Assembly: GCA_017453065.1 (NCBI GenBank)
Contig: JAFTKW010000015.1
Location: 310,001 to 374,000, forward strand
From: Lachnospiraceae bacterium
GTDB taxonomy: Bacteria > Bacillota > Clostridia > Lachnospirales > Lachnospiraceae
Direction of reading: 5' to 3'
DNA length: 64,000 nucleotides
Program-made: the position numbers and the translations under genes
Shown: positions 1 to 64,000 of the stretch, in pieces
Position numbering within the stretch: the first letter of the stretch is position 1
Layout: every line of letters starts with the position of its first letter
The notes under the pieces: generated by a model
What the model was told of the DNA's origin: nothing
The model's database searches: none
Seen by the model: only the letters and a program-made list of their open reading frames with translations

Positions 1-249
1 GCATATGTGTTTGGTAGCATCAGTGCAATCATCATGGGTAGCGGAATGAGTCTTGTGATGACAAACATCGGTCAGATCTTGGGCCTTGAAAATGCTATGG
101 TGCCAGGTATTGCAATCGGAGTGGTTGGTATGCTTCTGGCAATCATCAATTACCCAATTTACAAAAAGATGCTTACATCTCGTAAGAACAAATATGCAGC
201 GCAGATTTTGCAACTTAGCGAAGAAATCATGAGCGGCAAGGAAAACTAA
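1..249 (+). CDS. Small membrane protein, 5'-truncated by window edge
   Basis: The reading frame is open from base 1, so only the C-terminal part of the gene is present. It encodes two hydrophobic segments joined by a short turn, followed by a basic stretch and an amphipathic tail that ends about eight residues after ILQLSEEIMS. The gene at 2238-2606 has the same layout and a similar ending (EILRLADELMK), so the two are paralogs sitting on either side of a two-component system. The family is unknown to me. The likely role is a small inner-membrane protein, possibly an accessory or target of that system. Function is not claimed. Confidence 0.75.
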   Translation, partial: AYVFGSISAIIMGSGMSLVMTNIGQILGLENAMVPGIAIGVVGMLLAIINYPIYKKMLTSRKNKYAAQILQLSEEIMSGKEN

Positions 250-313
250 GAAGACAAACTTTCCCTAGGAAACAATATGTTTTCTAGAGAAAATTTGCAA
301 ATAAGCAAAAACG

Positions 314-345
314 TTAACAAAACTTTAACATTTGCATGCTAAGAT
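314..345 (+). promoter_or_regulatory. Direct-repeat response-regulator box and -10 element upstream of the two-component operon
   Basis: TTAACA occurs at 314-319 and again at 325-330, a spacing of exactly 11 bases. Nine bases later comes TAAGAT (340-345), a plausible -10. TTNACA-N5-TTNACA is the form of OmpR/PhoB-family boxes such as the PhoP box of Bacillus, which replace the -35 element. The same layout recurs at 14554-14585. The inference is that the response regulator encoded at 413 activates its own operon from here. The rest of the 250-412 gap shows nothing else. Confidence 0.6.
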
Positions 346-412
346 GAATTTAAGATGCGATGACAATGCCCGATACATAGACAAAAAAGGGTTGCTAAAT
401 AGGAGGTATGCA

Positions 413-1084
413 ATGTTCAAAATATTGGTTGTAGAAGATGATAGAGAACTGAACAGAACCGTCTGTTCCTTTTTGAACCAGAGCGGTTATGAAGCAACAG
501 GTTGTTTAGATGCGTTAGATGCCTATGATGCACTAGAAGGCAATATGTTTGATCTGATTGTGTCTGATATCATGATGCCAGGCGTGGACGGGTTTGAGTT
601 TGCCAAAAGTGTGCGTGAACTCAACGAAGATATTCCAATTCTGTTTATGACAGCGCGCGATGATTTTGCCTCCAAACAGAGAGGATTTCGCATTGGCGTA
701 GACGATTACATGGTAAAACCAATCGATTTGGATGAACTGTTTTTGCGCATTGGCGCTCTGCTTAGACGAGCAAAGATTGCGTCCAGCCGTAAGTTAGAGA
801 TAGGTAGTTTTGTGATGGATGCGGATGAGCATACCGCATACCTAAAGGATGACGAAATCTCACTTACCAACCGAGAGTTCAGTATCTTGTACAAACTGCT
901 TTCGTACCCTAAAAAGACCTTTACCAGAACCCAGCTTATGGACGAGTTCTGGGATGCAGATACAGAGACAGCTCCAAGAGCGGTGGATGTATACATGACA
1001 AAACTTAGACAGAAATTGGTAGACTGTGAAGATTTTGAGATTGTAACTGTTCATGGTTTGGGATACAAGGCGGTGTTGAAATGA
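413..1084 (+). CDS. OmpR-family response regulator
   Basis: A 223-residue DNA-binding response regulator. The receiver domain (about 1-118) has the acidic cluster E8-D9-D10, phosphoacceptor D52 in SDIMMPG, T80 and K102. The C-terminal winged helix (about 128-223) carries the usual LTNREFSIL and VDVYMTKLRQK stretches. I chose the ATG at 413 because AGGAGG lies at 401-406; an in-frame start at 332 would add 27 unconserved residues. Its stop overlaps the start of the kinase gene (ATGA), so the pair is translationally coupled. A TTAACA direct repeat upstream suggests autoregulation. The signal is unknown. Confidence 0.93.
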   Translation: MFKILVVEDDRELNRTVCSFLNQSGYEATGCLDALDAYDALEGNMFDLIVSDIMMPGVDGFEFAKSVRELNEDIPILFMTARDDFASKQRGFRIGVDDYMVKPIDLDELFLRIGALLRRAKIASSRKLEIGSFVMDADEHTAYLKDDEISLTNREFSILYKLLSYPKKTFTRTQLMDEFWDADTETAPRAVDVYMTKLRQKLVDCEDFEIVTVHGLGYKAVLK

Positions 1085-2154
1085 CAAAAAAGAATATCTG
1101 GCATAGAGTAAAAAGGGCAATATACAATTATTCGCTTTTCTTTCTCCTAGTAGCGTTTTTGGTTTCTTGTTCCACCATGCTATTTGTAAGTGTACTAGCA
1201 GAAACCTTGAATTTAGAACTTACTGGAGAAAACTTAAATATGGCGGCAAAGCTTACCTTTGCCAACGTGATTTTCTTGAGTGTCTTGTTCAGCGCTATCG
1301 ACATGATTCGAAGAAAACTGACTACAGACAGGATTACGAAGCATATTGCACAGGCAGCCAAACAGTTAGTACAGGGTGACTTCAGCGTTCGAATTAAACA
1401 AGTGCATCATTTGGGCGCCGATGAAAACCTAAACGAAATTATTTCCTGCTTTAATGCTATGGCAGAGGAATTGTCAGGAGTAGAAACACTGCGAACAGAC
1501 TTTATCGCCAATGTTTCTCATGAGATGAAGACGCCTCTGGCGGTGATGCAAAACTATGGAACTCTTCTGCAAGCACCAGATTTAAGTAAGGAGCAGAGGA
1601 TAGAATATGCCAAAGGGGTTGCCCAGGGTTCGCGCCGTTTGGCAGATATGATGACAAATATTTTGAAGCTAAATCGCTTGGAAAAACAGCAGATTTATCC
1701 AAAAGCAGAAGAATATGACCTAGGAGAGCAACTCTGTGAATGCTTGCTCGCCTATGAGTCTGTATGGGAAAAGAAAGATATCGAAATTGAAACAGATATT
1801 GAGGATGGCGTAAAGGTTAATACCGATGGCGAACTTTTGTCTTTGGTATGGAATAACCTTTTGTCCAATGCCTTTAAGTTTACGCCTGAGGGCGGCAAAG
1901 TTACAGTGCAGCTTACAGCAACGCAGCATCACGCAACTGTAAAGGTGACCGATACAGGTTGTGGTATGAGTTCTGAGGTGGGAGCGCATATTTTTGACAA
2001 GTTTTATCAGGGAGATACTTCTCACGCCACACAGGGAAATGGCCTGGGACTTGCTTTGGTAAAAAGAGTGGTGGATATTATCCACGGTGAGATTAGTGTA
2101 GAAAGTACGCCTGGAAAGGGTAGCACTTTTAGTGTGCGCTTTCGCAGAGGCTAG
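1081..2154 (+). CDS. Sensor histidine kinase, HAMP type
   Basis: A 357-residue membrane histidine kinase that should phosphorylate the regulator encoded just upstream. Transmembrane segments lie at about 17-40 and 57-75, with only a short extracytoplasmic loop, so it may sense signals in the membrane or through a partner. A HAMP linker follows (about 78-130). The H box SHEMKTPL places the phosphorylated histidine at H147. The catalytic domain has N box NNLLSNAFKF, G1 DTGCGMS and G2 GNGLGLALV. The gene overlaps the regulator by four bases. The short loop and the flanking paralogous membrane proteins suggest that these proteins act together. Confidence 0.93.
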   Translation: MTKKNIWHRVKRAIYNYSLFFLLVAFLVSCSTMLFVSVLAETLNLELTGENLNMAAKLTFANVIFLSVLFSAIDMIRRKLTTDRITKHIAQAAKQLVQGDFSVRIKQVHHLGADENLNEIISCFNAMAEELSGVETLRTDFIANVSHEMKTPLAVMQNYGTLLQAPDLSKEQRIEYAKGVAQGSRRLADMMTNILKLNRLEKQQIYPKAEEYDLGEQLCECLLAYESVWEKKDIEIETDIEDGVKVNTDGELLSLVWNNLLSNAFKFTPEGGKVTVQLTATQHHATVKVTDTGCGMSSEVGAHIFDKFYQGDTSHATQGNGLGLALVKRVVDIIHGEISVESTPGKGSTFSVRFRRG

Positions 2155-2237
2155 TAATGAAAATGACTGCGAGCGAAAACTCTTTTTCGAGCGACAGTTA
2201 AATATAGATGAAGAGGATATTTAGATTGGAGATTCAA

Positions 2238-2606
2238 ATGGAAAAAACAGGCTTTAACTATACATATTCTGCAAAGGAGCAGGATGAAGTAAAGAGAATT
2301 AGAGAGAAATACGCAGACAAGCAGGAGAACAAAATGGAACAGCTTCGCCGCTTGGACCAGAAGGTAACTCAAAAAGGAACTATGATGGCAATCATCATCG
2401 GCGTAATTGGGACATTGATTATGGGAGTTGGAATGTGTTGTACCCTTGTTTGGCAAGGCGTATGGTTTGTGGCAGGAATCATCATTGGCTTACTGGGCAT
2501 GGCGGTTCTCGGCATTGCTTATCCAGTATACTTAAACATCACCAAAAAAGAGCGTGAAAAGTATGGCCCTGAAATTCTTAGACTTGCTGATGAGCTGATG
2601 AAGTAA
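2238..2606 (+). CDS. Small membrane protein, paralog of the truncated gene at 1-249
   Basis: A 122-residue protein. The N-terminal half is hydrophilic, charged and probably helical (about 10-45). Two transmembrane segments follow (about 50-70 and 75-97), then a basic patch and the ending EILRLADELMK. I chose ATG 2238, which follows TTGGAG at 2226-2231; the ATG at 2208 has no binding site. It lies 83 bases after the kinase gene with no terminator between, so it is probably in the same transcript. It resembles the truncated protein at the left edge. Function is unknown; a membrane partner or effector of the two-component system is an inference. Confidence 0.8.
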   Translation: MEKTGFNYTYSAKEQDEVKRIREKYADKQENKMEQLRRLDQKVTQKGTMMAIIIGVIGTLIMGVGMCCTLVWQGVWFVAGIIIGLLGMAVLGIAYPVYLNITKKEREKYGPEILRLADELMK

Positions 2607-2619
2607 GGGTTTTAGAAAA

Positions 2620-2647
2620 GGCAGAGACGTAAGTTTCTGCCTTTTTT
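2620..2647 (+). terminator. Rho-independent terminator of the two-component operon
   Basis: A 9-bp stem (2620-2628 with 2633-2641, one G-T pair), GTAA loop, then six T residues. Confidence 0.9.
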
Positions 2648-2666
2648 GCTGTTTAAACTGTGCACG

Positions 2667-2712
2667 CTGAAATTCGGTTTCAGTTGTGCAAACATCATAT
2701 TTCTTGTACAAT
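2667..2712 (+). promoter_or_regulatory. Promoter of the glutamine synthetase gene, with an upstream inverted repeat
   Basis: TTGTGC (2684-2689) and TACAAT (2707-2712) are separated by 17 bases, a good sigma-A promoter. Immediately upstream, CTGAAA (2667-2672) and TTTCAG (2678-2683) form an inverted repeat with a 5-base centre that abuts the -35. This is a candidate operator, perhaps for a nitrogen regulator, but it does not match the GlnR/TnrA consensus closely. Confidence 0.6.
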
Positions 2713-2749
2713 AATAAGTGGGTTACAAAAAATATATATGGAGGGTATT

Positions 2750-4174
2750 ATGGCAAAAACAGCACAAGACATTATCAAATTGATCCAGGACCAGGATATC
2801 AAAATGGTAGATTTCAAGATTGTAGATATCAATGGTCAATTCAGACATGTGACAATTCCGGCTTCTCAATTCACTGAGGATACCATGAAGGATGGTATCG
2901 GGTTTGATGCTTCCAATTATGGTTATGCAGTTGTAGAAAAAAGTGATATGGTGTTTATCCCTGATTTGGAAACTGCAATGATTGATCCATATTGTGAAGT
3001 TACCACTTTGTCTATCACAGGAAATGCGATGATTATTGATTATCCTGAAAATAGACCTTTGGATCAGTATCCTAGAAATATCGTTCTGGCAGCAGAACAA
3101 TACATGAAAGACAGCGGTATCGCAGATACCATGTTGATTTTACCAGAATTTGAGTTCCATATGTTTGACGAGGTGGGCTGGTCTGTGAGATCAAATTCCA
3201 TCGGTGTAGCAGTGGATGCCCAGCAGGCATATTGGAATAGTGATACAGAAGGCCTTGGAGTGGTAGTTCCTCACCAAAAGAACTATCATATTGCAAAGCC
3301 TTTTGATGCGACTTATGAATGCCGTAGCGAGATGTGCCTTGAACTGGAAAAAATGGGTATTGATATCAAGTACCATCATCCAGAGGTTGGCGCAGCAGGT
3401 CAGTTCGAAATCGAGCCTATGCTTGGTCAGATGTCCAAGATGGCAGATGCTTCCATGATGATTAAGTATGTTGTGCACAATACTGCGCTGAAATATGGCA
3501 AGGTTGCTACCTTTATGCCAAAGCCTGTTTACGGCGAAGCAGGCAATGGTATGCATGTACATATGCTTTTGCTTAAGGATGGAGAGCCAGTATTCTCTGA
3601 TGACAATGGCTATTCCCATTTGAGTGAAACTGCACATTATTTTATGGGCGGACTCTTGAAGCATATCGCTGCTCTGTGTGCGATTACCAATCCAAGTACC
3701 AACTCCTTTAAGCGATTGGTGCCAGGATTTGAAGCCCCTGTAACGGTTGGCTATGCTACCTCCAATCGTAGTGCGGTTATCCGTATCCCTGCCTACGCGA
3801 AGACTCCTAATCTGCGCCGTTTCGAGATTCGAAATCCTGATGCTACCTGCAATCCATATCTTTGCTATGCAGCACTTCTGATGGCTGGTTTGGATGGCGT
3901 GAAGAACAAGATTGATCCTCATGCCGAAGGTTGGGGCCCATACGATGTCAACCTGTATCATCTGTCCGATGAAGAAAAAGCGAAACTTACATCTCTGCCA
4001 ACTCGCCTTGAGGATGCTTTGGATGCTCTTGAAGTAGACCATGATTTCCTTACTGCTGGCGGCGTATTCCCAGAGCATATGATCAAGAACTTCATTGCTC
4101 TTAAGAGAAAGGAATGTGCGCAGATGTCTGCAATTCCTCATCCAGCAGAGTTTGACAAATATTTTAATCTGTAA
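2750..4174 (+). CDS. glnA: Glutamine synthetase type I, GSI-beta-like
   Basis: Makes glutamine from glutamate, ammonia and ATP in the cytoplasm as a dodecamer. The 474-residue product is longer than the roughly 440 residues usual for Firmicute GSI-alpha and close to the 469 of enteric GlnA. Recognisable parts are the N-terminal beta-grasp (about 1-100), LPEFEFHMFD with metal-binding glutamate, GAAGQFEIE, the GNGMHVHM histidines, the NPSTNSFKRLVPGFEAP loop and RFEIRNPD. Near the C-terminus VNLYHLSDEE aligns with the enteric adenylylation site NLYDLPPEE, so the tyrosine is kept. I chose ATG 2750 because GGAGGG lies at 2740-2745. It stands alone between its own promoter and terminator. Confidence 0.96.
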   Translation: MAKTAQDIIKLIQDQDIKMVDFKIVDINGQFRHVTIPASQFTEDTMKDGIGFDASNYGYAVVEKSDMVFIPDLETAMIDPYCEVTTLSITGNAMIIDYPENRPLDQYPRNIVLAAEQYMKDSGIADTMLILPEFEFHMFDEVGWSVRSNSIGVAVDAQQAYWNSDTEGLGVVVPHQKNYHIAKPFDATYECRSEMCLELEKMGIDIKYHHPEVGAAGQFEIEPMLGQMSKMADASMMIKYVVHNTALKYGKVATFMPKPVYGEAGNGMHVHMLLLKDGEPVFSDDNGYSHLSETAHYFMGGLLKHIAALCAITNPSTNSFKRLVPGFEAPVTVGYATSNRSAVIRIPAYAKTPNLRRFEIRNPDATCNPYLCYAALLMAGLDGVKNKIDPHAEGWGPYDVNLYHLSDEEKAKLTSLPTRLEDALDALEVDHDFLTAGGVFPEHMIKNFIALKRKECAQMSAIPHPAEFDKYFNL

Positions 4175-4220
4175 AGAGAAGAGATAGGAAACGAAATAAA
4201 TTTTGTATGCAAATGAAAAA

Positions 4221-4256
4221 CTTCCCTGCACGGTTTCGTGTAGGGAAGCTTTTTTT
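4221..4256. terminator. Bidirectional terminator between glnA and the acetyltransferase gene
   Basis: A 12-bp stem (4221-4232 with 4237-4248, one G-T pair) with GTTT loop. A T run follows on the plus strand, and an A run precedes the stem and serves the minus strand. It separates convergent genes. Confidence 0.9.
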
Positions 4257-4863
4257 ACAAATCTATTCGCCTGTCTTTAAAATAAAACTCTTTGTCGTGG
4301 TCATTTACTTCGCGAAGTACCTTGCAAGGATTTCCCACAGCGACTACATTGCTGGGGATATCTTTGGTTACGATGCTTCCTGCACCGATGACTACGTTGT
4401 CTCCAATAGTTACGCCAGGAGTGATGATGACACCTGCTCCAATCCAGCAGTTTTTGCCGATGGTAATAGGCATATTGTATTGATAGCCTTGCTGTCTAAG
4501 TTCGGGCAAGATAGGGTGCCCCGCTGTAGCTAATACAACGTTTGGCCCAAACATGGTGTAGTCACCAACATAGATGTGGGTGTCGTCTACCATGGTGAGA
4601 TTGAAGTTGGCGTACACATTTTTGCCGAAGTGTACATGATGACAACCAAAATTGGAATGAAGTGGAGGCTCAATATAGCATCCTTCTCCAATCTCAGCAA
4701 ACATTTCTTTCATAAGTTGCTGGCGTTTGTCCCATTCTAAGGGACGGGTTGCATTGAAATCGTACAACTTTTCCAAGCACTGAAGCTGCTGACGCATGAT
4801 TTCTTCATCGCCAGGAAGATATAATTCACCGGTATGTAATTTGTCTTTTTCACTTTTGCTCAT
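4255..4863 (-). CDS. Maltose/galactoside O-acetyltransferase family protein (Maa/LacA-like)
   Basis: A 202-residue left-handed beta-helix acetyltransferase that would move an acetyl group from acetyl-CoA to a sugar hydroxyl. The N-terminal Maa segment (about 5-60; EKLYDFNATRPLEWDKRQQL) is followed by hexapeptide repeats from about 75 to 185, including HSNFGCHHVHFGKN and NCWIGAGVIITPGVTIGDN. The catalytic histidine is probably in ATAGHP. The ending NPCKVLRE is typical of this family. AAGGAG precedes the start by seven bases. It is convergent with glnA and monocistronic. The true acceptor sugar cannot be read from sequence. Confidence 0.93.
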   Translation of the reverse strand: MSKSEKDKLHTGELYLPGDEEIMRQQLQCLEKLYDFNATRPLEWDKRQQLMKEMFAEIGEGCYIEPPLHSNFGCHHVHFGKNVYANFNLTMVDDTHIYVGDYTMFGPNVVLATAGHPILPELRQQGYQYNMPITIGKNCWIGAGVIITPGVTIGDNVVIGAGSIVTKDIPSNVVAVGNPCKVLREVNDHDKEFYFKDRRIDL

Positions 4864-4901
4864 GAGAATGCTCCTTGTGTTTTGATTTGACGACCGTAAT
4901 T

Positions 4902-4910
4902 ATTATAGCA
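4902..4910 (-). promoter_or_regulatory. Extended -10 promoter for the acetyltransferase gene
   Basis: Read on the minus strand this is TGC-TATAAT, an extended -10, 39 bases upstream of the start codon. The matching -35 is weak. Confidence 0.6.
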
Positions 4911-4993
4911 TGTTTTGAAGGAAATAGAATGGATTTTTCTGTAGGGTTCCAAGCGAATAGGAGAGGCTAGGAATAAACTGGAAAATTTGAGGT

Positions 4994-5055
4994 TATCGCG
5001 CCAGGAAAAGCAAATACTTGCATAGCAAGTGCTTGCTTTTCCCTTGAGCGCGATA
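4994..5055. repeat. 62-base imperfect palindrome in a gene-poor gap
   Basis: Nested arms pair as TATCGCGC (4994-5001) with GCGCGATA (5048-5055), GGAAAAGCAA (5004-5013) with TTGCTTTTCC (5033-5042), and ACTTGC (5016-5021) with GCAAGT (5025-5030). No T run follows, so this is not an ordinary terminator. The rest of the gap at 4864-5259 holds the acetyltransferase promoter and, near its right end, the ribosome binding site of the next gene; I see no gene in it. Confidence 0.8.
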
Positions 5056-5259
5056 AATCCCAATTTGTCTAACGGAGTTATTGGAAAAACGGATTCACTA
5101 AGTTGGTTTGATTTTGCAAATTATTGCTTTCCGAAAAAAGCACGAATTAAGTAGTCAACAAGATGAGCGCATAGTAAAATATAAAGGTAGGTTGCTTGTC
5201 ATTGCCGACGAGGGGGAACAGATTACGAAATAGTTGAAAGGGTATGAAGGTGGAGTGAA

Positions 5260-5907
5260 ATGATTAATGTATTCAATCTTATTATTTTGATTTGCATAAT
5301 GATTCCGAATATCATCTATGCATTGAAGGTGCAGGATATCAAACCTGTAAGAAGGGAAAAAGAGGACGTTGATGAAACGGGAGAAATCCCTCAGACACAG
5401 AAGGCACCAGAAAAGACTTCCATAGAAGAGATTCTATATGCGGACGTTGAGGAACCGGTGCTTTTGGCGGACGATGCGGATCATTCTAGTGTCGTGTACA
5501 AGGATATCACCCAAAAGAAGAAGCGAAACGACGTGGATGCTGCCAAGAAAAAAGCAAGATGGAAAAGACTGAATCTTCTGATTGGTATCATGGAGACGTT
5601 TTCGAGATTTGCCTGTGTGGTTTTGACGATTGTTCCTTTTGGTGTACTAGAATTTGGATTCAGCAACAAGGAAAACTTTATTATCTATGTCTTTGGAAAC
5701 ATTGCTTTGATTATTACATATTGGGTTTGTTGGTCCTTGTTTATGAAAAAGAGAGCATTTGCAAGAGCTGTTTCGGTGTCAGTCTTGTCTGCGCTTATCT
5801 TCCTTTTGACCGGTCTTACTTTGGATCATTGGTGGCTTTGCTGGGCGGCAGTTTTGTTTGGCGCATGCCATACTGGCATCGTAGTGGAGAGCGTTTGGGA
5901 AGAGTAA
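5260..5907 (+). CDS. Hypothetical multi-pass membrane protein
   Basis: A 215-residue protein I do not recognise. One transmembrane segment opens the protein (about 3-22). A long charged cytoplasmic-looking stretch follows (about 25-103), acidic at first and lysine-rich at its end (QKKKRNDVDAAKKKARWKR). Four more hydrophobic segments lie at about 104-125, 137-158, 167-187 and 189-208. GGTGGAG precedes the ATG. The gene is 62 bases upstream of the phospholipase-like gene and reads the same way, so the two may share a transcript. The charged insert between the first and second membrane segments is the odd part; no function is proposed. Confidence 0.75.
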   Translation: MINVFNLIILICIMIPNIIYALKVQDIKPVRREKEDVDETGEIPQTQKAPEKTSIEEILYADVEEPVLLADDADHSSVVYKDITQKKKRNDVDAAKKKARWKRLNLLIGIMETFSRFACVVLTIVPFGVLEFGFSNKENFIIYVFGNIALIITYWVCWSLFMKKRAFARAVSVSVLSALIFLLTGLTLDHWWLCWAAVLFGACHTGIVVESVWEE

Positions 5908-5969
5908 AATGGTTTCGAGTACAGAGGTAAAGAGAAGCAAGATTGTCTGGTAACTAAAGGAGAGTAAAA

Positions 5970-6725
5970 ATGCCTGAATGGGTTACACATATGATGGTTG
6001 CAGATAAAGTTTTAGAGGAATTTCCGCAACTGGATAGACATGGATTTTATGTGGGCAATGTGGCCCCTGACTGTAATATACAAAATGAAGACTGGACGGA
6101 GTTTACACCTCCAAGAGCGGTGACACACTGGATGCAAGGGAGACGAAAGACTGTCGCTGATGTAGATGCTTTTTGCGAGGAATATATTATAAATCGCAGG
6201 GAGGAAATCTTTGCGAGAGCTACACCATTAGGCGAAGAATATAGTTTTCTTCTCGGATATTATGTGCACTTGATTACAGACGCTGTTTTTCAGGAGATGA
6301 TTCGTGATGAGAGACGTGTGGCTGATGCATGGAAGCGAATCAAAGCCGACGAAGAGATGGTGGAGCGGTTGAAAGCGCTGGAAAAGACGCAAGGCGTGTT
6401 AGAAGAGAATTGGGATACGGTGAAAAAGCTGATTCCACGAGAGGAACGCCTGAGGGAATTTCAAAGTTTGGAGGCGGAGTATTTACAATGTCACCCTAAT
6501 TGTGGGTACTTTACAGATATTATGCCCCTAAAGGAATTCCCAGATTATTTAGACTATCTGCCCCATGGAAGTATCGCTTTTAAGATTCCTTATTTGGGTA
6601 GTTATATTCCAGAGATTTACGAGGGCGCCAAGTTCATCGGCTGGTCCAGAGAAGAGTTTGATGAGTTTTTAGATAGAACAGTGAAACTAGTGGCGAGTAA
6701 GTTTCACGAAAAAGATTTGATTTAG
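5970..6725 (+). CDS. Zinc-dependent phospholipase C-like protein
   Basis: A 251-residue protein of the zinc-dependent phospholipase C / S1-P1 nuclease-like helical fold often annotated as hydrolase. The N-terminus MPEWVTHMMVADKVL supplies a first histidine; GNVAPDC (about 29-35), AVTHWM and GYYVHLITDAVFQE supply further likely metal ligands. The histidine-aspartate pattern in the first 110 residues fits three-metal enzymes. No signal peptide is visible, so it seems cytoplasmic, unlike secreted clostridial alpha-toxins. AAAGGAGAG precedes the ATG. Substrate is unknown and may not be a phospholipid. Confidence 0.75.
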   Translation: MPEWVTHMMVADKVLEEFPQLDRHGFYVGNVAPDCNIQNEDWTEFTPPRAVTHWMQGRRKTVADVDAFCEEYIINRREEIFARATPLGEEYSFLLGYYVHLITDAVFQEMIRDERRVADAWKRIKADEEMVERLKALEKTQGVLEENWDTVKKLIPREERLREFQSLEAEYLQCHPNCGYFTDIMPLKEFPDYLDYLPHGSIAFKIPYLGSYIPEIYEGAKFIGWSREEFDEFLDRTVKLVASKFHEKDLI

Positions 6726-6736
6726 GAGCTATAAAG

Positions 6737-6776
6737 AAAGCACTCATTCACGATATGTGGATGGGTGCTTTTTCTA
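6737..6776 (+). terminator. Terminator after the phospholipase-like gene
   Basis: A 15-bp stem (6737-6751 with 6757-6771, two G-T pairs) with a five-base loop and a short T run. Confidence 0.85.
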
Positions 6777-6785
6777 GTTTTGTAT

Positions 6786-7094
6786 TTACTTAAAATCAGC
6801 ATTGTTCTTTTTTAAAAAGCTTATGTCATTTCCATATTCGCAGGCCAAATCCATATCATTGTCCAAAAAACGCTGGTAGTCTTCCGTGGGAATCTTGGAA
6901 GGCTTCGTTCTTTCGTATATGGTCAGATTCCAGGAATGCTTGCATTTGCCACAACGGTAAATGAGCCACACATCTACAGCCTTTCCGTTGGCGTTTACTC
7001 GAAATCTTCCAGAGTTGACGAATTCCTGTTTTTTTCCACAGCCACCACAGCGGTGATATACCTTGATGGTACTTAAAGAATTAGGTAACTTCAT
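6786..7094 (-). CDS. DUF1062 zinc-ribbon protein
   Basis: A 102-residue protein matching what I know of DUF1062. Two CxxC knuckles are visible, CGGC (about 16-19) and CGKC (about 48-51), framing the conserved stretches NSGRFRVNANGK and DVWLIYRC and followed by WNLTIYER. It is likely a small zinc-binding protein. Its start codon directly follows the stop codon of the upstream gene with no gap and without a clear ribosome binding site, so translation is probably coupled. The family has no established function. Confidence 0.88.
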   Translation of the reverse strand: MKLPNSLSTIKVYHRCGGCGKKQEFVNSGRFRVNANGKAVDVWLIYRCGKCKHSWNLTIYERTKPSKIPTEDYQRFLDNDMDLACEYGNDISFLKKNNADFK

Positions 7095-7424
7095 TTATTT
7101 GCTTGAAGTTTTCCCAGTAACTGAGTGGCTTAGAAGCTTGTTGGCATTGTTAGAATGCACAGAATTCTTCTGCTCTCGGATAATTCTTTGAATGCTCTTG
7201 ACAGATAACGAGTATGCTTCAGCCAGTCCAATGGTGGAGATGCCACCTAGGTATTCTTTATAAATCTTCTCATTTCTGGTTTGAAGAATTTGCCTGGTAT
7301 CTGTGCTGCTTCCCCAGACTTGCTTTTCCTTAGAGGGGATGTATATGGTTTGTCCGTTTACATATTGCTGAATAGTTTCAAGTAATTTTTTTGGCAGAAC
7401 ATCTTCCGCTCTTAAATAGCTCAT
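7095..7424 (-). CDS. CD3324-like helix-turn-helix protein
   Basis: A 109-residue protein resembling the CD3324 family, with a Mor-like helix-turn-helix. The N-terminal half has the conserved AEDVLP, IQQYVNGQTIYIP and WG segments; the second half has RNEKIYKEYLGG followed by a likely DNA-binding helix pair (GLAEAYSLSVKSIQRIIREQK). AGGAGG lies eight bases before the start. It forms a two-gene operon with the DUF1062 gene. A DNA-binding role is inferred from the helix-turn-helix only. The last 20 residues are low in conservation features. Confidence 0.82.
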   Translation of the reverse strand: MSYLRAEDVLPKKLLETIQQYVNGQTIYIPSKEKQVWGSSTDTRQILQTRNEKIYKEYLGGISTIGLAEAYSLSVKSIQRIIREQKNSVHSNNANKLLSHSVTGKTSSK

Positions 7425-7740
7425 TTGTAAATCCTCCTATATTGATGCTTCGGGGATTCATCTGAGCTTACTATTCATTTTTAGAAGCTCAGACTACTGA
7501 GCCATAACATATTTTCTTCTCATAAATAATGCTCCTTCCAAATATTAGTACTTGCTAGCAAACATTATACTCTTTTTACTCTCCTAATCAAACCTTATTT
7601 TTGATTAGAAATATGTGTGCGCCAAGAGGAAAAATGTTTCCGTTTTTGCCAATATATGCTATGATATAAAAGTTCCGCGAAGTTTGACTTTTACGAGATT
7701 TATTAACTTAAAAAAGTGCGGATTAGAGAAAGGTTTTGAC
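7425..7740. other. Divergent intergenic region with an extended -10 promoter for the ABC operon
   Basis: This gap of 316 bases holds no gene. An in-frame GTG at 7615 would extend the ABC gene but has no binding site. TGC-TATGAT at 7657-7665 is an extended -10 for the rightward operon, about 75 bases before its start. A short inverted repeat, GCTCAG (7487-7492) with CTGAGC (7497-7502), lies nearer the leftward genes and could be an operator. Confidence 0.5.
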
Positions 7741-9594
7741 ATGAAAAAGCTTCTTGTTTTTTTGAAAAAATATACCAAAGAAACGATACTGGCTCCACTG
7801 TTTAAAATGCTGGAGGCATCCTTTGAACTGCTGATTCCGTTGGTAGTAAAGCAGATTGTGGATGTGGGAATTGCTACAGGGGACCGAAACTACGTAATCA
7901 AAATGTGTCTAGTCATGGTGGCTTTAGGCCTTATTGGCCTGGTGTGTGCTGTGACTGCGCAGTATTTTTCCGCAAAGGCGGCGGTTGGATTTGCCACGTC
8001 TTTAAGACATACTCTTTTTGCACACATGCAGAAACTGTCTTATTCTCAGATGGACGGTGTGGGAACCTCTACCATGGTGACCCGCATGACCAGCGATGTA
8101 AATCAGGTGCAAAACGGAGTGAATATGGTGCTTCGCTTGTTTCTTCGTTCTCCATTTATTGTATTTGGAGCTATGATTATGGCTTTTACCATTGATGTAA
8201 AGAGTGCCCTAATTTTTGCGGTGGTTATTCCTCTTTTGTCCATCGTGGTATTTGGGGTTATGAAGCTGACCATTCCTTTGTTTAAGCAGGTGCAAAGAGG
8301 CTTAGACAGAGTGACTGGGACGACCAGAGGCAATCTGACTGGTGTGCGTGTGATCAGAGCCTTCCACATGGAAGATGAAGAGGTAGAGGACTTTGGGCAG
8401 CGCAATCAGGAACTGACAGATCTTCAGATGAAGGTGGGCAAGATTTCTGCCATCACCAATCCATTTACTTATGTCATCGTAAACGTGGGGCTAGTAGTGC
8501 TTTTGTGGACTGGCGCAGCCCAGGTTCAGGTGGGTATATTGACGCAGGGTGCAGTGATGGCCTTGGTAAACTATATATCTCAGATTTTGGTGGAGTTGAT
8601 TAAACTAGCCAATCTCATTGTACTCATTAACAAGGCGCTTGCCTGCGCAAATCGAATTCAGGCGATTTTGGATATGGAGCCTGATATGAAGCAGGGCGGC
8701 GATGAAGATGGAGCAGTAGCTGCCCATGCAGACGAGGCCGCAGGACAAATTGCGGGAAAGCAAGGTGGTGAGAGCCCATATATCCTGGAGTTTGACCATG
8801 TATCCATGACCTATCCAGGCGCAGGTGATGAGAGTTTGACAGATGTGAATTTAAAGGTGAAAAAGGGAGAGACCATTGGCGTCATTGGCGGCACTGGATC
8901 TGGAAAGTCTACCTTTGTCAATCTGATTCCTAGATTTTATGAGATTACCAAAGGAAGTCTGCTGGTGGATGGTACACCAATCGAAGAACTTCCTTTAAAG
9001 GCGCTTCGTGATCGCATTGGCGTGGTGCCTCAAAAAGCAGTGCTGTTTAAGGGGACCATCCGTGACAACCTGACCATGGGCAAAGCGGATGCGACTCTGG
9101 AAGAGATAGAGAGTGCACTGGAAATAGCCCAGGCCAAGGAAATCGTGGAAGGAAAGCCAGAAGGACTGGACACTATGATTAGTCAGGGTGGCAAGAACCT
9201 TTCCGGTGGTCAGAGGCAGAGATTTACTATAGCAAGAGCTTTGGTTCGCAAGCCAGAAATCTTGATTTTGGATGACAGTGCTTCTGCGCTAGACTATGCG
9301 ACCGATGCACGCCTTCGTGCCAGCCTTAAGACCTTGGATTACAATCCAACGGTGTTTATTGTGTCCCAGCGCGCTTCATCCTTGATGCATGCAGACCAGA
9401 TTGTGGTGCTGGATGATGGTGAAGTGATGGGTGTGGGTACTCATGAGCAGTTACTTGAAAACTGTGAAGTATATCAGGAGATTTACTATTCACAGTATCC
9501 TGATGCAAGACCTGTGCAGACTCAGGATGCTCAGGTGGAGTATTTGGCTGGTAAGTCCCCAGCATGCGAAGATGGAAAGGGGGCAAAGGCATGA
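7741..9594 (+). CDS. Heterodimeric ABC exporter, degenerate-site subunit
   Basis: A 617-residue half-transporter with six transmembrane segments (about 15-320) and one nucleotide-binding domain. Walker A is GGTGSGKST, the Q-loop region is VVPQKAVLFKG and the signature LSGGQRQR is canonical. Walker B ends LILDDSASALD, so the catalytic glutamate is aspartate, and the switch histidine is glutamine in VSQRASSL. These changes mark the degenerate-site partner of pairs such as BmrCD, LmrCD and TM287/288. An unusual acidic, alanine- and glycine-rich linker of about 35 residues sits before the nucleotide-binding domain. I chose ATG 7741, which follows GAAAGG. It overlaps the next gene by four bases. 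Transported substrate is unknown. Confidence 0.94.
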   Translation: MKKLLVFLKKYTKETILAPLFKMLEASFELLIPLVVKQIVDVGIATGDRNYVIKMCLVMVALGLIGLVCAVTAQYFSAKAAVGFATSLRHTLFAHMQKLSYSQMDGVGTSTMVTRMTSDVNQVQNGVNMVLRLFLRSPFIVFGAMIMAFTIDVKSALIFAVVIPLLSIVVFGVMKLTIPLFKQVQRGLDRVTGTTRGNLTGVRVIRAFHMEDEEVEDFGQRNQELTDLQMKVGKISAITNPFTYVIVNVGLVVLLWTGAAQVQVGILTQGAVMALVNYISQILVELIKLANLIVLINKALACANRIQAILDMEPDMKQGGDEDGAVAAHADEAAGQIAGKQGGESPYILEFDHVSMTYPGAGDESLTDVNLKVKKGETIGVIGGTGSGKSTFVNLIPRFYEITKGSLLVDGTPIEELPLKALRDRIGVVPQKAVLFKGTIRDNLTMGKADATLEEIESALEIAQAKEIVEGKPEGLDTMISQGGKNLSGGQRQRFTIARALVRKPEILILDDSASALDYATDARLRASLKTLDYNPTVFIVSQRASSLMHADQIVVLDDGEVMGVGTHEQLLENCEVYQEIYYSQYPDARPVQTQDAQVEYLAGKSPACEDGKGAKA

Positions 9595-11330
9595 GTAAGA
9601 ACGGTCAAACCTTGAAAAAGGTATTTAAGTATATTGGAAAGTATTGGCTTTACTTAGTTTTTTCAATTTTGTGCGCAGCACTTACAGTGATACTTACCCT
9701 GTATGTACCAATCCTTACGGGTGACGCTATCGACTGCATCTTAGAGCCTGGGAAAGTGGATTTTGCAGTACTTGGGCGCATACTTATGTGGATGCTTGCG
9801 GCTATCGGACTTACGGCGATTGGGCAGTGGGTGATGAGCGTGTGCAACAATCATATCGCCTACCATGTAGTGCAGGACATTCGTAAGGATGCTTTTTCGC
9901 ACATTCAGAAATTGCCATTGAAATATTTGGATGCCCATCCGTACGGTGAAGTGGTAAGCCGTATGATAGCGGATGTAGATACTTTTTCTGATGGATTAAT
10001 TATGGGATTTACCCAGCTTTTTACAGGCGTGATTACTATCGTTGGTACACTGATTTTCATGTTCAGTGAAAATGTTGGTATCACCCTGGTGGTGGTTTGC
10101 ATTACTCCAATCAGTTTGCTAGTGGCAAGCTTTATTGCCAAGAGTACCTACAATATGTTCAGGGAGCAGTCTGAGACCAGAGGGGAGCAGACTGGGCTGA
10201 TTGATGAGATGATTGGCAACCAAAAGGTTGTGCAGGCTTTTGGCTACGAAGACAGGGCTATCCAACGTTTCGACGAGGTCAACGACAGACTTGGCAAATG
10301 CTCACTGAAAGCGATTTTCTTCTCTTCACTGACCAATCCATGTACTCGTTTTGTAAATAGCTTGGTGTACACTGGCGTATGCGTATCTGGTGCTCTTTCG
10401 GTTATTGGCGGTGGAATTTCGGTAGGTACACTGACCTGTTTCCTCAGCTATGCAAACCAGTACACCAAACCATTCAATGAGATTTCAAGTGTGTTCACAG
10501 AGTTTCAGAATGCTCTGGCCTGTGCAGCACGCATTTTTGAACTGATAGAAGAACCAGAGCAGGTGCCAGACAAGGAAGATGCTTTGGTGCTTACAGATGC
10601 CAAAGGCGAGATTTGCCTGGAACAGGTGTATTTTTCTTATGTGCCTGACAAAAAGTTGATTCAGGATTTCAACCTAAAGGTAAAACCTGGTCAGCGAATT
10701 GCTATTGTTGGCCCAACGGGCTGTGGCAAAACAACAGTCATTAATCTGCTGATGAGTTTTTATGATGTAGGCAGCGGAAGTATCAAGGTGGATGGAGCGG
10801 ATATCCGTGATATCACCAGAGAAAGCCTTAGAGAGAACTATGGCATGGTGCTTCAGGAGACCTGGCTGAAGGCGGGAACCATACGTGAAAATATCGTTAT
10901 GGGCAAGCCGGACGCTACAGATGAAGAAGTGATAGCAGCGGCAAAAGCGGCACATTCTCATGGCTTTATCAAGAGATTGCCACAGGGCTATGACACAGTA
11001 ATCACGGAGGATGGAGATGGTCTTTCACAGGGTCAGAAACAGCTTCTTTGTATTACCAGAGTTATGCTTTGCCTGCCTCCAATGCTGATTTTGGACGAGG
11101 CTACATCTTCCATAGATACGCGAACAGAAGTCAGAATTCAAAAGGCTTTTGGCCGTTTGATGGAAGGCAGAACCAGCTTTGTCATTGCTCACAGACTTTC
11201 TACTATCGTGGATGCGGACGTGATACTGGTGATGAAGGATGGAAATATTATTGAGCAGGGCAATCATAAGGATCTTCTTGCTCAAAACGGATTTTATGCA
11301 AATCTGTACAATAGTCAGTTTGCACGTTAG
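9591..11330 (+). CDS. Heterodimeric ABC exporter, catalytic-site subunit
   Basis: A 579-residue half-transporter pairing with the upstream product. Six transmembrane segments (about 15-310) precede the nucleotide-binding domain. Walker A is GPTGCGKTT, Walker B ends LILDEATSSID with the catalytic glutamate, and the switch histidine is present in IAHRLSTI. The signature is LSQGQKQ, a noncanonical form. Thus the complete set of motifs is split between the two proteins, as expected for a heterodimer with one working ATP site. I chose ATG 9591, preceded by GGAAAGGGGG. The alpha-galactosidase start follows 12 bases after the stop, so these genes form one operon. Confidence 0.94.
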   Translation: MSKNGQTLKKVFKYIGKYWLYLVFSILCAALTVILTLYVPILTGDAIDCILEPGKVDFAVLGRILMWMLAAIGLTAIGQWVMSVCNNHIAYHVVQDIRKDAFSHIQKLPLKYLDAHPYGEVVSRMIADVDTFSDGLIMGFTQLFTGVITIVGTLIFMFSENVGITLVVVCITPISLLVASFIAKSTYNMFREQSETRGEQTGLIDEMIGNQKVVQAFGYEDRAIQRFDEVNDRLGKCSLKAIFFSSLTNPCTRFVNSLVYTGVCVSGALSVIGGGISVGTLTCFLSYANQYTKPFNEISSVFTEFQNALACAARIFELIEEPEQVPDKEDALVLTDAKGEICLEQVYFSYVPDKKLIQDFNLKVKPGQRIAIVGPTGCGKTTVINLLMSFYDVGSGSIKVDGADIRDITRESLRENYGMVLQETWLKAGTIRENIVMGKPDATDEEVIAAAKAAHSHGFIKRLPQGYDTVITEDGDGLSQGQKQLLCITRVMLCLPPMLILDEATSSIDTRTEVRIQKAFGRLMEGRTSFVIAHRLSTIVDADVILVMKDGNIIEQGNHKDLLAQNGFYANLYNSQFAR

Positions 11331-11342
11331 GAGGGTTTTGTG

Positions 11343-13571
11343 ATGGGAATTAAGTATTTTGAAAAAGAGCGATTTTTTAAACTGGACACACCAAACACAT
11401 CTTATGTGATTGCGATTGTCAGTTCAGAGGGCTTTGTAGGCCATGCTTACTACGGAGAAAGAATTGAGGACGTGACTGGTATTGCAGAATTGATGCGTGT
11501 GCATGAGGCACCATTTACTCCAGATACCAATGCCAGAGACAGACTCAGCTTCCTTGATTGTTTTCCAACAGAGTATGCAGGACATGGAGTGGGGGACTAC
11601 AGAGAAAGCAGTATCCGTGTGAAAACGGTGGGTGGCCACAGTGCAGTGCAGCCTTACTATGTTTCTCATGTGATTTACAAAGGCAAAAAGAAATTAGAGG
11701 GTCTTCCAGCTACTTGGGGCAGTGAAGAAGATGTGGAAACACTGGAAATTACTTGCGTAGACCCAGTGCTTGATTTGCAGATTGTGCTGGAATATAGTGT
11801 GTTTGCGGACACAGACAGTATTGCTAGAAATGTCAGAGTAACGAACCGTGACGTGCAGCCTATCTTCCTTGAAAAGGTAATGAGCGGTTGCTTGGATATG
11901 GACAATGAAAACTTTGACATGATTACGCTCCATGGATCTTGGGCAAGAGAGCGTCGCATGCAGAGAAATCCACTTGGCAAAGGTGTGCACAGCGTTTCCT
12001 CTCTTCGAGGGGAAAGTGGTCATCAGGAGCATCCATTTATCGCTCTCTTAGAGCATACAGCGACTCAAAATAGAGGTCAGGTGTACGGCTTTAGTTTGGT
12101 TTACTCAGGAAACTTCGTGGCTATGGCACAGGTAAATCAGTTTGACTCTGCCAGAGTGATGATGGGTATCAACCCAGAAGACTTTAGTTGGAAATTGGAA
12201 AGTGGTGAGACCTTCCAAGCACCAGAAATGATTATGACATATTCCGCAGTGGGTATCGGCGGTATGACCAGATCCTTGCATGAACTTTATCGCAAGCATT
12301 TGATTCGCAGCCCATATAGAAATAAAAAGCGTCCTATTTTGATTAACAACTGGGAGGCTACATATTTTGACTTCAACGAAACCAAGCTTTTGGAGATTGC
12401 CAAGGAAGCGTCCCAAATGGGCATCGAGATGTTGGTCATGGACGATGGCTGGTTCGGCAATCGATGCGATGACAACAGAGCGCTGGGCGATTGGGAAGTA
12501 AACGAAGACAAATTAAAGGGCGGACTTAAGAAATTGGTAGACGGTGTCAACGCTCTTGGTATGGAATTTGGCATTTGGTTTGAGCCAGAGATGATTTCCC
12601 CAGAGTCCAATCTTTATAAAGAGCATCCAGACTGGGCCATTGCGATTCCTGGCAGAACTCCAGGTTTGGCTCGTAATCAGTTGGTGCTGGATATCAGTCG
12701 TAAGGAAGTGCGCGACTGCATCATTGACAAGATGTTTAAAGTACTTCACAGTGCCAACATTAAGTATGTGAAATGGGATATGAATAGACCACTCAGTGAT
12801 ATTGGTGGCGCATGTCTTCCGGCAGACAGACAGGGTGAACTTTATCATAGATTTACTTTGGGTATGTATGAGATGCAGGAAAGACTTCTTGCGGAGTTTC
12901 CAGATTTGCTGCTTGAAAACTGTTCTGGTGGCGGCGCAAGATTTGACGCAGGCATGCTTTACTATAGCCCACAGATTTGGTGCTCCGATGATACAGATGC
13001 AGTAGAGAGACTTGCCATTCAAGAAAGCACTGCTATGATTTATCCTCTTTCTGCTATGGGTGCTCATGTCAGCGTATGCCCTAACCACACAGTAGGCAGA
13101 AATACTCCATTTGCAACTAGAGGAAACGTAGCTCTTGCTGGAACCTTTGGCTATGAACTGGATGTGACCAAACTCAGCGACGAAGACAAGGCAATGGTTC
13201 CTAGACAGGTTGCTATGTACCATAGATTCAACGATTTGGTAAGAGAGGGCGATTACTATCGCATTGATTCTTATCAGGAAAATCACTACTATGATTGCAC
13301 TCAGGTGGTATCCAAAGATAAATCAGAGTGTATCGTTACCTATGTGCAGGTTTTGGCTAAGCCAAGTTCACACTCTCACAAGGTGAGATTGGAAGGCCTT
13401 AAGGCTGACAAACAGTATGCACTGAGTATCGTTAGCGTGAAGCCAGGCGAGGAACTTCTACAGAAGACAGACCGCATATTTAGCGGCGCAACCTTGATGA
13501 AGGGCGGATTTGTGATTCCAAATGCATGGGGTGATTTCCAGTCCACGATTTATTACTTCGAAGAGATTTAG
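11343..13571 (+). CDS. Alpha-galactosidase, glycoside hydrolase family 36
   Basis: A 742-residue cytoplasmic enzyme releasing terminal alpha-1,6-galactose from melibiose- and raffinose-type sugars. The N-terminal beta-sandwich covers about 1-320, the catalytic barrel about 325-640, and a C-terminal beta domain the rest. NNWEATYFDFNE and MDDGWFG are family hallmarks. The nucleophile is probably D479 in KWDMNR and the acid/base D549 in WCSDDTDA; CSGGGARFD binds the sugar. Length is typical. AGGAGGG at 11329-11335 supports ATG 11343 over the adjoining GTG. There is no signal peptide, so substrate must be imported, yet no sugar importer lies nearby. Confidence 0.96.
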   Translation: MGIKYFEKERFFKLDTPNTSYVIAIVSSEGFVGHAYYGERIEDVTGIAELMRVHEAPFTPDTNARDRLSFLDCFPTEYAGHGVGDYRESSIRVKTVGGHSAVQPYYVSHVIYKGKKKLEGLPATWGSEEDVETLEITCVDPVLDLQIVLEYSVFADTDSIARNVRVTNRDVQPIFLEKVMSGCLDMDNENFDMITLHGSWARERRMQRNPLGKGVHSVSSLRGESGHQEHPFIALLEHTATQNRGQVYGFSLVYSGNFVAMAQVNQFDSARVMMGINPEDFSWKLESGETFQAPEMIMTYSAVGIGGMTRSLHELYRKHLIRSPYRNKKRPILINNWEATYFDFNETKLLEIAKEASQMGIEMLVMDDGWFGNRCDDNRALGDWEVNEDKLKGGLKKLVDGVNALGMEFGIWFEPEMISPESNLYKEHPDWAIAIPGRTPGLARNQLVLDISRKEVRDCIIDKMFKVLHSANIKYVKWDMNRPLSDIGGACLPADRQGELYHRFTLGMYEMQERLLAEFPDLLLENCSGGGARFDAGMLYYSPQIWCSDDTDAVERLAIQESTAMIYPLSAMGAHVSVCPNHTVGRNTPFATRGNVALAGTFGYELDVTKLSDEDKAMVPRQVAMYHRFNDLVREGDYYRIDSYQENHYYDCTQVVSKDKSECIVTYVQVLAKPSSHSHKVRLEGLKADKQYALSIVSVKPGEELLQKTDRIFSGATLMKGGFVIPNAWGDFQSTIYYFEEI

Positions 13572-13608
13572 GCAAGGCATTTAGAACTAAAAGGCGGAGG
13601 AAACAATC

Positions 13609-14484
13609 ATGGCTGAGAAATACATACTCACAAATGGAATCATTGAGATAACAGTAAATTCCAAGGGTGCAGAACTTGCATCCTTGAAAGACTGCCAAAG
13701 TGGCAGAGAATATATGTGGCAGGCGGACCCGGCTTTTTGGGGAAGAACGTCACCGGTTCTTTTTCCTGTGGTAGGGGCGTTTAAAGACGGTGAGTTTCGC
13801 ACCAAGGGGCAGACTTACCGCATGGGTCAGCATGGATTTGCCAGAGATATGGAATTTATGTTGACCAGACAGGAAGAGCATGAGATTTGGTTTTGCCTTA
13901 CGGACAAGGATGATACTTGGGAGAAATATCCCTATGCCTTTGGACTTGAAATAGGGTATAAGCTGGAGGAGCGAAGCGTAAAGGTACTGTGGAAGGTATC
14001 GAATCCAGCAGAAGAAACGCTCTATTTTTCCATTGGTGGTCATCCTGCTTTTGGGGCGCCTGTCAGAAAGGCGGATGAGATTACTTGTTATGTACAGTTT
14101 AAGGGCAAGGAGCGTGTGGTTTCCAGACAACTTGTAGGAGGCCTTGCTTCCAATATTCTTCATACATGGGAATTGGATGCAGAAGGCGCATTGGCTGTGA
14201 CAGAACAGGTTTTTGAGGATGATGCTTTGGTAGTGGAAGATAGTGGCTGCCAAGAAGTGGCACTGTTGGATGCTAATCGCAAGCCTTATTTGACGGTGGT
14301 ATTTGACACTCCCTTGTTTGGTATCTGGTCTCCACCAGGCAAAAATGCTCCATTTATCTGCATTGAACCATGGTATGGCAGATGCGACCATGAATGCTTT
14401 ACAGGAAATTTGGAAGAGCGAATTTACGGAAATAAATTACAAGCGCACGGAACATTTGAAGCTGCTTACACCATTACGGTGTAA
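13609..14484 (+). CDS. Aldose 1-epimerase family protein (LacX-like)
   Basis: A 291-residue galactose-mutarotase-like protein expected to interconvert anomers of a sugar released by the neighbouring alpha-galactosidase. Visible motifs are the likely catalytic histidines in GQHGFAR and IGGHPAFGAP and the likely base glutamate in CIEPWYGRCD. This arrangement is typical of LacX-type proteins rather than classical GalM, which is longer. It follows the alpha-galactosidase by 37 bases with its own GGCGGAGG-type binding site. Substrate specificity within the family is not predictable here. Confidence 0.9.
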   Translation: MAEKYILTNGIIEITVNSKGAELASLKDCQSGREYMWQADPAFWGRTSPVLFPVVGAFKDGEFRTKGQTYRMGQHGFARDMEFMLTRQEEHEIWFCLTDKDDTWEKYPYAFGLEIGYKLEERSVKVLWKVSNPAEETLYFSIGGHPAFGAPVRKADEITCYVQFKGKERVVSRQLVGGLASNILHTWELDAEGALAVTEQVFEDDALVVEDSGCQEVALLDANRKPYLTVVFDTPLFGIWSPPGKNAPFICIEPWYGRCDHECFTGNLEERIYGNKLQAHGTFEAAYTITV

Positions 14485-14510
14485 GCGGCTTTCTCTTTGA
14501 GAAAGCAGTT
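14464..14510 (+). terminator. Double hairpin terminating the alpha-galactosidase operon
   Basis: A perfect 9-bp stem (14464-14472 with 14478-14486) overlaps the stop codon, and a second 8-bp stem (14488-14495 with 14499-14506) precedes a short T run. Termination is likely but not strong. Confidence 0.6.
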
Positions 14511-14553
14511 TTATGATTATTTTAGAATTAGTTTTGCCACTTTTTAGAAAACG

Positions 14554-14585
14554 CTCACAACACGTTCACAATTGCGTTTTATGAT
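14554..14585 (+). promoter_or_regulatory. Direct-repeat response-regulator box and -10 upstream of the DUF5685 operon
   Basis: CTCACA (14554-14559) and TTCACA (14565-14570) are spaced 11 bases apart, and nine bases on lies TATGAT (14580-14585). Spacing is identical in every interval to the box at 314-345. No normal -35 is present, so an activator is expected. Confidence 0.6.
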
Positions 14586-14698
14586 AGAAACTAACATGCG
14601 GAATGATGCTCGTCTGCTGGGCAATAGGAAATAGAAGGTGCTTGAGCAGAAATCAATGGAGAGCAGGAACATAGCCGTAAAAGAGAGGAAACGAAACA

Positions 14699-15094
14699 AT
14701 GAGAGAGAAATTTATCAGATTTATGTATGGAAGAAATGGAGTAGATACACTCAGCAAGCATATGATGTGGGGAGCAGTTATCCTTTGTCTGCTATCCAAC
14801 ATTCCATATATGGGTTTTTTGGCACCTATATCCATGGTGATGATCGTGTATGGATATTTTCGTGTCTTTTCTAGGAATGTGCAAAAGAGATATGCAGAAA
14901 ATATGAAATACTATTATTTCGTAAACAAGGTGAAGGCTGGTCCAAAGAAGTGGATGAATACGCTAAAGCAGAGCAAGGACTACAAAATCTTCAAATGCCC
15001 AACTTGCAAGCAAAAACTGCGTGTGCCAAGAGGAAGAGGAAACGTAGAAGTAAGCTGCCGTAAATGTGCAACTGTGTTCCGCGGCCGCACCTAA
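14699..15094 (+). CDS. Membrane protein with C-terminal zinc ribbon
   Basis: A 131-residue protein. Two close hydrophobic segments (about 21-36 and 38-57) are followed by a basic, probably helical stretch and a zinc ribbon: CPTC (about 101-104) and CRKC (about 120-123), separated by a basic beta-hairpin LRVPRGRGNVEVS. The ribbon should face the cytoplasm. GAGAGG precedes the ATG. It leads a likely three-gene operon with DUF5685 and a J-domain protein, behind a response-regulator-type promoter box. Related proteins are, to my recollection, common in Lachnospiraceae but uncharacterised. Confidence 0.82.
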   Translation: MREKFIRFMYGRNGVDTLSKHMMWGAVILCLLSNIPYMGFLAPISMVMIVYGYFRVFSRNVQKRYAENMKYYYFVNKVKAGPKKWMNTLKQSKDYKIFKCPTCKQKLRVPRGRGNVEVSCRKCATVFRGRT

Positions 15095-15171
15095 ACTGGA
15101 ATATGAGATATTGTGTTAGATAGGATGCGCTGTGAGAGCACCTTGAGCGCTAACTAAGATGAGGAATAGTG

Positions 15172-16125
15172 ATGTTTGGATATGTAATAGCCAACAAGGC
15201 TGAGATGAAATTTAAGGAGTATGATGTGTATCGCTCCTATTATTGTGGTCTGTGTAGGTCCATGAAGGATAGATGTGGAAATTTGGCACGCCTTTCTTTG
15301 TCCTACGATATGACCTTTGTATATATGCTTTTGTCTGGACTGTATGAGCCGAAGACAGAAGTGAAGCAGTGTAAATGTGCGCTTCATCCATTTGAAAAAA
15401 TACAGATTAGAGAGAATTCTGTTGCAGAGTATGTGGCAGATATGTCCTTGCTGATGACTTATTACAAATGCAAGGACGATTGGGATGATGAAAAGAAGAT
15501 TAGTAAAGGTTTACTCATGGCCGCCCTTCGAAACAAATACAAAAAGCTGGGCGGTTTTTATGAGGAAAAGCTACGCCAGATAGAGGCGCTTTTTGAAGAA
15601 CTCAAAAAGGGTGAGGACTTGGGTTCCACTGACGTGGATTATATGTCAGGTCTTTTTGGAAACATTATGGCGTTAGTGATGGTACAAAAAGAGGATGAGT
15701 GGGCAGGTATGCTGGGGCGCATGGGCTTCTTTTTGGGTAAGTTTATCTACATCATGGATGCTTATGAGGATATGGAAGAGGATTTGAAAAAATGCCAGTA
15801 CAATCCCCTGATAAAGCATTACCAATCCCCAGACTTCGAAGGCGAATGTCATCAGATACTGACCATGATGATGGGTGAGTGCTGCAGAGAATTTGAAAAA
15901 TTGCCTATTATAGAAAATATAGAGATTTTGAGAAATATTCTGTACTCGGGAGTATGGGTGAGATATGAAGAAGTGCACGTTAAGAGAGAAGAGGCGGCAC
16001 ATTTTGGAAAAGCAGAAGAAGTCGATACTGAGCAAACAATTGTGCTTAGAGAGGTGTCAGCACAATCAAAAGATGTGACGGAAGAGGCGATAAAAGAAGA
16101 AACAGAGGTAACAAGCAATGAGTGA
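15172..16125 (+). CDS. DUF5685 family protein
   Basis: A 317-residue, largely helical protein. The N-terminus [18 protein letters not shown] and the [10 protein letters not shown] motif fit DUF5685, and LSYDMTF follows at about 43. In the middle, [14 protein letters not shown] followed by YNPL resembles the aspartate-rich motif of squalene/phytoene synthase-type enzymes; this likeness is my own reading. The last 60 residues are acidic, glutamate-rich and probably disordered. GAGGAA supports ATG 15172 rather than the adjoining GTG. Its end overlaps the J-domain gene by eight bases, so the two products are probably made together. Function unknown. Confidence 0.85.
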
Positions 16126-16864
16126 TCCATATCAGATTCTGGGGGTTGAAAGGAACGCCTCAGATGACGACATAAAAAAAGCATATCGAAGCCTTAGCAG
16201 AAAGTATCATCCCGATGCCAACGTGAACAATCCTAACAAGGAAGCGGCAGAAGAGAAGTTTAAGGAAATCCAAAGGGCCTACCAGGATATCATGAAGATG
16301 CGAAGTGGGGAATATGGCTCGGATATGGGCTACGGCGGCTATAGCGCAGGCGGATATGGAACTGGCGGAGCAGGCTATGGAAATACGGGCTATGGCGGTT
16401 TTGGCGGATTTGGAACTGGTGGTTACTACGGTGGCTCCTTCCATGGGCAGCAGGCTAGATATAGACAGGCGGGAGCGGAAGGCAGTGATTATTTGCGCTC
16501 TGCGGCATCCTATATACGCGCTGGGTATTACAAGGAAGCTTTAAATGTGCTTAGTCAGATACAAGACAGAAACAGTTTGTGGTATTATTATAGTGCAACT
16601 GCAAACCTTGCAATGGGCAACAACATCATAGCCAAAGAGCATGCAAACAAGGCTGTAAGCATGGAGCCAAACAACTGGGAATACAGACAGCTTTTGGAAC
16701 GAATTGAATCAGGCGCAAGCTGGTATCAGGGCAGAACCACCTATTATGGTGGCATGAATCCTGCTGGTGGCAATATCTGCGTCAAACTTTGTATTGCCAA
16801 CGCAATCTGCAATATCTGTTGTGGCGGCGGAGGTCTGTGTTGCGGTGGATATCCAATGTATTGA
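16118..16864 (+). CDS. J-domain protein with glycine/tyrosine-rich linker
   Basis: A 248-residue protein that is not full-length DnaJ. The J domain (about 3-65) carries HPD in SRKYHPDAN, so it should stimulate an Hsp70 ATPase. A glycine- and tyrosine-rich low-complexity linker covers about 70-115. A helical, TPR-like region follows (about 123-195). The C-terminus is rich in cysteine and glycine, with seven cysteines in about 28 residues, and could bind metal or be lipid-modified. No DnaJ zinc-finger repeats or C-terminal substrate domains are present. It overlaps DUF5685 by eight bases, which suggests that DUF5685 is its partner or client. Confidence 0.88.
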
Positions 16865-16947
16865 TAGAAACCTTTGCGTGTAACATACGCAACACAGATT
16901 TGAGAGAGTATTTTGGAAATAATTAGGTATAAGGAAAAACAAAACAA

Positions 16948-17541
16948 ATGACAAACGAGCAATACTATGAATTAATCAGACCATACGAGGATGCAATGAA
17001 GGTGCTTTACACCAGATTGGAGATACTCAATCATAGCATCTATTCCAGAGAGGCAAGTTCTCCTGTGCACCACATGCAAAGACGTATCAAGGAAAAACGC
17101 AGCATGGAGGAAAAGTTAGGCAGACTTGGTACGACGGATAGCGTGATGAATGCAAAGGACAATCTGATGGATATTGCAGGCATCCGCGTAATCTGTTATT
17201 TTGAAGATGAAATCTACACGATGATAGAGGCTTTGAAACGCCAAGAGGACTTGATTTTGATCAAGGAAAAAGATTACATGGCCAAGCCCAAGGAGAGCGG
17301 ATATCGCAGCTATCATATCGTGTTTGGTGTGCCTATCCATGCCTTGGACGCCATGGAATATTATCCTGTGGAGGTGCAATTCCGCACCCTTTCCATGGAT
17401 TTTTGGTCCAGTATGGAGCACAAGATTTGCTACAAAAAAGACAGAACAAACAAGGAGGAACTTTCCAAACAAATGCAGGTTCTCTCCCAGTCTTTGGCAC
17501 TTATTGAGGCGGAACTAAAAAGTTATATTGTGGAGGAGTAA
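16948..17541 (+). CDS. Small alarmone synthetase (GTP pyrophosphokinase, RelA/SpoT domain only)
   Basis: A 197-residue stand-alone (p)ppGpp synthetase that would transfer pyrophosphate from ATP to GDP or GTP. Motifs match the SAS family: DIAGIRVIC (about 72-80), KDYMAKPKESGYRSYH (about 110-125), VEVQFRT and DFWSSMEHK. There is no HD hydrolase, TGS or ACT domain, and the length agrees with YjbM/YwaC-type enzymes. The ribosome binding site (AAGG about 13 bases upstream) is weak, suggesting low translation. It reads alone between the J-domain gene and the sigma factor gene. Confidence 0.93.
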   Translation: MTNEQYYELIRPYEDAMKVLYTRLEILNHSIYSREASSPVHHMQRRIKEKRSMEEKLGRLGTTDSVMNAKDNLMDIAGIRVICYFEDEIYTMIEALKRQEDLILIKEKDYMAKPKESGYRSYHIVFGVPIHALDAMEYYPVEVQFRTLSMDFWSSMEHKICYKKDRTNKEELSKQMQVLSQSLALIEAELKSYIVEE

Positions 17542-17615
17542 ATTTTTATCCATAAATCACGAGGGGCGAAGCGTATCTATATTAAGCAGTAGAGGTGCTT
17601 CGGATTGGAGCAGAA

Positions 17616-18173
17616 ATGACAGAAAGAAAATTTGCGCAGTGCATCCAAGGCATGAATGAGGGAGATAAGGATGCGCTGAGAGAAGTGTACGAAGAATATG
17701 TATCCTATATTTATGGCATAACTTGGCAGCTCTTAAAAAACAAAGAGAATGCGGAGGATATTACTGCGGACTTTTTTATCAAATTATGGGAAAAATCGGC
17801 ACTGTACAAGCCGGGAAGTGGACACAAGGGTTGGATGGCTACCATCGCAAGAAACATGGCAGTGGACTTCATCCGCAAAAACAGAAGAGAAGATTTGGTA
17901 GAGGATTTTGAGGAAGGCGAGTTCGTGGCAAGTACAGGTGTGGCTTCTTCTCAGATTGGCGTAGAGCAACAGGTGATAGGTGATGCCACGGTCAAAGAAG
18001 CGCTGGAATCATTAAATGAAAAAGAACGACTGGTGGTACATATGAAGGTGCTGGGCGAGATGACATTGCAGGAGATTGCAGACGCCCTAGAGACACCCAT
18101 TGGCACCATCGCATGGAGATACCGCGAGGCGGTAAATAAATTAAGGAGGCAGGGATATGGAGAAGGACTTTAA
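17616..18173 (+). CDS. RNA polymerase sigma-70 family factor (ECF-like)
   Basis: A 185-residue group IV-type sigma factor. Region 2 (about 18-85) contains AEDITADFFIKLWEK and GWMATIARNMAVDFIRKNRR; region 4 (about 130-182) contains LNEKERLVVHMK and LQEIADALETPIGTIAWRYREAVNKLRR, a clear helix-turn-helix. An acidic spacer separates them. I chose ATG 17616, which follows TTGGAG by five bases, over a GTG seven codons earlier. Its end overlaps the anti-sigma-like gene by 17 bases, which fits production of a sigma factor with its membrane antagonist. Confidence 0.92.
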   Translation: MTERKFAQCIQGMNEGDKDALREVYEEYVSYIYGITWQLLKNKENAEDITADFFIKLWEKSALYKPGSGHKGWMATIARNMAVDFIRKNRREDLVEDFEEGEFVASTGVASSQIGVEQQVIGDATVKEALESLNEKERLVVHMKVLGEMTLQEIADALETPIGTIAWRYREAVNKLRRQGYGEGL

Positions 18174-19026
18174 AAAAGAATATCAAGAACATCTAAAAAG
18201 TGAAACTCCAGATCTGTGGGCCCGCATTGAGGACGCTTTGACAGAAAAAACGCCTGCATCCAAGGCGGTTTCGACACATGAAACAGCCAAAGACAAGAAA
18301 ATGGAGGAAACTGGAAAATCCATTAAAACTTTCAGAACGCGACGATGGAAGAAGTGGATGGCGGCAGTTCCTGCGGCGGCAGCAGTCTTTCTGCTAGTCG
18401 TAGCTGCACCAATCTTTATGCCGAAGGGATCTTTTGAATCATCAGAAAAAGCAGCTATGGACATGGCATTTTTTGATGGGATGGCTGACAACGCAGCACC
18501 GGAAGCAGAATTGTATGCTGAGGAAGAGGCTGTGATGGAGGAAAGTATTCCAGAGTATATGCTTGAGAGTGCGGAGACAGACACAGGGGCCTTGGCAGGT
18601 AGCAGTGAGAATGGTAATCTGAGTTCTACGATGGCCACAGGAAGCGGCAATCCGTCCGCTGAGAGCAAAACAGAAAGTGCAAACACTGACACTTATGCGG
18701 ATAGACAGGAAACCAAGACTACCACAGAGGACAAAGAACAAGCGACCCAAGAACATGACGACTTAAAGAAAGAGAAGACGGAGACAAAAGTGCTCCACCT
18801 TCAGGTGGTAGAGCAGATTCCTACAGACAATACGAATTTGCTAGCGGAGGATAAAGAGCATATTAATCAAATTTATGATTTGTATCTAGTCTTGGTGGAC
18901 GGCGAAGAAAAGTTGCTGGCTGTACCTATAGAAAACGAGATGGAATTTGAACAACAGATATGGTATGATGTGACCGTGACAGAGTCAGAAGAGTCAGGAA
19001 TCGACTATATTTGGGTGGAAGAATGA
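18157..19026 (+). CDS. Membrane-anchored anti-sigma-like protein
   Basis: A 289-residue protein with a cytoplasmic N-terminus (about 1-66), one transmembrane segment (about 68-88) and a long extracytoplasmic part. The N-terminus contains ETPDLWARIEDAL, reminiscent of the short sigma-binding region of Lachnospiraceae anti-sigma factors. The outer part is acidic and Ser/Thr-rich to about 215, then forms a compact C-terminal region of about 75 residues. AAGGAGG lies seven bases before the ATG, and the start lies inside the sigma gene. No zinc anti-sigma HxxxCxxC motif is present, so the assignment rests on context and topology. Confidence 0.75.
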   Translation: MEKDFKKEYQEHLKSETPDLWARIEDALTEKTPASKAVSTHETAKDKKMEETGKSIKTFRTRRWKKWMAAVPAAAAVFLLVVAAPIFMPKGSFESSEKAAMDMAFFDGMADNAAPEAELYAEEEAVMEESIPEYMLESAETDTGALAGSSENGNLSSTMATGSGNPSAESKTESANTDTYADRQETKTTTEDKEQATQEHDDLKKEKTETKVLHLQVVEQIPTDNTNLLAEDKEHINQIYDLYLVLVDGEEKLLAVPIENEMEFEQQIWYDVTVTESEESGIDYIWVEE

Positions 19027-19721
19027 GATACAAGATAGCAATCTGCGACGATAGCGCAGCAGATAGAAATTATATACAGGATTTAACCCTAGCGTGGGTG
19101 AAAGAGAGAAGGATTGATGCGAGCATCAGTCCTTTTTCCAGTGCAGAGAACTTCCTTTTTCAGTATCAAGAAGAAAAAGATTTTGATATCCTGCTGTTGG
19201 ATATCGAAATGGGACAGATGGATGGAGTTTCGCTTGCCAAGACTCTGCGAAAGGACAATGAAACTGTCCAGATAATCTTTGTCACAGGTTATTCAGATTA
19301 TATATCCGAAGGCTATGAGGTGGAAGCTCTTCATTACCTCATGAAACCGGTGAAGGAGATGAAACTTAGAGAAGTACTGGACAGGGCGCTGGACAAGCTT
19401 TCCAAGAATGAAAAGGTGCTGAATCTGGAAGTGGGTGGCGAGATGGTTCGCATCCCTGTTTATCAGATTAAGTACTTGGATGTGCAGGCCAATTATGTGA
19501 CGATTCATGCCAAGGAAGACTATACCATCAAAAAGACTTTAAGTCAGTTGGCAGCAGAACTGGACGATAGATTTTACAAAGTTGGTCGTTCGGCAGTAGT
19601 CAACCTGACGCATATAAACAGAGTGACTAAGACGGATATTTATCTAAAGGATGGAAGCCAGATTCCGCTTCCCAGAGGGGCATATGAGGGAGTTAACCGG
19701 GCCATTATTTCCATGAACTGA
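19023..19721 (+). CDS. LytTR-family response regulator
   Basis: A 232-residue regulator of the AgrA/LytR type. The receiver (about 1-120) has phosphoacceptor D60 in LLLDIEMGQMDG and conserved K in MKPVKEM. The LytTR DNA-binding domain covers about 135-232, with YLDVQANYVTIH, FYKVGRSAVVNLTHI and a C-terminal PLPRGAYEGV. The start overlaps the stop of the anti-sigma-like gene (ATGA), with GGTGGAAG as binding site, so sigma factor, anti-sigma and regulator form one translationally linked set. Likely partner is the GHKL kinase downstream. Confidence 0.92.
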   Translation: MRYKIAICDDSAADRNYIQDLTLAWVKERRIDASISPFSSAENFLFQYQEEKDFDILLLDIEMGQMDGVSLAKTLRKDNETVQIIFVTGYSDYISEGYEVEALHYLMKPVKEMKLREVLDRALDKLSKNEKVLNLEVGGEMVRIPVYQIKYLDVQANYVTIHAKEDYTIKKTLSQLAAELDDRFYKVGRSAVVNLTHINRVTKTDIYLKDGSQIPLPRGAYEGVNRAIISMN

Positions 19722-19799
19722 GATAGTGTGGGAATTTGAGAATGAATAGGACGGATTATGACGCAGGACAAGTGCAGGCATTTCATGAGAGGGATTTAA

Positions 19800-20474
19800 A
19801 TGGGTATTTTCACAAGGAAAATAGAAAAACAGATTGGGGCGTATCAACAGGAACTGATTCAGACCCATTATGCAGAAGTGGAAAATATGTACAAACAGAT
19901 TCGTGGGTGGAGGCATGATTATCGCAATCACATCCAGACCATGAAGGCCTATGCGGCGAGCGAAGACTGGGAGGCTATCTGCAATTACCTAGACTTGCTG
20001 GATACGGACCTTGCTACGGTAGATACCGTCATCAAGACAGGCAATCCTATGACAGATGCCATCTTAAACTCCAAGATTTCTCTTGCCAAGTCCAAGGGCA
20101 TAGAGGTGACAGCGGATGCACATATTCCAGTGAAACTGAATTTGTCTGAGATAGATTTGTGCTGTATCATCGGTAATCTTTTTGACAATGCTATTGAGGC
20201 CAGCATGAAGCTTCCCTGTGAGCAACGACTTATCCGTGTCTACATGGATATGAAAAACACCCAGCTCTACATATCATTCACCAACTTTACAGCAGGCAAA
20301 AAGATGAATAAGGTGGGGAACCTTTTCCAAACCACCAAAGGTAAGGATCATGGTTTTGGGCTGGTGCGTATCGATGCGATTGTAGAGAGATTAGACGGCT
20401 ATATCAGCCGCAACAGCGAGGATGGAGCGTTTACTACAGAAATATTGTTGCCAACAATTCATCCCCCAAAATAA
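19800..20474 (+). CDS. Cytoplasmic GHKL sensor kinase (AgrC/Spo0B-like catalytic part only)
   Basis: A 224-residue protein with no transmembrane segment. The H box is RGWRHDYRNHIQ with H39 as likely phosphorylation site, followed by a Spo0B-like helical hairpin. The ATPase region has N box NLFDNAIEAS and a G-rich loop GKDHGFGLV. AgrC-type kinases usually carry an N-terminal multi-pass sensor; here it is absent and GAGAGGGA at 19787 supports the short start. It may sense an intracellular cue or a partner such as the anti-sigma-like protein. It is followed by a strong terminator. Confidence 0.85.
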   Translation: MGIFTRKIEKQIGAYQQELIQTHYAEVENMYKQIRGWRHDYRNHIQTMKAYAASEDWEAICNYLDLLDTDLATVDTVIKTGNPMTDAILNSKISLAKSKGIEVTADAHIPVKLNLSEIDLCCIIGNLFDNAIEASMKLPCEQRLIRVYMDMKNTQLYISFTNFTAGKKMNKVGNLFQTTKGKDHGFGLVRIDAIVERLDGYISRNSEDGAFTTEILLPTIHPPK

Positions 20475-20483
20475 ACAATTCGT

Positions 20484-20510
20484 CCCCGCAATGTGCGGGG
20501 GCATTTTTTT
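20484..20510 (+). terminator. Terminator of the sigma/anti-sigma/LytTR/GHKL operon
   Basis: A GC-rich 7-bp stem (20484-20490 with 20494-20500) is followed by GCA and seven T residues. Confidence 0.85.
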
Positions 20511-20580
20511 GTGTTAAGATACGCTTGAATGAATTTGTGGCGCGCATGGATTCAAAATTGTTGATAGGAAATGAGGAAGT

Positions 20581-22389
20581 ATGAAAGAAAAACCAAAATA
20601 TAACATGTGGCAAGGGATTTGCTACATGGTCAGAAAGGCGTGGACGACGGAAAAGAGTGTTTTGTGGCTCTGCATAGTGGTGGCTTTTTTGCAGGTTAGT
20701 ATCAATTTGGCGCAGCTTTTTGTGGCTCCAGAAATACTGGCAAAGATAGAGCAGAAATCTTCGCTGGCAGAACTGCTTTGGACTGTGACAGGATTTGCAT
20801 TGCTTACCTTTTTGCTTAGAGGATTGAAGGGGTATGTGGATACCAACACTTTGCCCGGCAGGTGTGATGTGCGTAGCGCGGTGCTAAGCGATTTGAATGT
20901 GAAGACGTGTGCCACCTCCTACCCACATATAAAGGACAAGAAAATCATAGAAAAACTGGGTAATGCGCTGAATACTACGAATAGCAATTCAAGCCCAGCA
21001 GAACATATTTGGACTACATTGAGTAATCTTCTTGCTAACGTGACAGGATTTGGCATTTATTTGGCGCTTTTGTCAAATTTACATCCGTTTTTAATGATAG
21101 TGGTACTGGTAACTAGTATCTTTGGGTTTGTGGTAAGTAAGCGTATCAATGAGTGGGAGTACAGACATAAAGAGGAACGCAGTGAACTAATTTATAGACA
21201 CTGGTATATTATGCAACGTGCCCAGTCCGTAGAATTTGCGAAGGACATTCGTATTTTAGGCCTTAGACCGTGGCTTACGGAAATATATGAAAAGACTACG
21301 AAACTCTTGGAGGCCTATGTTGCTCGCAGGGAAAAGACTTACATATGGGGAAATGTGTTAGATGTGGTGCTTAGTTTTGCACGAAACGGAATTGCTTATG
21401 GATACCTTATCAGCATAACACTTGAGGGGGGACTTAGTGCAGCACAATTCCTTTTGTACTTTACAGCTGTTAGTGGATTTACAGAATGGGTTACAGGTAT
21501 TTTACAGGAAATTGGTGCTTTGGATAAAGAGTGTCAGGAACTTTCTCATGTGCAAGAATATCTGAATATGGAAGAGCCATTTCGCTTTGAAGGAGGAATG
21601 GAGATTCCACAGCTTGAGCAGTATGAACTGACACTAGAAAATGTATCCTTCCGCTACCCAGAAACAGAGGACTATATATTTAAAAATGTCAATTTAGTGG
21701 TGAAGCCTGGAGAGAAATTGGCTGTGGTAGGTCTAAATGGAGCAGGTAAGACCACGCTCGTGAAGCTTCTTTGTGGATTTTATGATCCTGACGAAGGAAG
21801 AGTGCTGCTAAATGGAATAGATATACGAGAATTTAATAGACAAGAGTATTATCAGAAGTTTACTGCTGTGTTCCAGCATTACCAGTTGCTTGATGTGACA
21901 GTCAAAGAAAATGTGGCTCAAACAGTGGAAGATATTGACGAGGAAAAAGTAAATGCTTGCCTAGAAAAGGCTGGACTTTTGGAGTTTGTAAAGACATTGC
22001 CAGAAGGCGTGGATAGCCATGTGGGCAGAGATGTTTATCTCGATGGCATTCTGTTTTCGGGAGGGCAAACACAGAGACTTGTATTGGCTAGAGCTCTCTA
22101 CAAGGATGCTCCAATCTTGATACTAGACGAGCCGACAGCTGCTTTGGACGCTATTGCAGAAAATGACATCTACATGAAATATAGTGAGATGACCGAAGGA
22201 AAGACTTCCGTCTTTATTTCTCATAGATTGGCATCCACAAGATTTTGCGACCGTATTTTGCTTCTTCAGGATGGCGGAATTGCGGAGGAGGGTACGCATG
22301 AGCAGCTGATTGCATTAGGTGGCAAATATGCAGAACTATTTGAAGTGCAAAGTCGCTATTATCAGGAAGGAGGGGAAGTAGATGAGTAA
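20581..22389 (+). CDS. ABC exporter half-transporter, first of a pair
   Basis: A 602-residue half-transporter: six transmembrane segments (about 20-325), then a nucleotide-binding domain with Walker A GLNGAGKTT, signature FSGGQTQR, Walker B LILDEPTAALD and switch histidine in ISHRLAS. All catalytic residues look intact. It overlaps the next transporter gene by eight bases. GAGGAA lies just two bases before the ATG, closer than usual. The substrate is unknown; the family includes peptide, lipid and drug exporters. No precursor peptide gene is visible nearby. Confidence 0.92.
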   Translation: MKEKPKYNMWQGICYMVRKAWTTEKSVLWLCIVVAFLQVSINLAQLFVAPEILAKIEQKSSLAELLWTVTGFALLTFLLRGLKGYVDTNTLPGRCDVRSAVLSDLNVKTCATSYPHIKDKKIIEKLGNALNTTNSNSSPAEHIWTTLSNLLANVTGFGIYLALLSNLHPFLMIVVLVTSIFGFVVSKRINEWEYRHKEERSELIYRHWYIMQRAQSVEFAKDIRILGLRPWLTEIYEKTTKLLEAYVARREKTYIWGNVLDVVLSFARNGIAYGYLISITLEGGLSAAQFLLYFTAVSGFTEWVTGILQEIGALDKECQELSHVQEYLNMEEPFRFEGGMEIPQLEQYELTLENVSFRYPETEDYIFKNVNLVVKPGEKLAVVGLNGAGKTTLVKLLCGFYDPDEGRVLLNGIDIREFNRQEYYQKFTAVFQHYQLLDVTVKENVAQTVEDIDEEKVNACLEKAGLLEFVKTLPEGVDSHVGRDVYLDGILFSGGQTQRLVLARALYKDAPILILDEPTAALDAIAENDIYMKYSEMTEGKTSVFISHRLASTRFCDRILLLQDGGIAEEGTHEQLIALGGKYAELFEVQSRYYQEGGEVDE

Positions 22390-24250
22390 GGAAACACGCA
22401 CAGCTACTTGGAAGGAAACTTTTGCCCTCCATGGTAGATGCTTTAAAGATATATATAGTTATTGCCCTCAGAAATTTTGGGCATCTGGACTATATGCGTT
22501 GGTAGCGGCACTTTCTCCTTATGTGACAGTGTATTTATCCGCTCGCATTATCAATGAACTGGCCCACCATAGACGCCCAGAAATCTTGATGAAGTGGGTA
22601 CTTTTGACATTGGTTTTAGAGGCTGTGATTGGTCTGTTAAAGGCGGTGGCCACCAGATGGATTTGTGCCGTAAATACTATATATAATCCGAAGAAAGAGC
22701 GAATTTATCTAAATAAATTTTTTGATATGGATTATGCAGATGTGGACAATCAGGAAGTGCGAGACTTACGTTCCCAGATTAGGCAGAGTGAAGGCTGGTT
22801 TGGCTGGGGCATCAATATGGCCCTGTCTGATATGCAAAGTGTTCTTCACTATGGTTTCGGCGTGATAGGAGCTATAGCACTGACGGTTAGCATGTTTACT
22901 ATGATGGTACCAGAGACGCAAAGCAATTTTTTGTGGCTTAATCACCCTTTGACAGTGATAGGGTTTGTGGTGGCTCTTGTACTGTTGGTTGGTATTACTC
23001 CAGTATTGGCGGCAAGGAATGAGAGTTTGTATGTGAAAATCGCAGAGTTCGCCAGATTTGGCAATCGTGTTTTTTCTCATTTTGGATACATTGCTCATGA
23101 CACAGAGCGTGCTATGGATTTGCGTATGTACAATCAGATGGATATGGCAACCTATTATTTGAAAAAGTGTGACTCTTTTGGCGTGGGCTCTTATAGCGCA
23201 AAACTAAACGCAGGAGAAGAGGGGATTCGCAATGGTGTCATGGCGGGAAGCATATCCCTGATTACAGGCGTGGTGTATGCATTTGTAGGCCTTAAGGCAT
23301 GGGCAGGTGCCTTTGGCGTGGGTAGTGTGACTCAGTATGTGAGCGCGATTACCTCCTTGACAGCCAACGCAAGTGAGTTATTAAAAGCCCTTGGAAGTAT
23401 GAAAACCAACACCACCTTCCTTCGTACTATTTACGAACTTTTGGATATCCCCAACAATATGTATCAGGGAAGCCTTACCACCGAAAAAAGAGCAGATCGC
23501 CAATATGAGGTGGAGTTTAGGGATGTATCCTTTAAATATCCGGGCTCTGAAGCTTGGGCGCTTCGCCATGTGAATATGAAGTTTAAGGTGGGAAGCCGTC
23601 TTGCGGTAGTAGGTGAGAATGGTTCCGGAAAGACTACTTTTATCAAACTCTTGTGCAGACTATACGACCCACAGGAAGGACAGATACTGCTCAATGGTAT
23701 TGATATCCGCAAGTACAATTATAGAGACTACATGGATATCTTTTCTGTAGTATTCCAGGATTTCCAGTTGCTTTCACAACCTCTCGGTGCAAACGTTGCA
23801 GGCAGTGCAACCTACGACAAAGAAAGAGTGTTAAAAGCGTTAGAGGATGCTGGCTTTGGAGAGAGATTAGCAGAGCTTGAAGATGGACTGGATACCATGC
23901 TTTACAAAGACTTTGACAAAAAGGGCGTGGATGTTTCGGGCGGTGAGGCACAGAAGATTGCCATTGCAAGAGCCCTATACAAAAATGCACCTTTCATTAT
24001 TTTAGATGAGCCAACTGCTGCGCTGGATCCTATTGCAGAGGCGGAGATTTACAGCAAGTTCAATGATATTGCAGGCGACAAGACTGCTATCTATATCAGC
24101 CACAGACTTTCCTCCTGTAAGTTCTGTGATGAGATTGCTGTATTCCACGAGGGCCAGGTAGTGCAGCAGGGCTCCCATGAAGATTTAGTTGTCAATGCAG
24201 AGGGCAAATACCATGAACTTTGGAATGCCCAGGCACAGTACTATGTGTAA
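22382..24250 (+). CDS. ABC exporter half-transporter, second of a pair
   Basis: A 622-residue half-transporter. The membrane domain (about 20-340) precedes a nucleotide-binding domain with Walker A GENGSGKTT, signature VSGGEAQK, Walker B IILDEPTAALD and switch histidine in ISHRLSS. Both partners keep full catalytic motifs, unlike the heterodimer at 7.7-11.3 kb, so this pair could hydrolyse ATP at both sites. The eight-base overlap supports a heterodimer. It follows a LytTR/GHKL system but is separated from it by a terminator, so control by that system is possible only through its own promoter. Confidence 0.92.
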   Translation: MSKETRTATWKETFALHGRCFKDIYSYCPQKFWASGLYALVAALSPYVTVYLSARIINELAHHRRPEILMKWVLLTLVLEAVIGLLKAVATRWICAVNTIYNPKKERIYLNKFFDMDYADVDNQEVRDLRSQIRQSEGWFGWGINMALSDMQSVLHYGFGVIGAIALTVSMFTMMVPETQSNFLWLNHPLTVIGFVVALVLLVGITPVLAARNESLYVKIAEFARFGNRVFSHFGYIAHDTERAMDLRMYNQMDMATYYLKKCDSFGVGSYSAKLNAGEEGIRNGVMAGSISLITGVVYAFVGLKAWAGAFGVGSVTQYVSAITSLTANASELLKALGSMKTNTTFLRTIYELLDIPNNMYQGSLTTEKRADRQYEVEFRDVSFKYPGSEAWALRHVNMKFKVGSRLAVVGENGSGKTTFIKLLCRLYDPQEGQILLNGIDIRKYNYRDYMDIFSVVFQDFQLLSQPLGANVAGSATYDKERVLKALEDAGFGERLAELEDGLDTMLYKDFDKKGVDVSGGEAQKIAIARALYKNAPFIILDEPTAALDPIAEAEIYSKFNDIAGDKTAIYISHRLSSCKFCDEIAVFHEGQVVQQGSHEDLVVNAEGKYHELWNAQAQYYV

Positions 24251-24300
24251 TTGATAGGATTGACGATATAGGTATCTACATTTTAAGAGTAAACCGCATA

Positions 24301-24343
24301 AAAAAGGCACAGGAACTTCAGCTAGAAGTCTCTGTGCCTTTTT
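24301..24343. terminator. Bidirectional terminator between convergent operons
   Basis: A perfect 12-bp outer stem (24301-24312 with 24332-24343) begins with five A and ends with five T residues; an inner 5-bp stem extends it. Confidence 0.92.
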
Positions 24344-24349
24344 ACTATT

Positions 24350-25849
24350 CTATTCAATTCGTATACTATTTTTGCCATATAGAGTTGCCATATTTTTATT
24401 TACGTCATGGTTTGCATCTGTGGAAATATCTCCCAAGTATAGGAGATTTACCAAAGACTCTGGCACATCATAAGGGGCAAAGATGACATCCAGGATAGAG
24501 TCATCTTCTAGGATGGCTAGGCGCTCTTGGTACTGCTCTTCGTAGTAAGCAGCCTCTCCGTTACATAGAACTTGAAGTGCTGTCACTGCATGAGGTTTTA
24601 CATAGGATGCGCTCCAAGGTCTAACCAATAACAGGAGAAGGAACACAATTATCAAGCCGCCTTGCAAAAGAAGCATCTTTTTCAGTGGTGAAGCCGTGGC
24701 TAGTTTCCAAGTCTTTTTGGATTCCAACAACCTGTAGATGGCACCTAAGGCATAGAAGTAAATCATAGCCAGAGCCAGTATCATCAGATAGTAAACCAAG
24801 CAGAATACTCTCGCTGCACCGCCGTTGTTTTGAGCATAGAAAGGTGGGCAGGAAGAGGAACAGTAAATGCCAAAAATCAGACCACATACCAGTACAGGAT
24901 AACGGAACTTCCATGTGCTTTTTTCAATGATGCGTAGGTAGGCTGGGGTTACAAAAAGGAAAAACAAAAGGGACCATATTCCGTTCCAGTAAAGGCAGTA
25001 TCTGGAGTTTTGGTAAATAGCCTTTAGTACCGCCCTGATGGGGGATAACTGCATGGCTGTAGCTTGGCGAATGGCATTGCCGGGGGCGACAGCACTGATC
25101 AAAAATCCTCCAAACAGGAAAAACGCAATCAGGCACAAGGAAATCAAGATATGCCCCTTTGGTGCTTTGCGAAGGACTACCAAATATGCATAGTACAAAA
25201 TAAAAAGCACTAGAATAATCATGGTTGGCAGCAGGGAAACATAATTTCCACCTGCCAGAAAGATAGCCAGCAGAGAAAGGACTATCGTGCGCCATACAGT
25301 TGCTTTATCTAGGGATTTAATCAGCAGTCCCCAAAAGACGAAGGTGCATGCCAGAAAACCAGTGTAGTACATGGACCCGTTGTACCAGTAAAAGGTTTCG
25401 CCACAAAGGGGAACCTGCTGGGTAAAGGTCAAAACCAAAAGAGATGTAACTAAAATCCATAAGTGTTTGGATGCCTTCAGCACATGACAAAGAATAGTAT
25501 GTGTGAAGTAGAATGTACTACCTGTAAAACAGATAAACAGGACAGTAGGGTACAATTTGTAGAAGAAATCGCCCCAAACATTTGGAATTAGGTGCATCAG
25601 AAACATGGCAGAATAGGTTCCCTGCCACGCATAGTATTGCTTGATAGTTTCAGAGAAAGCGGTTGCCAAAACCTGAAAGATATTGCCGGTTTCCTGCCAA
25701 ACCTTACCTACGATACTTCCATAGTAAAAATCATCTCCAAGGGGATGATTGAAGAAGCCCAAAATAGACATGAGAATCAGGCAAAGTATCATCAGGCCAA
25801 AGAAAAACCAGGCGGCATATTTTTCGTATTTTTCAAGAAAGTGTTGCAT
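24350..25849 (-). CDS. DUF6056-like multi-pass membrane protein, GT-C-like
   Basis: A 499-residue integral membrane protein with about ten to eleven hydrophobic segments. After the first segment comes HPLGDDFYYG (about 35-44), an acidic pair in the first outer loop, typical of GT-C glycosyltransferases and of DUF6056. A further outer-loop segment, CGETFYWYNGSMYY, is also characteristic. The C-terminal 90 residues are soluble. AAGGAGG precedes the start. It lies 24 bases after the DUF6020-like gene and is probably cotranscribed with it. A lipid-linked sugar donor is expected for this fold, but acceptor and sugar are unknown. Confidence 0.8.
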   Translation of the reverse strand: MQHFLEKYEKYAAWFFFGLMILCLILMSILGFFNHPLGDDFYYGSIVGKVWQETGNIFQVLATAFSETIKQYYAWQGTYSAMFLMHLIPNVWGDFFYKLYPTVLFICFTGSTFYFTHTILCHVLKASKHLWILVTSLLVLTFTQQVPLCGETFYWYNGSMYYTGFLACTFVFWGLLIKSLDKATVWRTIVLSLLAIFLAGGNYVSLLPTMIILVLFILYYAYLVVLRKAPKGHILISLCLIAFFLFGGFLISAVAPGNAIRQATAMQLSPIRAVLKAIYQNSRYCLYWNGIWSLLFFLFVTPAYLRIIEKSTWKFRYPVLVCGLIFGIYCSSSCPPFYAQNNGGAARVFCLVYYLMILALAMIYFYALGAIYRLLESKKTWKLATASPLKKMLLLQGGLIIVFLLLLLVRPWSASYVKPHAVTALQVLCNGEAAYYEEQYQERLAILEDDSILDVIFAPYDVPESLVNLLYLGDISTDANHDVNKNMATLYGKNSIRIE

Positions 25850-25873
25850 AGTGCCTCCTTGTGGAGTGTTAAC

Positions 25874-27532
25874 CTACAGGTTGGTAGGTTTTTGTTTGTA
25901 AAAGAAAAGAGCCAAAAAGACTGGGAATGCGTAGAACAATATCAGATAATAGCGGACTAAAGAAATTGGTCCAGCTAAACAGGTCAGGCTCACACAGAAT
26001 GCGAGCAGAACGGTTCCCCAAATCATTTTGCGCTTGGAGTAAAGCCCATAAGCTAAGGTGGTAAGCATTACCCAAAACATAAATCCAAGTGAAAACAGTA
26101 GACGAAGTACGGGAATCTTTTGGTAGTAAAAGCCAAGAGAAATTTTTTCACATAAGTCTGTCAGCACTGGAATATAGGTAGTCTTTTCGATGCGGTAATT
26201 GCCGCCATAAAAATCAAAATAATAGATTTCGCCGTCATATATAGAAGTTCCTGGATACCATGCCTGGTAAGTGAGGTTGAAGAAGGCCTTGATATACTGG
26301 GCAGGGTATTGTAGGAATTTTTGGGCCCAAAGAGAAAGGAACTCTCCTTTGTGCTCATTGAAATAATCTGTGTAAAGATAGTTTTTCAGGCTATCAGAGA
26401 TAAAGGGGCTGTATTTGCTCCACTGTCCTTCAGGCATCATGTTGTAAAGAAGGTTAAGCTCCTCTGGTGTGAACGCATCCTCGCCCTCGGAAACATACAA
26501 GTACCCGATCTGCTGAATGGGTATGCTGAAGGCTTCCGCGGCTCCGCCGGGAACAGCGTCTAAGCCTTTTTCCAAAGCAAAGGAAATGCCAAAGTAGCCA
26601 ATCAACGTAGCGGCAAAAAGAATGGCAACTGCCTTGCGCTTGGATGCCAAAAAGCAAAGATACATGATGGCAAACAGAATCACTGCGTAGATGATATTTT
26701 TGCGAAATAGAGAAGCAAACACAAGCGTTGTAGCCAAATAGATAGGTTTTGTTGGTCTTTCAAAAAAAGACTCCGAATCTTCTAACATATCAAAGGTCAG
26801 TAAAGCGGCGACTAACACAAGTAAGGAACAGATAACATCCTTGGTGGTGCTAGTGGTAAACATGGAGATGGTAGGGGACAGCGCATAGAATAGAAAGCCT
26901 GCCACAACCAGCCATGTACGCTGCGTTTTCTTGTATATAAAGTATAGAGAATAAGCAAAGGTAAGGCTACAAAGCACCATTTGGAAACAGGAGTACAAAA
27001 GGATTCCGGCAAACAGGGAGTCGAATAGTTTGTATCCTAAGGTGATGATGCCGCCCATGACTAAGGTGCTGGCCAGAGAGTGGTGTGTGCTGAAGTCGTT
27101 CAAATCCGCATACATTACCTGAATCAACTGGCCAGAAATATCATAGTTGAAAAAGCCTGGAAGGTTGGCGAGCAAAATCGGAAGCCAACAGATGAGCATA
27201 CCTATAGCGCCTATGATAAAAATCAGAATTGGCTTTTTGATTTGGTATCTGGTATATGTAGTTTTGGAATTGCGATTGAGCGCGCGAAATAAAGAGCGCA
27301 GAACAAAATAGAATGCAAATATTTCTACAAGCCAAATGACTACCCACATCCAAGCTGGAATCAGGCCAAGGAATGGGCCAATATGGCTGTGTACAGAAGT
27401 GCCGTGTTCTAAACTAAGATTGCACCCAACCACCTGCATAGTAGAAAGGATCAGGGCTAGAAACGCAATGATATATTGAGGAAATCTCGTTTTTGTTGCT
27501 TTTACTTTTGAAAAGAGCCCAGTAGAAGTCAT
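25874..27532 (-). CDS. DUF6020-like multi-pass membrane protein, GT-C-like
   Basis: A 552-residue membrane protein with about twelve hydrophobic segments. The segment LANLPGFFNYDISGQ (about 124-138) followed by THHSLASTL (about 149-157) matches what I know of DUF6020 and resembles the acidic first outer loop of GT-C glycosyltransferases. A long outer-loop region (about 330-440) is rich in tyrosine and tryptophan. AAAGGAC precedes the start. It leads a two-gene operon with the DUF6056-like gene. A shared role in decorating an envelope polymer is an inference. Confidence 0.8.
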   Translation of the reverse strand: MTSTGLFSKVKATKTRFPQYIIAFLALILSTMQVVGCNLSLEHGTSVHSHIGPFLGLIPAWMWVVIWLVEIFAFYFVLRSLFRALNRNSKTTYTRYQIKKPILIFIIGAIGMLICWLPILLANLPGFFNYDISGQLIQVMYADLNDFSTHHSLASTLVMGGIITLGYKLFDSLFAGILLYSCFQMVLCSLTFAYSLYFIYKKTQRTWLVVAGFLFYALSPTISMFTTSTTKDVICSLLVLVAALLTFDMLEDSESFFERPTKPIYLATTLVFASLFRKNIIYAVILFAIMYLCFLASKRKAVAILFAATLIGYFGISFALEKGLDAVPGGAAEAFSIPIQQIGYLYVSEGEDAFTPEELNLLYNMMPEGQWSKYSPFISDSLKNYLYTDYFNEHKGEFLSLWAQKFLQYPAQYIKAFFNLTYQAWYPGTSIYDGEIYYFDFYGGNYRIEKTTYIPVLTDLCEKISLGFYYQKIPVLRLLFSLGFMFWVMLTTLAYGLYSKRKMIWGTVLLAFCVSLTCLAGPISLVRYYLILFYAFPVFLALFFYKQKPTNL

Positions 27533-27634
27533 CGAACTAGTCCTTTCTATCCGTGATTATTTTGCTGAAACAATGAAGATATTATACAGCAAAAGAAAAG
27601 CAATTGCCACTTCTTTGTAATTCATTTAAATGGA

Positions 27635-27668
27635 AAAAGCTCATGGTTTATAATGACCATGAGCTTTT
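27635..27668 (-). terminator. Terminator after the membrane-anchored protein gene
   Basis: A perfect 13-bp stem (27635-27647 with 27656-27668) with an eight-base loop; on the minus strand it ends in a T run. Confidence 0.88.
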
Positions 27669-27675
27669 GTGGATG

Positions 27676-28440
27676 TTATTCGTTTAATTCAAATAAATAG
27701 TCTACGAACTTGCTGACTTCTTCAGGATGCTTAGTTCCTACAAAGACGCCCAGAAATCCTTCGGTGTCTTCATGAAAAACAAAATATTCTTCGAACTTTT
27801 CGCAACCAGTCAAACTGATTCCTATAGGAATAGGGTTGTCCATGCTTTCGTAATCATAAGGGTTTGCAGGGTATTCGAGACCGGAATCCGCAAGTGCCAT
27901 ATTTTGGCTTGCTTCCTGTATCTTTTCTGCCAAGGTGGCATCTACGTAGAAGATACGACCTTCCAATGCCTTTAACTGATCGTCAGATAAATAAAAACGC
28001 AAATCACCATAATTGTTGTTGTAGCCATATTTGCTGAAGTTGTAAGTGTCCATAACCATGACATCTACATCACCAGCAGCTGTATGAACCATAATCATTT
28101 GAGAAGTTTGGAAACTGTTGTCGTTGAATTCCTCGGTCATGCGGTAGTTGTGGTCGAAAGCGACTTGATATTCTTCCAAATCAATTTCCAACGCTTCGGC
28201 TACAGCATCGTCGAAGGCTGTAGTCTCGGCATATTTGGGATAGGCATTTACAAAGATGCCAAAGAAACCATAGTCTTTGTGGGTACTCATATCTTTAATT
28301 AATATACACAGAAGAATCAATCCAACGATGGTTCCGATGGTGTGCCATTTATAGTAGAGCCAGAAGTGCTCTATCTTTTTCTTGAGAGGCTTCTGTTTCA
28401 AGGCCTCACGTTCTTCTTTAAATTCATCCATTACAGGCAT
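27676..28440 (-). CDS. Membrane-anchored hypothetical protein
   Basis: A 254-residue protein. A charged cytoplasmic N-terminus with a lysine cluster (about 1-33) precedes one transmembrane segment (about 35-50). The remaining 200 residues lie outside and are acidic, with DVDVMVMDTYNFSKYG and a tryptophan-free, tyrosine-rich core. I do not recognise the family, though this layout is common in Lachnospiraceae. GGTGGA precedes the start. The 5' leader contains a stable hairpin at 28474-28495. It is separated from the GT-C genes by its own terminator. Confidence 0.8.
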   Translation of the reverse strand: MPVMDEFKEEREALKQKPLKKKIEHFWLYYKWHTIGTIVGLILLCILIKDMSTHKDYGFFGIFVNAYPKYAETTAFDDAVAEALEIDLEEYQVAFDHNYRMTEEFNDNSFQTSQMIMVHTAAGDVDVMVMDTYNFSKYGYNNNYGDLRFYLSDDQLKALEGRIFYVDATLAEKIQEASQNMALADSGLEYPANPYDYESMDNPIPIGISLTGCEKFEEYFVFHEDTEGFLGVFVGTKHPEEVSKFVDYLFELNE

Positions 28441-28473
28441 AGTTTGCGTCCACCTTTTCTATATGTTGTAGAA

Positions 28474-28495
28474 CTTCAGCCGAGGAAGGCTGAAG
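28474..28495 (-). other. Hairpin in the 5' leader of the membrane-anchored protein gene
   Basis: CTTCAGCC (28474-28481) pairs perfectly with GGCTGAAG (28488-28495) around a six-base loop, about 33 bases upstream of the start codon. No T run follows on the minus strand. It could stabilise the transcript or bind a regulator. Confidence 0.5.
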
Positions 28496-28632
28496 CATTT
28501 AGATTTACTCAAATATCTTATGAGTGTTGAAACCTCTCTAATCATAAGTTGAAATATTTCCAAAGTCAATGAAAAGGACATAACCAGTTTCTAAAAAAAC
28601 CATAAAATTACGTATTTGAAAGGGGTTTGTCC

Positions 28633-28661
28633 TTGAAAGATTTTTGGGAATGTACTATGAT
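28633..28661 (+). promoter_or_regulatory. Sigma-A promoter of the DUF6106-like gene
   Basis: TTGAAA (28633-28638) and TATGAT (28656-28661) with exactly 17 bases between. Confidence 0.75.
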
Positions 28662-28700
28662 TAAAAGAAGCAATGAATTTGAAAGGATTAGGTAGTAACG

Positions 28701-29198
28701 ATGAGTGATACTTATGTGGAATGTCTGGTCAAAGTACCTGCAACTGTGATGGGTAGATTTACCAAGACTTTATTGATTATGTTGACAGTAGTGTTTGGAC
28801 TGTTGATGCTGATTGGCTTTTGGCCAGCTTTTTTTGTTGCACTTGCAACAGGATTTGGAGCTTATTTTGTATGGCTTCACACAGATATTGAATATGAATA
28901 CCTCTATTTAGATAGAGAACTTGTAATTGACAAGGTTATGGCTAAGACCAAGAGAAAGAGAGTGGCAAGTTACGACTTGGATCGCATCGAAATCCTGGCT
29001 CCTGTGAAATCTTATCATTTGGACAATTACAAGAACCGTCAGGTAAAACCTGTTTTCTATACTACTAAAGTAGAGGAGCAGCCAGACCTTAGATATGTTA
29101 TGTATTACGAAGGAAACGTAAAGGCATACCTTACACCATCACCAGAAATGATTAAGGCTATGAAGAACGTAGCTCCTAGAAAGATTTTTGCCGACTAG
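28701..29198 (+). CDS. DUF6106-like membrane protein
   Basis: A 165-residue protein with two adjacent transmembrane segments (about 20-40 and 42-60) and a cytoplasmic C-terminal beta-rich domain of about 100 residues with conserved-looking YEYLYLDRELVIDKVM and YDLDRIEILAP. I associate it with DUF6106, a family largely of Clostridia. The domain resembles membrane-linked PH-like proteins in layout, which is only an impression. It has its own promoter and ends just before the IMP dehydrogenase promoter; the closeness need not mean a shared function. Confidence 0.78.
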   Translation: MSDTYVECLVKVPATVMGRFTKTLLIMLTVVFGLLMLIGFWPAFFVALATGFGAYFVWLHTDIEYEYLYLDRELVIDKVMAKTKRKRVASYDLDRIEILAPVKSYHLDNYKNRQVKPVFYTTKVEEQPDLRYVMYYEGNVKAYLTPSPEMIKAMKNVAPRKIFAD

Positions 29199-29212
29199 CA
29201 GACTTTTATGTG

Positions 29213-30744
<1,532 letters not shown>

Positions 30745-30756
30745 GAAATCAGTATT

Positions 30757-30790
30757 GAGCCAAGACATTAACGTCTTGGCTCTTTCTTTG
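30757..30790 (+). terminator. Terminator of guaB
   Basis: A perfect 10-bp stem (30757-30766 with 30773-30782) with six-base loop and a T-rich tail. Confidence 0.88.
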
Positions 30791-30803
30791 CACGTGATAA
30801 ACG

Positions 30804-30817
30804 TGAAAGCGTTTACA
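30804..30817 (+). promoter_or_regulatory. CcpA cre site upstream of the GGDEF-EAL gene
   Basis: TGAAAGCGTTTACA agrees at all 14 positions with the cre consensus TGWAANCGNTNWCA. It is 67 bases upstream of the putative -35, a position from which CcpA can activate; repression is also possible. Confidence 0.75.
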
Positions 30818-30883
30818 TTAGTAATATTATTTGGTTTTTGACGAAAAATGACAATATTTAGGAGAAAAAGCACTATAAAAACA

Positions 30884-30913
30884 TTGCACCACCACAAAAT
30901 GTTGTGTTAGAAT
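30884..30913 (+). promoter_or_regulatory. Promoter of the GGDEF-EAL gene with an inverted repeat in the spacer
   Basis: TTGCAC (30884-30889) and TAGAAT (30908-30913) are 18 bases apart. Within the spacer CACAA (30893-30897) and TTGTG (30902-30906) form an inverted repeat, a natural position for a repressor operator. Confidence 0.5.
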
Positions 30914-30979
30914 AAGACGAAATTTGCGGTGGAAAACGCAAAAGAGGAAGTTTTAACCAAGTAGGAGGTTTATTTTAGG

Positions 30980-33637
30980 GTGTTTAGTAGCAGGTTAACT
31001 GAGCCAGCGGAAAGAACACAAGATTTGTCAGTGAATGATTCCATTAACAATGAAATTCTTCAGCAGTTGCAAGACGAATTTTGTAAAGCGACTGGCTTAT
31101 ATGCTCTTACTTTGGATGCATTTGGGGGATTGCGTACAAAGATGTCTGGTGCGAAACCTGGCATGGAGTATATGGAAAAAGTATTCAGCGAGCAACGCTG
31201 CAGACAATTGTATGAGCGCGTTGCAGGTAATTCGCTTGAGGATTTTGTAGTAGAGGATATATACGGTACTACAATTAAGATGGCTGCCATTGCAATTGCA
31301 GCTAAGAACGTTAAGAGTTTAATCTGGATATTGGCGTATCCAGTGGAGAATGAAGAGGATGAACAACACTTTTTCGCAGCAATAGAAATGATGCGTCATA
31401 CAAGTATCATTACTATGGAAAACAAATTGTCCTGCATAGGAGCGGAAGCAGAGATGTATCGCAACCGTGTGGATGAGGAGGAAATGGAAAAAACGAAGGC
31501 TCGCATTGATGCCATGACCAGCGTGGTGGAACTTTTGGATGATGAGGAAGCCTTTGACGATGTAATGCGAAAAGTCTTGTCAGTTTTGGGATCTCATTTG
31601 TCTGTATCTAGCGCACAGATTTTTAGACTCAATGTAGAAAAACAAACCATGGATGTGGTTACGGAATGGCTAAGCCAAGGAACCATTTCCAGTTTTGATA
31701 AGACACAGAACATTCCGATGTATCCTTTTTTGAACGTGGAAAAACCACTGGTTATGGGAACTGATGGGATGCAGGGGCATTTGGATGAGCCTACGTTCAG
31801 ATTGTATGGAATCCGTGGTGTTATGGTGTTCCCGTTGGAGAAAAAGCAGAGTGGCACCATGGTGCTTTGTCTTTGTGAGCAAGACAAAAACAGACTGTGG
31901 CAAGTGGAGGAGGTTCGGTTTGCTTCGGACGTATCCAAGATTCTGCAGAGCATCGTGACCAGACGAAGTCAGAAGAACTCTTTGATGAATTCTTATACTT
32001 CTATGGAGACAGTACTTGACAACATCAGTTGTTGCATTTATGTCAGGGATTTAGAGTCTGGACAGGTTTTGTTCACTAACCGCATGACCAAGACTCAGTT
32101 CAGCGGTGAACTGCGAGATGGAACAATGCAGCGGCTTTTAGACTCCGCTATGATACAGGAGCGTAGAGATGGTGCATACGAAGTGTTCTATGAGGACAGA
32201 GGCCGTTGGTATGATATGATGTATACACGTATCAATTGGGTCGACGGTAGATTAGTAGAACTGTATTCTTTGTATGACATTACTGACAAAAAGATTTATC
32301 AGCGAAAGATAGAACAGCAGGCGTACACAGACTTTTTGACAGGTCTATATAATCGTATGTGCTGTGAACGTGATATGGCATGGCATTTGGATGATGCCAA
32401 GAAACGTGGTGTGCAAGGCGGTATCCTGTATTTGGATTTGGACGATTTCAAACACATCAATGATGGTTTGGGACATCAGTACGGAGACGTTCTTTTGAAA
32501 TCCATTTCCAACAGCCTGCGCCGAATTGATGGTATTCAAAAGACCTGTTACCGCATGGGCGGTGATGAGTTCGTCATAGTAATTCCAGCGGAGCATTATG
32601 ATAGACTGGATGGTATTCTGGAGGATATCAAACAGATTTTTGCAAAGCCTTGGTTTTTGAAAGATGCAGACTATTACTGCACTATGAGTATGGGTATCGT
32701 AAGTTTCCCGCATGGGGATGACACGGTACAGGATTTGATTAAAAAAGCTGATATTGCCATGTATGAGGCCAAGAAAACTGGTAAAAACCGTATGGCCAAA
32801 TACACAGACAGTCTGGAGTCAACTTCTGGCAAGCGACTTGACATGGAAAAAAATATGCGTGACGCTACTGTGGCAGGATTTGGCGAGTTTGAAGTATACT
32901 ATCAGCCAATTATTGACATTCAGAGAGATGGAACTCCTTGTGCAGGCGCGGAGGCACTGATTCGTTGGAACAGTACGGAGCTGGGATTTATTTCACCAGC
33001 AGAGTTTATTCCACTTGCAGAATATTTGGGCTTGATTAACCCGATTGGTAACCATGTACTGAAATCTGCTTGTGAGACTTGTAGGTATTGGAATGAGCAT
33101 GGATATCCAAATTACAAGATTAACGTTAACCTGTCTGTAGTGCAGCTTTTGCAGGCGGACGTGGTGGATATTGTGCGTAAGACCTTACATGAGACTGGTA
33201 TCAATCCACGGAATCTTACCTTGGAAGTTACCGAGAGTTTGGCCATCAATGATATGGAACGCATGAAAGAGATTTTGGGTAGTATCAAGGCGCTTGGCGT
33301 TCGTATTGCTTTGGATGATTTTGGAACAGGATATTCCTCCCTCAATCATATCAGAGAGATTCCGTTTGATGTTATCAAGGTGGATCAGAGTTTTGTCAGA
33401 GATTTGGCAGAAGACGCTTATTCACAGTCCTTTATCAAACTGGTGTCTGAACTTGCAGAGACTATCGGCGTAAGTATTTGCGTGGAAGGTATCGAGACAC
33501 AAGAACAGTTCAAGGTACTAGAAGGCATGAGGGTGCGCATGGTTCAGGGCTATTATTTCGACAGACCGCTAACCAGAAGACAGTTTGATGCTAAATATGT
33601 ACATAAAGATGTTCAAAATTGCGTGGAAATTCGGTAA
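30980..33637 (+). CDS. GGDEF-EAL cyclic-di-GMP enzyme with sensory N-terminus
   Basis: An 885-residue cytoplasmic protein. The first 145 residues look like a PocR-type sensory domain (LQDEFCKATGLYALTLDAFGG). A coiled stretch, a GAF-like domain (about 180-330) and a PAS-like domain (about 340-440) follow. The cyclase domain has intact GGDEF at 527-531 (RMGGDEFVIVI); the phosphodiesterase domain has EAL at 658-660 (AEALIRW) and DDFGTGYSSL. Both activities are therefore possible. Start is GTG 30980 with AGGAGG 11 bases upstream, a long spacing. No ATG fits. A cre site upstream suggests control by carbon supply. Confidence 0.94.
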   Translation: MFSSRLTEPAERTQDLSVNDSINNEILQQLQDEFCKATGLYALTLDAFGGLRTKMSGAKPGMEYMEKVFSEQRCRQLYERVAGNSLEDFVVEDIYGTTIKMAAIAIAAKNVKSLIWILAYPVENEEDEQHFFAAIEMMRHTSIITMENKLSCIGAEAEMYRNRVDEEEMEKTKARIDAMTSVVELLDDEEAFDDVMRKVLSVLGSHLSVSSAQIFRLNVEKQTMDVVTEWLSQGTISSFDKTQNIPMYPFLNVEKPLVMGTDGMQGHLDEPTFRLYGIRGVMVFPLEKKQSGTMVLCLCEQDKNRLWQVEEVRFASDVSKILQSIVTRRSQKNSLMNSYTSMETVLDNISCCIYVRDLESGQVLFTNRMTKTQFSGELRDGTMQRLLDSAMIQERRDGAYEVFYEDRGRWYDMMYTRINWVDGRLVELYSLYDITDKKIYQRKIEQQAYTDFLTGLYNRMCCERDMAWHLDDAKKRGVQGGILYLDLDDFKHINDGLGHQYGDVLLKSISNSLRRIDGIQKTCYRMGGDEFVIVIPAEHYDRLDGILEDIKQIFAKPWFLKDADYYCTMSMGIVSFPHGDDTVQDLIKKADIAMYEAKKTGKNRMAKYTDSLESTSGKRLDMEKNMRDATVAGFGEFEVYYQPIIDIQRDGTPCAGAEALIRWNSTELGFISPAEFIPLAEYLGLINPIGNHVLKSACETCRYWNEHGYPNYKINVNLSVVQLLQADVVDIVRKTLHETGINPRNLTLEVTESLAINDMERMKEILGSIKALGVRIALDDFGTGYSSLNHIREIPFDVIKVDQSFVRDLAEDAYSQSFIKLVSELAETIGVSICVEGIETQEQFKVLEGMRVRMVQGYYFDRPLTRRQFDAKYVHKDVQNCVEIR

Positions 33638-33685
33638 ATATGAGGTTGAAAAACCACCTTTAAACGTGTTAGTATTACATTAGTA

Positions 33686-33770
33686 GTTACGCAACTGGCG
33701 GAAAACAGGAAACTGTGGTGGGGCTAACCCACAGGGAGCGTAGCCAATGATGAATGCCGACCGCCTGGGC
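33686..33770 (+). promoter_or_regulatory. ZTP riboswitch (pfl motif)
   Basis: The conserved 5' half appears as ACGCAACTGGCGGA, closed by TACGC (33688-33692) pairing with GCGTA (33738-33742) next to GGGAGCG, and the conserved 3' half as CCGCCTGGGC (33761-33770), which forms the pseudoknot in this class. ZTP riboswitches sense ZTP/ZMP that accumulates when 10-formyl-tetrahydrofolate is short. The downstream genes make IMP from AICAR (ZMP), exactly the expected target. Confidence 0.95.
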
Positions 33771-33806
33771 GAACACTATTAATAGTGCCGCTCAGGCGGT
33801 TTTTGT
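33760..33806 (+). terminator. Expression-platform terminator of the ZTP riboswitch
   Basis: ACCGCCTGGGC (33760-33770) pairs with 33790-33800 (one G-T pair), enclosing a small extra hairpin, followed by five T residues. The 5' arm is the conserved 3' part of the aptamer, so ligand binding and termination are mutually exclusive. Confidence 0.92.
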
Positions 33807-33818
33807 TATGGCAACGAG

Positions 33819-33919
33819 GCAAGCGTCCGAGCGATAGCTCGGTACGGATGAGGTCTTGAGCATTCTGCATGCTTGCATGCGAAGAATGTAAAAGACATTA
33901 GACGTAGTGAGACGCTTGC
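33819..33919 (+). other. Branched structured element in the purO leader
   Basis: A 9-bp outer stem (33819-33827 with 33911-33919) encloses one hairpin CGAGC-GATA-GCTCG (33828-33841) and a second, longer arm built of three stacked helices: GTCTT/AAGAC (33853-33857, 33892-33896), CATTCT/AGAATG (33861-33866, 33883-33888) and GCATG/CATGC (33867-33871, 33876-33880). It lies after the ZTP terminator and before the start codon, so it is transcribed only on read-through. Together with the riboswitch it accounts for most of the gene-free stretch 33638-34031. I do not recognise the class. Confidence 0.65.
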
Positions 33920-34031
33920 AGAGTGGACATTTGACGACTGCTAATCAGAGTGAGATATGCGAAGTATATCGAATCTCCGTTTTTTGTGGCGAATGAATAG
34001 TGTAACCTATATTTATACGGAGGAATGAAAG

Positions 34032-34745
34032 ATGAATCTATTATCACTGAAACAGGAACTTGAAAACAATGCTTACCCAGGAAGAGGTATTGTGATCGGC
34101 AAAACTCCAGATGGTAAGAAGGCAGTGACTGCTTACTTTATCATGGGAAGAAGTGTAAACAGCCGTAACAGAGTATTTGTGGAAGAGGGACAAGGCATTC
34201 GCACAGAGGCTTTTGATCCAAGTAAGTTGGAGGATCCAAGCCTGATTATTTACGCGCCAGTAAGAGTACTTGGAAACAAGACTATCGTAACCAACGGAGA
34301 TCAGACAGATACAATCTATGACGGTATGGACCAGCAGCTGACATTTGAACAGTCCTTAAGATGCCGTGAGTTTGAGCCAGACGGCCCTAACTACACACCT
34401 AGAATCTCTGGTGTAATGCATATTGAGAACGGCAAGTACAACTATGCTATGTCCATTTTAAAGAGTAACAATGGAAACCCAGACGCTTGCAACCGCTACA
34501 CATTCGCTTATGAGAATCCAGTAGCAGGTGAGGGCCACTTTATTCATACATATATGCACGATGGCAATCCACTTCCTAGCTTTGAAGGCGAACCAAAGTG
34601 GGTTGAGATGATGGATGACATGGAAGCATTTACTCAGATGCTTTGGGAGTCCTTAAACGAAGAGAACAAGGTTTCCTTGTTTGTGCGCTACATTGACATC
34701 GCAACAGGTGAATACGAGACCAAGATTGTGAACAAGAACCAGTAA
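34032..34745 (+). CDS. purO: IMP cyclohydrolase, archaeal PurO type
   Basis: Closes the ring of FAICAR to give IMP, the last step of purine synthesis. The 237-residue product fits the PurO fold, not the MGS-like cyclohydrolase domain of bacterial PurH: AYPGRGIVIGKTPDG, AYFIMGRSVNSRNRVF, YDGMDQQLTFEQSL and PNYTPRISG are family features. AICAR formyltransferase follows 61 bases later. Both are under the ZTP riboswitch, which confirms the pathway. ACGGAGGA precedes the ATG. Confidence 0.93.
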   Translation: MNLLSLKQELENNAYPGRGIVIGKTPDGKKAVTAYFIMGRSVNSRNRVFVEEGQGIRTEAFDPSKLEDPSLIIYAPVRVLGNKTIVTNGDQTDTIYDGMDQQLTFEQSLRCREFEPDGPNYTPRISGVMHIENGKYNYAMSILKSNNGNPDACNRYTFAYENPVAGEGHFIHTYMHDGNPLPSFEGEPKWVEMMDDMEAFTQMLWESLNEENKVSLFVRYIDIATGEYETKIVNKNQ

Positions 34746-34806
34746 GCGATCAGCGAAAGAAAGTATGAGTATAGATAGCCCATCTTAGGGCGGAAAGAGG
34801 ATAATA

Positions 34807-35985
34807 ATGAAAGATTTTCAGTTAAAATATGGATGTAACCCAAACCAGAAACCTTCTTGTATCTACATGGAGGATGGAAGTGACCTTCCTATCACCGTAC
34901 TCAACGGCAGACCAGGATATATCAACTTTTTGGATGCCTTCAACGGTTGGCAGCTTGTAAAGGAACTGAAAGAGGCTACTGGACTTCCAGCAGCAACTTC
35001 CTTCAAGCATGTTTCTCCAGCGGGTGCAGCGGTTGGCCTTCCTTTGGATGAAACTTTGGCAAAGATTTATTGGGTAGATGATTTGGGAGAACTTTCTCCA
35101 CTTGCTTGTGCATACGCAAGAGCAAGAGGCGCAGACAGAATGTCTTCCTTCGGTGACTTTATTGCACTCTCTGATGTATGCGATGCTGATACAGCAAGAC
35201 TGATTAAACGTGAGGTTTCTGACGGTGTAATCGCTCCAGGATATACAGAGGAAGCTTTGGAAATGCTCAAAGCAAAGAAAAAAGGCGCTTACAACATTAT
35301 TCAGATTGATGAAAACTATGTTCCAGCTCCAATCGAGAAGAAGCAGGTTTACGGCATTACTTTTGAGCAGGGAAGAAACGAATTGGATATCAACGGAGAT
35401 CTTCTTTCCAATGTAGTCACTGTAAACAAAGAAATCCCAGAGTCCGCACTTATCGATATGAAGATTGCGCTGATTACTTTGAAATATACACAGTCCAACT
35501 CTGTGTGCTATGTAAAGGGAGGACAGGCTATCGGTATTGGTGCTGGACAGCAGTCCCGTGTGCATTGTACCAGACTGGCTGGTTCTAAGGCTGACAACTG
35601 GTTCCTTCGTCAGGCTCCACAGGTACTTGGACTTCAGTTCGTGGATACCTTGGGAAGAGCAGACAGAGACAATGCTATTGACAATTACATCGGTGAGGAT
35701 TACATGGATGTACTTGCAGATGGCGCTTGGGAGAGAATCTTCAAAGTGAAACCTGCAGTATTTACCAGAGAAGAAAAGAGAGCATGGCTTGACCAGATGC
35801 AGGATGTAACTCTTGGCTCAGATGCATTCTTCCCATTCTCTGACAACATCGAGAGAGCGCACAAGAGTGGCGTTCGCTATATTGCACAGCCAGGTGGCTC
35901 CGTGCGTGATGATTTGGTCATCGAGTGCTGTGACAAATATGACATGGCTATGGTATTTACTGGAATCCGTTTGTTCCACCACTAA
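34807..35985 (+). CDS. AICAR formyltransferase, stand-alone
   Basis: Transfers a formyl group from 10-formyl-tetrahydrofolate to AICAR. The 392-residue protein corresponds to the formyltransferase half of PurH and lacks the N-terminal cyclohydrolase domain. Visible are FKHVSPAGAAVGLPL, CAYARARGADRMSSFGDFIALSD, KYTQSNSVCYVKGGQAIGIGAGQQSRVHC and the C-terminal SDAFFPFSDNI, KSGVRYIAQPGGSVRDD. The conserved KH pair in FKHVSP and the QSN motif are likely catalytic. Paired with PurO, it divides into two proteins what most bacteria make as one. Confidence 0.95.
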   Translation: MKDFQLKYGCNPNQKPSCIYMEDGSDLPITVLNGRPGYINFLDAFNGWQLVKELKEATGLPAATSFKHVSPAGAAVGLPLDETLAKIYWVDDLGELSPLACAYARARGADRMSSFGDFIALSDVCDADTARLIKREVSDGVIAPGYTEEALEMLKAKKKGAYNIIQIDENYVPAPIEKKQVYGITFEQGRNELDINGDLLSNVVTVNKEIPESALIDMKIALITLKYTQSNSVCYVKGGQAIGIGAGQQSRVHCTRLAGSKADNWFLRQAPQVLGLQFVDTLGRADRDNAIDNYIGEDYMDVLADGAWERIFKVKPAVFTREEKRAWLDQMQDVTLGSDAFFPFSDNIERAHKSGVRYIAQPGGSVRDDLVIECCDKYDMAMVFTGIRLFHH

Positions 35986-36049
35986 TTCAAACGACGACAA
36001 TTCATATTTTGCTAGATTATGGGGATAGATTTAGGGTAAGGAGTTATTT

Positions 36050-37591
36050 ATGAGACTTAGTGATTTAGAAGGTTATAAGCAAATCACAATTCAATGTCAT
36101 GACAATCCAGACGCAGATGCACTTGCGTCTGGATTTGGTCTTTATTGTTATTTTACTTCCAAAGGGATAGATACACATTTGGTGTACAGTGGCAAAAACA
36201 AAATGCAGAAGGCAAACGTTTGCATGATGGTGGAAAAGTTGAATATTCCTGTGGAATTCATTCCTAGAAACACAGACAATCCATACAAAGTGGAAGGCCT
36301 ATTAATTACCGTGGACGGGCAATATGGCGCAGGCAATGTAACCAAGATTTTGGCTGATGAGGTGGCTATCATCGATCATCACCAGGAGGAAATCAAGGAT
36401 GTGAAATACAGCCGTATCGAATCTCATCTTGGTAGCTGCAGCACTTTGGTCTGGAACATGCTGAAAGAAGAGGGGTATCAGGTTACAGATCGAAAACTGT
36501 CAACAGCCCTTTATTACGGTTTGTTTATGGATACCAATATGTTTGCGGAAATTTACAATCCAGTAGACATGGATATGAGAGACTCTTTGGACTATGACAA
36601 GAGTCTGGTTACACGTTTCCGCAATTCCAACTTGAGTTTAAAGGAGCTGGAAATTGCAGGTATAGCGATGATTCGTACTAGCTACAATGATGACTATCGC
36701 TTTGCGATGATTCATGCCCAGAAATGTGATCCTAACATTATGGGTATTATCAGTGACTTTTTGTTACAAGTAGATGAGGTAGACACTTGCGTAGTATTCA
36801 ACGAGGAATACGATGGATATAAATTTAGTGTGCGCAGTTGTGTTCCAGAGGTCAATGCCAATGAACTTGCTGCTTATTTAGCACAGGGCGTGGGCTCTGG
36901 CGGCGGCCATAGTGAAAAAGCGGGTGGATTTATCAGCTTGAAGCTGTATGAAGAAACCTATCCTACCATGAATGCGGCGGGATATTTCAACAATCGAATG
37001 ACCAACTATTTTGATGCCCATGAAATCATCTACACCGATGATGTTGTGGTGCCAATAGACGAGATGCAGATTTATCGCCGTAAATCTATTCCGGATGGAT
37101 ATGTTCGCCTGTCTGATCACTTCCAAGTGGGCAGCACAGTGCAGATTCGTGCGGATATGGGAGACAGATCCATAGAGGTAACATCAGACAATTATTTAGT
37201 GCTTAGCTGGATGGGTAGCGTATTTTTTATGGATAGCAAGCAATTCGAGGAACGCTATCAGACATCCGAAGAAGCCTATGAAATGAGAGAGTGGAAAAAG
37301 CGCGGCGTTTACGTTCCAACCTTGAAGGTTCAGGGACAGAAAAAGACGGTACAGGCCACGGATTTTGCCAAGGTATGTGAGCCAAAGGCAGATACGTTGG
37401 TTTATGCCAAGAAATTGGACAAAACTGTGAAAGTATTCTCCCCTGAAAATCAGGGTAAATACGTTTTGGGACGTGTTGGCGACTATATCACTGCGCTGAA
37501 AAGCAACCTGAAAGATATCAGAGTGGTGGAACAGGATGCTTTCGAGATGGGATTTGAAGAGGTTGATGGAAAAAATCTTTCTATTTCCTAG
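36050..37591 (+). CDS. DHH-family phosphoesterase with C-terminal extension
   Basis: A 513-residue protein. The DHH domain (about 1-180) has HDNPDADALASG, TVDGQYG and DHHQEE, the metal ligands of NrnA/GdpP-type phosphoesterases. A DHHA1 domain follows, ending GSGGGHSEKAGG (about 283-294). These enzymes cleave nanoRNA, pAp or cyclic dinucleotides. The extra 200 residues after the usual end are unusual: a short beta-rich part, then KYVLGRVGDYITALKSN and DIRVVEQDAFEMGFEEV, which resemble a PGDYI-type small domain. There is no membrane or PAS domain, unlike GdpP. Gap to the upstream gene is 64 bases. Confidence 0.88.
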   Translation: MRLSDLEGYKQITIQCHDNPDADALASGFGLYCYFTSKGIDTHLVYSGKNKMQKANVCMMVEKLNIPVEFIPRNTDNPYKVEGLLITVDGQYGAGNVTKILADEVAIIDHHQEEIKDVKYSRIESHLGSCSTLVWNMLKEEGYQVTDRKLSTALYYGLFMDTNMFAEIYNPVDMDMRDSLDYDKSLVTRFRNSNLSLKELEIAGIAMIRTSYNDDYRFAMIHAQKCDPNIMGIISDFLLQVDEVDTCVVFNEEYDGYKFSVRSCVPEVNANELAAYLAQGVGSGGGHSEKAGGFISLKLYEETYPTMNAAGYFNNRMTNYFDAHEIIYTDDVVVPIDEMQIYRRKSIPDGYVRLSDHFQVGSTVQIRADMGDRSIEVTSDNYLVLSWMGSVFFMDSKQFEERYQTSEEAYEMREWKKRGVYVPTLKVQGQKKTVQATDFAKVCEPKADTLVYAKKLDKTVKVFSPENQGKYVLGRVGDYITALKSNLKDIRVVEQDAFEMGFEEVDGKNLSIS

Positions 37592-37597
37592 TTTATG

Positions 37598-37606
37598 TGC
37601 TAGAAT
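37598..37606 (+). promoter_or_regulatory. Extended -10 promoter of glnS
   Basis: TGC-TAGAAT, an extended -10, lies 38 bases before the start codon; the -35 is weak. Confidence 0.45.
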
Positions 37607-37644
37607 AAATATATTCATGTACTTTAATAGAATTGGAGAATAAA

Positions 37645-39339
37645 ATGAGCGAGATGGAAAAAGTAGTAGAGACAGAAGAAAAGGAAGTTGTGTCTCGAAA
37701 TTTTATTGAGCAGATTATTGATAAGGATTTGGCAGAGGGTGTGTATGAGACCGTTCACACACGTTTTCCTCCTGAGCCAAATGGATATTTGCATATTGGG
37801 CATGCAAAGAGTATTTTGTTGAATTACGGCCTTGCGAAACAGTATGGCGGTCAGTTCAACATGCGTTTTGATGACACCAACCCAACCAAGGAAAAAACAG
37901 AGTTTGTAGAGTCCATTTTGAAGGATATTGAATGGCTTGGCGCAGATTGGGAAGACAGATTGTTCTTTGCATCTGATTATTTTGAGCAGATGTATGAAGG
38001 TGCTGTGAAATTGATCAAAAAGGGTAAGGCTTATGTGTCAGATTTGACAGCAGAGCAGATTAAAGAGTATCGTGGTACTTTTGAAGTTCCAGGCAAGGAG
38101 GACCCTTCTGCTAATCGTAGCATCGAAGAAAATCTTCGTCTCTTTGAAGAGATGAGAGAAGGCAAATACGAAGATGGTAGCAAGGTATTGCGTGCTCGTA
38201 TTGATATGGCATCTCCTAACATCAACATGAGAGACCCAGTTATTTATCGTGTAGCGCACATGCATCACCACAACACAGGTGACAAGTGGTGTATTTATCC
38301 TATGTATGACTTTGCTCATCCTATTGAGGATGCGATTGAAGGAATCACACACTCTATCTGTACTTTGGAGTTTGAAGATCACAGACCTTTGTACGATTGG
38401 GTAGTGAGAGAGTTGGAATATCCAAATCCACCAAAGCAGATTGAATTTGCAAAGATGTACCTGACCAATGTGGTAACAGGTAAGAGATATATCAAGAAGT
38501 TGGTAGAAGACGGTATCGTTGATGGATGGGACGATCCTAGATTGGTTTCTATCGCTGCCCTTCGCAGACGTGGATTTACACCTGAGTCTATCAAACTGTT
38601 CGTAGACCTTTGTGGTGTATCCAAGAGTAATTCCTCTGTGGACTATGCAATGCTTGAGTATTGTATCAGAGAGGACCTGAAGATGAAGAAGCCTCGTGTG
38701 ATGGCAGTTCTTGATCCTATCAAACTGGTGATTGACAACTATCCAGAAGGCGAAAGCGAACTTTTGGAAATCCCTAACAACCTTGAAAATGAATCTTTGG
38801 GAAGCAGACAGGTTCCATTTGGAAGAGAACTCTATATTGAGAGAGAAGACTTCATGGAAGAACCACCAAAGAAATACTTTAGAATGTTCCCTGGCAATGA
38901 AGTTCGTCTGATGAACGCTTACTTTGTGAAGTGCACAGGATGTGTGAAGGATGCAGACGGCAATATCGTGGAAGTACATTGTACTTATGATCCAGCTTCC
39001 AAGGGGGGCAACAGCCCAGACGGCCGTAAAGTCAAAGGAACCATTCACTGGGTACCAGCCAAAGAAGGCATCAAAGTGGTAACCAGACTTTATGAAAATA
39101 TCATTGACGAAGAGAAGGGCGTTTACAATGAGGACGGAAGTCTGAATTTGAATCCAAACTCTCTGACTGTATTGACAGAAAGCGTAGTAGAACCATCTCT
39201 TGCAAGTGCAAAGGCTTATGAGAGCTTCCAGTTTGTAAGAAACGGATTTTTCTGCGTAGATTACAAGGATTCCAAAGAGGGTGCGCCAGTATTTAACCGT
39301 ATCGTATCCTTAAAGAGTTCCTTTGTGTTGCCTAAGTAA
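37645..39339 (+). CDS. glnS: Glutaminyl-tRNA synthetase
   Basis: Charges tRNA-Gln with glutamine using ATP. The 564-residue protein has the class I Rossmann fold with [15 protein letters not shown] (HIGH at 50-53) and [11 protein letters not shown], then [23 protein letters not shown], and a C-terminal anticodon-binding beta-barrel from about 345. The second signature, usually MSKR in GlnRS, reads VTGKR here (277-281): the lysine and arginine are kept but MS is replaced. GGAG supports ATG 37645. I call it GlnRS rather than GluRS because of its overall match to the GlnRS-specific barrel. Confidence 0.96.
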
Positions 39340-39380
39340 TATTGTTTACAAATGAGTAGTGAGATAGAATTGGAGGAGTC

Positions 39381-40232
39381 ATGGCAGGATTATTGTCAGG
39401 ATTAGCGAACTTAGGATTGGGAAATTTGGCAGATGCCAAGGTTTTTGAAGAACCTAAGGAAGAAAAGAAAGAAGCAGCGGCACCTATTCCACCAGAGCAG
39501 CTGGAAAAGGATATGGTGTATGATAGAGTTTATGAGTGCCCTATGTGTTCAAGCAAGATTGCCAGCAAGGTTATGAAATCTGGCAAGGCGAAATTGGTGA
39601 AGTCCGATCAGGATCTTCGTCCAGTTTACGAGGGCATCGATCCTTTGAAATATGATGTAATAGTTTGCCCTAAGTGTGGATACTCTGCACTTACCAGATA
39701 CCATGCGGCTGGCCTTACACCAACACAGCGCAAATTGATTACAGAGAACATTTCCAAGAACGTGAAGATGACTCCACGCACAGAGGAAATCTATAGTTAC
39801 GAGATTGCCATGGAACGTTATCAGATGGCTTTGGCTTGTGCTATCGTTAAGCAGGGCAAGGCTAGTGAAAAGGCATATATTTGTTTGAAGACTGCATGGA
39901 TTCTTCGTGGATGGCAGGAAACTTTGGATGAGTCAAAGCCTGAAACAGAAAGCCAGAAGGCAGAGCTGCTTGCAGCAGAGAATGAATACCTTACCAATGC
40001 TTTGGAAGGTTTCATGACAGCCAGAACAAAAGAAAACATGCCTATCTGTGGTATGGATGAGTACACAGTGGATTACTTGATTGCAGTGCTTGCTGCTCGA
40101 TTTGAGAGATATGATGTGGCGTCTCGAATGATTGCAGGACTTCTTGGATCTTCTGCAAACCCTCGTATGAAGGAAAAAGCAAGAGATTTGAAGGAAAGCA
40201 TCGTGCTTGCAATGAAGAAAAAGAATCAGTAG
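39381..40232 (+). CDS. DUF2225 family zinc-binding protein
   Basis: A 283-residue protein. After an alanine- and glutamate-rich N-terminus (about 1-45), two CxxC knuckles appear, CPMC (about 54-57) and CPKC (about 96-99), typical of DUF2225. The C-terminal half is helical and TPR-like (YEIAMERYQMALACAIVKQG, AYICLKTAWILRGWQE). TTGGAGGAG precedes the ATG. It follows glnS by 41 bases and may share its transcript. Function of the family is not established; a regulatory or scaffolding role is only an inference from the layout. Confidence 0.88.
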   Translation: MAGLLSGLANLGLGNLADAKVFEEPKEEKKEAAAPIPPEQLEKDMVYDRVYECPMCSSKIASKVMKSGKAKLVKSDQDLRPVYEGIDPLKYDVIVCPKCGYSALTRYHAAGLTPTQRKLITENISKNVKMTPRTEEIYSYEIAMERYQMALACAIVKQGKASEKAYICLKTAWILRGWQETLDESKPETESQKAELLAAENEYLTNALEGFMTARTKENMPICGMDEYTVDYLIAVLAARFERYDVASRMIAGLLGSSANPRMKEKARDLKESIVLAMKKKNQ

Positions 40233-40276
40233 TATTTGTGAGTTATTAGTAGGTCGTGGAAAAAGGGTAATTTACT

Positions 40277-41950
40277 ATGTTTGATATGACCATACAGTTA
40301 CAGACTGGCACAGGCGTGCGTCTGTACGAGCAAATTTATGAACATATAAAAAATGAAATTAGAGAAGGGAAGCTGCTCTGTGGAGAGCGGCTTCCCTCTA
40401 CTCGCTCTTTGGCGGAATATTTGCAGATTTCCAGAAGCACGGTAGACTGTGCTTACGAGCAGCTTCTATCGGAAGGATACATTGAATCAAGACCTTATAG
40501 GGGCTACTTTGTGTGCCAGATTGAAGATTTGTTGGAACTGAGCGTGAAACTTGGCAGCGAAGAGAACGCAGTGTTTGGCGGAAAGAATGCTCACGCGCAG
40601 GTTCATGGCGAGACGCAAAACCATAGTGTTGCTAGTGAGAATATCGCTAGTGTGGCAAATATACACCATAATAGTGCTACCCAAGAGGCAAAAAATGTCA
40701 TCACATTCCATCCCAACGGAATAGATATGAGCCAATTCCCCTTTGGAACCTGGCAACGCATCAACCGCAATGTGCTTAGTTATGACAATAGACAGATGTT
40801 TACCTTGGGCGAGGCCCAAGGTGATTTGGAGCTAAGAATCAATATCAGTAGGTATCTGCATATTTCCAGAGGCGTAGAATGTAGCCCAGAACAAATCATA
40901 GTGGGGGCCGGAAACGAATACCTGTTGATGCTTCTTGAAAAGATTCTGGGTAGACATATACCAGTGGCCATGGAGTATTTGTCCTACAAGAAGGCATATC
41001 GTATCTTTCGATCCTTTGCCTATCCGGTTACTTTGGTAGGAATGGATGAGCAGGGAATGAAAGTGGACGAACTGGCTGCAAGCCAGGCGAAGCTTGCTTA
41101 TGTCATGCCAGCGCACCAATATCCCACAGGGACAGTGATGCCCATTGGCAGGCGTATGGAACTTTTAAAATGGGCGTCCAATGAGCCAGACAGATACATC
41201 ATTGAAGACGACTATGATAGTGAATTCAGATACAAAGGAAAACCGATTCCATCTCTGCAGGCATCGGACAAGAAAGGAAAAGTGATCTACATCGGTACTT
41301 TTTCCAAGGCTATTGCTCCGGCTATCCGTGTCAGTTACATGGTGCTTCCCGAAGGACTTTTGCAGGCCTACAGAGAGAAGTGCTGGTTTTACTCTTCGAC
41401 CGTATCTCGAATCGACCAGCGCATCTTAAATGAGTTCATCAGTGGCGGTTACTTTGAACGCTACCTTAACAAGGCAAGAAAACTATACAAGCAAAAGCAT
41501 GAGGTGCTCTTGGAGGCATTAAAGCCTTTTACTGGCAAGTTCAAGATATCTGGCGAGCATGCTGGACTGCATCTGCTACTGACGGCAATGGATAGCGGTG
41601 AACGGCATGTAGACAGAAACAAGAATTGTTTTGCAAAGGACAGTTTAGGCGAAGAAGTGCCAGTTGAGGAAGAAAGAACGGAAGCGTGGCTGATTGAGCG
41701 TGCTGCCGCGCAGGGCGTAAAGGTGTTTGGACTTTCGGAAGCGTTGATAGAAGAGGAGTTGGATCTTCTGCCGGACAGTGTTTTTGAGGCTACTGACAGT
41801 CTGGGGGCTGCTGGCACAATGGAGTCAGAGGTCGCTTTGGGGGCTGCTGGCACTATGAGGGCCTCTCACACAGTTCTACTGGGCTACGGTGGTTTAAGCG
41901 AAGAACAGATATTAGGCGGAATAGAAAGATTGAAGAAGGCTTGGTTATAG
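40277..41950 (+). CDS. MocR/PdxR-type regulator (GntR domain fused to aminotransferase)
   Basis: A 557-residue transcription regulator. The GntR winged helix (about 10-75) includes LPSTRSLAEYLQISRSTVDCAYEQL. The fold-type I aminotransferase domain starts near 140; VIEDDYDSEFRYKG-like sequence and YIGTFSKAIAPAIR give the PLP-binding lysine. Such proteins often respond to PLP or amino acids. The linker is long and the C-terminal part has an insert of about 50 residues containing two copies of LGAAGTM, coded by a near-perfect 36-base offset repeat. AAAGGG precedes the ATG. No obvious target gene is adjacent. Confidence 0.93.
   Translation: MFDMTIQLQTGTGVRLYEQIYEHIKNEIREGKLLCGERLPSTRSLAEYLQISRSTVDCAYEQLLSEGYIESRPYRGYFVCQIEDLLELSVKLGSEENAVFGGKNAHAQVHGETQNHSVASENIASVANIHHNSATQEAKNVITFHPNGIDMSQFPFGTWQRINRNVLSYDNRQMFTLGEAQGDLELRINISRYLHISRGVECSPEQIIVGAGNEYLLMLLEKILGRHIPVAMEYLSYKKAYRIFRSFAYPVTLVGMDEQGMKVDELAASQAKLAYVMPAHQYPTGTVMPIGRRMELLKWASNEPDRYIIEDDYDSEFRYKGKPIPSLQASDKKGKVIYIGTFSKAIAPAIRVSYMVLPEGLLQAYREKCWFYSSTVSRIDQRILNEFISGGYFERYLNKARKLYKQKHEVLLEALKPFTGKFKISGEHAGLHLLLTAMDSGERHVDRNKNCFAKDSLGEEVPVEEERTEAWLIERAAAQGVKVFGLSEALIEEELDLLPDSVFEATDSLGAAGTMESEVALGAAGTMRASHTVLLGYGGLSEEQILGGIERLKKAWL
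41802..41857 (+). repeat. 36-base offset direct repeat inside the MocR gene
   Basis: The 20-base stretches 41802-41821 and 41838-41857 differ at one position and keep frame, coding LGAAGTM twice. This looks like a recent in-frame duplication or slippage. Confidence 0.85.
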
Positions 41951-41967
41951 AAGTATAGTGTTATAAG

Positions 41968-41996
41968 ATGGGCGTGCCAAAGGCATGCCCATTTTT
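41968..41996 (+). terminator. Terminator of the MocR gene
   Basis: An 11-bp stem (41968-41978 with 41982-41992, one G-T pair) with AAA loop and five T residues. Confidence 0.88.
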
Positions 41997-42073
41997 GCAT
42001 TATAGCGTGTATGATGGTTTGGGTGACGGTGTGATGGTAAAAGGCTATCGCAAAACCGACAACTCGTGAAAAA

Positions 42074-42112
42074 TTTCATACTAAAATCGCAAAATCACCA
42101 TTTTAGTATGAA
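42074..42112. repeat. Inverted repeat, copy 1, upstream of the chemoreceptor gene
   Basis: TTCATACTAAAAT (42075-42087) and its exact complement (42100-42112) flank a 12-base centre. AAAACC and GGGTTTT outside the arms extend the symmetry. A diverged copy lies 179 bases downstream. Apart from these repeats, the MocR terminator and the chemoreceptor promoter, I see nothing in the 526-base gap 41951-42476. Confidence 0.85.
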
Positions 42113-42252
42113 GGGTTTTCGGAATATCGACTGCGAATAGTTGTGTTTACAAACAAATTAGGAGCAAATCAGGAGATGTAACTAGCCAAACTAGTTCATT
42201 GTACATTATATGGAACTTTATAGGCTCTTCTCGGCGACAACTGTGTCATAAT

Positions 42253-42292
42253 TTTCATACTAAAATGGCATTTTGGACGATTTAGTATGAAA
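42253..42292. repeat. Inverted repeat, copy 2, upstream of the chemoreceptor gene
   Basis: TTTCATACTAAA (42253-42264) pairs exactly with 42281-42292 around a 16-base centre. Both copies are preceded by CGACAACT and GTG, so a longer unit was duplicated and has diverged. Confidence 0.85.
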
Positions 42293-42383
42293 TATCTAAT
42301 TGGATTGTAACTTTTGGACTGCAATAATCAATTATGTATTTGGGATAAAAGACAGAAAATTTATCATATTACTACCAAAATGC

Positions 42384-42411
42384 TTGAAAATTTGCCACAT
42401 TGTGTTATTCT
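42384..42411 (+). promoter_or_regulatory. Probable promoter of the chemoreceptor gene
   Basis: TTGAAA (42384-42389) and TATTCT (42406-42411), 16 bases apart, about 65 bases before the start codon. Confidence 0.5.
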
Positions 42412-42476
42412 ATTAGTAAGTATATAGCATTAGGCATCTTATACGGACACTATATAGAAACTGAGAGGGAGAAGAC

Positions 42477-43892
42477 ATGAGTAAAGGTAAGAAAAGATCA
42501 AGCGTAGCTACGAAGATGATTGGTATTTTGGCGGGACTCGGTGTAATAACCGGATTGATGTGTGTTTTGAACTTGATGGCGTATGATGTATTGGAAGGCT
42601 ATCGCGTATCCTTGCAAGAGACAGTGATAAGTTTAGAGACTGCTTCCGATGCGGATGCCGTTGCACTGGCGGAAGAGGCCAATTATTTACTGGAGCGAAT
42701 TGATATAAAGATTAATGGTACATATATTTTTGATATATTCCTAGTAGTGCTTGCTTTAGTGGTAACCGTTATTGCCATATTGGTATCGCTAAAAATGATT
42801 GCTACGCCTACCAAAAAAGTAAGCAAAACTATCAGTGAAATCGTTACTAGCATTCAGAGAGGCGAAGGTGATTTGACAGCCAGAGTAAATGTCGACAGCA
42901 ATGACGAAATCGGACAAATGGCAGCTGGAATAAACGAATTCGTGGGATTGTTGCAGGACAATATGATTACCATGCGTGAGAGCGCAGACAGATTACAGGC
43001 ATCCATGGATGTGGTAACGGACAAAGTGGAAACATCCAATGTAAGTGTAACAAATGTTTCTTCTTCTACAGAGCAGCTCGCTGCAAGTATGGAGGAAGTG
43101 GCGGCAACCATTCAGGAACTTGCAAATAATAGTAGAAATGTGTTGGAACAAGCCAATGCTATTAGTGAAGATGCAGATCGTGGCGTAGAAGTGATTGGCG
43201 ATTTGCAGGAAAGAGTTACAACAACCAGAACAAATGTAGAAAGTAATAAGCTGACTACGACAAAGGTGATCGATGAGATTCAGGGAGCGTTGGAAGCAGC
43301 AGTTCAAGAAAGCAAGAGTGTAAGTAAGATTCAAGAATTGACTCAGGGAATATTGGAAATTGCTGGACAGACCAATTTGCTTGCATTAAACGCATCTATA
43401 GAGGCTGCAAGAGCAGGAGAAGCGGGAAAAGGCTTTGCGGTTGTAGCAGATGAGATCAGAGTTTTGGCTGACAATAGCCAGAAGTCAGCCAGCGGAATTC
43501 AAGAGATTAGTGTGCTTGTAATAAATGCAGTTAACAGGCTGGTAGATAATGCCAACAAGATGCTTCAATTCATGGAAGGCAATGTGGTAAAAGATTACGA
43601 TTCCTTCGTGGAAATTATGAGTCAGTATCAAAAAGACACAGAAGGGCTAAATGAATTGATTGCCCGTTTTGCATCAGAAGCATCCGATATGGCTGGCACA
43701 ATGCAACATATGAATTCTGGAATGAGCGATATAGCCACAACTATTGACGAAAGTGCCAACGCTGTAACAAGTGTAGCAACAGATGCAGGTGAATTGGTGG
43801 AGGCAATGGTTGAAATTCAGAGCGAGACAAATGCCAATAGACAAGTATCCGAAGAATTGATTGCAGTAGTAAATCGATTTAAGAAGTTATAA
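42477..43892 (+). CDS. Methyl-accepting chemotaxis protein
   Basis: A 471-residue chemoreceptor. Transmembrane segments at about 13-34 and 82-105 enclose an outer loop of only about 45 residues, so no large ligand-binding domain is present. HAMP covers about 105-160. The cytoplasmic signalling hairpin includes the conserved tip [22 protein letters not shown] and [12 protein letters not shown]. It should control CheA through CheW. The ligand may be sensed in the membrane or via a binding protein. It stands alone, with two unusual inverted repeats upstream; no other chemotaxis gene lies in the window. Confidence 0.93.
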
Positions 43893-43898
43893 ATAGTA

Positions 43899-44225
43899 TC
43901 AAAATACCACTTGCACCAGAAACATATAACATGCGGTTCCGCAGATGATACTGATGAGGGTGTTGCGCTTCCATATGTACAGCACTGCCACAACCAAACA
44001 GGCAAGGAGAGAAGGAAGCCAGCCAGATACGCTCAGCAAATTCACTCCTTTTAGGCAATAAACGACCAGCATGCCCATAATTGCGTAGGGCAGGACCTTT
44101 CCGAGTCTGTCAATGATAGCTGGAGTTTTGCGGTTTCCATTGAAAACCACAAAGGGTAAAAAACGAAGCGCAGCAGTAACCAATGCGATGACTGCAACAG
44201 CACTCCATGTATATAAGTTAGACAT
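43899..44225 (-). CDS. azlD: AzlD-family branched-chain amino acid export subunit
   Basis: A 108-residue protein with four hydrophobic segments (about 5-22, 45-60, 65-85, 88-107), the small partner of AzlC. The AALRFLPFVVF and LGKVLPYAIMGMLVVYCLK segments are typical of the family. It overlaps azlC by eight bases and is translated after it. Together the two proteins are expected to export branched-chain amino acids or analogues. It is convergent with the chemoreceptor gene, with only six bases between. Confidence 0.93.
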   Translation of the reverse strand: MSNLYTWSAVAVIALVTAALRFLPFVVFNGNRKTPAIIDRLGKVLPYAIMGMLVVYCLKGVNLLSVSGWLPSLLACLVVAVLYIWKRNTLISIICGTACYMFLVQVVF

Positions 44226-44931
44226 TGCTGGAATCCTCCTTCCGTGGAATCAGAGAGTTTGGCTTCTCATTATAAAAGCAAAGCAAAAGTGCAATGATTA
44301 GCATGGCAGGAATCAGGAATTTGTCACTGCCAAACAAAATGAGACATATTACAGATACGCCGACACCGATTAGGGCCGGCGTATGTTTTTTGCTTGTGAG
44401 CCACTGCTCCAGAAAAACAGTGAGGAAAAGTGCTGTAAGTGCAAAATCGATACCTTCACTGCTAAAAGGCAATACAGAACCAAGCACAGCTCCCAATACG
44501 GAACCCAACACCCAGTAAAAATGGTTTAGAAGAGATACGGACAAATAGTAGTCTGCCCGTTCCTTGTCTTCTAGGCTTAACTGGTCGTTGCATACCAGGG
44601 AGTAGGTCTCGTCTGTCAGCGCAAAGATCAAATAAGGCTTTCGCTTGCCAATATTTTTGTACTTGCCAAGCATGGAAATTCCGTAAAACAGGTGTCTAGC
44701 ATTTACCATCAATGAGGTCAGGGCAATGGTAATGAGTGATGCACCGCCGGAAAGCAGACCAATGGCAACATATTGCATGGAGCCTGCATAAATAAATAGA
44801 CTCATGGCAAAGGCCAGCAAAATGCTATAGCCATTTGATTTCATGATGATTCCAAAACCAATGCCCAGTACCAAGTATCCTGTCAGAACTGGGATGGTAT
44901 CTATAAAAGCTGTCTTAAACACTTTTTTCAT
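44218..44931 (-). CDS. azlC: AzlC-family branched-chain amino acid exporter
   Basis: A 237-residue membrane protein with about six to seven hydrophobic segments. GYLVLGIGFGIIM, SLFIYAGSMQYVAIGLL and SLMVNARHLFYGISM (about 73-87) are family hallmarks. It is the larger subunit of a two-component exporter with AzlD. GGAGAA precedes the start. In Bacillus azlCD is controlled by AzlB; no such regulator gene is adjacent here, and the divergent gene is a sensor kinase. Confidence 0.94.
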   Translation of the reverse strand: MKKVFKTAFIDTIPVLTGYLVLGIGFGIIMKSNGYSILLAFAMSLFIYAGSMQYVAIGLLSGGASLITIALTSLMVNARHLFYGISMLGKYKNIGKRKPYLIFALTDETYSLVCNDQLSLEDKERADYYLSVSLLNHFYWVLGSVLGAVLGSVLPFSSEGIDFALTALFLTVFLEQWLTSKKHTPALIGVGVSVICLILFGSDKFLIPAMLIIALLLCFYNEKPNSLIPRKEDSSNV

Positions 44932-45131
44932 AGTGATGATTCTCCATTTCTATAACGAGTTTCCCTACAAACATTGCTTCGGATTAACGCGCTAAAGTGA
45001 GTATACATCATTTTGGTGTCGGTTGGAATACAGAAAAAGAAAAAAACAAAGCATTATAACTTGTTTTCGCCCAAATGTATTTATGATATACTTTGGATGA
45101 TGCAATAGGAATTGCTTGCGAAGGAAGAATG

Positions 45132-45971
45132 ATGAAAAAGAAAAAAGTTTATTCGATAATAATTGGAATTGATATTTTGCAGATTGTAGTGGGCTTGATT
45201 ATGTTGGTATATGTGAGCATGACAGAATATAACCCACTCTATAATTATCTGATTTTGACCATTGGCGTGATGCTGGCATGTGGGATTGCGCTCCTAGTCT
45301 GCTTTTATACATTAGGCCATAAGGATGATACAAATCTGCTGAGAAATATCCGAGAATTAGAGAATCTGAATACGACTTTACGAGCCCAAAGGCATGATTA
45401 TTTGAATCATTTTCAGGTAGTATATGGGCTCATGGAATTGGAAGAATACGAGGAGGCAAGAAAGTACCTTGCACCAGTTTATAAAGATATATTAAAGGTA
45501 GGGAAGGCTTTGAAAACATCAAAGCCAGCGGTCAATGCCTTGCTTCAGGCGAAACTTGCAGAGGCAGAACAAAATGGAATTGATTTTTACTTGGAAGTAC
45601 GCTCTGATTTGAGCCAGCTTCCTATGGAAAGCTGGAATCTTTGTAAGGTTTTGGCCAACATATTAGACAATGCTATGAAGGCAGCAGGAGAGCGGGCTGA
45701 CGGAGAAAAAAAGGTGGAAGTAGTCATCAGTGAGTCGGCAGAGGGCTATGAGTTTTTGATTCGAAACAATGGGCCGCAGATTCCAAAAGAAATGTTTGGA
45801 GAGATTTTTAAGCAGGGCGTGTCCACCAAAAAGGAAAACGGTCATGGAATGGGTCTTTATATCGTACATAAAATACTGGCGGAGCATGCAGGAACAGTGG
45901 ATATTAGTTCGACTACGGAATGGACCACATTTGCGGTGGCGATACGTAAGGCGGAACAACATGCGATGTAA
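45132..45971 (+). CDS. Spo0B-like/GHKL sensor histidine kinase
   Basis: A 279-residue membrane kinase. Two transmembrane segments (about 7-29 and 38-60) are joined by a very short outer loop. The coiled linker leads to AQRHDYLNHFQVV with H88 as likely phosphorylation site in a Spo0B-like hairpin (LMELEEYEEARKYL). The ATPase domain has LANILDNAMKAA and NGHGMGLYIV. AAGGAAG favours ATG 45132 over the adjoining ATG. A -10-like stretch lies about 45 bases upstream. Its likely partner is the LytTR regulator at 47790, beyond the NfeD and FloA genes. Confidence 0.9.
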   Translation: MKKKKVYSIIIGIDILQIVVGLIMLVYVSMTEYNPLYNYLILTIGVMLACGIALLVCFYTLGHKDDTNLLRNIRELENLNTTLRAQRHDYLNHFQVVYGLMELEEYEEARKYLAPVYKDILKVGKALKTSKPAVNALLQAKLAEAEQNGIDFYLEVRSDLSQLPMESWNLCKVLANILDNAMKAAGERADGEKKVEVVISESAEGYEFLIRNNGPQIPKEMFGEIFKQGVSTKKENGHGMGLYIVHKILAEHAGTVDISSTTEWTTFAVAIRKAEQHAM

Positions 45972-46092
45972 GTTTAGTTCCATTTTTTGACATTTGAAAA
46001 GTTGCTTTGTATAAGTTGTAGATTATCTATTTAAGACTTGCATTTTTTGGTATATGTTAGGCTTAACAAAAATGCAGGGAGGAGGAAGAGGT

Positions 46093-46578
46093 TTGCTGGA
46101 CGTATTTTCAATCATTGCGATTGTGTTAATCGTAGCGGGATTTATATTGGTGGGCGTTGAAATGGTAGTTCCAGGATTTTCAGTGCCAGGTGTTACAGGA
46201 ATTGTCTGCTTGGTGGTTGGCATATTCCTAGCCGCAGACAGCGTTAAAGAGGGTGTAATCATCTCATTGATTGTTATCGCTCTCTTGGCGGTCATGATGT
46301 TTGTCCTTCTGAAAGTATTGGCAAGCGGAAAACTGAAATCACCAATCATTTTGCAGGAAGAACAGGCAAATGAGAGCGGATATATCAGTTCTGGTGATTT
46401 GCAGTATTTGCTTGGAAAAGAAGGAGTGGCCTTGACGGACTTAAGACCTAGTGGAAAAGGCGATTTTGATGGAGTATCCTTTGATGTGCTGACAGACGGA
46501 AGTTACATCATCAAAGGTGCCAAAATAGTGATTCAAAAAGTACAGGGTTCTAAGCTGATTGTAAGAGAAATTCGATAA
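46093..46578 (+). CDS. NfeD-family membrane protein
   Basis: A 161-residue short-form NfeD. Hydrophobic segments at about 5-21, 25-45 and 55-78 are followed by a C-terminal OB-like domain (about 95-160) with GKEGVALTDLRPSGKGDFDG, a hallmark of the family. The ORF is open upstream to an ATG at 46054 or 46072, but GGGAGGAGG, which would then code glycines, sits just before TTG 46093; I take TTG as the start. Short NfeD proteins form operons with flotillin-like FloA and help organise membrane microdomains. floA follows 55 bases later. Confidence 0.88.
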   Translation: MLDVFSIIAIVLIVAGFILVGVEMVVPGFSVPGVTGIVCLVVGIFLAADSVKEGVIISLIVIALLAVMMFVLLKVLASGKLKSPIILQEEQANESGYISSGDLQYLLGKEGVALTDLRPSGKGDFDGVSFDVLTDGSYIIKGAKIVIQKVQGSKLIVREIR

Positions 46579-46633
46579 GTTTAACGTGACAATAAGAATA
46601 GGAAACTCATGGAAAAGTGAGTAGGAGGAAAGT

Positions 46634-47605
46634 ATGGAGTATATAGGATATATTGTTTTGCTTGGCGTGATAGCGCTTTTGGTGGTTTTGTTTTTTGTAT
46701 TTGTTCCGGTGGGACTTTGGATTTCCAGTTTGGCATCCAATGTTAAGATTAGTATCTTTACCCTGATTGGTATGAAACTTAGAAGAGTTGTTCCTTCTAG
46801 AATTGTGTTGCCTCTGATTAAGGCTAGAAAAGCGGGCCTTGGTTTAAGTGTTAATCAGTTAGAAGCGCACTATCTAGCAGGTGGTAATATTAACGGTGTG
46901 GTAGATGCCTTGATAGCATCTGCCAGAGCAGGAATTGAACTTCCTTTTGAAAAGGCTGCAGCCATCGACTTGGCAGGTCGTGATGTGTTAGATGCTGTAA
47001 AAATGAGTGTTAACCCAAAGGTGATTGAAACAGCAATGATCTCAGCAGTAGCTAAAGATGGTATTGAACTTTTGGTTAAGGCAAGAGTAACGGTTAGAGC
47101 GGACTTGGAAAGACTGGTTGGTGGTGCTGGTGAAGCAACTGTACTGGCAAGAATTGGCGAGGGTATTGTTACTACAGTAGGTAGTTCCTTGTCTCACAAG
47201 GATGTGCTGGAAAATCCTGACAACATTTCAAAGTGCGTACTTAGCAAGGGCTTGGATTCCGGTACTGCATTTGAGATTCTTTCCATTGATATTGCAGATA
47301 TTGATGTGGGAAGAAACATTGGCGCACATTTGCAGAGTCTTCAGGCAGAAGCAGACAAGAACATTGCGCAGGCAAAGGCAGAGGAAAGACGTGCGATGGC
47401 TATCGCAAGAGAACAGGAAATGCGTGCGTATGTGGTAGAAGCAGAGGCAGAGGTTCCAAAGGCTATGGCTTATGCCCTTCGTGAAGGCAAGATGGGTGTA
47501 ATGGACTATTATGATTTACAGAATCTTAAGGCAGATACTCAGATGAGAGAGATGATTTCGGAAAGTGCTAAGGAGACAGGAGCCGATGACAAATCAGACA
47601 AATAA
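46634..47605 (+). CDS. floA: Flotillin-like protein FloA
   Basis: A 323-residue membrane scaffold of the FloA (YqfA) family, which gathers proteins into functional membrane microdomains. An N-terminal membrane segment (about 7-33) is followed by a long flotillin/SPFH-like domain with [19 protein letters not shown] and [14 protein letters not shown], and a helical C-terminal part with [29 protein letters not shown] precedes the ATG. It stands between NfeD and a small protein gene, inside a pair of signalling genes. The last ten residues are charged. Confidence 0.95.
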
Positions 47606-47786
47606 TTCTGCAGTGGCAGCGGGAGAAAACTATGTTGCCATGAATGTGGAGCAAGAGCAAAAGGCAGTGAGTGGAAGTTCAAAAACATTTTGCCGCGCCT
47701 TGTTTAGAAACAACACCATTGCTCAGGGAATGGTATGGCATGAGATTTTAAGTGGCCCTTTATGCAAACGAAGGAGAAACAAATAA
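47586..47786 (+). CDS. Small conserved-looking protein after floA
   Basis: A 66-residue product beginning with an Asn/Ala-rich stretch and ending with [20 protein letters not shown] and a basic tail CKRRRNK. The last part resembles the QA(V/I)xxSEILGxP ending seen on some small Firmicute proteins near floA, which makes real coding likely. The ATG overlaps the end of floA by 20 bases and is preceded by AGGAG. It ends three bases before the LytTR regulator gene. There is no membrane segment; function is unknown. Confidence 0.65.
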
Positions 47787-47789
47787 CGT

Positions 47790-48539
47790 ATGGCAATCAA
47801 AGTAATGCTTGTGGACGACGAAGCGGGAGTCAGACTCCTGCTTCGAAAAATAATAGAGAGAAAAACAGAATTTGAAGTGGTGTGTGAGTGCGACAATTTT
47901 ACGGAGTCGGTGACTCTTTTTGCCAAAACGAAGCCAGATGTGGTGTTTTTGGATGTCGAGATAGTAGGTGCCAGCGGACTTGAATTTGCACGTATCATTG
48001 CAGATATTGAGCCCAAAACTAAGATTATTTTTGCTACAGCGCATGGTGAATTTATGCCACAAGCATTTGAAGTATATGCATTTGATTATCTGGTAAAGCC
48101 TTTTGATATGGAGCGTGTGAATTTGACCTTGGAGCGTATTATATCACTAAAGGGCGCAGGAGAAACAGAGACAGGCAAAGAGTCAGATGCTGTAGCGGTG
48201 TCTGCAAAAGATTTTTCCAGACTGTTGATTAAGGGTAAAGAGAGTGCTACCTTTGTAGATACCAAGGATATTGTGTTGATTCAAAGAGAGAATGGAAATA
48301 CTGTGATTTATACGGAGAAGACTTCTTATACCACTAGTGCCTCCATTGGCGATATAGAAGCAAGGCTGGATGCCAGTGTATTTATGAGAAGTCACAAGTC
48401 CTATGTAATTAATACAAAGAAGATCAAGCGAATTGAGCCTTATGGCAGATGGACCTATGTGGTATTTTTTGAGGGACTGGACAAAGACGCTTTGATTACG
48501 TCTGAGAAGTATGAAGAACTCAAGAAGAAATATGATTAG
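47790..48539 (+). CDS. LytTR-family response regulator
   Basis: A 249-residue regulator. The receiver (about 1-120) has D55 in VVFLDVEIVGASG, T in FATAHGE and K in LVKPFDM. The LytTR domain (about 145-249) has LIQRENGNTVIYTEK and FMRSHKSYVINTKKIKRIEPYGRW. AAGGAG lies 13 bases before the ATG, a long spacing. Its expected kinase is encoded at 45132. The placement of NfeD and FloA between kinase and regulator suggests that the microdomain proteins are part of the same response. Confidence 0.93.
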   Translation: MAIKVMLVDDEAGVRLLLRKIIERKTEFEVVCECDNFTESVTLFAKTKPDVVFLDVEIVGASGLEFARIIADIEPKTKIIFATAHGEFMPQAFEVYAFDYLVKPFDMERVNLTLERIISLKGAGETETGKESDAVAVSAKDFSRLLIKGKESATFVDTKDIVLIQRENGNTVIYTEKTSYTTSASIGDIEARLDASVFMRSHKSYVINTKKIKRIEPYGRWTYVVFFEGLDKDALITSEKYEELKKKYD

Positions 48540-48557
48540 TTTGATAGTGTATTACAA

Positions 48558-48590
48558 AAAAGGATTGGTTATTTACGAACCAATCCTTTT
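48558..48590. terminator. Bidirectional terminator between the LytTR and TetR genes
   Basis: A perfect 13-bp stem (48558-48570 with 48578-48590), starting with A residues and ending with T residues, serves both convergent genes. It overlaps the end of the TetR gene. Confidence 0.92.
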
Positions 48591-49171
48591 GTCATCTCAA
48601 TATATTCACATATTTCATCGTAGAGCATACCTGCTTGGAAGGAGCCATCCATGATACGCTGGGTCATTAGACCTCTGATAGTGAGTTCCAGCATGCGCCA
48701 CAGCTTTTCACCATTGACACCAGCTGGAAGAGAACTTAAGTCAATCTGTCCATAGATGCCTTCTATATTCTGGGCAAAGATATTTCTTTTTTCTTCGATA
48801 GCAAGAAGTGCCTCGCTGACATCCTCCACCATGCATCTGTCCAGGAACTGCTGCATATATGGATAACCGCGCAGAGCCTGCATCTTGGCTTGCTCTTTTT
48901 GCTTGAGAAGCTCAAAGAAGTCAGTTTCATCTTTTTTGATGGTGCTAGTAAGTTCCAAAGTCATATATCTAACGCTATAATCAAACACGAAAGTATAAAC
49001 GCCTAATTTACTGCCAAAATAGTGAAAGAGCAGACCTTTGCTGATGCCAGCTTCACGCACCATATCGTCAGTGCTTGCGTGGCGATAACCGTGCATAGCA
49101 AAAACCTTCAGCGCAGCGTTGATCATGCGGTCCTGTTTTTCCTTTTTCAAATCAAAAAACTTTTCATTCAT
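48569..49171 (-). CDS. TetR/AcrR-family transcription regulator
   Basis: A 200-residue regulator. The N-terminal helix-turn-helix (about 10-57) reads MINAALKVFAMHGYRHASTDDMVREAGISKGLLFHYFGSK-like, a standard TetR domain. The rest is helical and should bind a ligand. I chose ATG 49171 because GGGGTG lies six bases upstream; a GTG at 49180 would overlap that site. A perfect TGACT-N5-AGTCA palindrome just upstream is probably its operator. No drug-pump gene is adjacent, so its target may be itself or lie elsewhere. Confidence 0.93.
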   Translation of the reverse strand: MNEKFFDLKKEKQDRMINAALKVFAMHGYRHASTDDMVREAGISKGLLFHYFGSKLGVYTFVFDYSVRYMTLELTSTIKKDETDFFELLKQKEQAKMQALRGYPYMQQFLDRCMVEDVSEALLAIEEKRNIFAQNIEGIYGQIDLSSLPAGVNGEKLWRMLELTIRGLMTQRIMDGSFQAGMLYDEICEYIEMTKGLVRK

Positions 49172-49191
49172 TTCATACACCCCAATAAAAT

Positions 49192-49206
49192 TGACTTATT
49201 TAGTCA
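49192..49206. promoter_or_regulatory. Palindromic operator upstream of the TetR gene
   Basis: TGACT (49192-49196) and AGTCA (49202-49206) form a perfect 5-5-5 palindrome 21 bases before the start codon, a typical TetR-family site. Confidence 0.65.
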
Positions 49207-49311
49207 TCAGAATAATACTATAACATAGGAACGCTTTGGAAACAACTAAACGTTACACAAAAAAAGCACCAAAATTGAGAAGGAAAATTTTATCATTTTT
49301 TCATACATAAT

Positions 49312-49341
49312 TTGCTTTTCAAAAAGGGAAAGTAGTATTAT
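49312..49341 (+). promoter_or_regulatory. Promoter of the acidic membrane protein gene
   Basis: TTGCTT (49312-49317) and TATTAT (49336-49341), 18 bases apart, 49 bases before the start codon. Confidence 0.55.
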
Positions 49342-49390
49342 TATATTAAGTAACTATCTTTATATTCAAAGTATTGAAAGGAGTACAGAT

Positions 49391-49726
49391 ATGGCTAAGA
49401 AGTTTGGTAAATTCCTGCTTGTTGCTGCAGTTGCAACAGCTGCCGCTGCTGGCACATATTATTATATGCAGAAAAAGGGAGTGAAACTTCCTGATTTCGA
49501 TGTAGATGAAGACGATGATTATGATGATTTCAGTGAGGATGTAGACGTGGATGAAACCCCACGTTCTTATGTTTCCTTAAATCCTACTAGTGAGCCACAG
49601 GCAGAGGGTGAAGAGCCTTTGTTCGAGGAAGCAAATGCAGGAGAGGGAGATTTTACACCACTTGCTGAGCAGTTGATGGAAAAGAGCGAGGAACAGGTTG
49701 AGGAATTCTTTGACGAAGAGGCGTAA
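49391..49726 (+). CDS. Small acidic membrane-anchored protein
   Basis: A 111-residue protein. A basic start (MAKKFGKF) and an alanine-rich hydrophobic stretch (about 8-25) form a membrane anchor or uncleaved signal. The rest is strongly acidic, with an Asp/Glu run at about 38-56, and probably disordered. No cysteines are present. GAAAGGAG precedes the ATG. The protein stands alone between its promoter and terminator. Similar short proteins are, to my recollection, common in Lachnospiraceae; function unknown. Confidence 0.78.
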   Translation: MAKKFGKFLLVAAVATAAAAGTYYYMQKKGVKLPDFDVDEDDDYDDFSEDVDVDETPRSYVSLNPTSEPQAEGEEPLFEEANAGEGDFTPLAEQLMEKSEEQVEEFFDEEA

Positions 49727-49745
49727 ATAGAAGACTTAAATAATG

Positions 49746-49772
49746 AAGGCTACCCATGCGGGTAGCCTTTTT
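49746..49772 (+). terminator. Terminator of the acidic protein gene
   Basis: A perfect 10-bp stem (49746-49755 with 49760-49769), ATGC loop and T run. It may also serve the convergent gene only weakly, since the A run on the left is short. Confidence 0.88.
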
Positions 49773-49789
49773 GCTTGAAAAATGATGTT

Positions 49790-50551
49790 CTATTTGTTCA
49801 TTTTATAAACAGGGTCGCCTGGATAACCGCCTTTGAGTTTTTGCATGCCGCGCTGCAGAGCATCTCTGGAATTCTTCCAGTCGGCATCTTTGTTGCGGTA
49901 GTCAAATTTCTCGATGAGCCAGGAGACATCTTCGTAGAGGCGTTCCATATTGTCCAGCATCAGTTTGGATATTGCATCGTAGAATTCCTTGCGGTCCTGC
50001 TCGCCAAGACAATTGTCGGAGGTTTCTACCAGGTCACCAAAGTGTGGGATACAGAACCCCTTTCCCTTTAGAATCTTTTCGCGGAACTCGGAATCGTTCT
50101 GGTACATCATAAAGAAGGTATCCAAATAGCCGCGATAGTGGTCCTTAAAGTAGTTGCAAATATAACAGGACTGGGCTGTGGCATCAGCCCATCTGCCGAT
50201 AGGGTTTGCAGATTCGGAAGTCTTCATGAATTTGTCGCGAAGAGAAATCTTGCCAGGGGCATAAGATTTAATCTGGCTCTTCATTTCGCCAATCATACGG
50301 CGATAATGTGTCTTCAAAATCCAACCATTGCCCAAAGCATTGCCGTAGTCAAACATCTTTTTGAAGTGGTCGCGGCAAAAACCAGCCTTGTCGGTCATCT
50401 CGCGGGTATCGCTTTCCATATAAGAAGAACCAGAACCAAGTACATAGTCAATCAGGTCCTGCTCTAATTTTCTTTCAATAAAACAAAATGGACACTCGTC
50501 GTTTGCGTTGACGGCGTCATTTAAAGGAATCATGTACAACTTTTCTTTCAT
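49790..50551 (-). CDS. DUF6062-like protein with two cysteine/histidine motifs
   Basis: A 253-residue soluble protein. Two related motifs stand out: CPFCF (about 20-24) followed by GFCRDHF (about 57-63), and CYICN (about 127-131) followed by GFCIPHF (about 164-170). The CxxC...CxxH pattern occurs twice and suggests two zinc sites in a duplicated unit. This fits DUF6062. I chose ATG 50551, preceded by GGGAGAGG; an upstream in-frame ATG adds ten unconserved residues. The gene stands alone on the minus strand. No activity is known to me. Confidence 0.82.
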   Translation of the reverse strand: MKEKLYMIPLNDAVNANDECPFCFIERKLEQDLIDYVLGSGSSYMESDTREMTDKAGFCRDHFKKMFDYGNALGNGWILKTHYRRMIGEMKSQIKSYAPGKISLRDKFMKTSESANPIGRWADATAQSCYICNYFKDHYRGYLDTFFMMYQNDSEFREKILKGKGFCIPHFGDLVETSDNCLGEQDRKEFYDAISKLMLDNMERLYEDVSWLIEKFDYRNKDADWKNSRDALQRGMQKLKGGYPGDPVYKMNK

Positions 50552-50727
50552 GAATAAACCTCTCCCAATATGGTTAATCACCTTGCTTTTTTTAGAAACT
50601 CATTTTTATTTTATCCTTTATAGAGTGAAATGGCAATCCTTTAAAGGTGGAAAAACCATGCTATTTTTGCACAAAATTTGGGGCTCATTTTGTCCACTTT
50701 TGACGACCCTAAAACTCCAATTTTTCC

Positions 50728-50756
50728 TTGACGATTCTACCCCCGGATACTAAGAT
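50728..50756 (+). promoter_or_regulatory. Sigma-A promoter of the uracil permease gene
   Basis: TTGACG (50728-50733), 17-base spacer, TAAGAT (50751-50756). The leader to the start codon is only about 45 bases, with no room for a PyrR attenuator. The remaining upstream gap has only a 7-bp hairpin (50671-50693). Confidence 0.7.
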
Positions 50757-50804
50757 TATAAGTGGGTTGTCAAACACTAATTTTATACAGAGGAGGTTTT
50801 TTTC

Positions 50805-52196
50805 ATGAGTGAAAAAACAAACGCAAAGGTAGCACTTGGCGAAGGCGGCATTTATGACGCAAGAACGCTTGGTGCTCCTAAAATGGTAGTCCTAGGCCTT
50901 CAGCACATGTTCGCTATGTTCGGCGCAACAGTTCTCGTGCCACTTCTTACAGGTCTGGATGTTTCTGTAACACTTTTGTTCGCAGGTTTAGGAACACTGT
51001 TGTTCCACTTCCTTGCAAAAGGTAAAGTTCCTGCATTCCTTGGTTCTTCATTCGCATTCCTTGGTGGTTATTTTGCAATCGCTCCAGACGGAGACAAAGC
51101 ACTTTTGCCTTATGCATGCTTAGGCGTAGCTTGCGCAGGTGTATTGTATCTGGTATTGGCAGCACTTATCAAGGTGTTCGGTAGTGCGAAGGTTATGAAA
51201 TTCTTCCCACCTATCGTAACAGGTCCTATCATCATTGCGATTGGTCTTACTCTTGCTCCATCCGCTATCAACAACTGTTCTGCAGACTGGCTCATTGCTA
51301 TCGTAGCTATCCTTTTGGTTGTTGTTTGCAATATCTGGGGTAAAGGAATGATTAAGATTGTTCCTATCATCATCGGTGTTGTTGGCTCTTACCTTGTAGC
51401 TGCTGTTCTTGGTAGAGTAGATTTCACTACAGTAGCTCAGGCTGATTGGATTGGTTTCCCTATTCACTGGGAAGATACCGTATTCTCTCTGATTGGCAAA
51501 GCAGACCCTTCTTTGGTGGTTTCTGCAATCGTTACTATCGTTCCAATTGCTCTTGCTACTATGGTTGAGCATATCGGTGATATTTCCGCTATTTCTTCTA
51601 CAGTAGGAGTAAACTATATCAAAGATCCAGGACTCCATCGCACACTTCTGGGCGACGGTCTTGCTACATCTATCGCAGCACTCTTTGGTGCTCCTGCAAA
51701 TACCACATATGGTGAGAACACTGGCGTACTTACACTTACAAAGGTTTACGACCCTAGAGTAATCAGAATTGCAGCTGGATTTGCAATCCTCTTCTCCTTC
51801 TCTCCAAAGGTGGCAGCACTTATTAACAGTATGCCTGCAGCTACAGTTGGTGGTGTATCCTTAGTACTTTACGGAATGATTTCTGCAGTAGGTGTTCGTA
51901 ACATCGTTGAGACTCAGACAGACTTTACTAAGAGCCGTAACGTATTGGTAGCAGCTCTGATTCTTGTACTTGCAATCGGCGTATCCTATAGTACAGCAGG
52001 AGCAATTGCATTCACAATCGGTGGCATTACAATCAGCCTTTCCGGTTTGGCAGTAGGTGCTTTGGTAGGTATCTTCATGAACGCAGTTCTTCCTGGTAAG
52101 GATTACAAGTTTGATGATGATGAAGGCGCTGAAACTGGTGCAGACTTCGGAAACTCTGGCAAACGTCTTGAGAAAGAAAAAAAGACAGAGGAATAA
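50805..52196 (+). CDS. Uracil/xanthine permease, NCS2 family
   Basis: A 463-residue nucleobase transporter of the UraA type with about fourteen membrane segments. AFLGSSFAFLGGYFAI (about 72-87), TMVEHIGDISAIS (about 247-259) with the substrate-binding glutamate, and GAPANTTYGENTGVLTLTKV (about 295-314) are NCS2 hallmarks; this form resembles uracil more than xanthine transporters. The C-terminal tail is charged. AGGAGG precedes the ATG. It has its own promoter and terminator and no pyrimidine biosynthesis gene nearby. Confidence 0.94.
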   Translation: MSEKTNAKVALGEGGIYDARTLGAPKMVVLGLQHMFAMFGATVLVPLLTGLDVSVTLLFAGLGTLLFHFLAKGKVPAFLGSSFAFLGGYFAIAPDGDKALLPYACLGVACAGVLYLVLAALIKVFGSAKVMKFFPPIVTGPIIIAIGLTLAPSAINNCSADWLIAIVAILLVVVCNIWGKGMIKIVPIIIGVVGSYLVAAVLGRVDFTTVAQADWIGFPIHWEDTVFSLIGKADPSLVVSAIVTIVPIALATMVEHIGDISAISSTVGVNYIKDPGLHRTLLGDGLATSIAALFGAPANTTYGENTGVLTLTKVYDPRVIRIAAGFAILFSFSPKVAALINSMPAATVGGVSLVLYGMISAVGVRNIVETQTDFTKSRNVLVAALILVLAIGVSYSTAGAIAFTIGGITISLSGLAVGALVGIFMNAVLPGKDYKFDDDEGAETGADFGNSGKRLEKEKKTEE

Positions 52197-52241
52197 TCTG
52201 CCTTAATCTGCAATAGATTAATAAAACAACGAAAATGTTTT

Positions 52242-52270
52242 TGCGGGACCGTCACTGGTCCCGCATTTTT
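52242..52270 (+). terminator. Terminator of the uracil permease gene
   Basis: A 9-bp GC-rich stem (52242-52250 with 52257-52265), six-base loop and five T residues. Confidence 0.92.
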
Positions 52271-52322
52271 GTGATGGCGACCGCTCATCAGGGCGAGATT
52301 CGCCGACCGAAGGAGAAGGATT

Positions 52323-53327
52323 ATGATTGTTGATATGCACTGTGACACTATATGGCTTTTAAATCACTTGAGGGAAAAGGGGGAGGAGGCAAGTTTGCTT
52401 CATAGCCCTGGGCATTTGGATCTTGAAAAAATGCAAAAAAGTGGATACCTACTTCAGAACTTTGCCCTCTTTGTGGAAATGAGTGAATGTGAGGACCCGT
52501 GGGAAGAGGCGCAGAAACTTTATAGAGTATATCAGGAAGAGATGGAACTAAATCAGGACCGAATTGGAAGAGTTCTTTGCTTTGAAGATATTGAGCGACT
52601 GCAAAAAGAGGGGAAGATGTGCAGCCTTTTGACAGTGGAAGAGGGCGGCGTCTGCAAGGGCGAGATTGCCAAACTAAAGCAGCTTCATGAGCAGGGCGTG
52701 CGCATGATGACTCTAACCTGGAATTTTGAAAATGAGATTGGCTATCCAAACTATGGTGCAACCAATACTTTGGAGACCAAATTAGGCCTTAAAGACAAAG
52801 GAATCGAGTTTGTGAGCCACATGGAGCAGTTGGGAATGATAGTGGACGTATCTCACCTGTCCGATGCTGGATTTTGGGATGTGTGCAAAAATGCCACCAA
52901 ACCTTTTGTGGCAAGCCATTCCAATGCTAGAGAGGTGTGCCGCAGCACTAGAAACCTGTCGGATGAAATGATCAAGGCACTGGCAGAGCGAGGTGGCGTG
53001 ACAGGACTCAATTACTGCAAGGCCTTTACCACAGAGCATCTTTGGAGAGGGTCGGATTGGTTTGACAGTGTGGGTGGAAATCTTCGCGGCAGCGCAGACT
53101 ATCTTCAGATGCTTACAGAGCATGCGAAACATATCGTTAATGTGGGGGGCATAGAGTGTCTTGGCCTTGGCAGTGACTTCGATGGAATCAGAACACATGA
53201 AACTTTGCCTCATGCCGGTGAGATGGAAAGACTATATGAAGCCATGAAAAAAGCTGGCTTTACAGAAAGCCAGCTGGACAAAATCTGGTATGAAAATGTG
53301 CTTAGAATCTATAGAGAACTCTTATAA
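52323..53327 (+). CDS. Membrane-dipeptidase-family peptidase (M19)
   Basis: A 334-residue zinc dipeptidase of the renal dipeptidase family. Metal ligands are visible in order: H and D in DMHCDT (5-9), E in VEEGG, H in DVSHLS and H in ASHSNAR, with D in GLGSDFDG. Length is normal. There is no signal peptide, so the bacterial enzyme is cytoplasmic and would cleave dipeptides, including ones with D-residues. ACCGAAGGAGAAGG precedes the ATG. It is followed by a convergent phosphatase gene. Confidence 0.94.
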   Translation: MIVDMHCDTIWLLNHLREKGEEASLLHSPGHLDLEKMQKSGYLLQNFALFVEMSECEDPWEEAQKLYRVYQEEMELNQDRIGRVLCFEDIERLQKEGKMCSLLTVEEGGVCKGEIAKLKQLHEQGVRMMTLTWNFENEIGYPNYGATNTLETKLGLKDKGIEFVSHMEQLGMIVDVSHLSDAGFWDVCKNATKPFVASHSNAREVCRSTRNLSDEMIKALAERGGVTGLNYCKAFTTEHLWRGSDWFDSVGGNLRGSADYLQMLTEHAKHIVNVGGIECLGLGSDFDGIRTHETLPHAGEMERLYEAMKKAGFTESQLDKIWYENVLRIYRELL

Positions 53328-53350
53328 ACAATAAATATTATGCTTATATA

Positions 53351-54181
53351 CTATGCCTGAACTGCTTTTAGTAACTCCGCCACAGTTTCAAACTCGTAGC
53401 TAGGCTTGTAACTGCACTCTGCCACCTCTTCTTTGGTGGCTTCGCCCGTATAAAGGACGCAGGTGTCCACGCCTGCATTGACACCGCAAAGGATGTCTGT
53501 ATACATGCGGTCGCCTACAACGATGGTTTCTTCAGGAGAAAAACCAGAAGCGGCTACGCAAAGGTCGACTACTTCTCTGGCTGGCTTTCCTAGGTAGATA
53601 GGTTTTTTGCCAGTGGAACTTTCAATCATGTTGCAGATGGAACCGCAGTCTGGGATAAAGCCAAAGTCGATTGGACAGCACAAATCGGGGTTGGTTGCAT
53701 AGTAAGGCACATCCATGGTGGAAAGCACCTGACATACATTTATCAGTTTTTGATAGTTTAGTTCGCTATCGTAAGCCACAACTACGCAGGCAACGTCTGA
53801 GTCGGGACTTTCTGTAACAGTAAGACCATTCTTCTTTAGTTCTGCCACAAAGGAGGATGTGCCAAGTACGAAAATCTTTTGGCTCATGAAATGCTCCTTT
53901 AGGAACTCTATAGTCATATAGCCAGAAGTGATGAACAAATCCTTGGTGCTTTCTAACCCAAACACTTCGCGAAAACGCTTTACATAGTCATCGCCGCTCT
54001 TGGTAGAGTTGTTGGTAATGAAATAAGACTTGCCTCCAATGGCCTTTATATGGTCTAAAAGCTGGCGGCTCCCTTCAAAAAGAGTGTCGCCTACAGCTAG
54101 AGTGCCGTCTATGTCAAAAAGGAATAATTTTTTTGCTGTTAAGGGTGTACCCAAAGGGTTGCTTAGTCTGTTGTTTTTCAT
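53351..54181 (-). CDS. HAD-IIA family phosphatase (NagD-like)
   Basis: A 276-residue HAD phosphatase. The nucleophile and acid are in FDIDGTLAVGDTL (about 22-34), the second motif in FITNNSTKS, the lysine in YLGKPAREVV and the final acidic pair in VVGDRMYTDI. The cap inserted between motifs II and III (about 75-190) makes it type IIA, like NagD and AraL. Typical substrates are sugar phosphates, pNPP and nucleotides. AAGGAT precedes the ATG. It stands alone on the minus strand. Confidence 0.93.
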   Translation of the reverse strand: MKNNRLSNPLGTPLTAKKLFLFDIDGTLAVGDTLFEGSRQLLDHIKAIGGKSYFITNNSTKSGDDYVKRFREVFGLESTKDLFITSGYMTIEFLKEHFMSQKIFVLGTSSFVAELKKNGLTVTESPDSDVACVVVAYDSELNYQKLINVCQVLSTMDVPYYATNPDLCCPIDFGFIPDCGSICNMIESSTGKKPIYLGKPAREVVDLCVAASGFSPEETIVVGDRMYTDILCGVNAGVDTCVLYTGEATKEEVAECSYKPSYEFETVAELLKAVQA

Positions 54182-54333
54182 AGAAAAACCATCCTTGTCT
54201 TTTTTTACAGAATAGCATGAGGTATATCAAAAGTAAACCGTAAATGCTTTACAAGAAATGCTTAAGCCTATAAAATAGATGAGTGGACATATAAGAAAAA
54301 CTGACAGATTAGGATAATAGAGAGGATAAAAAG

Positions 54334-55086
54334 ATGAAACTGATTTCTTGGAATGTAAATGGAATTAGAGCCTGTGTGGAAAAGGGCTTTTTGGACTTTT
54401 TTAAAGAGATAGATGCAGATGTATTTTGCTTGCAGGAGACCAAACTTCAAGCTGGTCAGATTGAACTTCCCTTGGATGGCTACTATCAGTACTGGAACTA
54501 TGCAGAAAAGAAAGGCTATTCTGGTACAGCCCTGTTTTGCAAGCAGGAGCCTCTTAGTGTAGCTTATGGAATCGGCATAGAGCAGCACGATCATGAAGGA
54601 CGAGTGATTACAGCGGAGTTTGACGATTTTTATGTGGTGACAGTTTATACGCCAAATTCTCAGGATGAACTTCGCAGACTGGACTACCGCATGGAATGGG
54701 AGACGGATTTTAAGGCTTATTTGAAAGGGCTTGAGATGAAAAAACCAGTGCTGGTATGCGGAGATTTGAACGTGGCGCATCAGGAGATTGACCTTAAGAA
54801 CCCAAAGACCAACCGCAGAAATGCTGGATTTACAGATGAGGAGAGAGGTAAGATGACGGAGCTGTTAAATGATGGCTTTGTGGACGCTTTCCGCTATTTT
54901 TATCCAGACCAGAAGGACATCTATTCTTGGTGGTCCTATCGCTTCCAGGCAAGAAGCAAGAATGCTGGTTGGCGTATTGACTATTTCTTGGCATCCAAGG
55001 CACTTAGTGAGCGCTTGGTGGACGCCAAAATTCACACCCAGGTGTTTGGCTCCGACCACTGCCCTGTAGAACTAGAGATAGGATGA
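54334..55086 (+). CDS. Exodeoxyribonuclease III / AP endonuclease
   Basis: A 250-residue repair enzyme that cuts DNA at abasic sites. Motifs are complete: SWNVNGIRA (5-13), LQETKLQ with the metal-binding glutamate, [30 protein letters not shown] in part, [19 protein letters not shown], and the terminal GSDHCPVEL with the catalytic histidine. This form fits ExoA of Bacillus and the Xth group. GAGAGGA precedes the ATG. It is divergent from the phosphatase gene. Confidence 0.96.
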
Positions 55087-55158
55087 GCGGGGACTCGGCG
55101 AAACTCCCTGTTTTGCAAGTAAGGACTGTATGAAGAAGCTAGGAAGTTGGACAAATAG

Positions 55159-55608
55159 ATGAAGTTTAGGAAGTGGTTGAAAGAGTTTTGGGATCAGGAT
55201 ACAGATACAGTGCTGTATAGACTGATTTGTATATTTACCATTCCAGCCCTTGCGTTGATGGGTTGGTATGTTTGGGCGACGCTGAACATTATTCCAGAGG
55301 AAATCGCGGGCTGTGTGATGCTCAGAGCCACAGGTTTTTACTGCCCAGGATGCGGTGGTACTAGGTCGGTGGTAGCGCTACTTAGGGGAAATTTGATTCA
55401 GTCAGTGCTGTATCATCCAGCGGTGCTCTATGGGGTGGTATTGTTCATGGCGTATTTTATCTCGCAGACGCTTATGCGACTTACCAAAGGAAGGGTAAAA
55501 GGTCTTTCTATGAAGCCTTATTACTTGTACATTTTATTGGGCATCATAGCTGTTAACTTTATAGTAAGAAATGCACTTTTGGTGTTTGGGGGCATAGCAA
55601 CGCTCTGA
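55159..55608 (+). CDS. DUF2752 membrane protein
   Basis: A 149-residue membrane protein with three hydrophobic segments (about 23-43, 88-108 and 122-143). The hallmark CPGCGGTRSVVALLRGN (about 63-79) lies in a loop between the first two and identifies DUF2752. The paired cysteines could bind metal or form a disulfide. It lies 72 bases after the exonuclease gene, without a terminator between, so transcription may continue into it. Function of the family is unknown. Confidence 0.9.
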   Translation: MKFRKWLKEFWDQDTDTVLYRLICIFTIPALALMGWYVWATLNIIPEEIAGCVMLRATGFYCPGCGGTRSVVALLRGNLIQSVLYHPAVLYGVVLFMAYFISQTLMRLTKGRVKGLSMKPYYLYILLGIIAVNFIVRNALLVFGGIATL

Positions 55609-55663
55609 GGTTTTTAAGTATCAGCGCGATTTTAGATTATATTTGAAATTCAAAGCACATTTG

Positions 55664-55705
55664 CCCCTGCAAAAGTTGACACAGGGGTCTAAAAAGGACT
55701 ATAAT
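55664..55705 (+). promoter_or_regulatory. Near-consensus promoter of the DUF4190 gene with inverted repeat around the -35
   Basis: TTGACA (55676-55681), 18-base spacer, TATAAT (55700-55705). CCCCTG (55664-55669) and CAGGGG (55682-55687) form an inverted repeat that encloses the -35, as expected of a repressor site. Confidence 0.78.
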
Positions 55706-55739
55706 TAAATAGATATTTTTAACAGAGGAGGAGATATAA

Positions 55740-56090
55740 ATGGATTACAACAATCAGGTAAACAATGGCACACCAATTCAGGTTCAGGCAGAGGTGACTG
55801 TAGCAAACCCTAACAACGGTATGGCTATCGGTGCACTTATCTGTGGTATTGTTGGTATTTTGCTTTGCTGCTGCTGCGGTATCGGTGCTGTTCTTGGTAT
55901 CGTTGGTATTATCTTGGCTATTTGCTCTAAGAAGCACAATGGTGGCAAGATGAGCGGTATGGCTATTGCTGGTTTGGTTTGCAGTATTATTGCCATTCTC
56001 TTTGGCGCAGGCAGCTTGATTTACTCCATCGTTGGTGGTGGCGCTGTTTACACCGAAATGATGAATGAAATTTCCAATATGTACTACTAA
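55740..56090 (+). CDS. DUF4190-type small membrane protein
   Basis: A 116-residue protein. A polar Asn/Gln-rich N-terminus (about 1-26) leads to two glycine-rich transmembrane segments (about 28-60 and 72-98). The first contains the run LLCCCCG, an unusual set of cysteines in a membrane helix. The turn SKKHNGGKMSGMAIAGLV is typical of DUF4190. AGAGGAGG precedes the ATG. A near-consensus promoter suggests strong expression when derepressed. Function unknown. Confidence 0.85.
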   Translation: MDYNNQVNNGTPIQVQAEVTVANPNNGMAIGALICGIVGILLCCCCGIGAVLGIVGIILAICSKKHNGGKMSGMAIAGLVCSIIAILFGAGSLIYSIVGGGAVYTEMMNEISNMYY

Positions 56091-56148
56091 TTTGAATTGG
56101 AGATCTATGAATCTTGAAGGGTGATTTGTAGGACTACATATGGATCTG

Positions 56149-56177
56149 AAAGGCGGAAAGTTTTTTCCGCCTTTTTT
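56149..56177 (+). terminator. Terminator of the DUF4190 gene
   Basis: An 11-bp stem (56149-56159 with 56164-56174), GTTT loop, T run to 56177. Confidence 0.88.
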
Positions 56178-56231
56178 AGACTTGAAGGGTAGCATATTTT
56201 GTGTAAATATGCGCCTTTATGGGAGAAAAAT

Positions 56232-59200
56232 ATGGGATTACGTTTTTATCTTGGTGGCTCTGGAGCGGGAAAAAGCACAAAACTTTATAGGGAGTTGATT
56301 CAGCGCTCCATGGACAATGAAAGACAGAATTTTCTGATTGTTGTTCCTGACCAGTTCACCATGCAGACGCAGAAGGATTTGGTACGCCTCCACGAGAGAG
56401 GCGGTATTTTGAATATAGATGTGCTCAGCTTTGGACGATTGGCGCATCGCATCTTTGAAGAGGTGGGTGGCAACGACAAGCCTGTGCTGGACGATACGGG
56501 CAAAAGCTTGGTGCTGCGCAAGGTGGCAGCAGATTTAAAGGACCAGCTTCCTGTGCTTGGTAGTCGTCTGGACAAGCAGGGCTACATACATGAAGTGAAG
56601 AGTGGCATATCTGAGTTTATGCAGTATGGCTTAAGCGTTAAAGATGTGGACACTCTTATAGACTATGCCAAAAAGAGGGGTTCTCTTTGCTATAAATTAA
56701 AGGACCTAGCGACTCTGTATCAGGGTTTTCAGGATTATATCAAGGATCAATTTGTGACTACAGAGGAGACCTTGGACCAGTTGAGGGCGGCGCTTTCTAA
56801 GTCACAGATTATTCCAGGCAGTGTAGTGGTGTTTGACGGTTTTACCGGCTTTACACCTATTCAGAACCGTGTAATTCAGGAGCTGATGGTGCTGGCAGAT
56901 GAAGTGATTGTGACACTTACCATGGAACCTACTAGTGACGCGGGCGTGGCTGAGGCTACCAGCGATGCTATCACGGAAACGGCTTTGATGAAGTATTTGA
57001 CGAGTGGCGGTGAACAGGATTTGTTTGCCTTAAGTAAGAAGACTGCCCTAAGCCTGATTTCCCTTGCCAAAGAGGCCAAAGTAGAGCGAGGGCAGGATGT
57101 AATCTGTGGCGCCAATTACAGACATTTGCATTCTACGAGTTTGGCACATTTGGGCAAACACATGCTTCGCTATCCAGTGAAGGCATACCAGAGTGAGGAT
57201 TTAGATATTGCCATTTATGAGGCATCTACGATTGCAGCAGAGGTGCGTAGCATTGCCTGCAAGATGACCCAGCTGATCCACACCGGCAAGTACCAGTACC
57301 GTGACATGGCGGTGGTTTGCGGAAATTTGGAGACTTATGCAGATTTGCTCAGCCAGGAATTTGAAACCTTTCAGATTCCGTGCTTTATGGACCAGACCAA
57401 GGGAATCGTATTGAATCCATTTATCGAATATATGAAGAGTGTTTTTGCAGTGCTGGAACAAGATTTTTCCTATAGCAGTGTGTTTCAGCTGCTGCGTTGT
57501 GGCATGTTTGACTTTGACAAGGATCAGATAGACAGACTGGAAAACTATGTCATTAAGACTGGTATTCGCGGGGCCAAAAAATGGGGCAGACCTTTTGCTA
57601 GACCAGTGGTCAATGACAAAGAGGATGGACAGGCGTTAAAGGAACTAAACGAACTTAGGGAGTCCTTTATGGCATTGCTTAGTCCTATGCTGAACCTGCC
57701 AAAAGAAGGCCTTGTGAAGGATTATGTGCAGGGGCTGTACGACTTTTTGGTAGAGAGTAAGGCGGCAGAAACCCTAGGAAGCTATGAAGAGGAATTTAAG
57801 GAGGCGGGCAATCTGGTGGGTGCCAAGGAGTATGGCCAGATTTATCGTCTTGTGATGGAATTATTAGATCAGGTGGTTTCCCTTTTGGCAGAGGAAAAGA
57901 TGACGCTGGAGGAGTTTGCAGATATCTTGGAGGCTGGCTTTGGTGAAATTCAAGTGGGAACCATTCCTCAAAATGTGGACCGCGTGGTGGTGGGAGACAT
58001 TGAGAGAACCAGATTAAAAGAGATTAAAGTACTCTTTTTCTTGGGTGTCAACGATGGAAATATTCCAAAGAGTGGCGGAAAAGGTGGTATCATTTCTGAC
58101 ATAGACAGAGAATTTCTGGCGGGAAGTGGCATGGAACTTGCGCCCACCCCAAGACAGCAGATGTTTATCCAAAAACTGTACCTTTATATGAATATGACCA
58201 AGCCTACTGAAAAATTGATTCTTTCCTTTGCCAAGGTGGACGGAGAGGGCAAGAGTATGAGACCTGCATATCTGATTGATACCGTGTGCAAACTGTTCCC
58301 TGCACTTGCTATAGAGCATCCGGAAAAGGAAGACTTGGGCCAGCAGATTTGGACCAAACAGTCTGGTATGGGATATTTGGCCTCGGGTCTTTCGGAATAT
58401 GTGGCTGGCTATGAAACCCAGTCTAAGCCATTTTTTACGCTGTATAGAGCATATCAAAAGAGTCAGGGACAGGAGATTTTGGACAAACTGACCCAGGCTG
58501 CCTTTGTGCAGTATAGAGAACAGAAACTCGGAAGAGAGCTGGCAAAGGCTCTTTATGGTCAAATCTTAAAGGGAAGTGTCAGCCGATTGGAGTCTTTTGC
58601 GGCCTGCGCGTACAAGCATTTTTTGACCTATGGACTTGCCCTGAAGGAGAGGGCGGAGTTTGGATTTGAAGCGGTAGATATGGGTAACGTATTCCATGAG
58701 GTTTTGCATATTTTTGCTGACAAATTGGAGGAGAGTGGATATACCTGGTTTAATTTCCCTGAGTCTTTCTCAAAAAAAGCGGTGTCGGAGGCTATGGAAG
58801 CGGTGGCTTCCAGTTACGGGGATACCATTCTTTATAGCAGTGCCAGAAATGCCTATGCCATCGGACGCATGGAGCGAATCTTAAATCGCAGCGTGGAAAC
58901 CATTCAATATCAGCTTAGGAAGGGTACATTTACACCGGAAAGCTATGAATTGTCTTTTTCTAGCGTGTCGGATTTGGAGAGCGTGAATATCGCTCTATCT
59001 AAAGAGGAACGCATGCTTCTAAATGGTCGTATTGACAGAGTGGACACCTATGAGGATGGCCAGCATGTGTATGTAAAAGTGGTGGATTACAAATCAGGAA
59101 ACAAGCATTTTGATTTGGTGGCCCTTTATCATGGTTTGCAGCTTCAGCTGGTGGTTTACATGAATGCAGCTATGGAACTGCAGAAGAAGCAACATCCAGA

Positions 59201-59702
59201 CAAAGAAGTGGAGCCGGCTGCGCTTTTGTATTATCATGTGGCAGATCCTGTGATTGAGACCAACAAGGCACTGACACCAGAGGAACTCAACGACAAGATT
59301 GTGGAAGAACTTCGTACCACTGGCGTGGTAAATAGTAGCCCTGATATGATACAGCAACTGGATCAGGAACTGAGTGGGAAGTCTCAGGTGGTTCCAATCG
59401 AACTGAAAAAGGATGGAAGTTTAAGCAGTAGATCAAAGGCTTTGGATTCGGATCAGCTTCAGATGGTCTCTCAGTATGTGAGCCAAAAAGTCAGGGAGAC
59501 TGGAAAGAAGATTCTGGATGGCGAAATTAGTGTGAATCCATACGAGGACGGACAGAAAAATGCTTGTACCTACTGCGCTTTTAACGGTGTGTGCGGTTTT
59601 GATTCTTCTATTAAGGGATATGAACGAAGAGACATCAGCGGAATGACTGCTGAGGAAGCCATGGAGGCGATTGCTCAGGAGGTAGAGAACAGTGGCGTTT
59701 AA
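56232..59702 (+). CDS. addB: ATP-dependent helicase/deoxyribonuclease subunit B
   Basis: A 1156-residue subunit of AddAB, which resects double-strand breaks for RecA and handles Chi sites. It begins with a Walker A motif, GGSGAGKST (8-16), in a degenerate helicase fold. The C-terminal RecB-like nuclease has VDYKSG. Four cysteines, C792 and C1112, C1115, C1121, match the iron-sulfur staple of AddB. I chose ATG 56232 with GGGAGA just upstream; a GTG eleven codons earlier lacks one. Its end overlaps addA by 11 bases. Confidence 0.96.
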   Translation: MGLRFYLGGSGAGKSTKLYRELIQRSMDNERQNFLIVVPDQFTMQTQKDLVRLHERGGILNIDVLSFGRLAHRIFEEVGGNDKPVLDDTGKSLVLRKVAADLKDQLPVLGSRLDKQGYIHEVKSGISEFMQYGLSVKDVDTLIDYAKKRGSLCYKLKDLATLYQGFQDYIKDQFVTTEETLDQLRAALSKSQIIPGSVVVFDGFTGFTPIQNRVIQELMVLADEVIVTLTMEPTSDAGVAEATSDAITETALMKYLTSGGEQDLFALSKKTALSLISLAKEAKVERGQDVICGANYRHLHSTSLAHLGKHMLRYPVKAYQSEDLDIAIYEASTIAAEVRSIACKMTQLIHTGKYQYRDMAVVCGNLETYADLLSQEFETFQIPCFMDQTKGIVLNPFIEYMKSVFAVLEQDFSYSSVFQLLRCGMFDFDKDQIDRLENYVIKTGIRGAKKWGRPFARPVVNDKEDGQALKELNELRESFMALLSPMLNLPKEGLVKDYVQGLYDFLVESKAAETLGSYEEEFKEAGNLVGAKEYGQIYRLVMELLDQVVSLLAEEKMTLEEFADILEAGFGEIQVGTIPQNVDRVVVGDIERTRLKEIKVLFFLGVNDGNIPKSGGKGGIISDIDREFLAGSGMELAPTPRQQMFIQKLYLYMNMTKPTEKLILSFAKVDGEGKSMRPAYLIDTVCKLFPALAIEHPEKEDLGQQIWTKQSGMGYLASGLSEYVAGYETQSKPFFTLYRAYQKSQGQEILDKLTQAAFVQYREQKLGRELAKALYGQILKGSVSRLESFAACAYKHFLTYGLALKERAEFGFEAVDMGNVFHEVLHIFADKLEESGYTWFNFPESFSKKAVSEAMEAVASSYGDTILYSSARNAYAIGRMERILNRSVETIQYQLRKGTFTPESYELSFSSVSDLESVNIALSKEERMLLNGRIDRVDTYEDGQHVYVKVVDYKSGNKHFDLVALYHGLQLQLVVYMNAAMELQKKQHPDKEVEPAALLYYHVADPVIETNKALTPEELNDKIVEELRTTGVVNSSPDMIQQLDQELSGKSQVVPIELKKDGSLSSRSKALDSDQLQMVSQYVSQKVRETGKKILDGEISVNPYEDGQKNACTYCAFNGVCGFDSSIKGYERRDISGMTAEEAMEAIAQEVENSGV

Positions 59703-62700
59703 TTTTACTGTAGATCAGCAAAAAGTCATCGATTCGCGTGACTGTAATATATTGGTTTCTGCGGCAGCGGGTAGTGGTAAAACCGCTGTATTAGTTGAGC
59801 GCATTATTCAGATGATTTCCAATGCAGACAAGCCAGTGGATATTGATAGATTACTGATTGTGACCTTTACCAAGGCTGCTGCAGCAGAGATGCGAGAGCG
59901 TATCAGCCTTGCCATTGCTGCCAAACTGGAGGTGGAGCCTGACAATGAGCATTTGCAAAGGCAGGCCACATTGCTTCACAATGCACAGATTACAACCATT
60001 GACAGTTTTTGCCTTTTTGTGCTTCGAAACAACTTCAACGATATAGGCTTGGATCCAGGCTTTGGGGTGGCAGATGAAGACGAAGTGAATCTGCTGAAAC
60101 AGGATGTAATGGCCAATCTTTTGGAGAGACATTTTGAGGCTGGAACAGAAGAATTTGGTCATTGCGTAGAATTTTTCTGCCCCAATGGAAGGGAGAGTGC
60201 ACTGGAAGAGCATATTTTAGCTCTTTATCAGGCGGCATCCAGTCATCCATGGCCAAGGGACTGGGTGGAGGAAAGAAAGCAGGATTATGCAATTGAAACT
60301 TTGGAGCAGTTGCAGGAAACTCCTTGGGCACTGAATTTGACTAGGCATATCCAGAATATGTGTCAGGTACATGCCAAGGAACTGAAAAAAGCCATAGATT
60401 TGGCGCAGGAGCCAGATGGACCATATATGTACGGCGAACTTTTGGACAAGGAGTTTGAACAGGTAGAGCAGTTGTTACAGGCCAAAGATTTGGTTAGCTT
60501 GGAAAGTGCATTTGGGAAACTTGTCTTTGATAGATTGCCTGGCAAGAAGGATGAGTCTGTAAATGCAGACAAAAGAGAAGCAGCACAACTGTTAAGAAAG
60601 AAGGCGAAAGAAGGGCTTTCTAAGATGGCAGAGAGCTATTTTGGAGTGCCTCTTTTGACAGAGGTTGAGCATGCCAAAATGTGCCAGAAACCAGTGGGGG
60701 TACTGCTTAACTTGTGCCAGGAGTTTATGGATGATCTGGCAAAGGCGAAAGCAGACAAAAACATTTTGGATTTCAGTGACATGGAGCACATGGCACTGGA
60801 AATTTTGCTGGACAAAACCGAGGATGGCGTGGTGCCAACGGCTACGGCAAGAGAGTACAGAGATTATTTCGAAGAAGTGATGATAGATGAATACCAGGAT
60901 AGCAATCTGGTACAGGAGTATCTGTTAGGAGCTATTTCCGGAGAGGAAGACGGACGTTTTAACCGTTTTATGGTGGGAGACGTAAAGCAGAGCATTTATC
61001 GCTTCCGTTTGGCGAGACCAAAACTTTTTTTAGAGAAGTACCATACTTATGAAATAGATGGCGCGCAAGAACAGTGCAAGAGTCCATGCAGACGCATTGA
61101 TTTACGTCAAAACTTCAGAAGTAGACGTGAAGTCATAGACTATGTGAACTATGTGTTTGACCATTTGATGGGAGCGGATTTGGGCGGAATTGAGTATGAC
61201 TGCAATGCTGCTCTGTACGAGGGAGCGAAATATCCAGATAACCAGGGTTGCGAAACAGAACTGTTACTAGCGCATAGACCAGAAAAAACCAAAAGCGATG
61301 AGGCTAGAAAATTGGAAGCTATGGCGATTGCAGCCAAGATTAAGGAGCTTCGCAAAACTTTCCAAGTGACAGATAAAGCAACAGGGCAGCTTCGCCCAGT
61401 GCAGTACAAGGATATGGTGATTCTGCTTCGTTCCAACTCTGGTTGGGATGATGTATTTAAGAAAGTCCTTGAAGCGGAAGGGATTCCTGTGTATGCGGCA
61501 TCCAAAACGGGATATTTCGCCACCACAGAGATTCAGACAGTGCTACAGCTGCTAAGGGTGATTGACAATCCGCTGCAGGACATTCCACTGTTTGGCGTGC
61601 TAAAATCTATTTTTGGCGGTTTTTCCGACCAAGAGATTGCCACACTGAAATGCCAGAATAAAGATAATTATTTGTATCAGAATATGAGAGAGCAAAGTCT
61701 TATGCAGGGTGAGTTGGCACAGAAATGCCAGGCCTTTTTAAAGATGCTTGGCTCATACCGCCATCTGGCTACCTATATGCCTATTAGACAATTTCTTCAG
61801 ACCATTTTTGGGCAGTGGGACTATATGCATTATGTTGGCGCTATGCCTGCGGGAAGTCAGAGGTTGGCCAATGTACAGATGCTTTTGGAAAAAGCCGGCA
61901 AATTCCAGAAGAGTAGTTATTATGGACTTTACCACTTTATTCGATATGTGGAGCAATTGCAAAAGTATGAAGTGGACTACGGTGAGGCCAATACCTTAGA
62001 TGAGGCGGCAGATGTGGTGCGAATTATGAGTATCCACAAGAGTAAGGGACTGGAGTTTCCTGTCACTTTTGTCAGTGGTCTTGCAAAGAAATTTAACAAG
62101 CAGGACACAGCCAAAGCAGTGATTACAGATATGGATTTGGGCATTGGTGTGAAGTATGTCAACGTGGAGCAAAGGACTATCACAGATACACTGCGCAAAA
62201 ATGCCATTGCAGCGAATATGCTGGCAGAGAGTATAGCAGAAGAGATTCGAGTGCTATATGTGGCACTTACCAGAGCCAAGGAAAAACTGATTTTGACTGG
62301 AAGTGCGGATTTGACCAAATTGGAAGTGGAAGAGCTATCCAGAGAGCAGCAGCTTGGCTTAGAGAAAGTGACGTACCGAAATACAGGCGTGATGCAGGAA
62401 GATGCTAAGTTTACCTATGGAGAGACTTTGGCAGCGGATGGATTTATAGACTGGATACTTCCTTTGACAGCAGAATTTACAGGATATGAGTTTGGAGACA
62501 TGGACGCTGCCAAGCTTGCACAGGGCATGGAAGAGGGACAGAGACTAATTGCACTGGAGCATTTGGAAGGCAAGACAGACGAGCAATTATTGGATACTCT
62601 AATGCACAATTTTGAATTTGTCTATCCATATCAGAATTTGGCGGGACTTTATACCAAGACTACGGTTACAGAACTTAAGATGGCGGCTATGGAGGACAAG

Positions 62701-63321
62701 GACGAGGGAGCATTCCATGCCTTTGAAAATGAGGAAGTGGTGGCTTACATTCCAAAATTCATGAAGGAAGAGGAAACTGTATCGGGAACCACTCGCGGTA
62801 GTGCTTTCCACAAAGTGATGGAACTCCTGGATGTGGTAAGTCTTCTCTCTGTAGAAGGGGATGCCAGAAAGGCGGCTATCTATGCCCAGTTAAACCAGAT
62901 GGTGCAAACCGGGAAACTTAGCGAAGAGTATCGAAAAGCCATCTCCGTACGCAAGATAGAAACCTTCTTGGAAGGTGAATTGGCTAAGCGTATGGCGAAG
63001 GCAGATGCAAAGAAATTGGTATGGAGAGAGCAACCATTTGTATACGGAGTACCTGCTTCCAGACTGGAGAAAGAGGGACAGAAATTCCCAGAGGATGAAA
63101 TACTTTTGATTCAGGGTATTGTAGACTTGTTCTTCGAAGAGGATGGCCAGCTGGTGTTAGTAGACTACAAGACCGATGTGGTGGAGGCTCCACAGGCCTT
63201 GATAGACAGATATCAGACACAGATTGATTACTATCAGGAGGCTCTGGAAAAATTGACTGGTAAGAAGGTGAAGGAGAGGATTTTGTACTCTTTCTTTTTT
63301 GGACAGGAAGTTGTATTGTAA
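59692..63321 (+). CDS. addA: ATP-dependent helicase/nuclease subunit A
   Basis: A 1209-residue UvrD-type helicase and nuclease, partner of AddB. The Walker A is SAAAGSGKT (23-31); IDEYQDSN, GDVKQSIYRFR and QNFRSRREV mark further helicase motifs, and IMSIHKSKGLEFPV motif V. The C-terminal PD-(D/E)XK nuclease has LVLVDYKTD. The start is GTG 59692 inside addB, preceded by AGGAGG at 59677-59682, nine bases away; no ATG fits. The two subunits are thus translated in a coupled way. A strong terminator follows. Confidence 0.97.
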   Translation: MAFNFTVDQQKVIDSRDCNILVSAAAGSGKTAVLVERIIQMISNADKPVDIDRLLIVTFTKAAAAEMRERISLAIAAKLEVEPDNEHLQRQATLLHNAQITTIDSFCLFVLRNNFNDIGLDPGFGVADEDEVNLLKQDVMANLLERHFEAGTEEFGHCVEFFCPNGRESALEEHILALYQAASSHPWPRDWVEERKQDYAIETLEQLQETPWALNLTRHIQNMCQVHAKELKKAIDLAQEPDGPYMYGELLDKEFEQVEQLLQAKDLVSLESAFGKLVFDRLPGKKDESVNADKREAAQLLRKKAKEGLSKMAESYFGVPLLTEVEHAKMCQKPVGVLLNLCQEFMDDLAKAKADKNILDFSDMEHMALEILLDKTEDGVVPTATAREYRDYFEEVMIDEYQDSNLVQEYLLGAISGEEDGRFNRFMVGDVKQSIYRFRLARPKLFLEKYHTYEIDGAQEQCKSPCRRIDLRQNFRSRREVIDYVNYVFDHLMGADLGGIEYDCNAALYEGAKYPDNQGCETELLLAHRPEKTKSDEARKLEAMAIAAKIKELRKTFQVTDKATGQLRPVQYKDMVILLRSNSGWDDVFKKVLEAEGIPVYAASKTGYFATTEIQTVLQLLRVIDNPLQDIPLFGVLKSIFGGFSDQEIATLKCQNKDNYLYQNMREQSLMQGELAQKCQAFLKMLGSYRHLATYMPIRQFLQTIFGQWDYMHYVGAMPAGSQRLANVQMLLEKAGKFQKSSYYGLYHFIRYVEQLQKYEVDYGEANTLDEAADVVRIMSIHKSKGLEFPVTFVSGLAKKFNKQDTAKAVITDMDLGIGVKYVNVEQRTITDTLRKNAIAANMLAESIAEEIRVLYVALTRAKEKLILTGSADLTKLEVEELSREQQLGLEKVTYRNTGVMQEDAKFTYGETLAADGFIDWILPLTAEFTGYEFGDMDAAKLAQGMEEGQRLIALEHLEGKTDEQLLDTLMHNFEFVYPYQNLAGLYTKTTVTELKMAAMEDKDEGAFHAFENEEVVAYIPKFMKEEETVSGTTRGSAFHKVMELLDVVSLLSVEGDARKAAIYAQLNQMVQTGKLSEEYRKAISVRKIETFLEGELAKRMAKADAKKLVWREQPFVYGVPASRLEKEGQKFPEDEILLIQGIVDLFFEEDGQLVLVDYKTDVVEAPQALIDRYQTQIDYYQEALEKLTGKKVKERILYSFFFGQEVVL

Positions 63322-63338
63322 ATTCGGCTTTTTTAAAG

Positions 63339-63375
63339 GTCAAGCACAATTGGTCACATTTGTGCTTGACTTTTT
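63339..63375 (+). terminator. Terminator of addBA
   Basis: A perfect 11-bp stem (63339-63349 with 63360-63370) and five T residues. Its 3' arm overlaps the -35 of the next promoter. Confidence 0.9.
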
Positions 63376-63394
63376 GAATTCACTGCTTTATAGT
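63366..63394 (+). promoter_or_regulatory. Promoter of the TPP riboswitch-thiT transcript
   Basis: TTGACT (63366-63371), 17-base spacer, TATAGT (63389-63394). The -35 lies inside the 3' arm and tail of the addA terminator. Confidence 0.75.
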
Positions 63395-63414
63395 GATGAA
63401 GAAAATAATAGAAC

Positions 63415-63507
63415 CGCTAGGGGAGCACATTGCTGAGATTGGAACTAGCCTAGGAAAGTTCCTAACCCTCATTACTTGACCCGGACAATGCCGGCGTAAG
63501 GAAGCAC
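63415..63507 (+). promoter_or_regulatory. TPP riboswitch (THI element)
   Basis: Conserved elements appear in order: GGGGAGC, GCTGAGA (63432-63438), ACCCT in the middle, CTTGACCCGGACAATGCCGG and CGTAAGGAAGC. These match the thiamine pyrophosphate aptamer. It should repress the downstream thiamine transporter gene when TPP is plentiful. Confidence 0.96.
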
Positions 63508-63589
63508 ACCTATGTTGAAACTACGTTTGTGGATTCGATAACATAGGTTATTTATGTGTTCCTCCTCGCGCAGCGAAGGAGGATTTTTT
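63508..63589 (+). terminator. Expression platform: stem plus terminator that contains the thiT ribosome binding site
   Basis: A 9-bp stem (63508-63516 with 63540-63548) follows the aptamer. Then 63560-63569 pairs with 63573-63583 with one bulged A, followed by six T residues. The 3' arm contains AGGAGG (63577-63582), the only binding site for thiT, so the hairpin can both end transcription and hide the site. Confidence 0.85.
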
Positions 63590-64000
63590 ATGTTTCAAAG
63601 TCTTTATGAAGTTGTAGTCAACGATTGGGGCGAGACTACCTACGTCCCTACCACACTGGGCAATATTTTGCTCGTGATTTTGATTTGTCTGTTTTTGTTT
63701 GGCGCTATGTTGTTTGCCAAGGGCAAAAACAAAGAAAAGAAACTGTCGGTTAAGCAGCTGTCTTACTGTGCAGTCTCTATTGCACTTGGATCTATTTTGT
63801 CTATGATCAAGATGATTGATTTCCCAACGGGAGGTTCCGCAACACTTCTCTCTATGCTTGCCATTTGCCTTCCAGGATATTGGTTTGGACTCGGCGCAGG
63901 AATCATGACGGGAGTGGCTCATGGAGTATTACAACTTTTGATGGGGCCATACGTGCTCTATCCAACACAGCTTGTGGTAGACTATATATTGGCGTTTGGA
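63590..64000 (+). CDS. thiT: ThiT-like thiamine ECF transporter S component, truncated by window edge
   Basis: The first 137 codons of a membrane protein that binds thiamine for an energy-coupling-factor transporter. The first hydrophobic segment lies at about 24-43. The segments IALGSILSMIKMIDFPTGGS, SMLAICLPGYWFGLGAG and LQLLMGPYVLYPTQLVVDY match ThiT, including the aromatic residues around thiamine. ATG 63590 follows AGGAGG by seven bases. Control by the TPP riboswitch confirms the substrate. No ATPase genes are visible, as expected for a shared ECF module. Confidence 0.93.
   Translation, partial: MFQSLYEVVVNDWGETTYVPTTLGNILLVILICLFLFGAMLFAKGKNKEKKLSVKQLSYCAVSIALGSILSMIKMIDFPTGGSATLLSMLAICLPGYWFGLGAGIMTGVAHGVLQLLMGPYVLYPTQLVVDYILAFG

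Follow-up and report, generated by a model that had tools for sequence, protein, structure and literature searches.

The window analysed here is a 64,000-nt (64-kb) stretch of the genome of a Lachnospiraceae bacterium (hereafter, the host genome), and the locus of interest lies between a riboswitch and a gene resembling purO. A gene encoding a GGDEF/EAL-type cyclic di-GMP protein (30980–33637) is located directly 5′ of the riboswitch, and no ORF of 60 aa or more was found in 33638–34031. A TPP riboswitch is also present in the window at 63409–63519 (RF00059, 57.4 bits). The features of the locus are as follows.

33681–33777, + strand: ZTP (ZMP/ZTP, pfl) riboswitch aptamer (RF01750, 56.8 bits, E 1.4e-06)
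33759–33804, + strand: intrinsic terminator of the ZTP riboswitch with its T-tract, the putative landing site (stem 33759–33801, T-tract 33800–33804)
33804–33980, + strand: long-arm copy of a terminator-following structured repeat (end-to-end match of covariance model R1)
33809–33813, + strand: 5′ strand of stem P0, TGGCA (partner 33939–33943, TGCTA)
33819–33919, + strand: branched element, the variable inner arm of the repeat (fold z −7.0, stem pairs)
33820–33828, + strand: 5′ strand of family stem P1 (partner 33925–33933; eight of nine positions pair)
33946–33979, + strand: 3′ hairpin H2, weakened in the window copy, then a T-tract (R1 alignment and folds)
34032–34745, + strand: downstream purO-like IMP cyclohydrolase gene (NF003167/TIGR01922, E 3e-13 / 1.7e-11, both below the curated cut-offs)

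The ZTP terminator is strongly folded (−29.5 kcal/mol, z −5.4 against shuffles) and was also scored as a terminator-like site. Beyond it, the first-pass annotation had described an unrecognised branched RNA-like element between the ZTP switch and purO, and both the fold and the placement were confirmed. The minimum free energy of 33819–33919 was −48.4 kcal/mol, and none of 200 dinucleotide shuffles was as low (mean −26.7, SD 3.1). A 9-bp outer stem (GCAAGCGTC/GACGCTTGC), in which 33819–33827 pairs with 33911–33919 entirely through Watson–Crick pairs, encloses a CGAGC-GATA-GCTCG hairpin at 33828–33841 and a long arm at 33843–33906 composed of several stacked helices with internal loops between them. 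As a unit, however, the interval 33819–33919 proved too narrow, because the element that recurs elsewhere spans 33804–33980. The 9-bp stem and the family stem P1 compete for one 5′ strand (region 33819–33827); the predicted energies of the window copy were −62.7 kcal/mol when unconstrained (with the 9-bp stem), −61.4 kcal/mol with P0 and the 9-bp stem, and −59.5 kcal/mol with P0 and P1.

When the genomes of relatives were searched by BLAST with 33811–33990, its 3′ portion was found to recur elsewhere in the host genome and in genomes of the same genus, and the lined-up recurrence sites revealed a common element starting directly behind a terminator. A search of the host genome with another copy returned 48 matching pieces at E ≤ 1, and the 5′ motif TTATGGCGACGAGG (up to two mismatches) occurred there at 55 sites, compared with 14 for the reversed pattern. 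Alignment A1 consisted of 63 short-type copies (92–98 nt, both ends present) chosen by their end motifs from the host genome and several other Lachnospiraceae, with the window copy left out. R1, the covariance model built from A1, matched the window at 33804–33980 over model positions 1–98 of 98 (52.9 bits, E 5.6e-11), with no other match inside the 64-kb window at E ≤ 1. The family is one of short (about 90–180 nt), non-coding, strongly structured dispersed repeats that occur in gut bacteria, mainly Lachnospiraceae, and no description of it was found in open-licence PMC text. A full copy comprises a 5′ stem-loop (outer stem P0, a conserved internal loop, and the variable arm P1) followed by the 3′ hairpin H2. 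In the host genome, copies of the short type (about 98 nt) occur beside others of about 133 nt and beside the long-arm type. The latter is represented by the window copy, L038, L057, L064, and L099, all from this genome; this count of five is the union of three scans over loci mostly chosen by short-type sequence, and more may exist.

In A1, 86.7% of the cells of P0, the P1 arm, and H2 were paired, and both sides had changed in 117 cells (shuffles, 39; slid versions, no more than 27). A second alignment, A2, contained 30 divergent copies from outside the R1 training set, none identical to any A1 row. Here, both-side changes were found at all 33 of 33 pairs, 89.9% of the cells paired, and 252 cells had changed on both sides (shuffles, 80; slid versions, no more than 62), counts that lean towards the model because A2 was aligned to R1. 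H2 was among the stems that covaried across the family in A2. Because P0, P1, and H2 all covary, the folded form, whether as RNA or as single-stranded DNA, appears to have been selected family-wide. The innermost pair of P0 was G-C in 51 and A-T in 10 of the 63 A1 copies, and it is A-T in the window copy. The internal loop between P0 and P1 (ACGA/GAC) was highly conserved in A1 and, to judge from its letters, could form tandem G-A pairs. The A1 consensus of H2 contains a single unpaired base, and the end-to-end pairing of terminal inverted repeats (A1 columns 8–15 with 89–96) showed no covariation.

The first-pass annotation had offered three possible identities for the branched element, namely a tandem ligand sensor, a processing site, and an inserted repeat; of these, the evidence favours the inserted repeat. 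A sensor would act together with the ZTP riboswitch in controlling purO, and a stable branched fold in leader RNA that is made on read-through into a purine gene, with an H2-like hairpin and then a T-tract downstream, is compatible with such a role. However, H2 of the window copy with its T-tract, considered as a second terminator and folded alone, was not above shuffle stability (z −0.5) and was rejected as such. PurO was present in 95 of the 101 genomes of the genus, and 90 purO loci were examined (five of the 95 PurO genomes were left out, and locus L118 ends before its leader). The ZTP core motif, counted as a motif match with up to three substitutions, was found in 62 of the 90. A strong R1 match between the ZTP terminator and purO occurred in only 2 of the 90 loci (the window and L132), and weak R1 matches occurred in the purO leaders of two more (L346 and L386). 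The two strong matches belong to different species and different arm types, L132 being a short-type copy unlike the long arm of the window copy, and most ZTP leaders contain only a short gap at this point. The leader of L133 is empty whereas that of L132 is filled, with 130 of 135 bases identical over the aptamer and terminator; L106, which has the closest PurO (92%), is likewise empty in comparison with the window. No target-site duplication was seen by eye in L132/L133, a single clean pair whose downstream flanks also differ, so that the exact right end is uncertain. The two strong matches among 90 loci, together with the empty relatives, therefore indicate sporadic insertion at the purO site.

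Elsewhere in the host genome, copies lie near unrelated genes, including those for UvrB, tRNA pseudouridine synthase, class II tRNA synthetases, and SpoIIGA. Pfam analysis of ten downstream ORFs, chosen from 16 and located up to 900 bases downstream but not always adjoining the copy, assigned a family to eight, none of them a purine gene. The first-pass annotation had proposed a covariance-model search of genomes and a look for further copies, and these located dispersed copies in the host genome and its relatives. It had also named two outcomes that would speak against a sensor, failure of covariation and scattered repeats unrelated to purine genes: the copies were indeed scattered, whereas the family stems covaried strongly. 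Because of the rarity at purO loci, the empty near-identical leader, and the dispersed copies, a second purine sensor is extremely improbable, and the element is very probably a copy of a dispersed non-autonomous mobile repeat that landed after the ZTP terminator.

Other long inserts, differing between species, were noticed by eye in the gap between the ZTP terminator and purO at L114, L128, L335, L339, L340, L345, L346, and L384. The insert of L114, 3′ of the ZTP terminator, reads GTAACTATTCAGAGC...GAATAGTTAC, and the gap of L346 holds three tandem copies of a 120-nt unit.

The position of the repeat was markedly non-random. Over all genomes, 102 of 117 distinct copies had a terminator directly 5′, the criterion being a T-tract preceded by a hairpin with a folding energy of −10 kcal/mol or lower; among control positions in the same loci, 18 of 828 random ones and 76 of 468 that were T-rich passed this test. 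A stricter rule was satisfied by 87 of 117 copies and by 2.3% of 10382 random positions, and by 5 of 114 when applied at the element's other end. The 117 copies were drawn from 204 listed R1 matches after opposite-strand shadows, duplicate locus ids, partial matches, and matches below 39.6 bits had been dropped. By eye, the 15 of 117 failures included 5′-damaged copies, copies in which the model start lay inside the T-tract, weaker hairpins, and some without a clear terminator; no clear terminator was present upstream of L284, L292, or L252. In the host genome, where a slightly wider motif was used, 34 of the 52 distinct sites in the collected loci followed a hairpin and T-tract, and, of the remaining 18, four were second tandem copies and the rest looked by eye like chance or coding occurrences. 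Divergent copies were viewed in 20 regions, taken from one genome of the same genus and from other genera; by eye, most had a hairpin and T-tract just before the copy, and both copies examined in G671, from another family of the class, were directly preceded by them. The orientation relative to the terminator was constant wherever a terminator was present. Regulatory terminators were also among the sites, namely those of ZTP riboswitches (the window and L132) and T-boxes, and the host-genome copies L014 and L057 begin 22 and 42 bases, respectively, past T-box matches.

Such near-exclusive placement, together with the strong structural conservation, the compensatory changes in divergent copies, and the shortened copies that retain the 5′ end beside the terminator, would also suit a selected cis-element at terminators (a back-up stop, an insulator, or an RNA-processing signal) rather than a mobile parasite. 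However, the distribution is patchy. R1 matched 27 of 101 genomes in the genus (E ≤ 1e-3), 47 of 299 in the family (E ≤ 1e-4), and 4 of 391 sampled across the class, counts that include the host genome and were made with stricter filters that lose weak matches. An exact pattern was found in 74 stretches of named genomes, with titles such as Lachnospiraceae bacterium, Kineothrix, Roseburia, Butyrivibrio, Lachnospira, or simply “bacterium” or “Eubacteriales”. It was found in no stretch of viral contigs, and a viral origin was discarded. Kineothrix sp. MSJ-39 carries seven copies with a mean identity of 95.9%, and copies within a genome can be up to 99% alike, suggesting recent spread. This likeness and the empty orthologous site argue against a selected cis-element, as does the occurrence behind attenuators, where one more stop signal should, by inference, impair expression. 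A selected cis-element is therefore unlikely as an account of the family, and the mobile repeat remains the preferred reading; a role in RNA at some terminators may nevertheless exist. As in MITE-like elements, the repeat is dispersed and multi-copy, lacks an ORF, has a strong secondary structure, and shows an empty/filled orthologous site (in one pair).

IS200/IS605-type (Y1) transposons insert in an oriented manner, and REP/RAYT and IS200/IS605 derivatives are hairpin-based non-autonomous repeats without target duplication. The oriented insertion of the present family, with no duplication seen, and the single unpaired base in the consensus H2 would thus be compatible with a remnant or passenger of a Y1 transposon; the alternative of a group IIC intron draws on the use of intrinsic terminators, after which such introns insert (PMC4424553). 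However, Y1 transposase (PF01797) was detected in only 13 of 20 carrier genomes and was undetected in the host genome, G032, G061, G331, G240, G172, and G413, which sets the family apart from REP/RAYT and IS200/IS605 derivatives and led us to reject this enzyme as the partner. Group II reverse transcriptase (TIGR04416) was rejected as well, being no commoner in carriers than in non-carriers (13 of 20 each); it was undetected in the host genome, G331, G310, G240, G413, G172, and G032. Both enzymes were undetected in six of the 20 carriers, including G331 and G240, which are 100% complete, and the host genome, which is 84.7% complete. Furthermore, Rfam cmscan of the window and 20 loci returned no group II family, and a likeness of H2 to group II domain V, seen by eye only, was dropped. 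Group IIC introns are ribozymes with a reverse transcriptase, whereas the repeat is about 90–180 nt long and non-coding and, unlike these introns, occurs in genomes lacking any group II reverse transcriptase match.

No autonomous version with an internal gene was encountered near copies consisting of the 5′ end only: a second element end was absent within 1.5 kb of nine such copies and within 0.4 kb of a tenth, and no transposase was recognised beside the nine, whose neighbouring ORFs look by eye like ordinary host genes. The Y1 transposase and group II reverse transcriptase profiles revealed no consistent mobilising enzyme across the 20 carriers. A remnant or passenger of a Y1 transposon or group IIC intron is accordingly unlikely, and the non-autonomous mobile repeat remains the preferred reading.

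Besides the ZTP riboswitch, the best Rfam match at the window element was Clostridiales-1 RNA (RF01699, 19.4 bits), which is given as a table row in Weinberg et al. 2010 (PMC2864571). Scores of 26–30 bits (maximum 30.2) were obtained for 4 of 18 copies scanned, all four of the 133-nt type; six of the seven outer-stem pairs of the model can form in the window element, with letters that differ from the consensus, and the apical GCUUGCA loop is common to both. Nevertheless, no score reached the gathering cut-off (48 bits), an 8-pair arm of the model is left wholly unpaired in the window element, and the host genome gave no Clostridiales-1 match at E ≤ 0.01 under the stricter filters. Only 2 of 27 Clostridiales-1 copies (27 of 30 loci were used) followed a terminator, in contrast to the 102 of 117 copies of the repeat family. 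Membership in Clostridiales-1 is therefore very unlikely, and the latter is better regarded as a distant relative with scores under the threshold. The two families are alike in being dispersed, multi-copy, and structured within the same genus, where Clostridiales-1 was detected in 48 of 101 genomes at E ≤ 0.01, 24 of them over the cut-off (stricter filters, with weak matches lost). Although typed in Rfam as an sRNA gene, Clostridiales-1 has the character of a dispersed repeat within the genus (e.g., L209–L238); the 4.1-Mb genome G006 alone contains at least 25 matches.

The apparent second RNA switch at this locus can thus be explained as a landed repeat. We infer that the repeat moves to new sites as a non-autonomous mobile element, relying on machinery that would recognise terminator hairpins with their T-tracts, in DNA or RNA form, and insert the element there; one long-arm copy would have been inserted behind the ZTP riboswitch’s own terminator. 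Lying behind this terminator, the element would be transcribed with purO only after read-through, and it probably has little or no sensing role, since the ZTP decision has already been made by then. More broadly, the repeats may represent an undescribed class of mobile structured elements that home to intrinsic terminators in a fixed orientation, a proposal that we advance tentatively and hold somewhat less probable than its negation. The machinery moving them would differ from both Y1 transposases and group II reverse transcriptases and might act via an RNA or single-stranded DNA intermediate; the ACGA/GAC loop would be a candidate protein-binding site, and the rewiring of riboswitch and T-box leaders would be a by-product. 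These observations raise the question of what recognises intrinsic terminators as a target in genomes where neither tested enzyme type was found, and they counsel caution, as a structured RNA that in Lachnospiraceae separates a riboswitch from the gene it controls may be a terminator-seeking repeat.

In lifestyle, the closest analogue is the BOX repeat of Streptococcus pneumoniae, which is described with RUP and SPRITE as a small, dispersed, strongly folded repeat (PMC3049150). The inner modules of BOX vary in number, and one BOX sits between the two T-box leaders of the trp operon, resembling the window copy behind its riboswitch. BOX and RUP fold with their terminal inverted repeats paired, whereas the end-to-end complementarity of the present family is without covariation; fixed insertion behind terminators, a trait of the present family, is unreported for BOX, RUP, or SPRITE in the passages considered.

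Incomplete and compound copies were also observed. Many copies consist of only the 5′ end beside a terminator (by eye; in the host genome, L039, L041, L044, L045, L048, L049, L050, L052, L054, and L090), and fewer consisting of only the 3′ end were noticed by eye. One further piece lies within the window; it was recognised from its sequence and as a BLAST piece (G000:C12:362275-362303), and R1 did not list it at E ≤ 1.

52270–52304, + strand: remnant of the same repeat with an internal deletion, immediately 3′ of another terminator-like hairpin

At L017, L028, L031, and L042, the 3′ end of one copy passes directly into another copy (CTCTG, followed by a start resembling TGATGGCGACGAG), with one TG shared between them.
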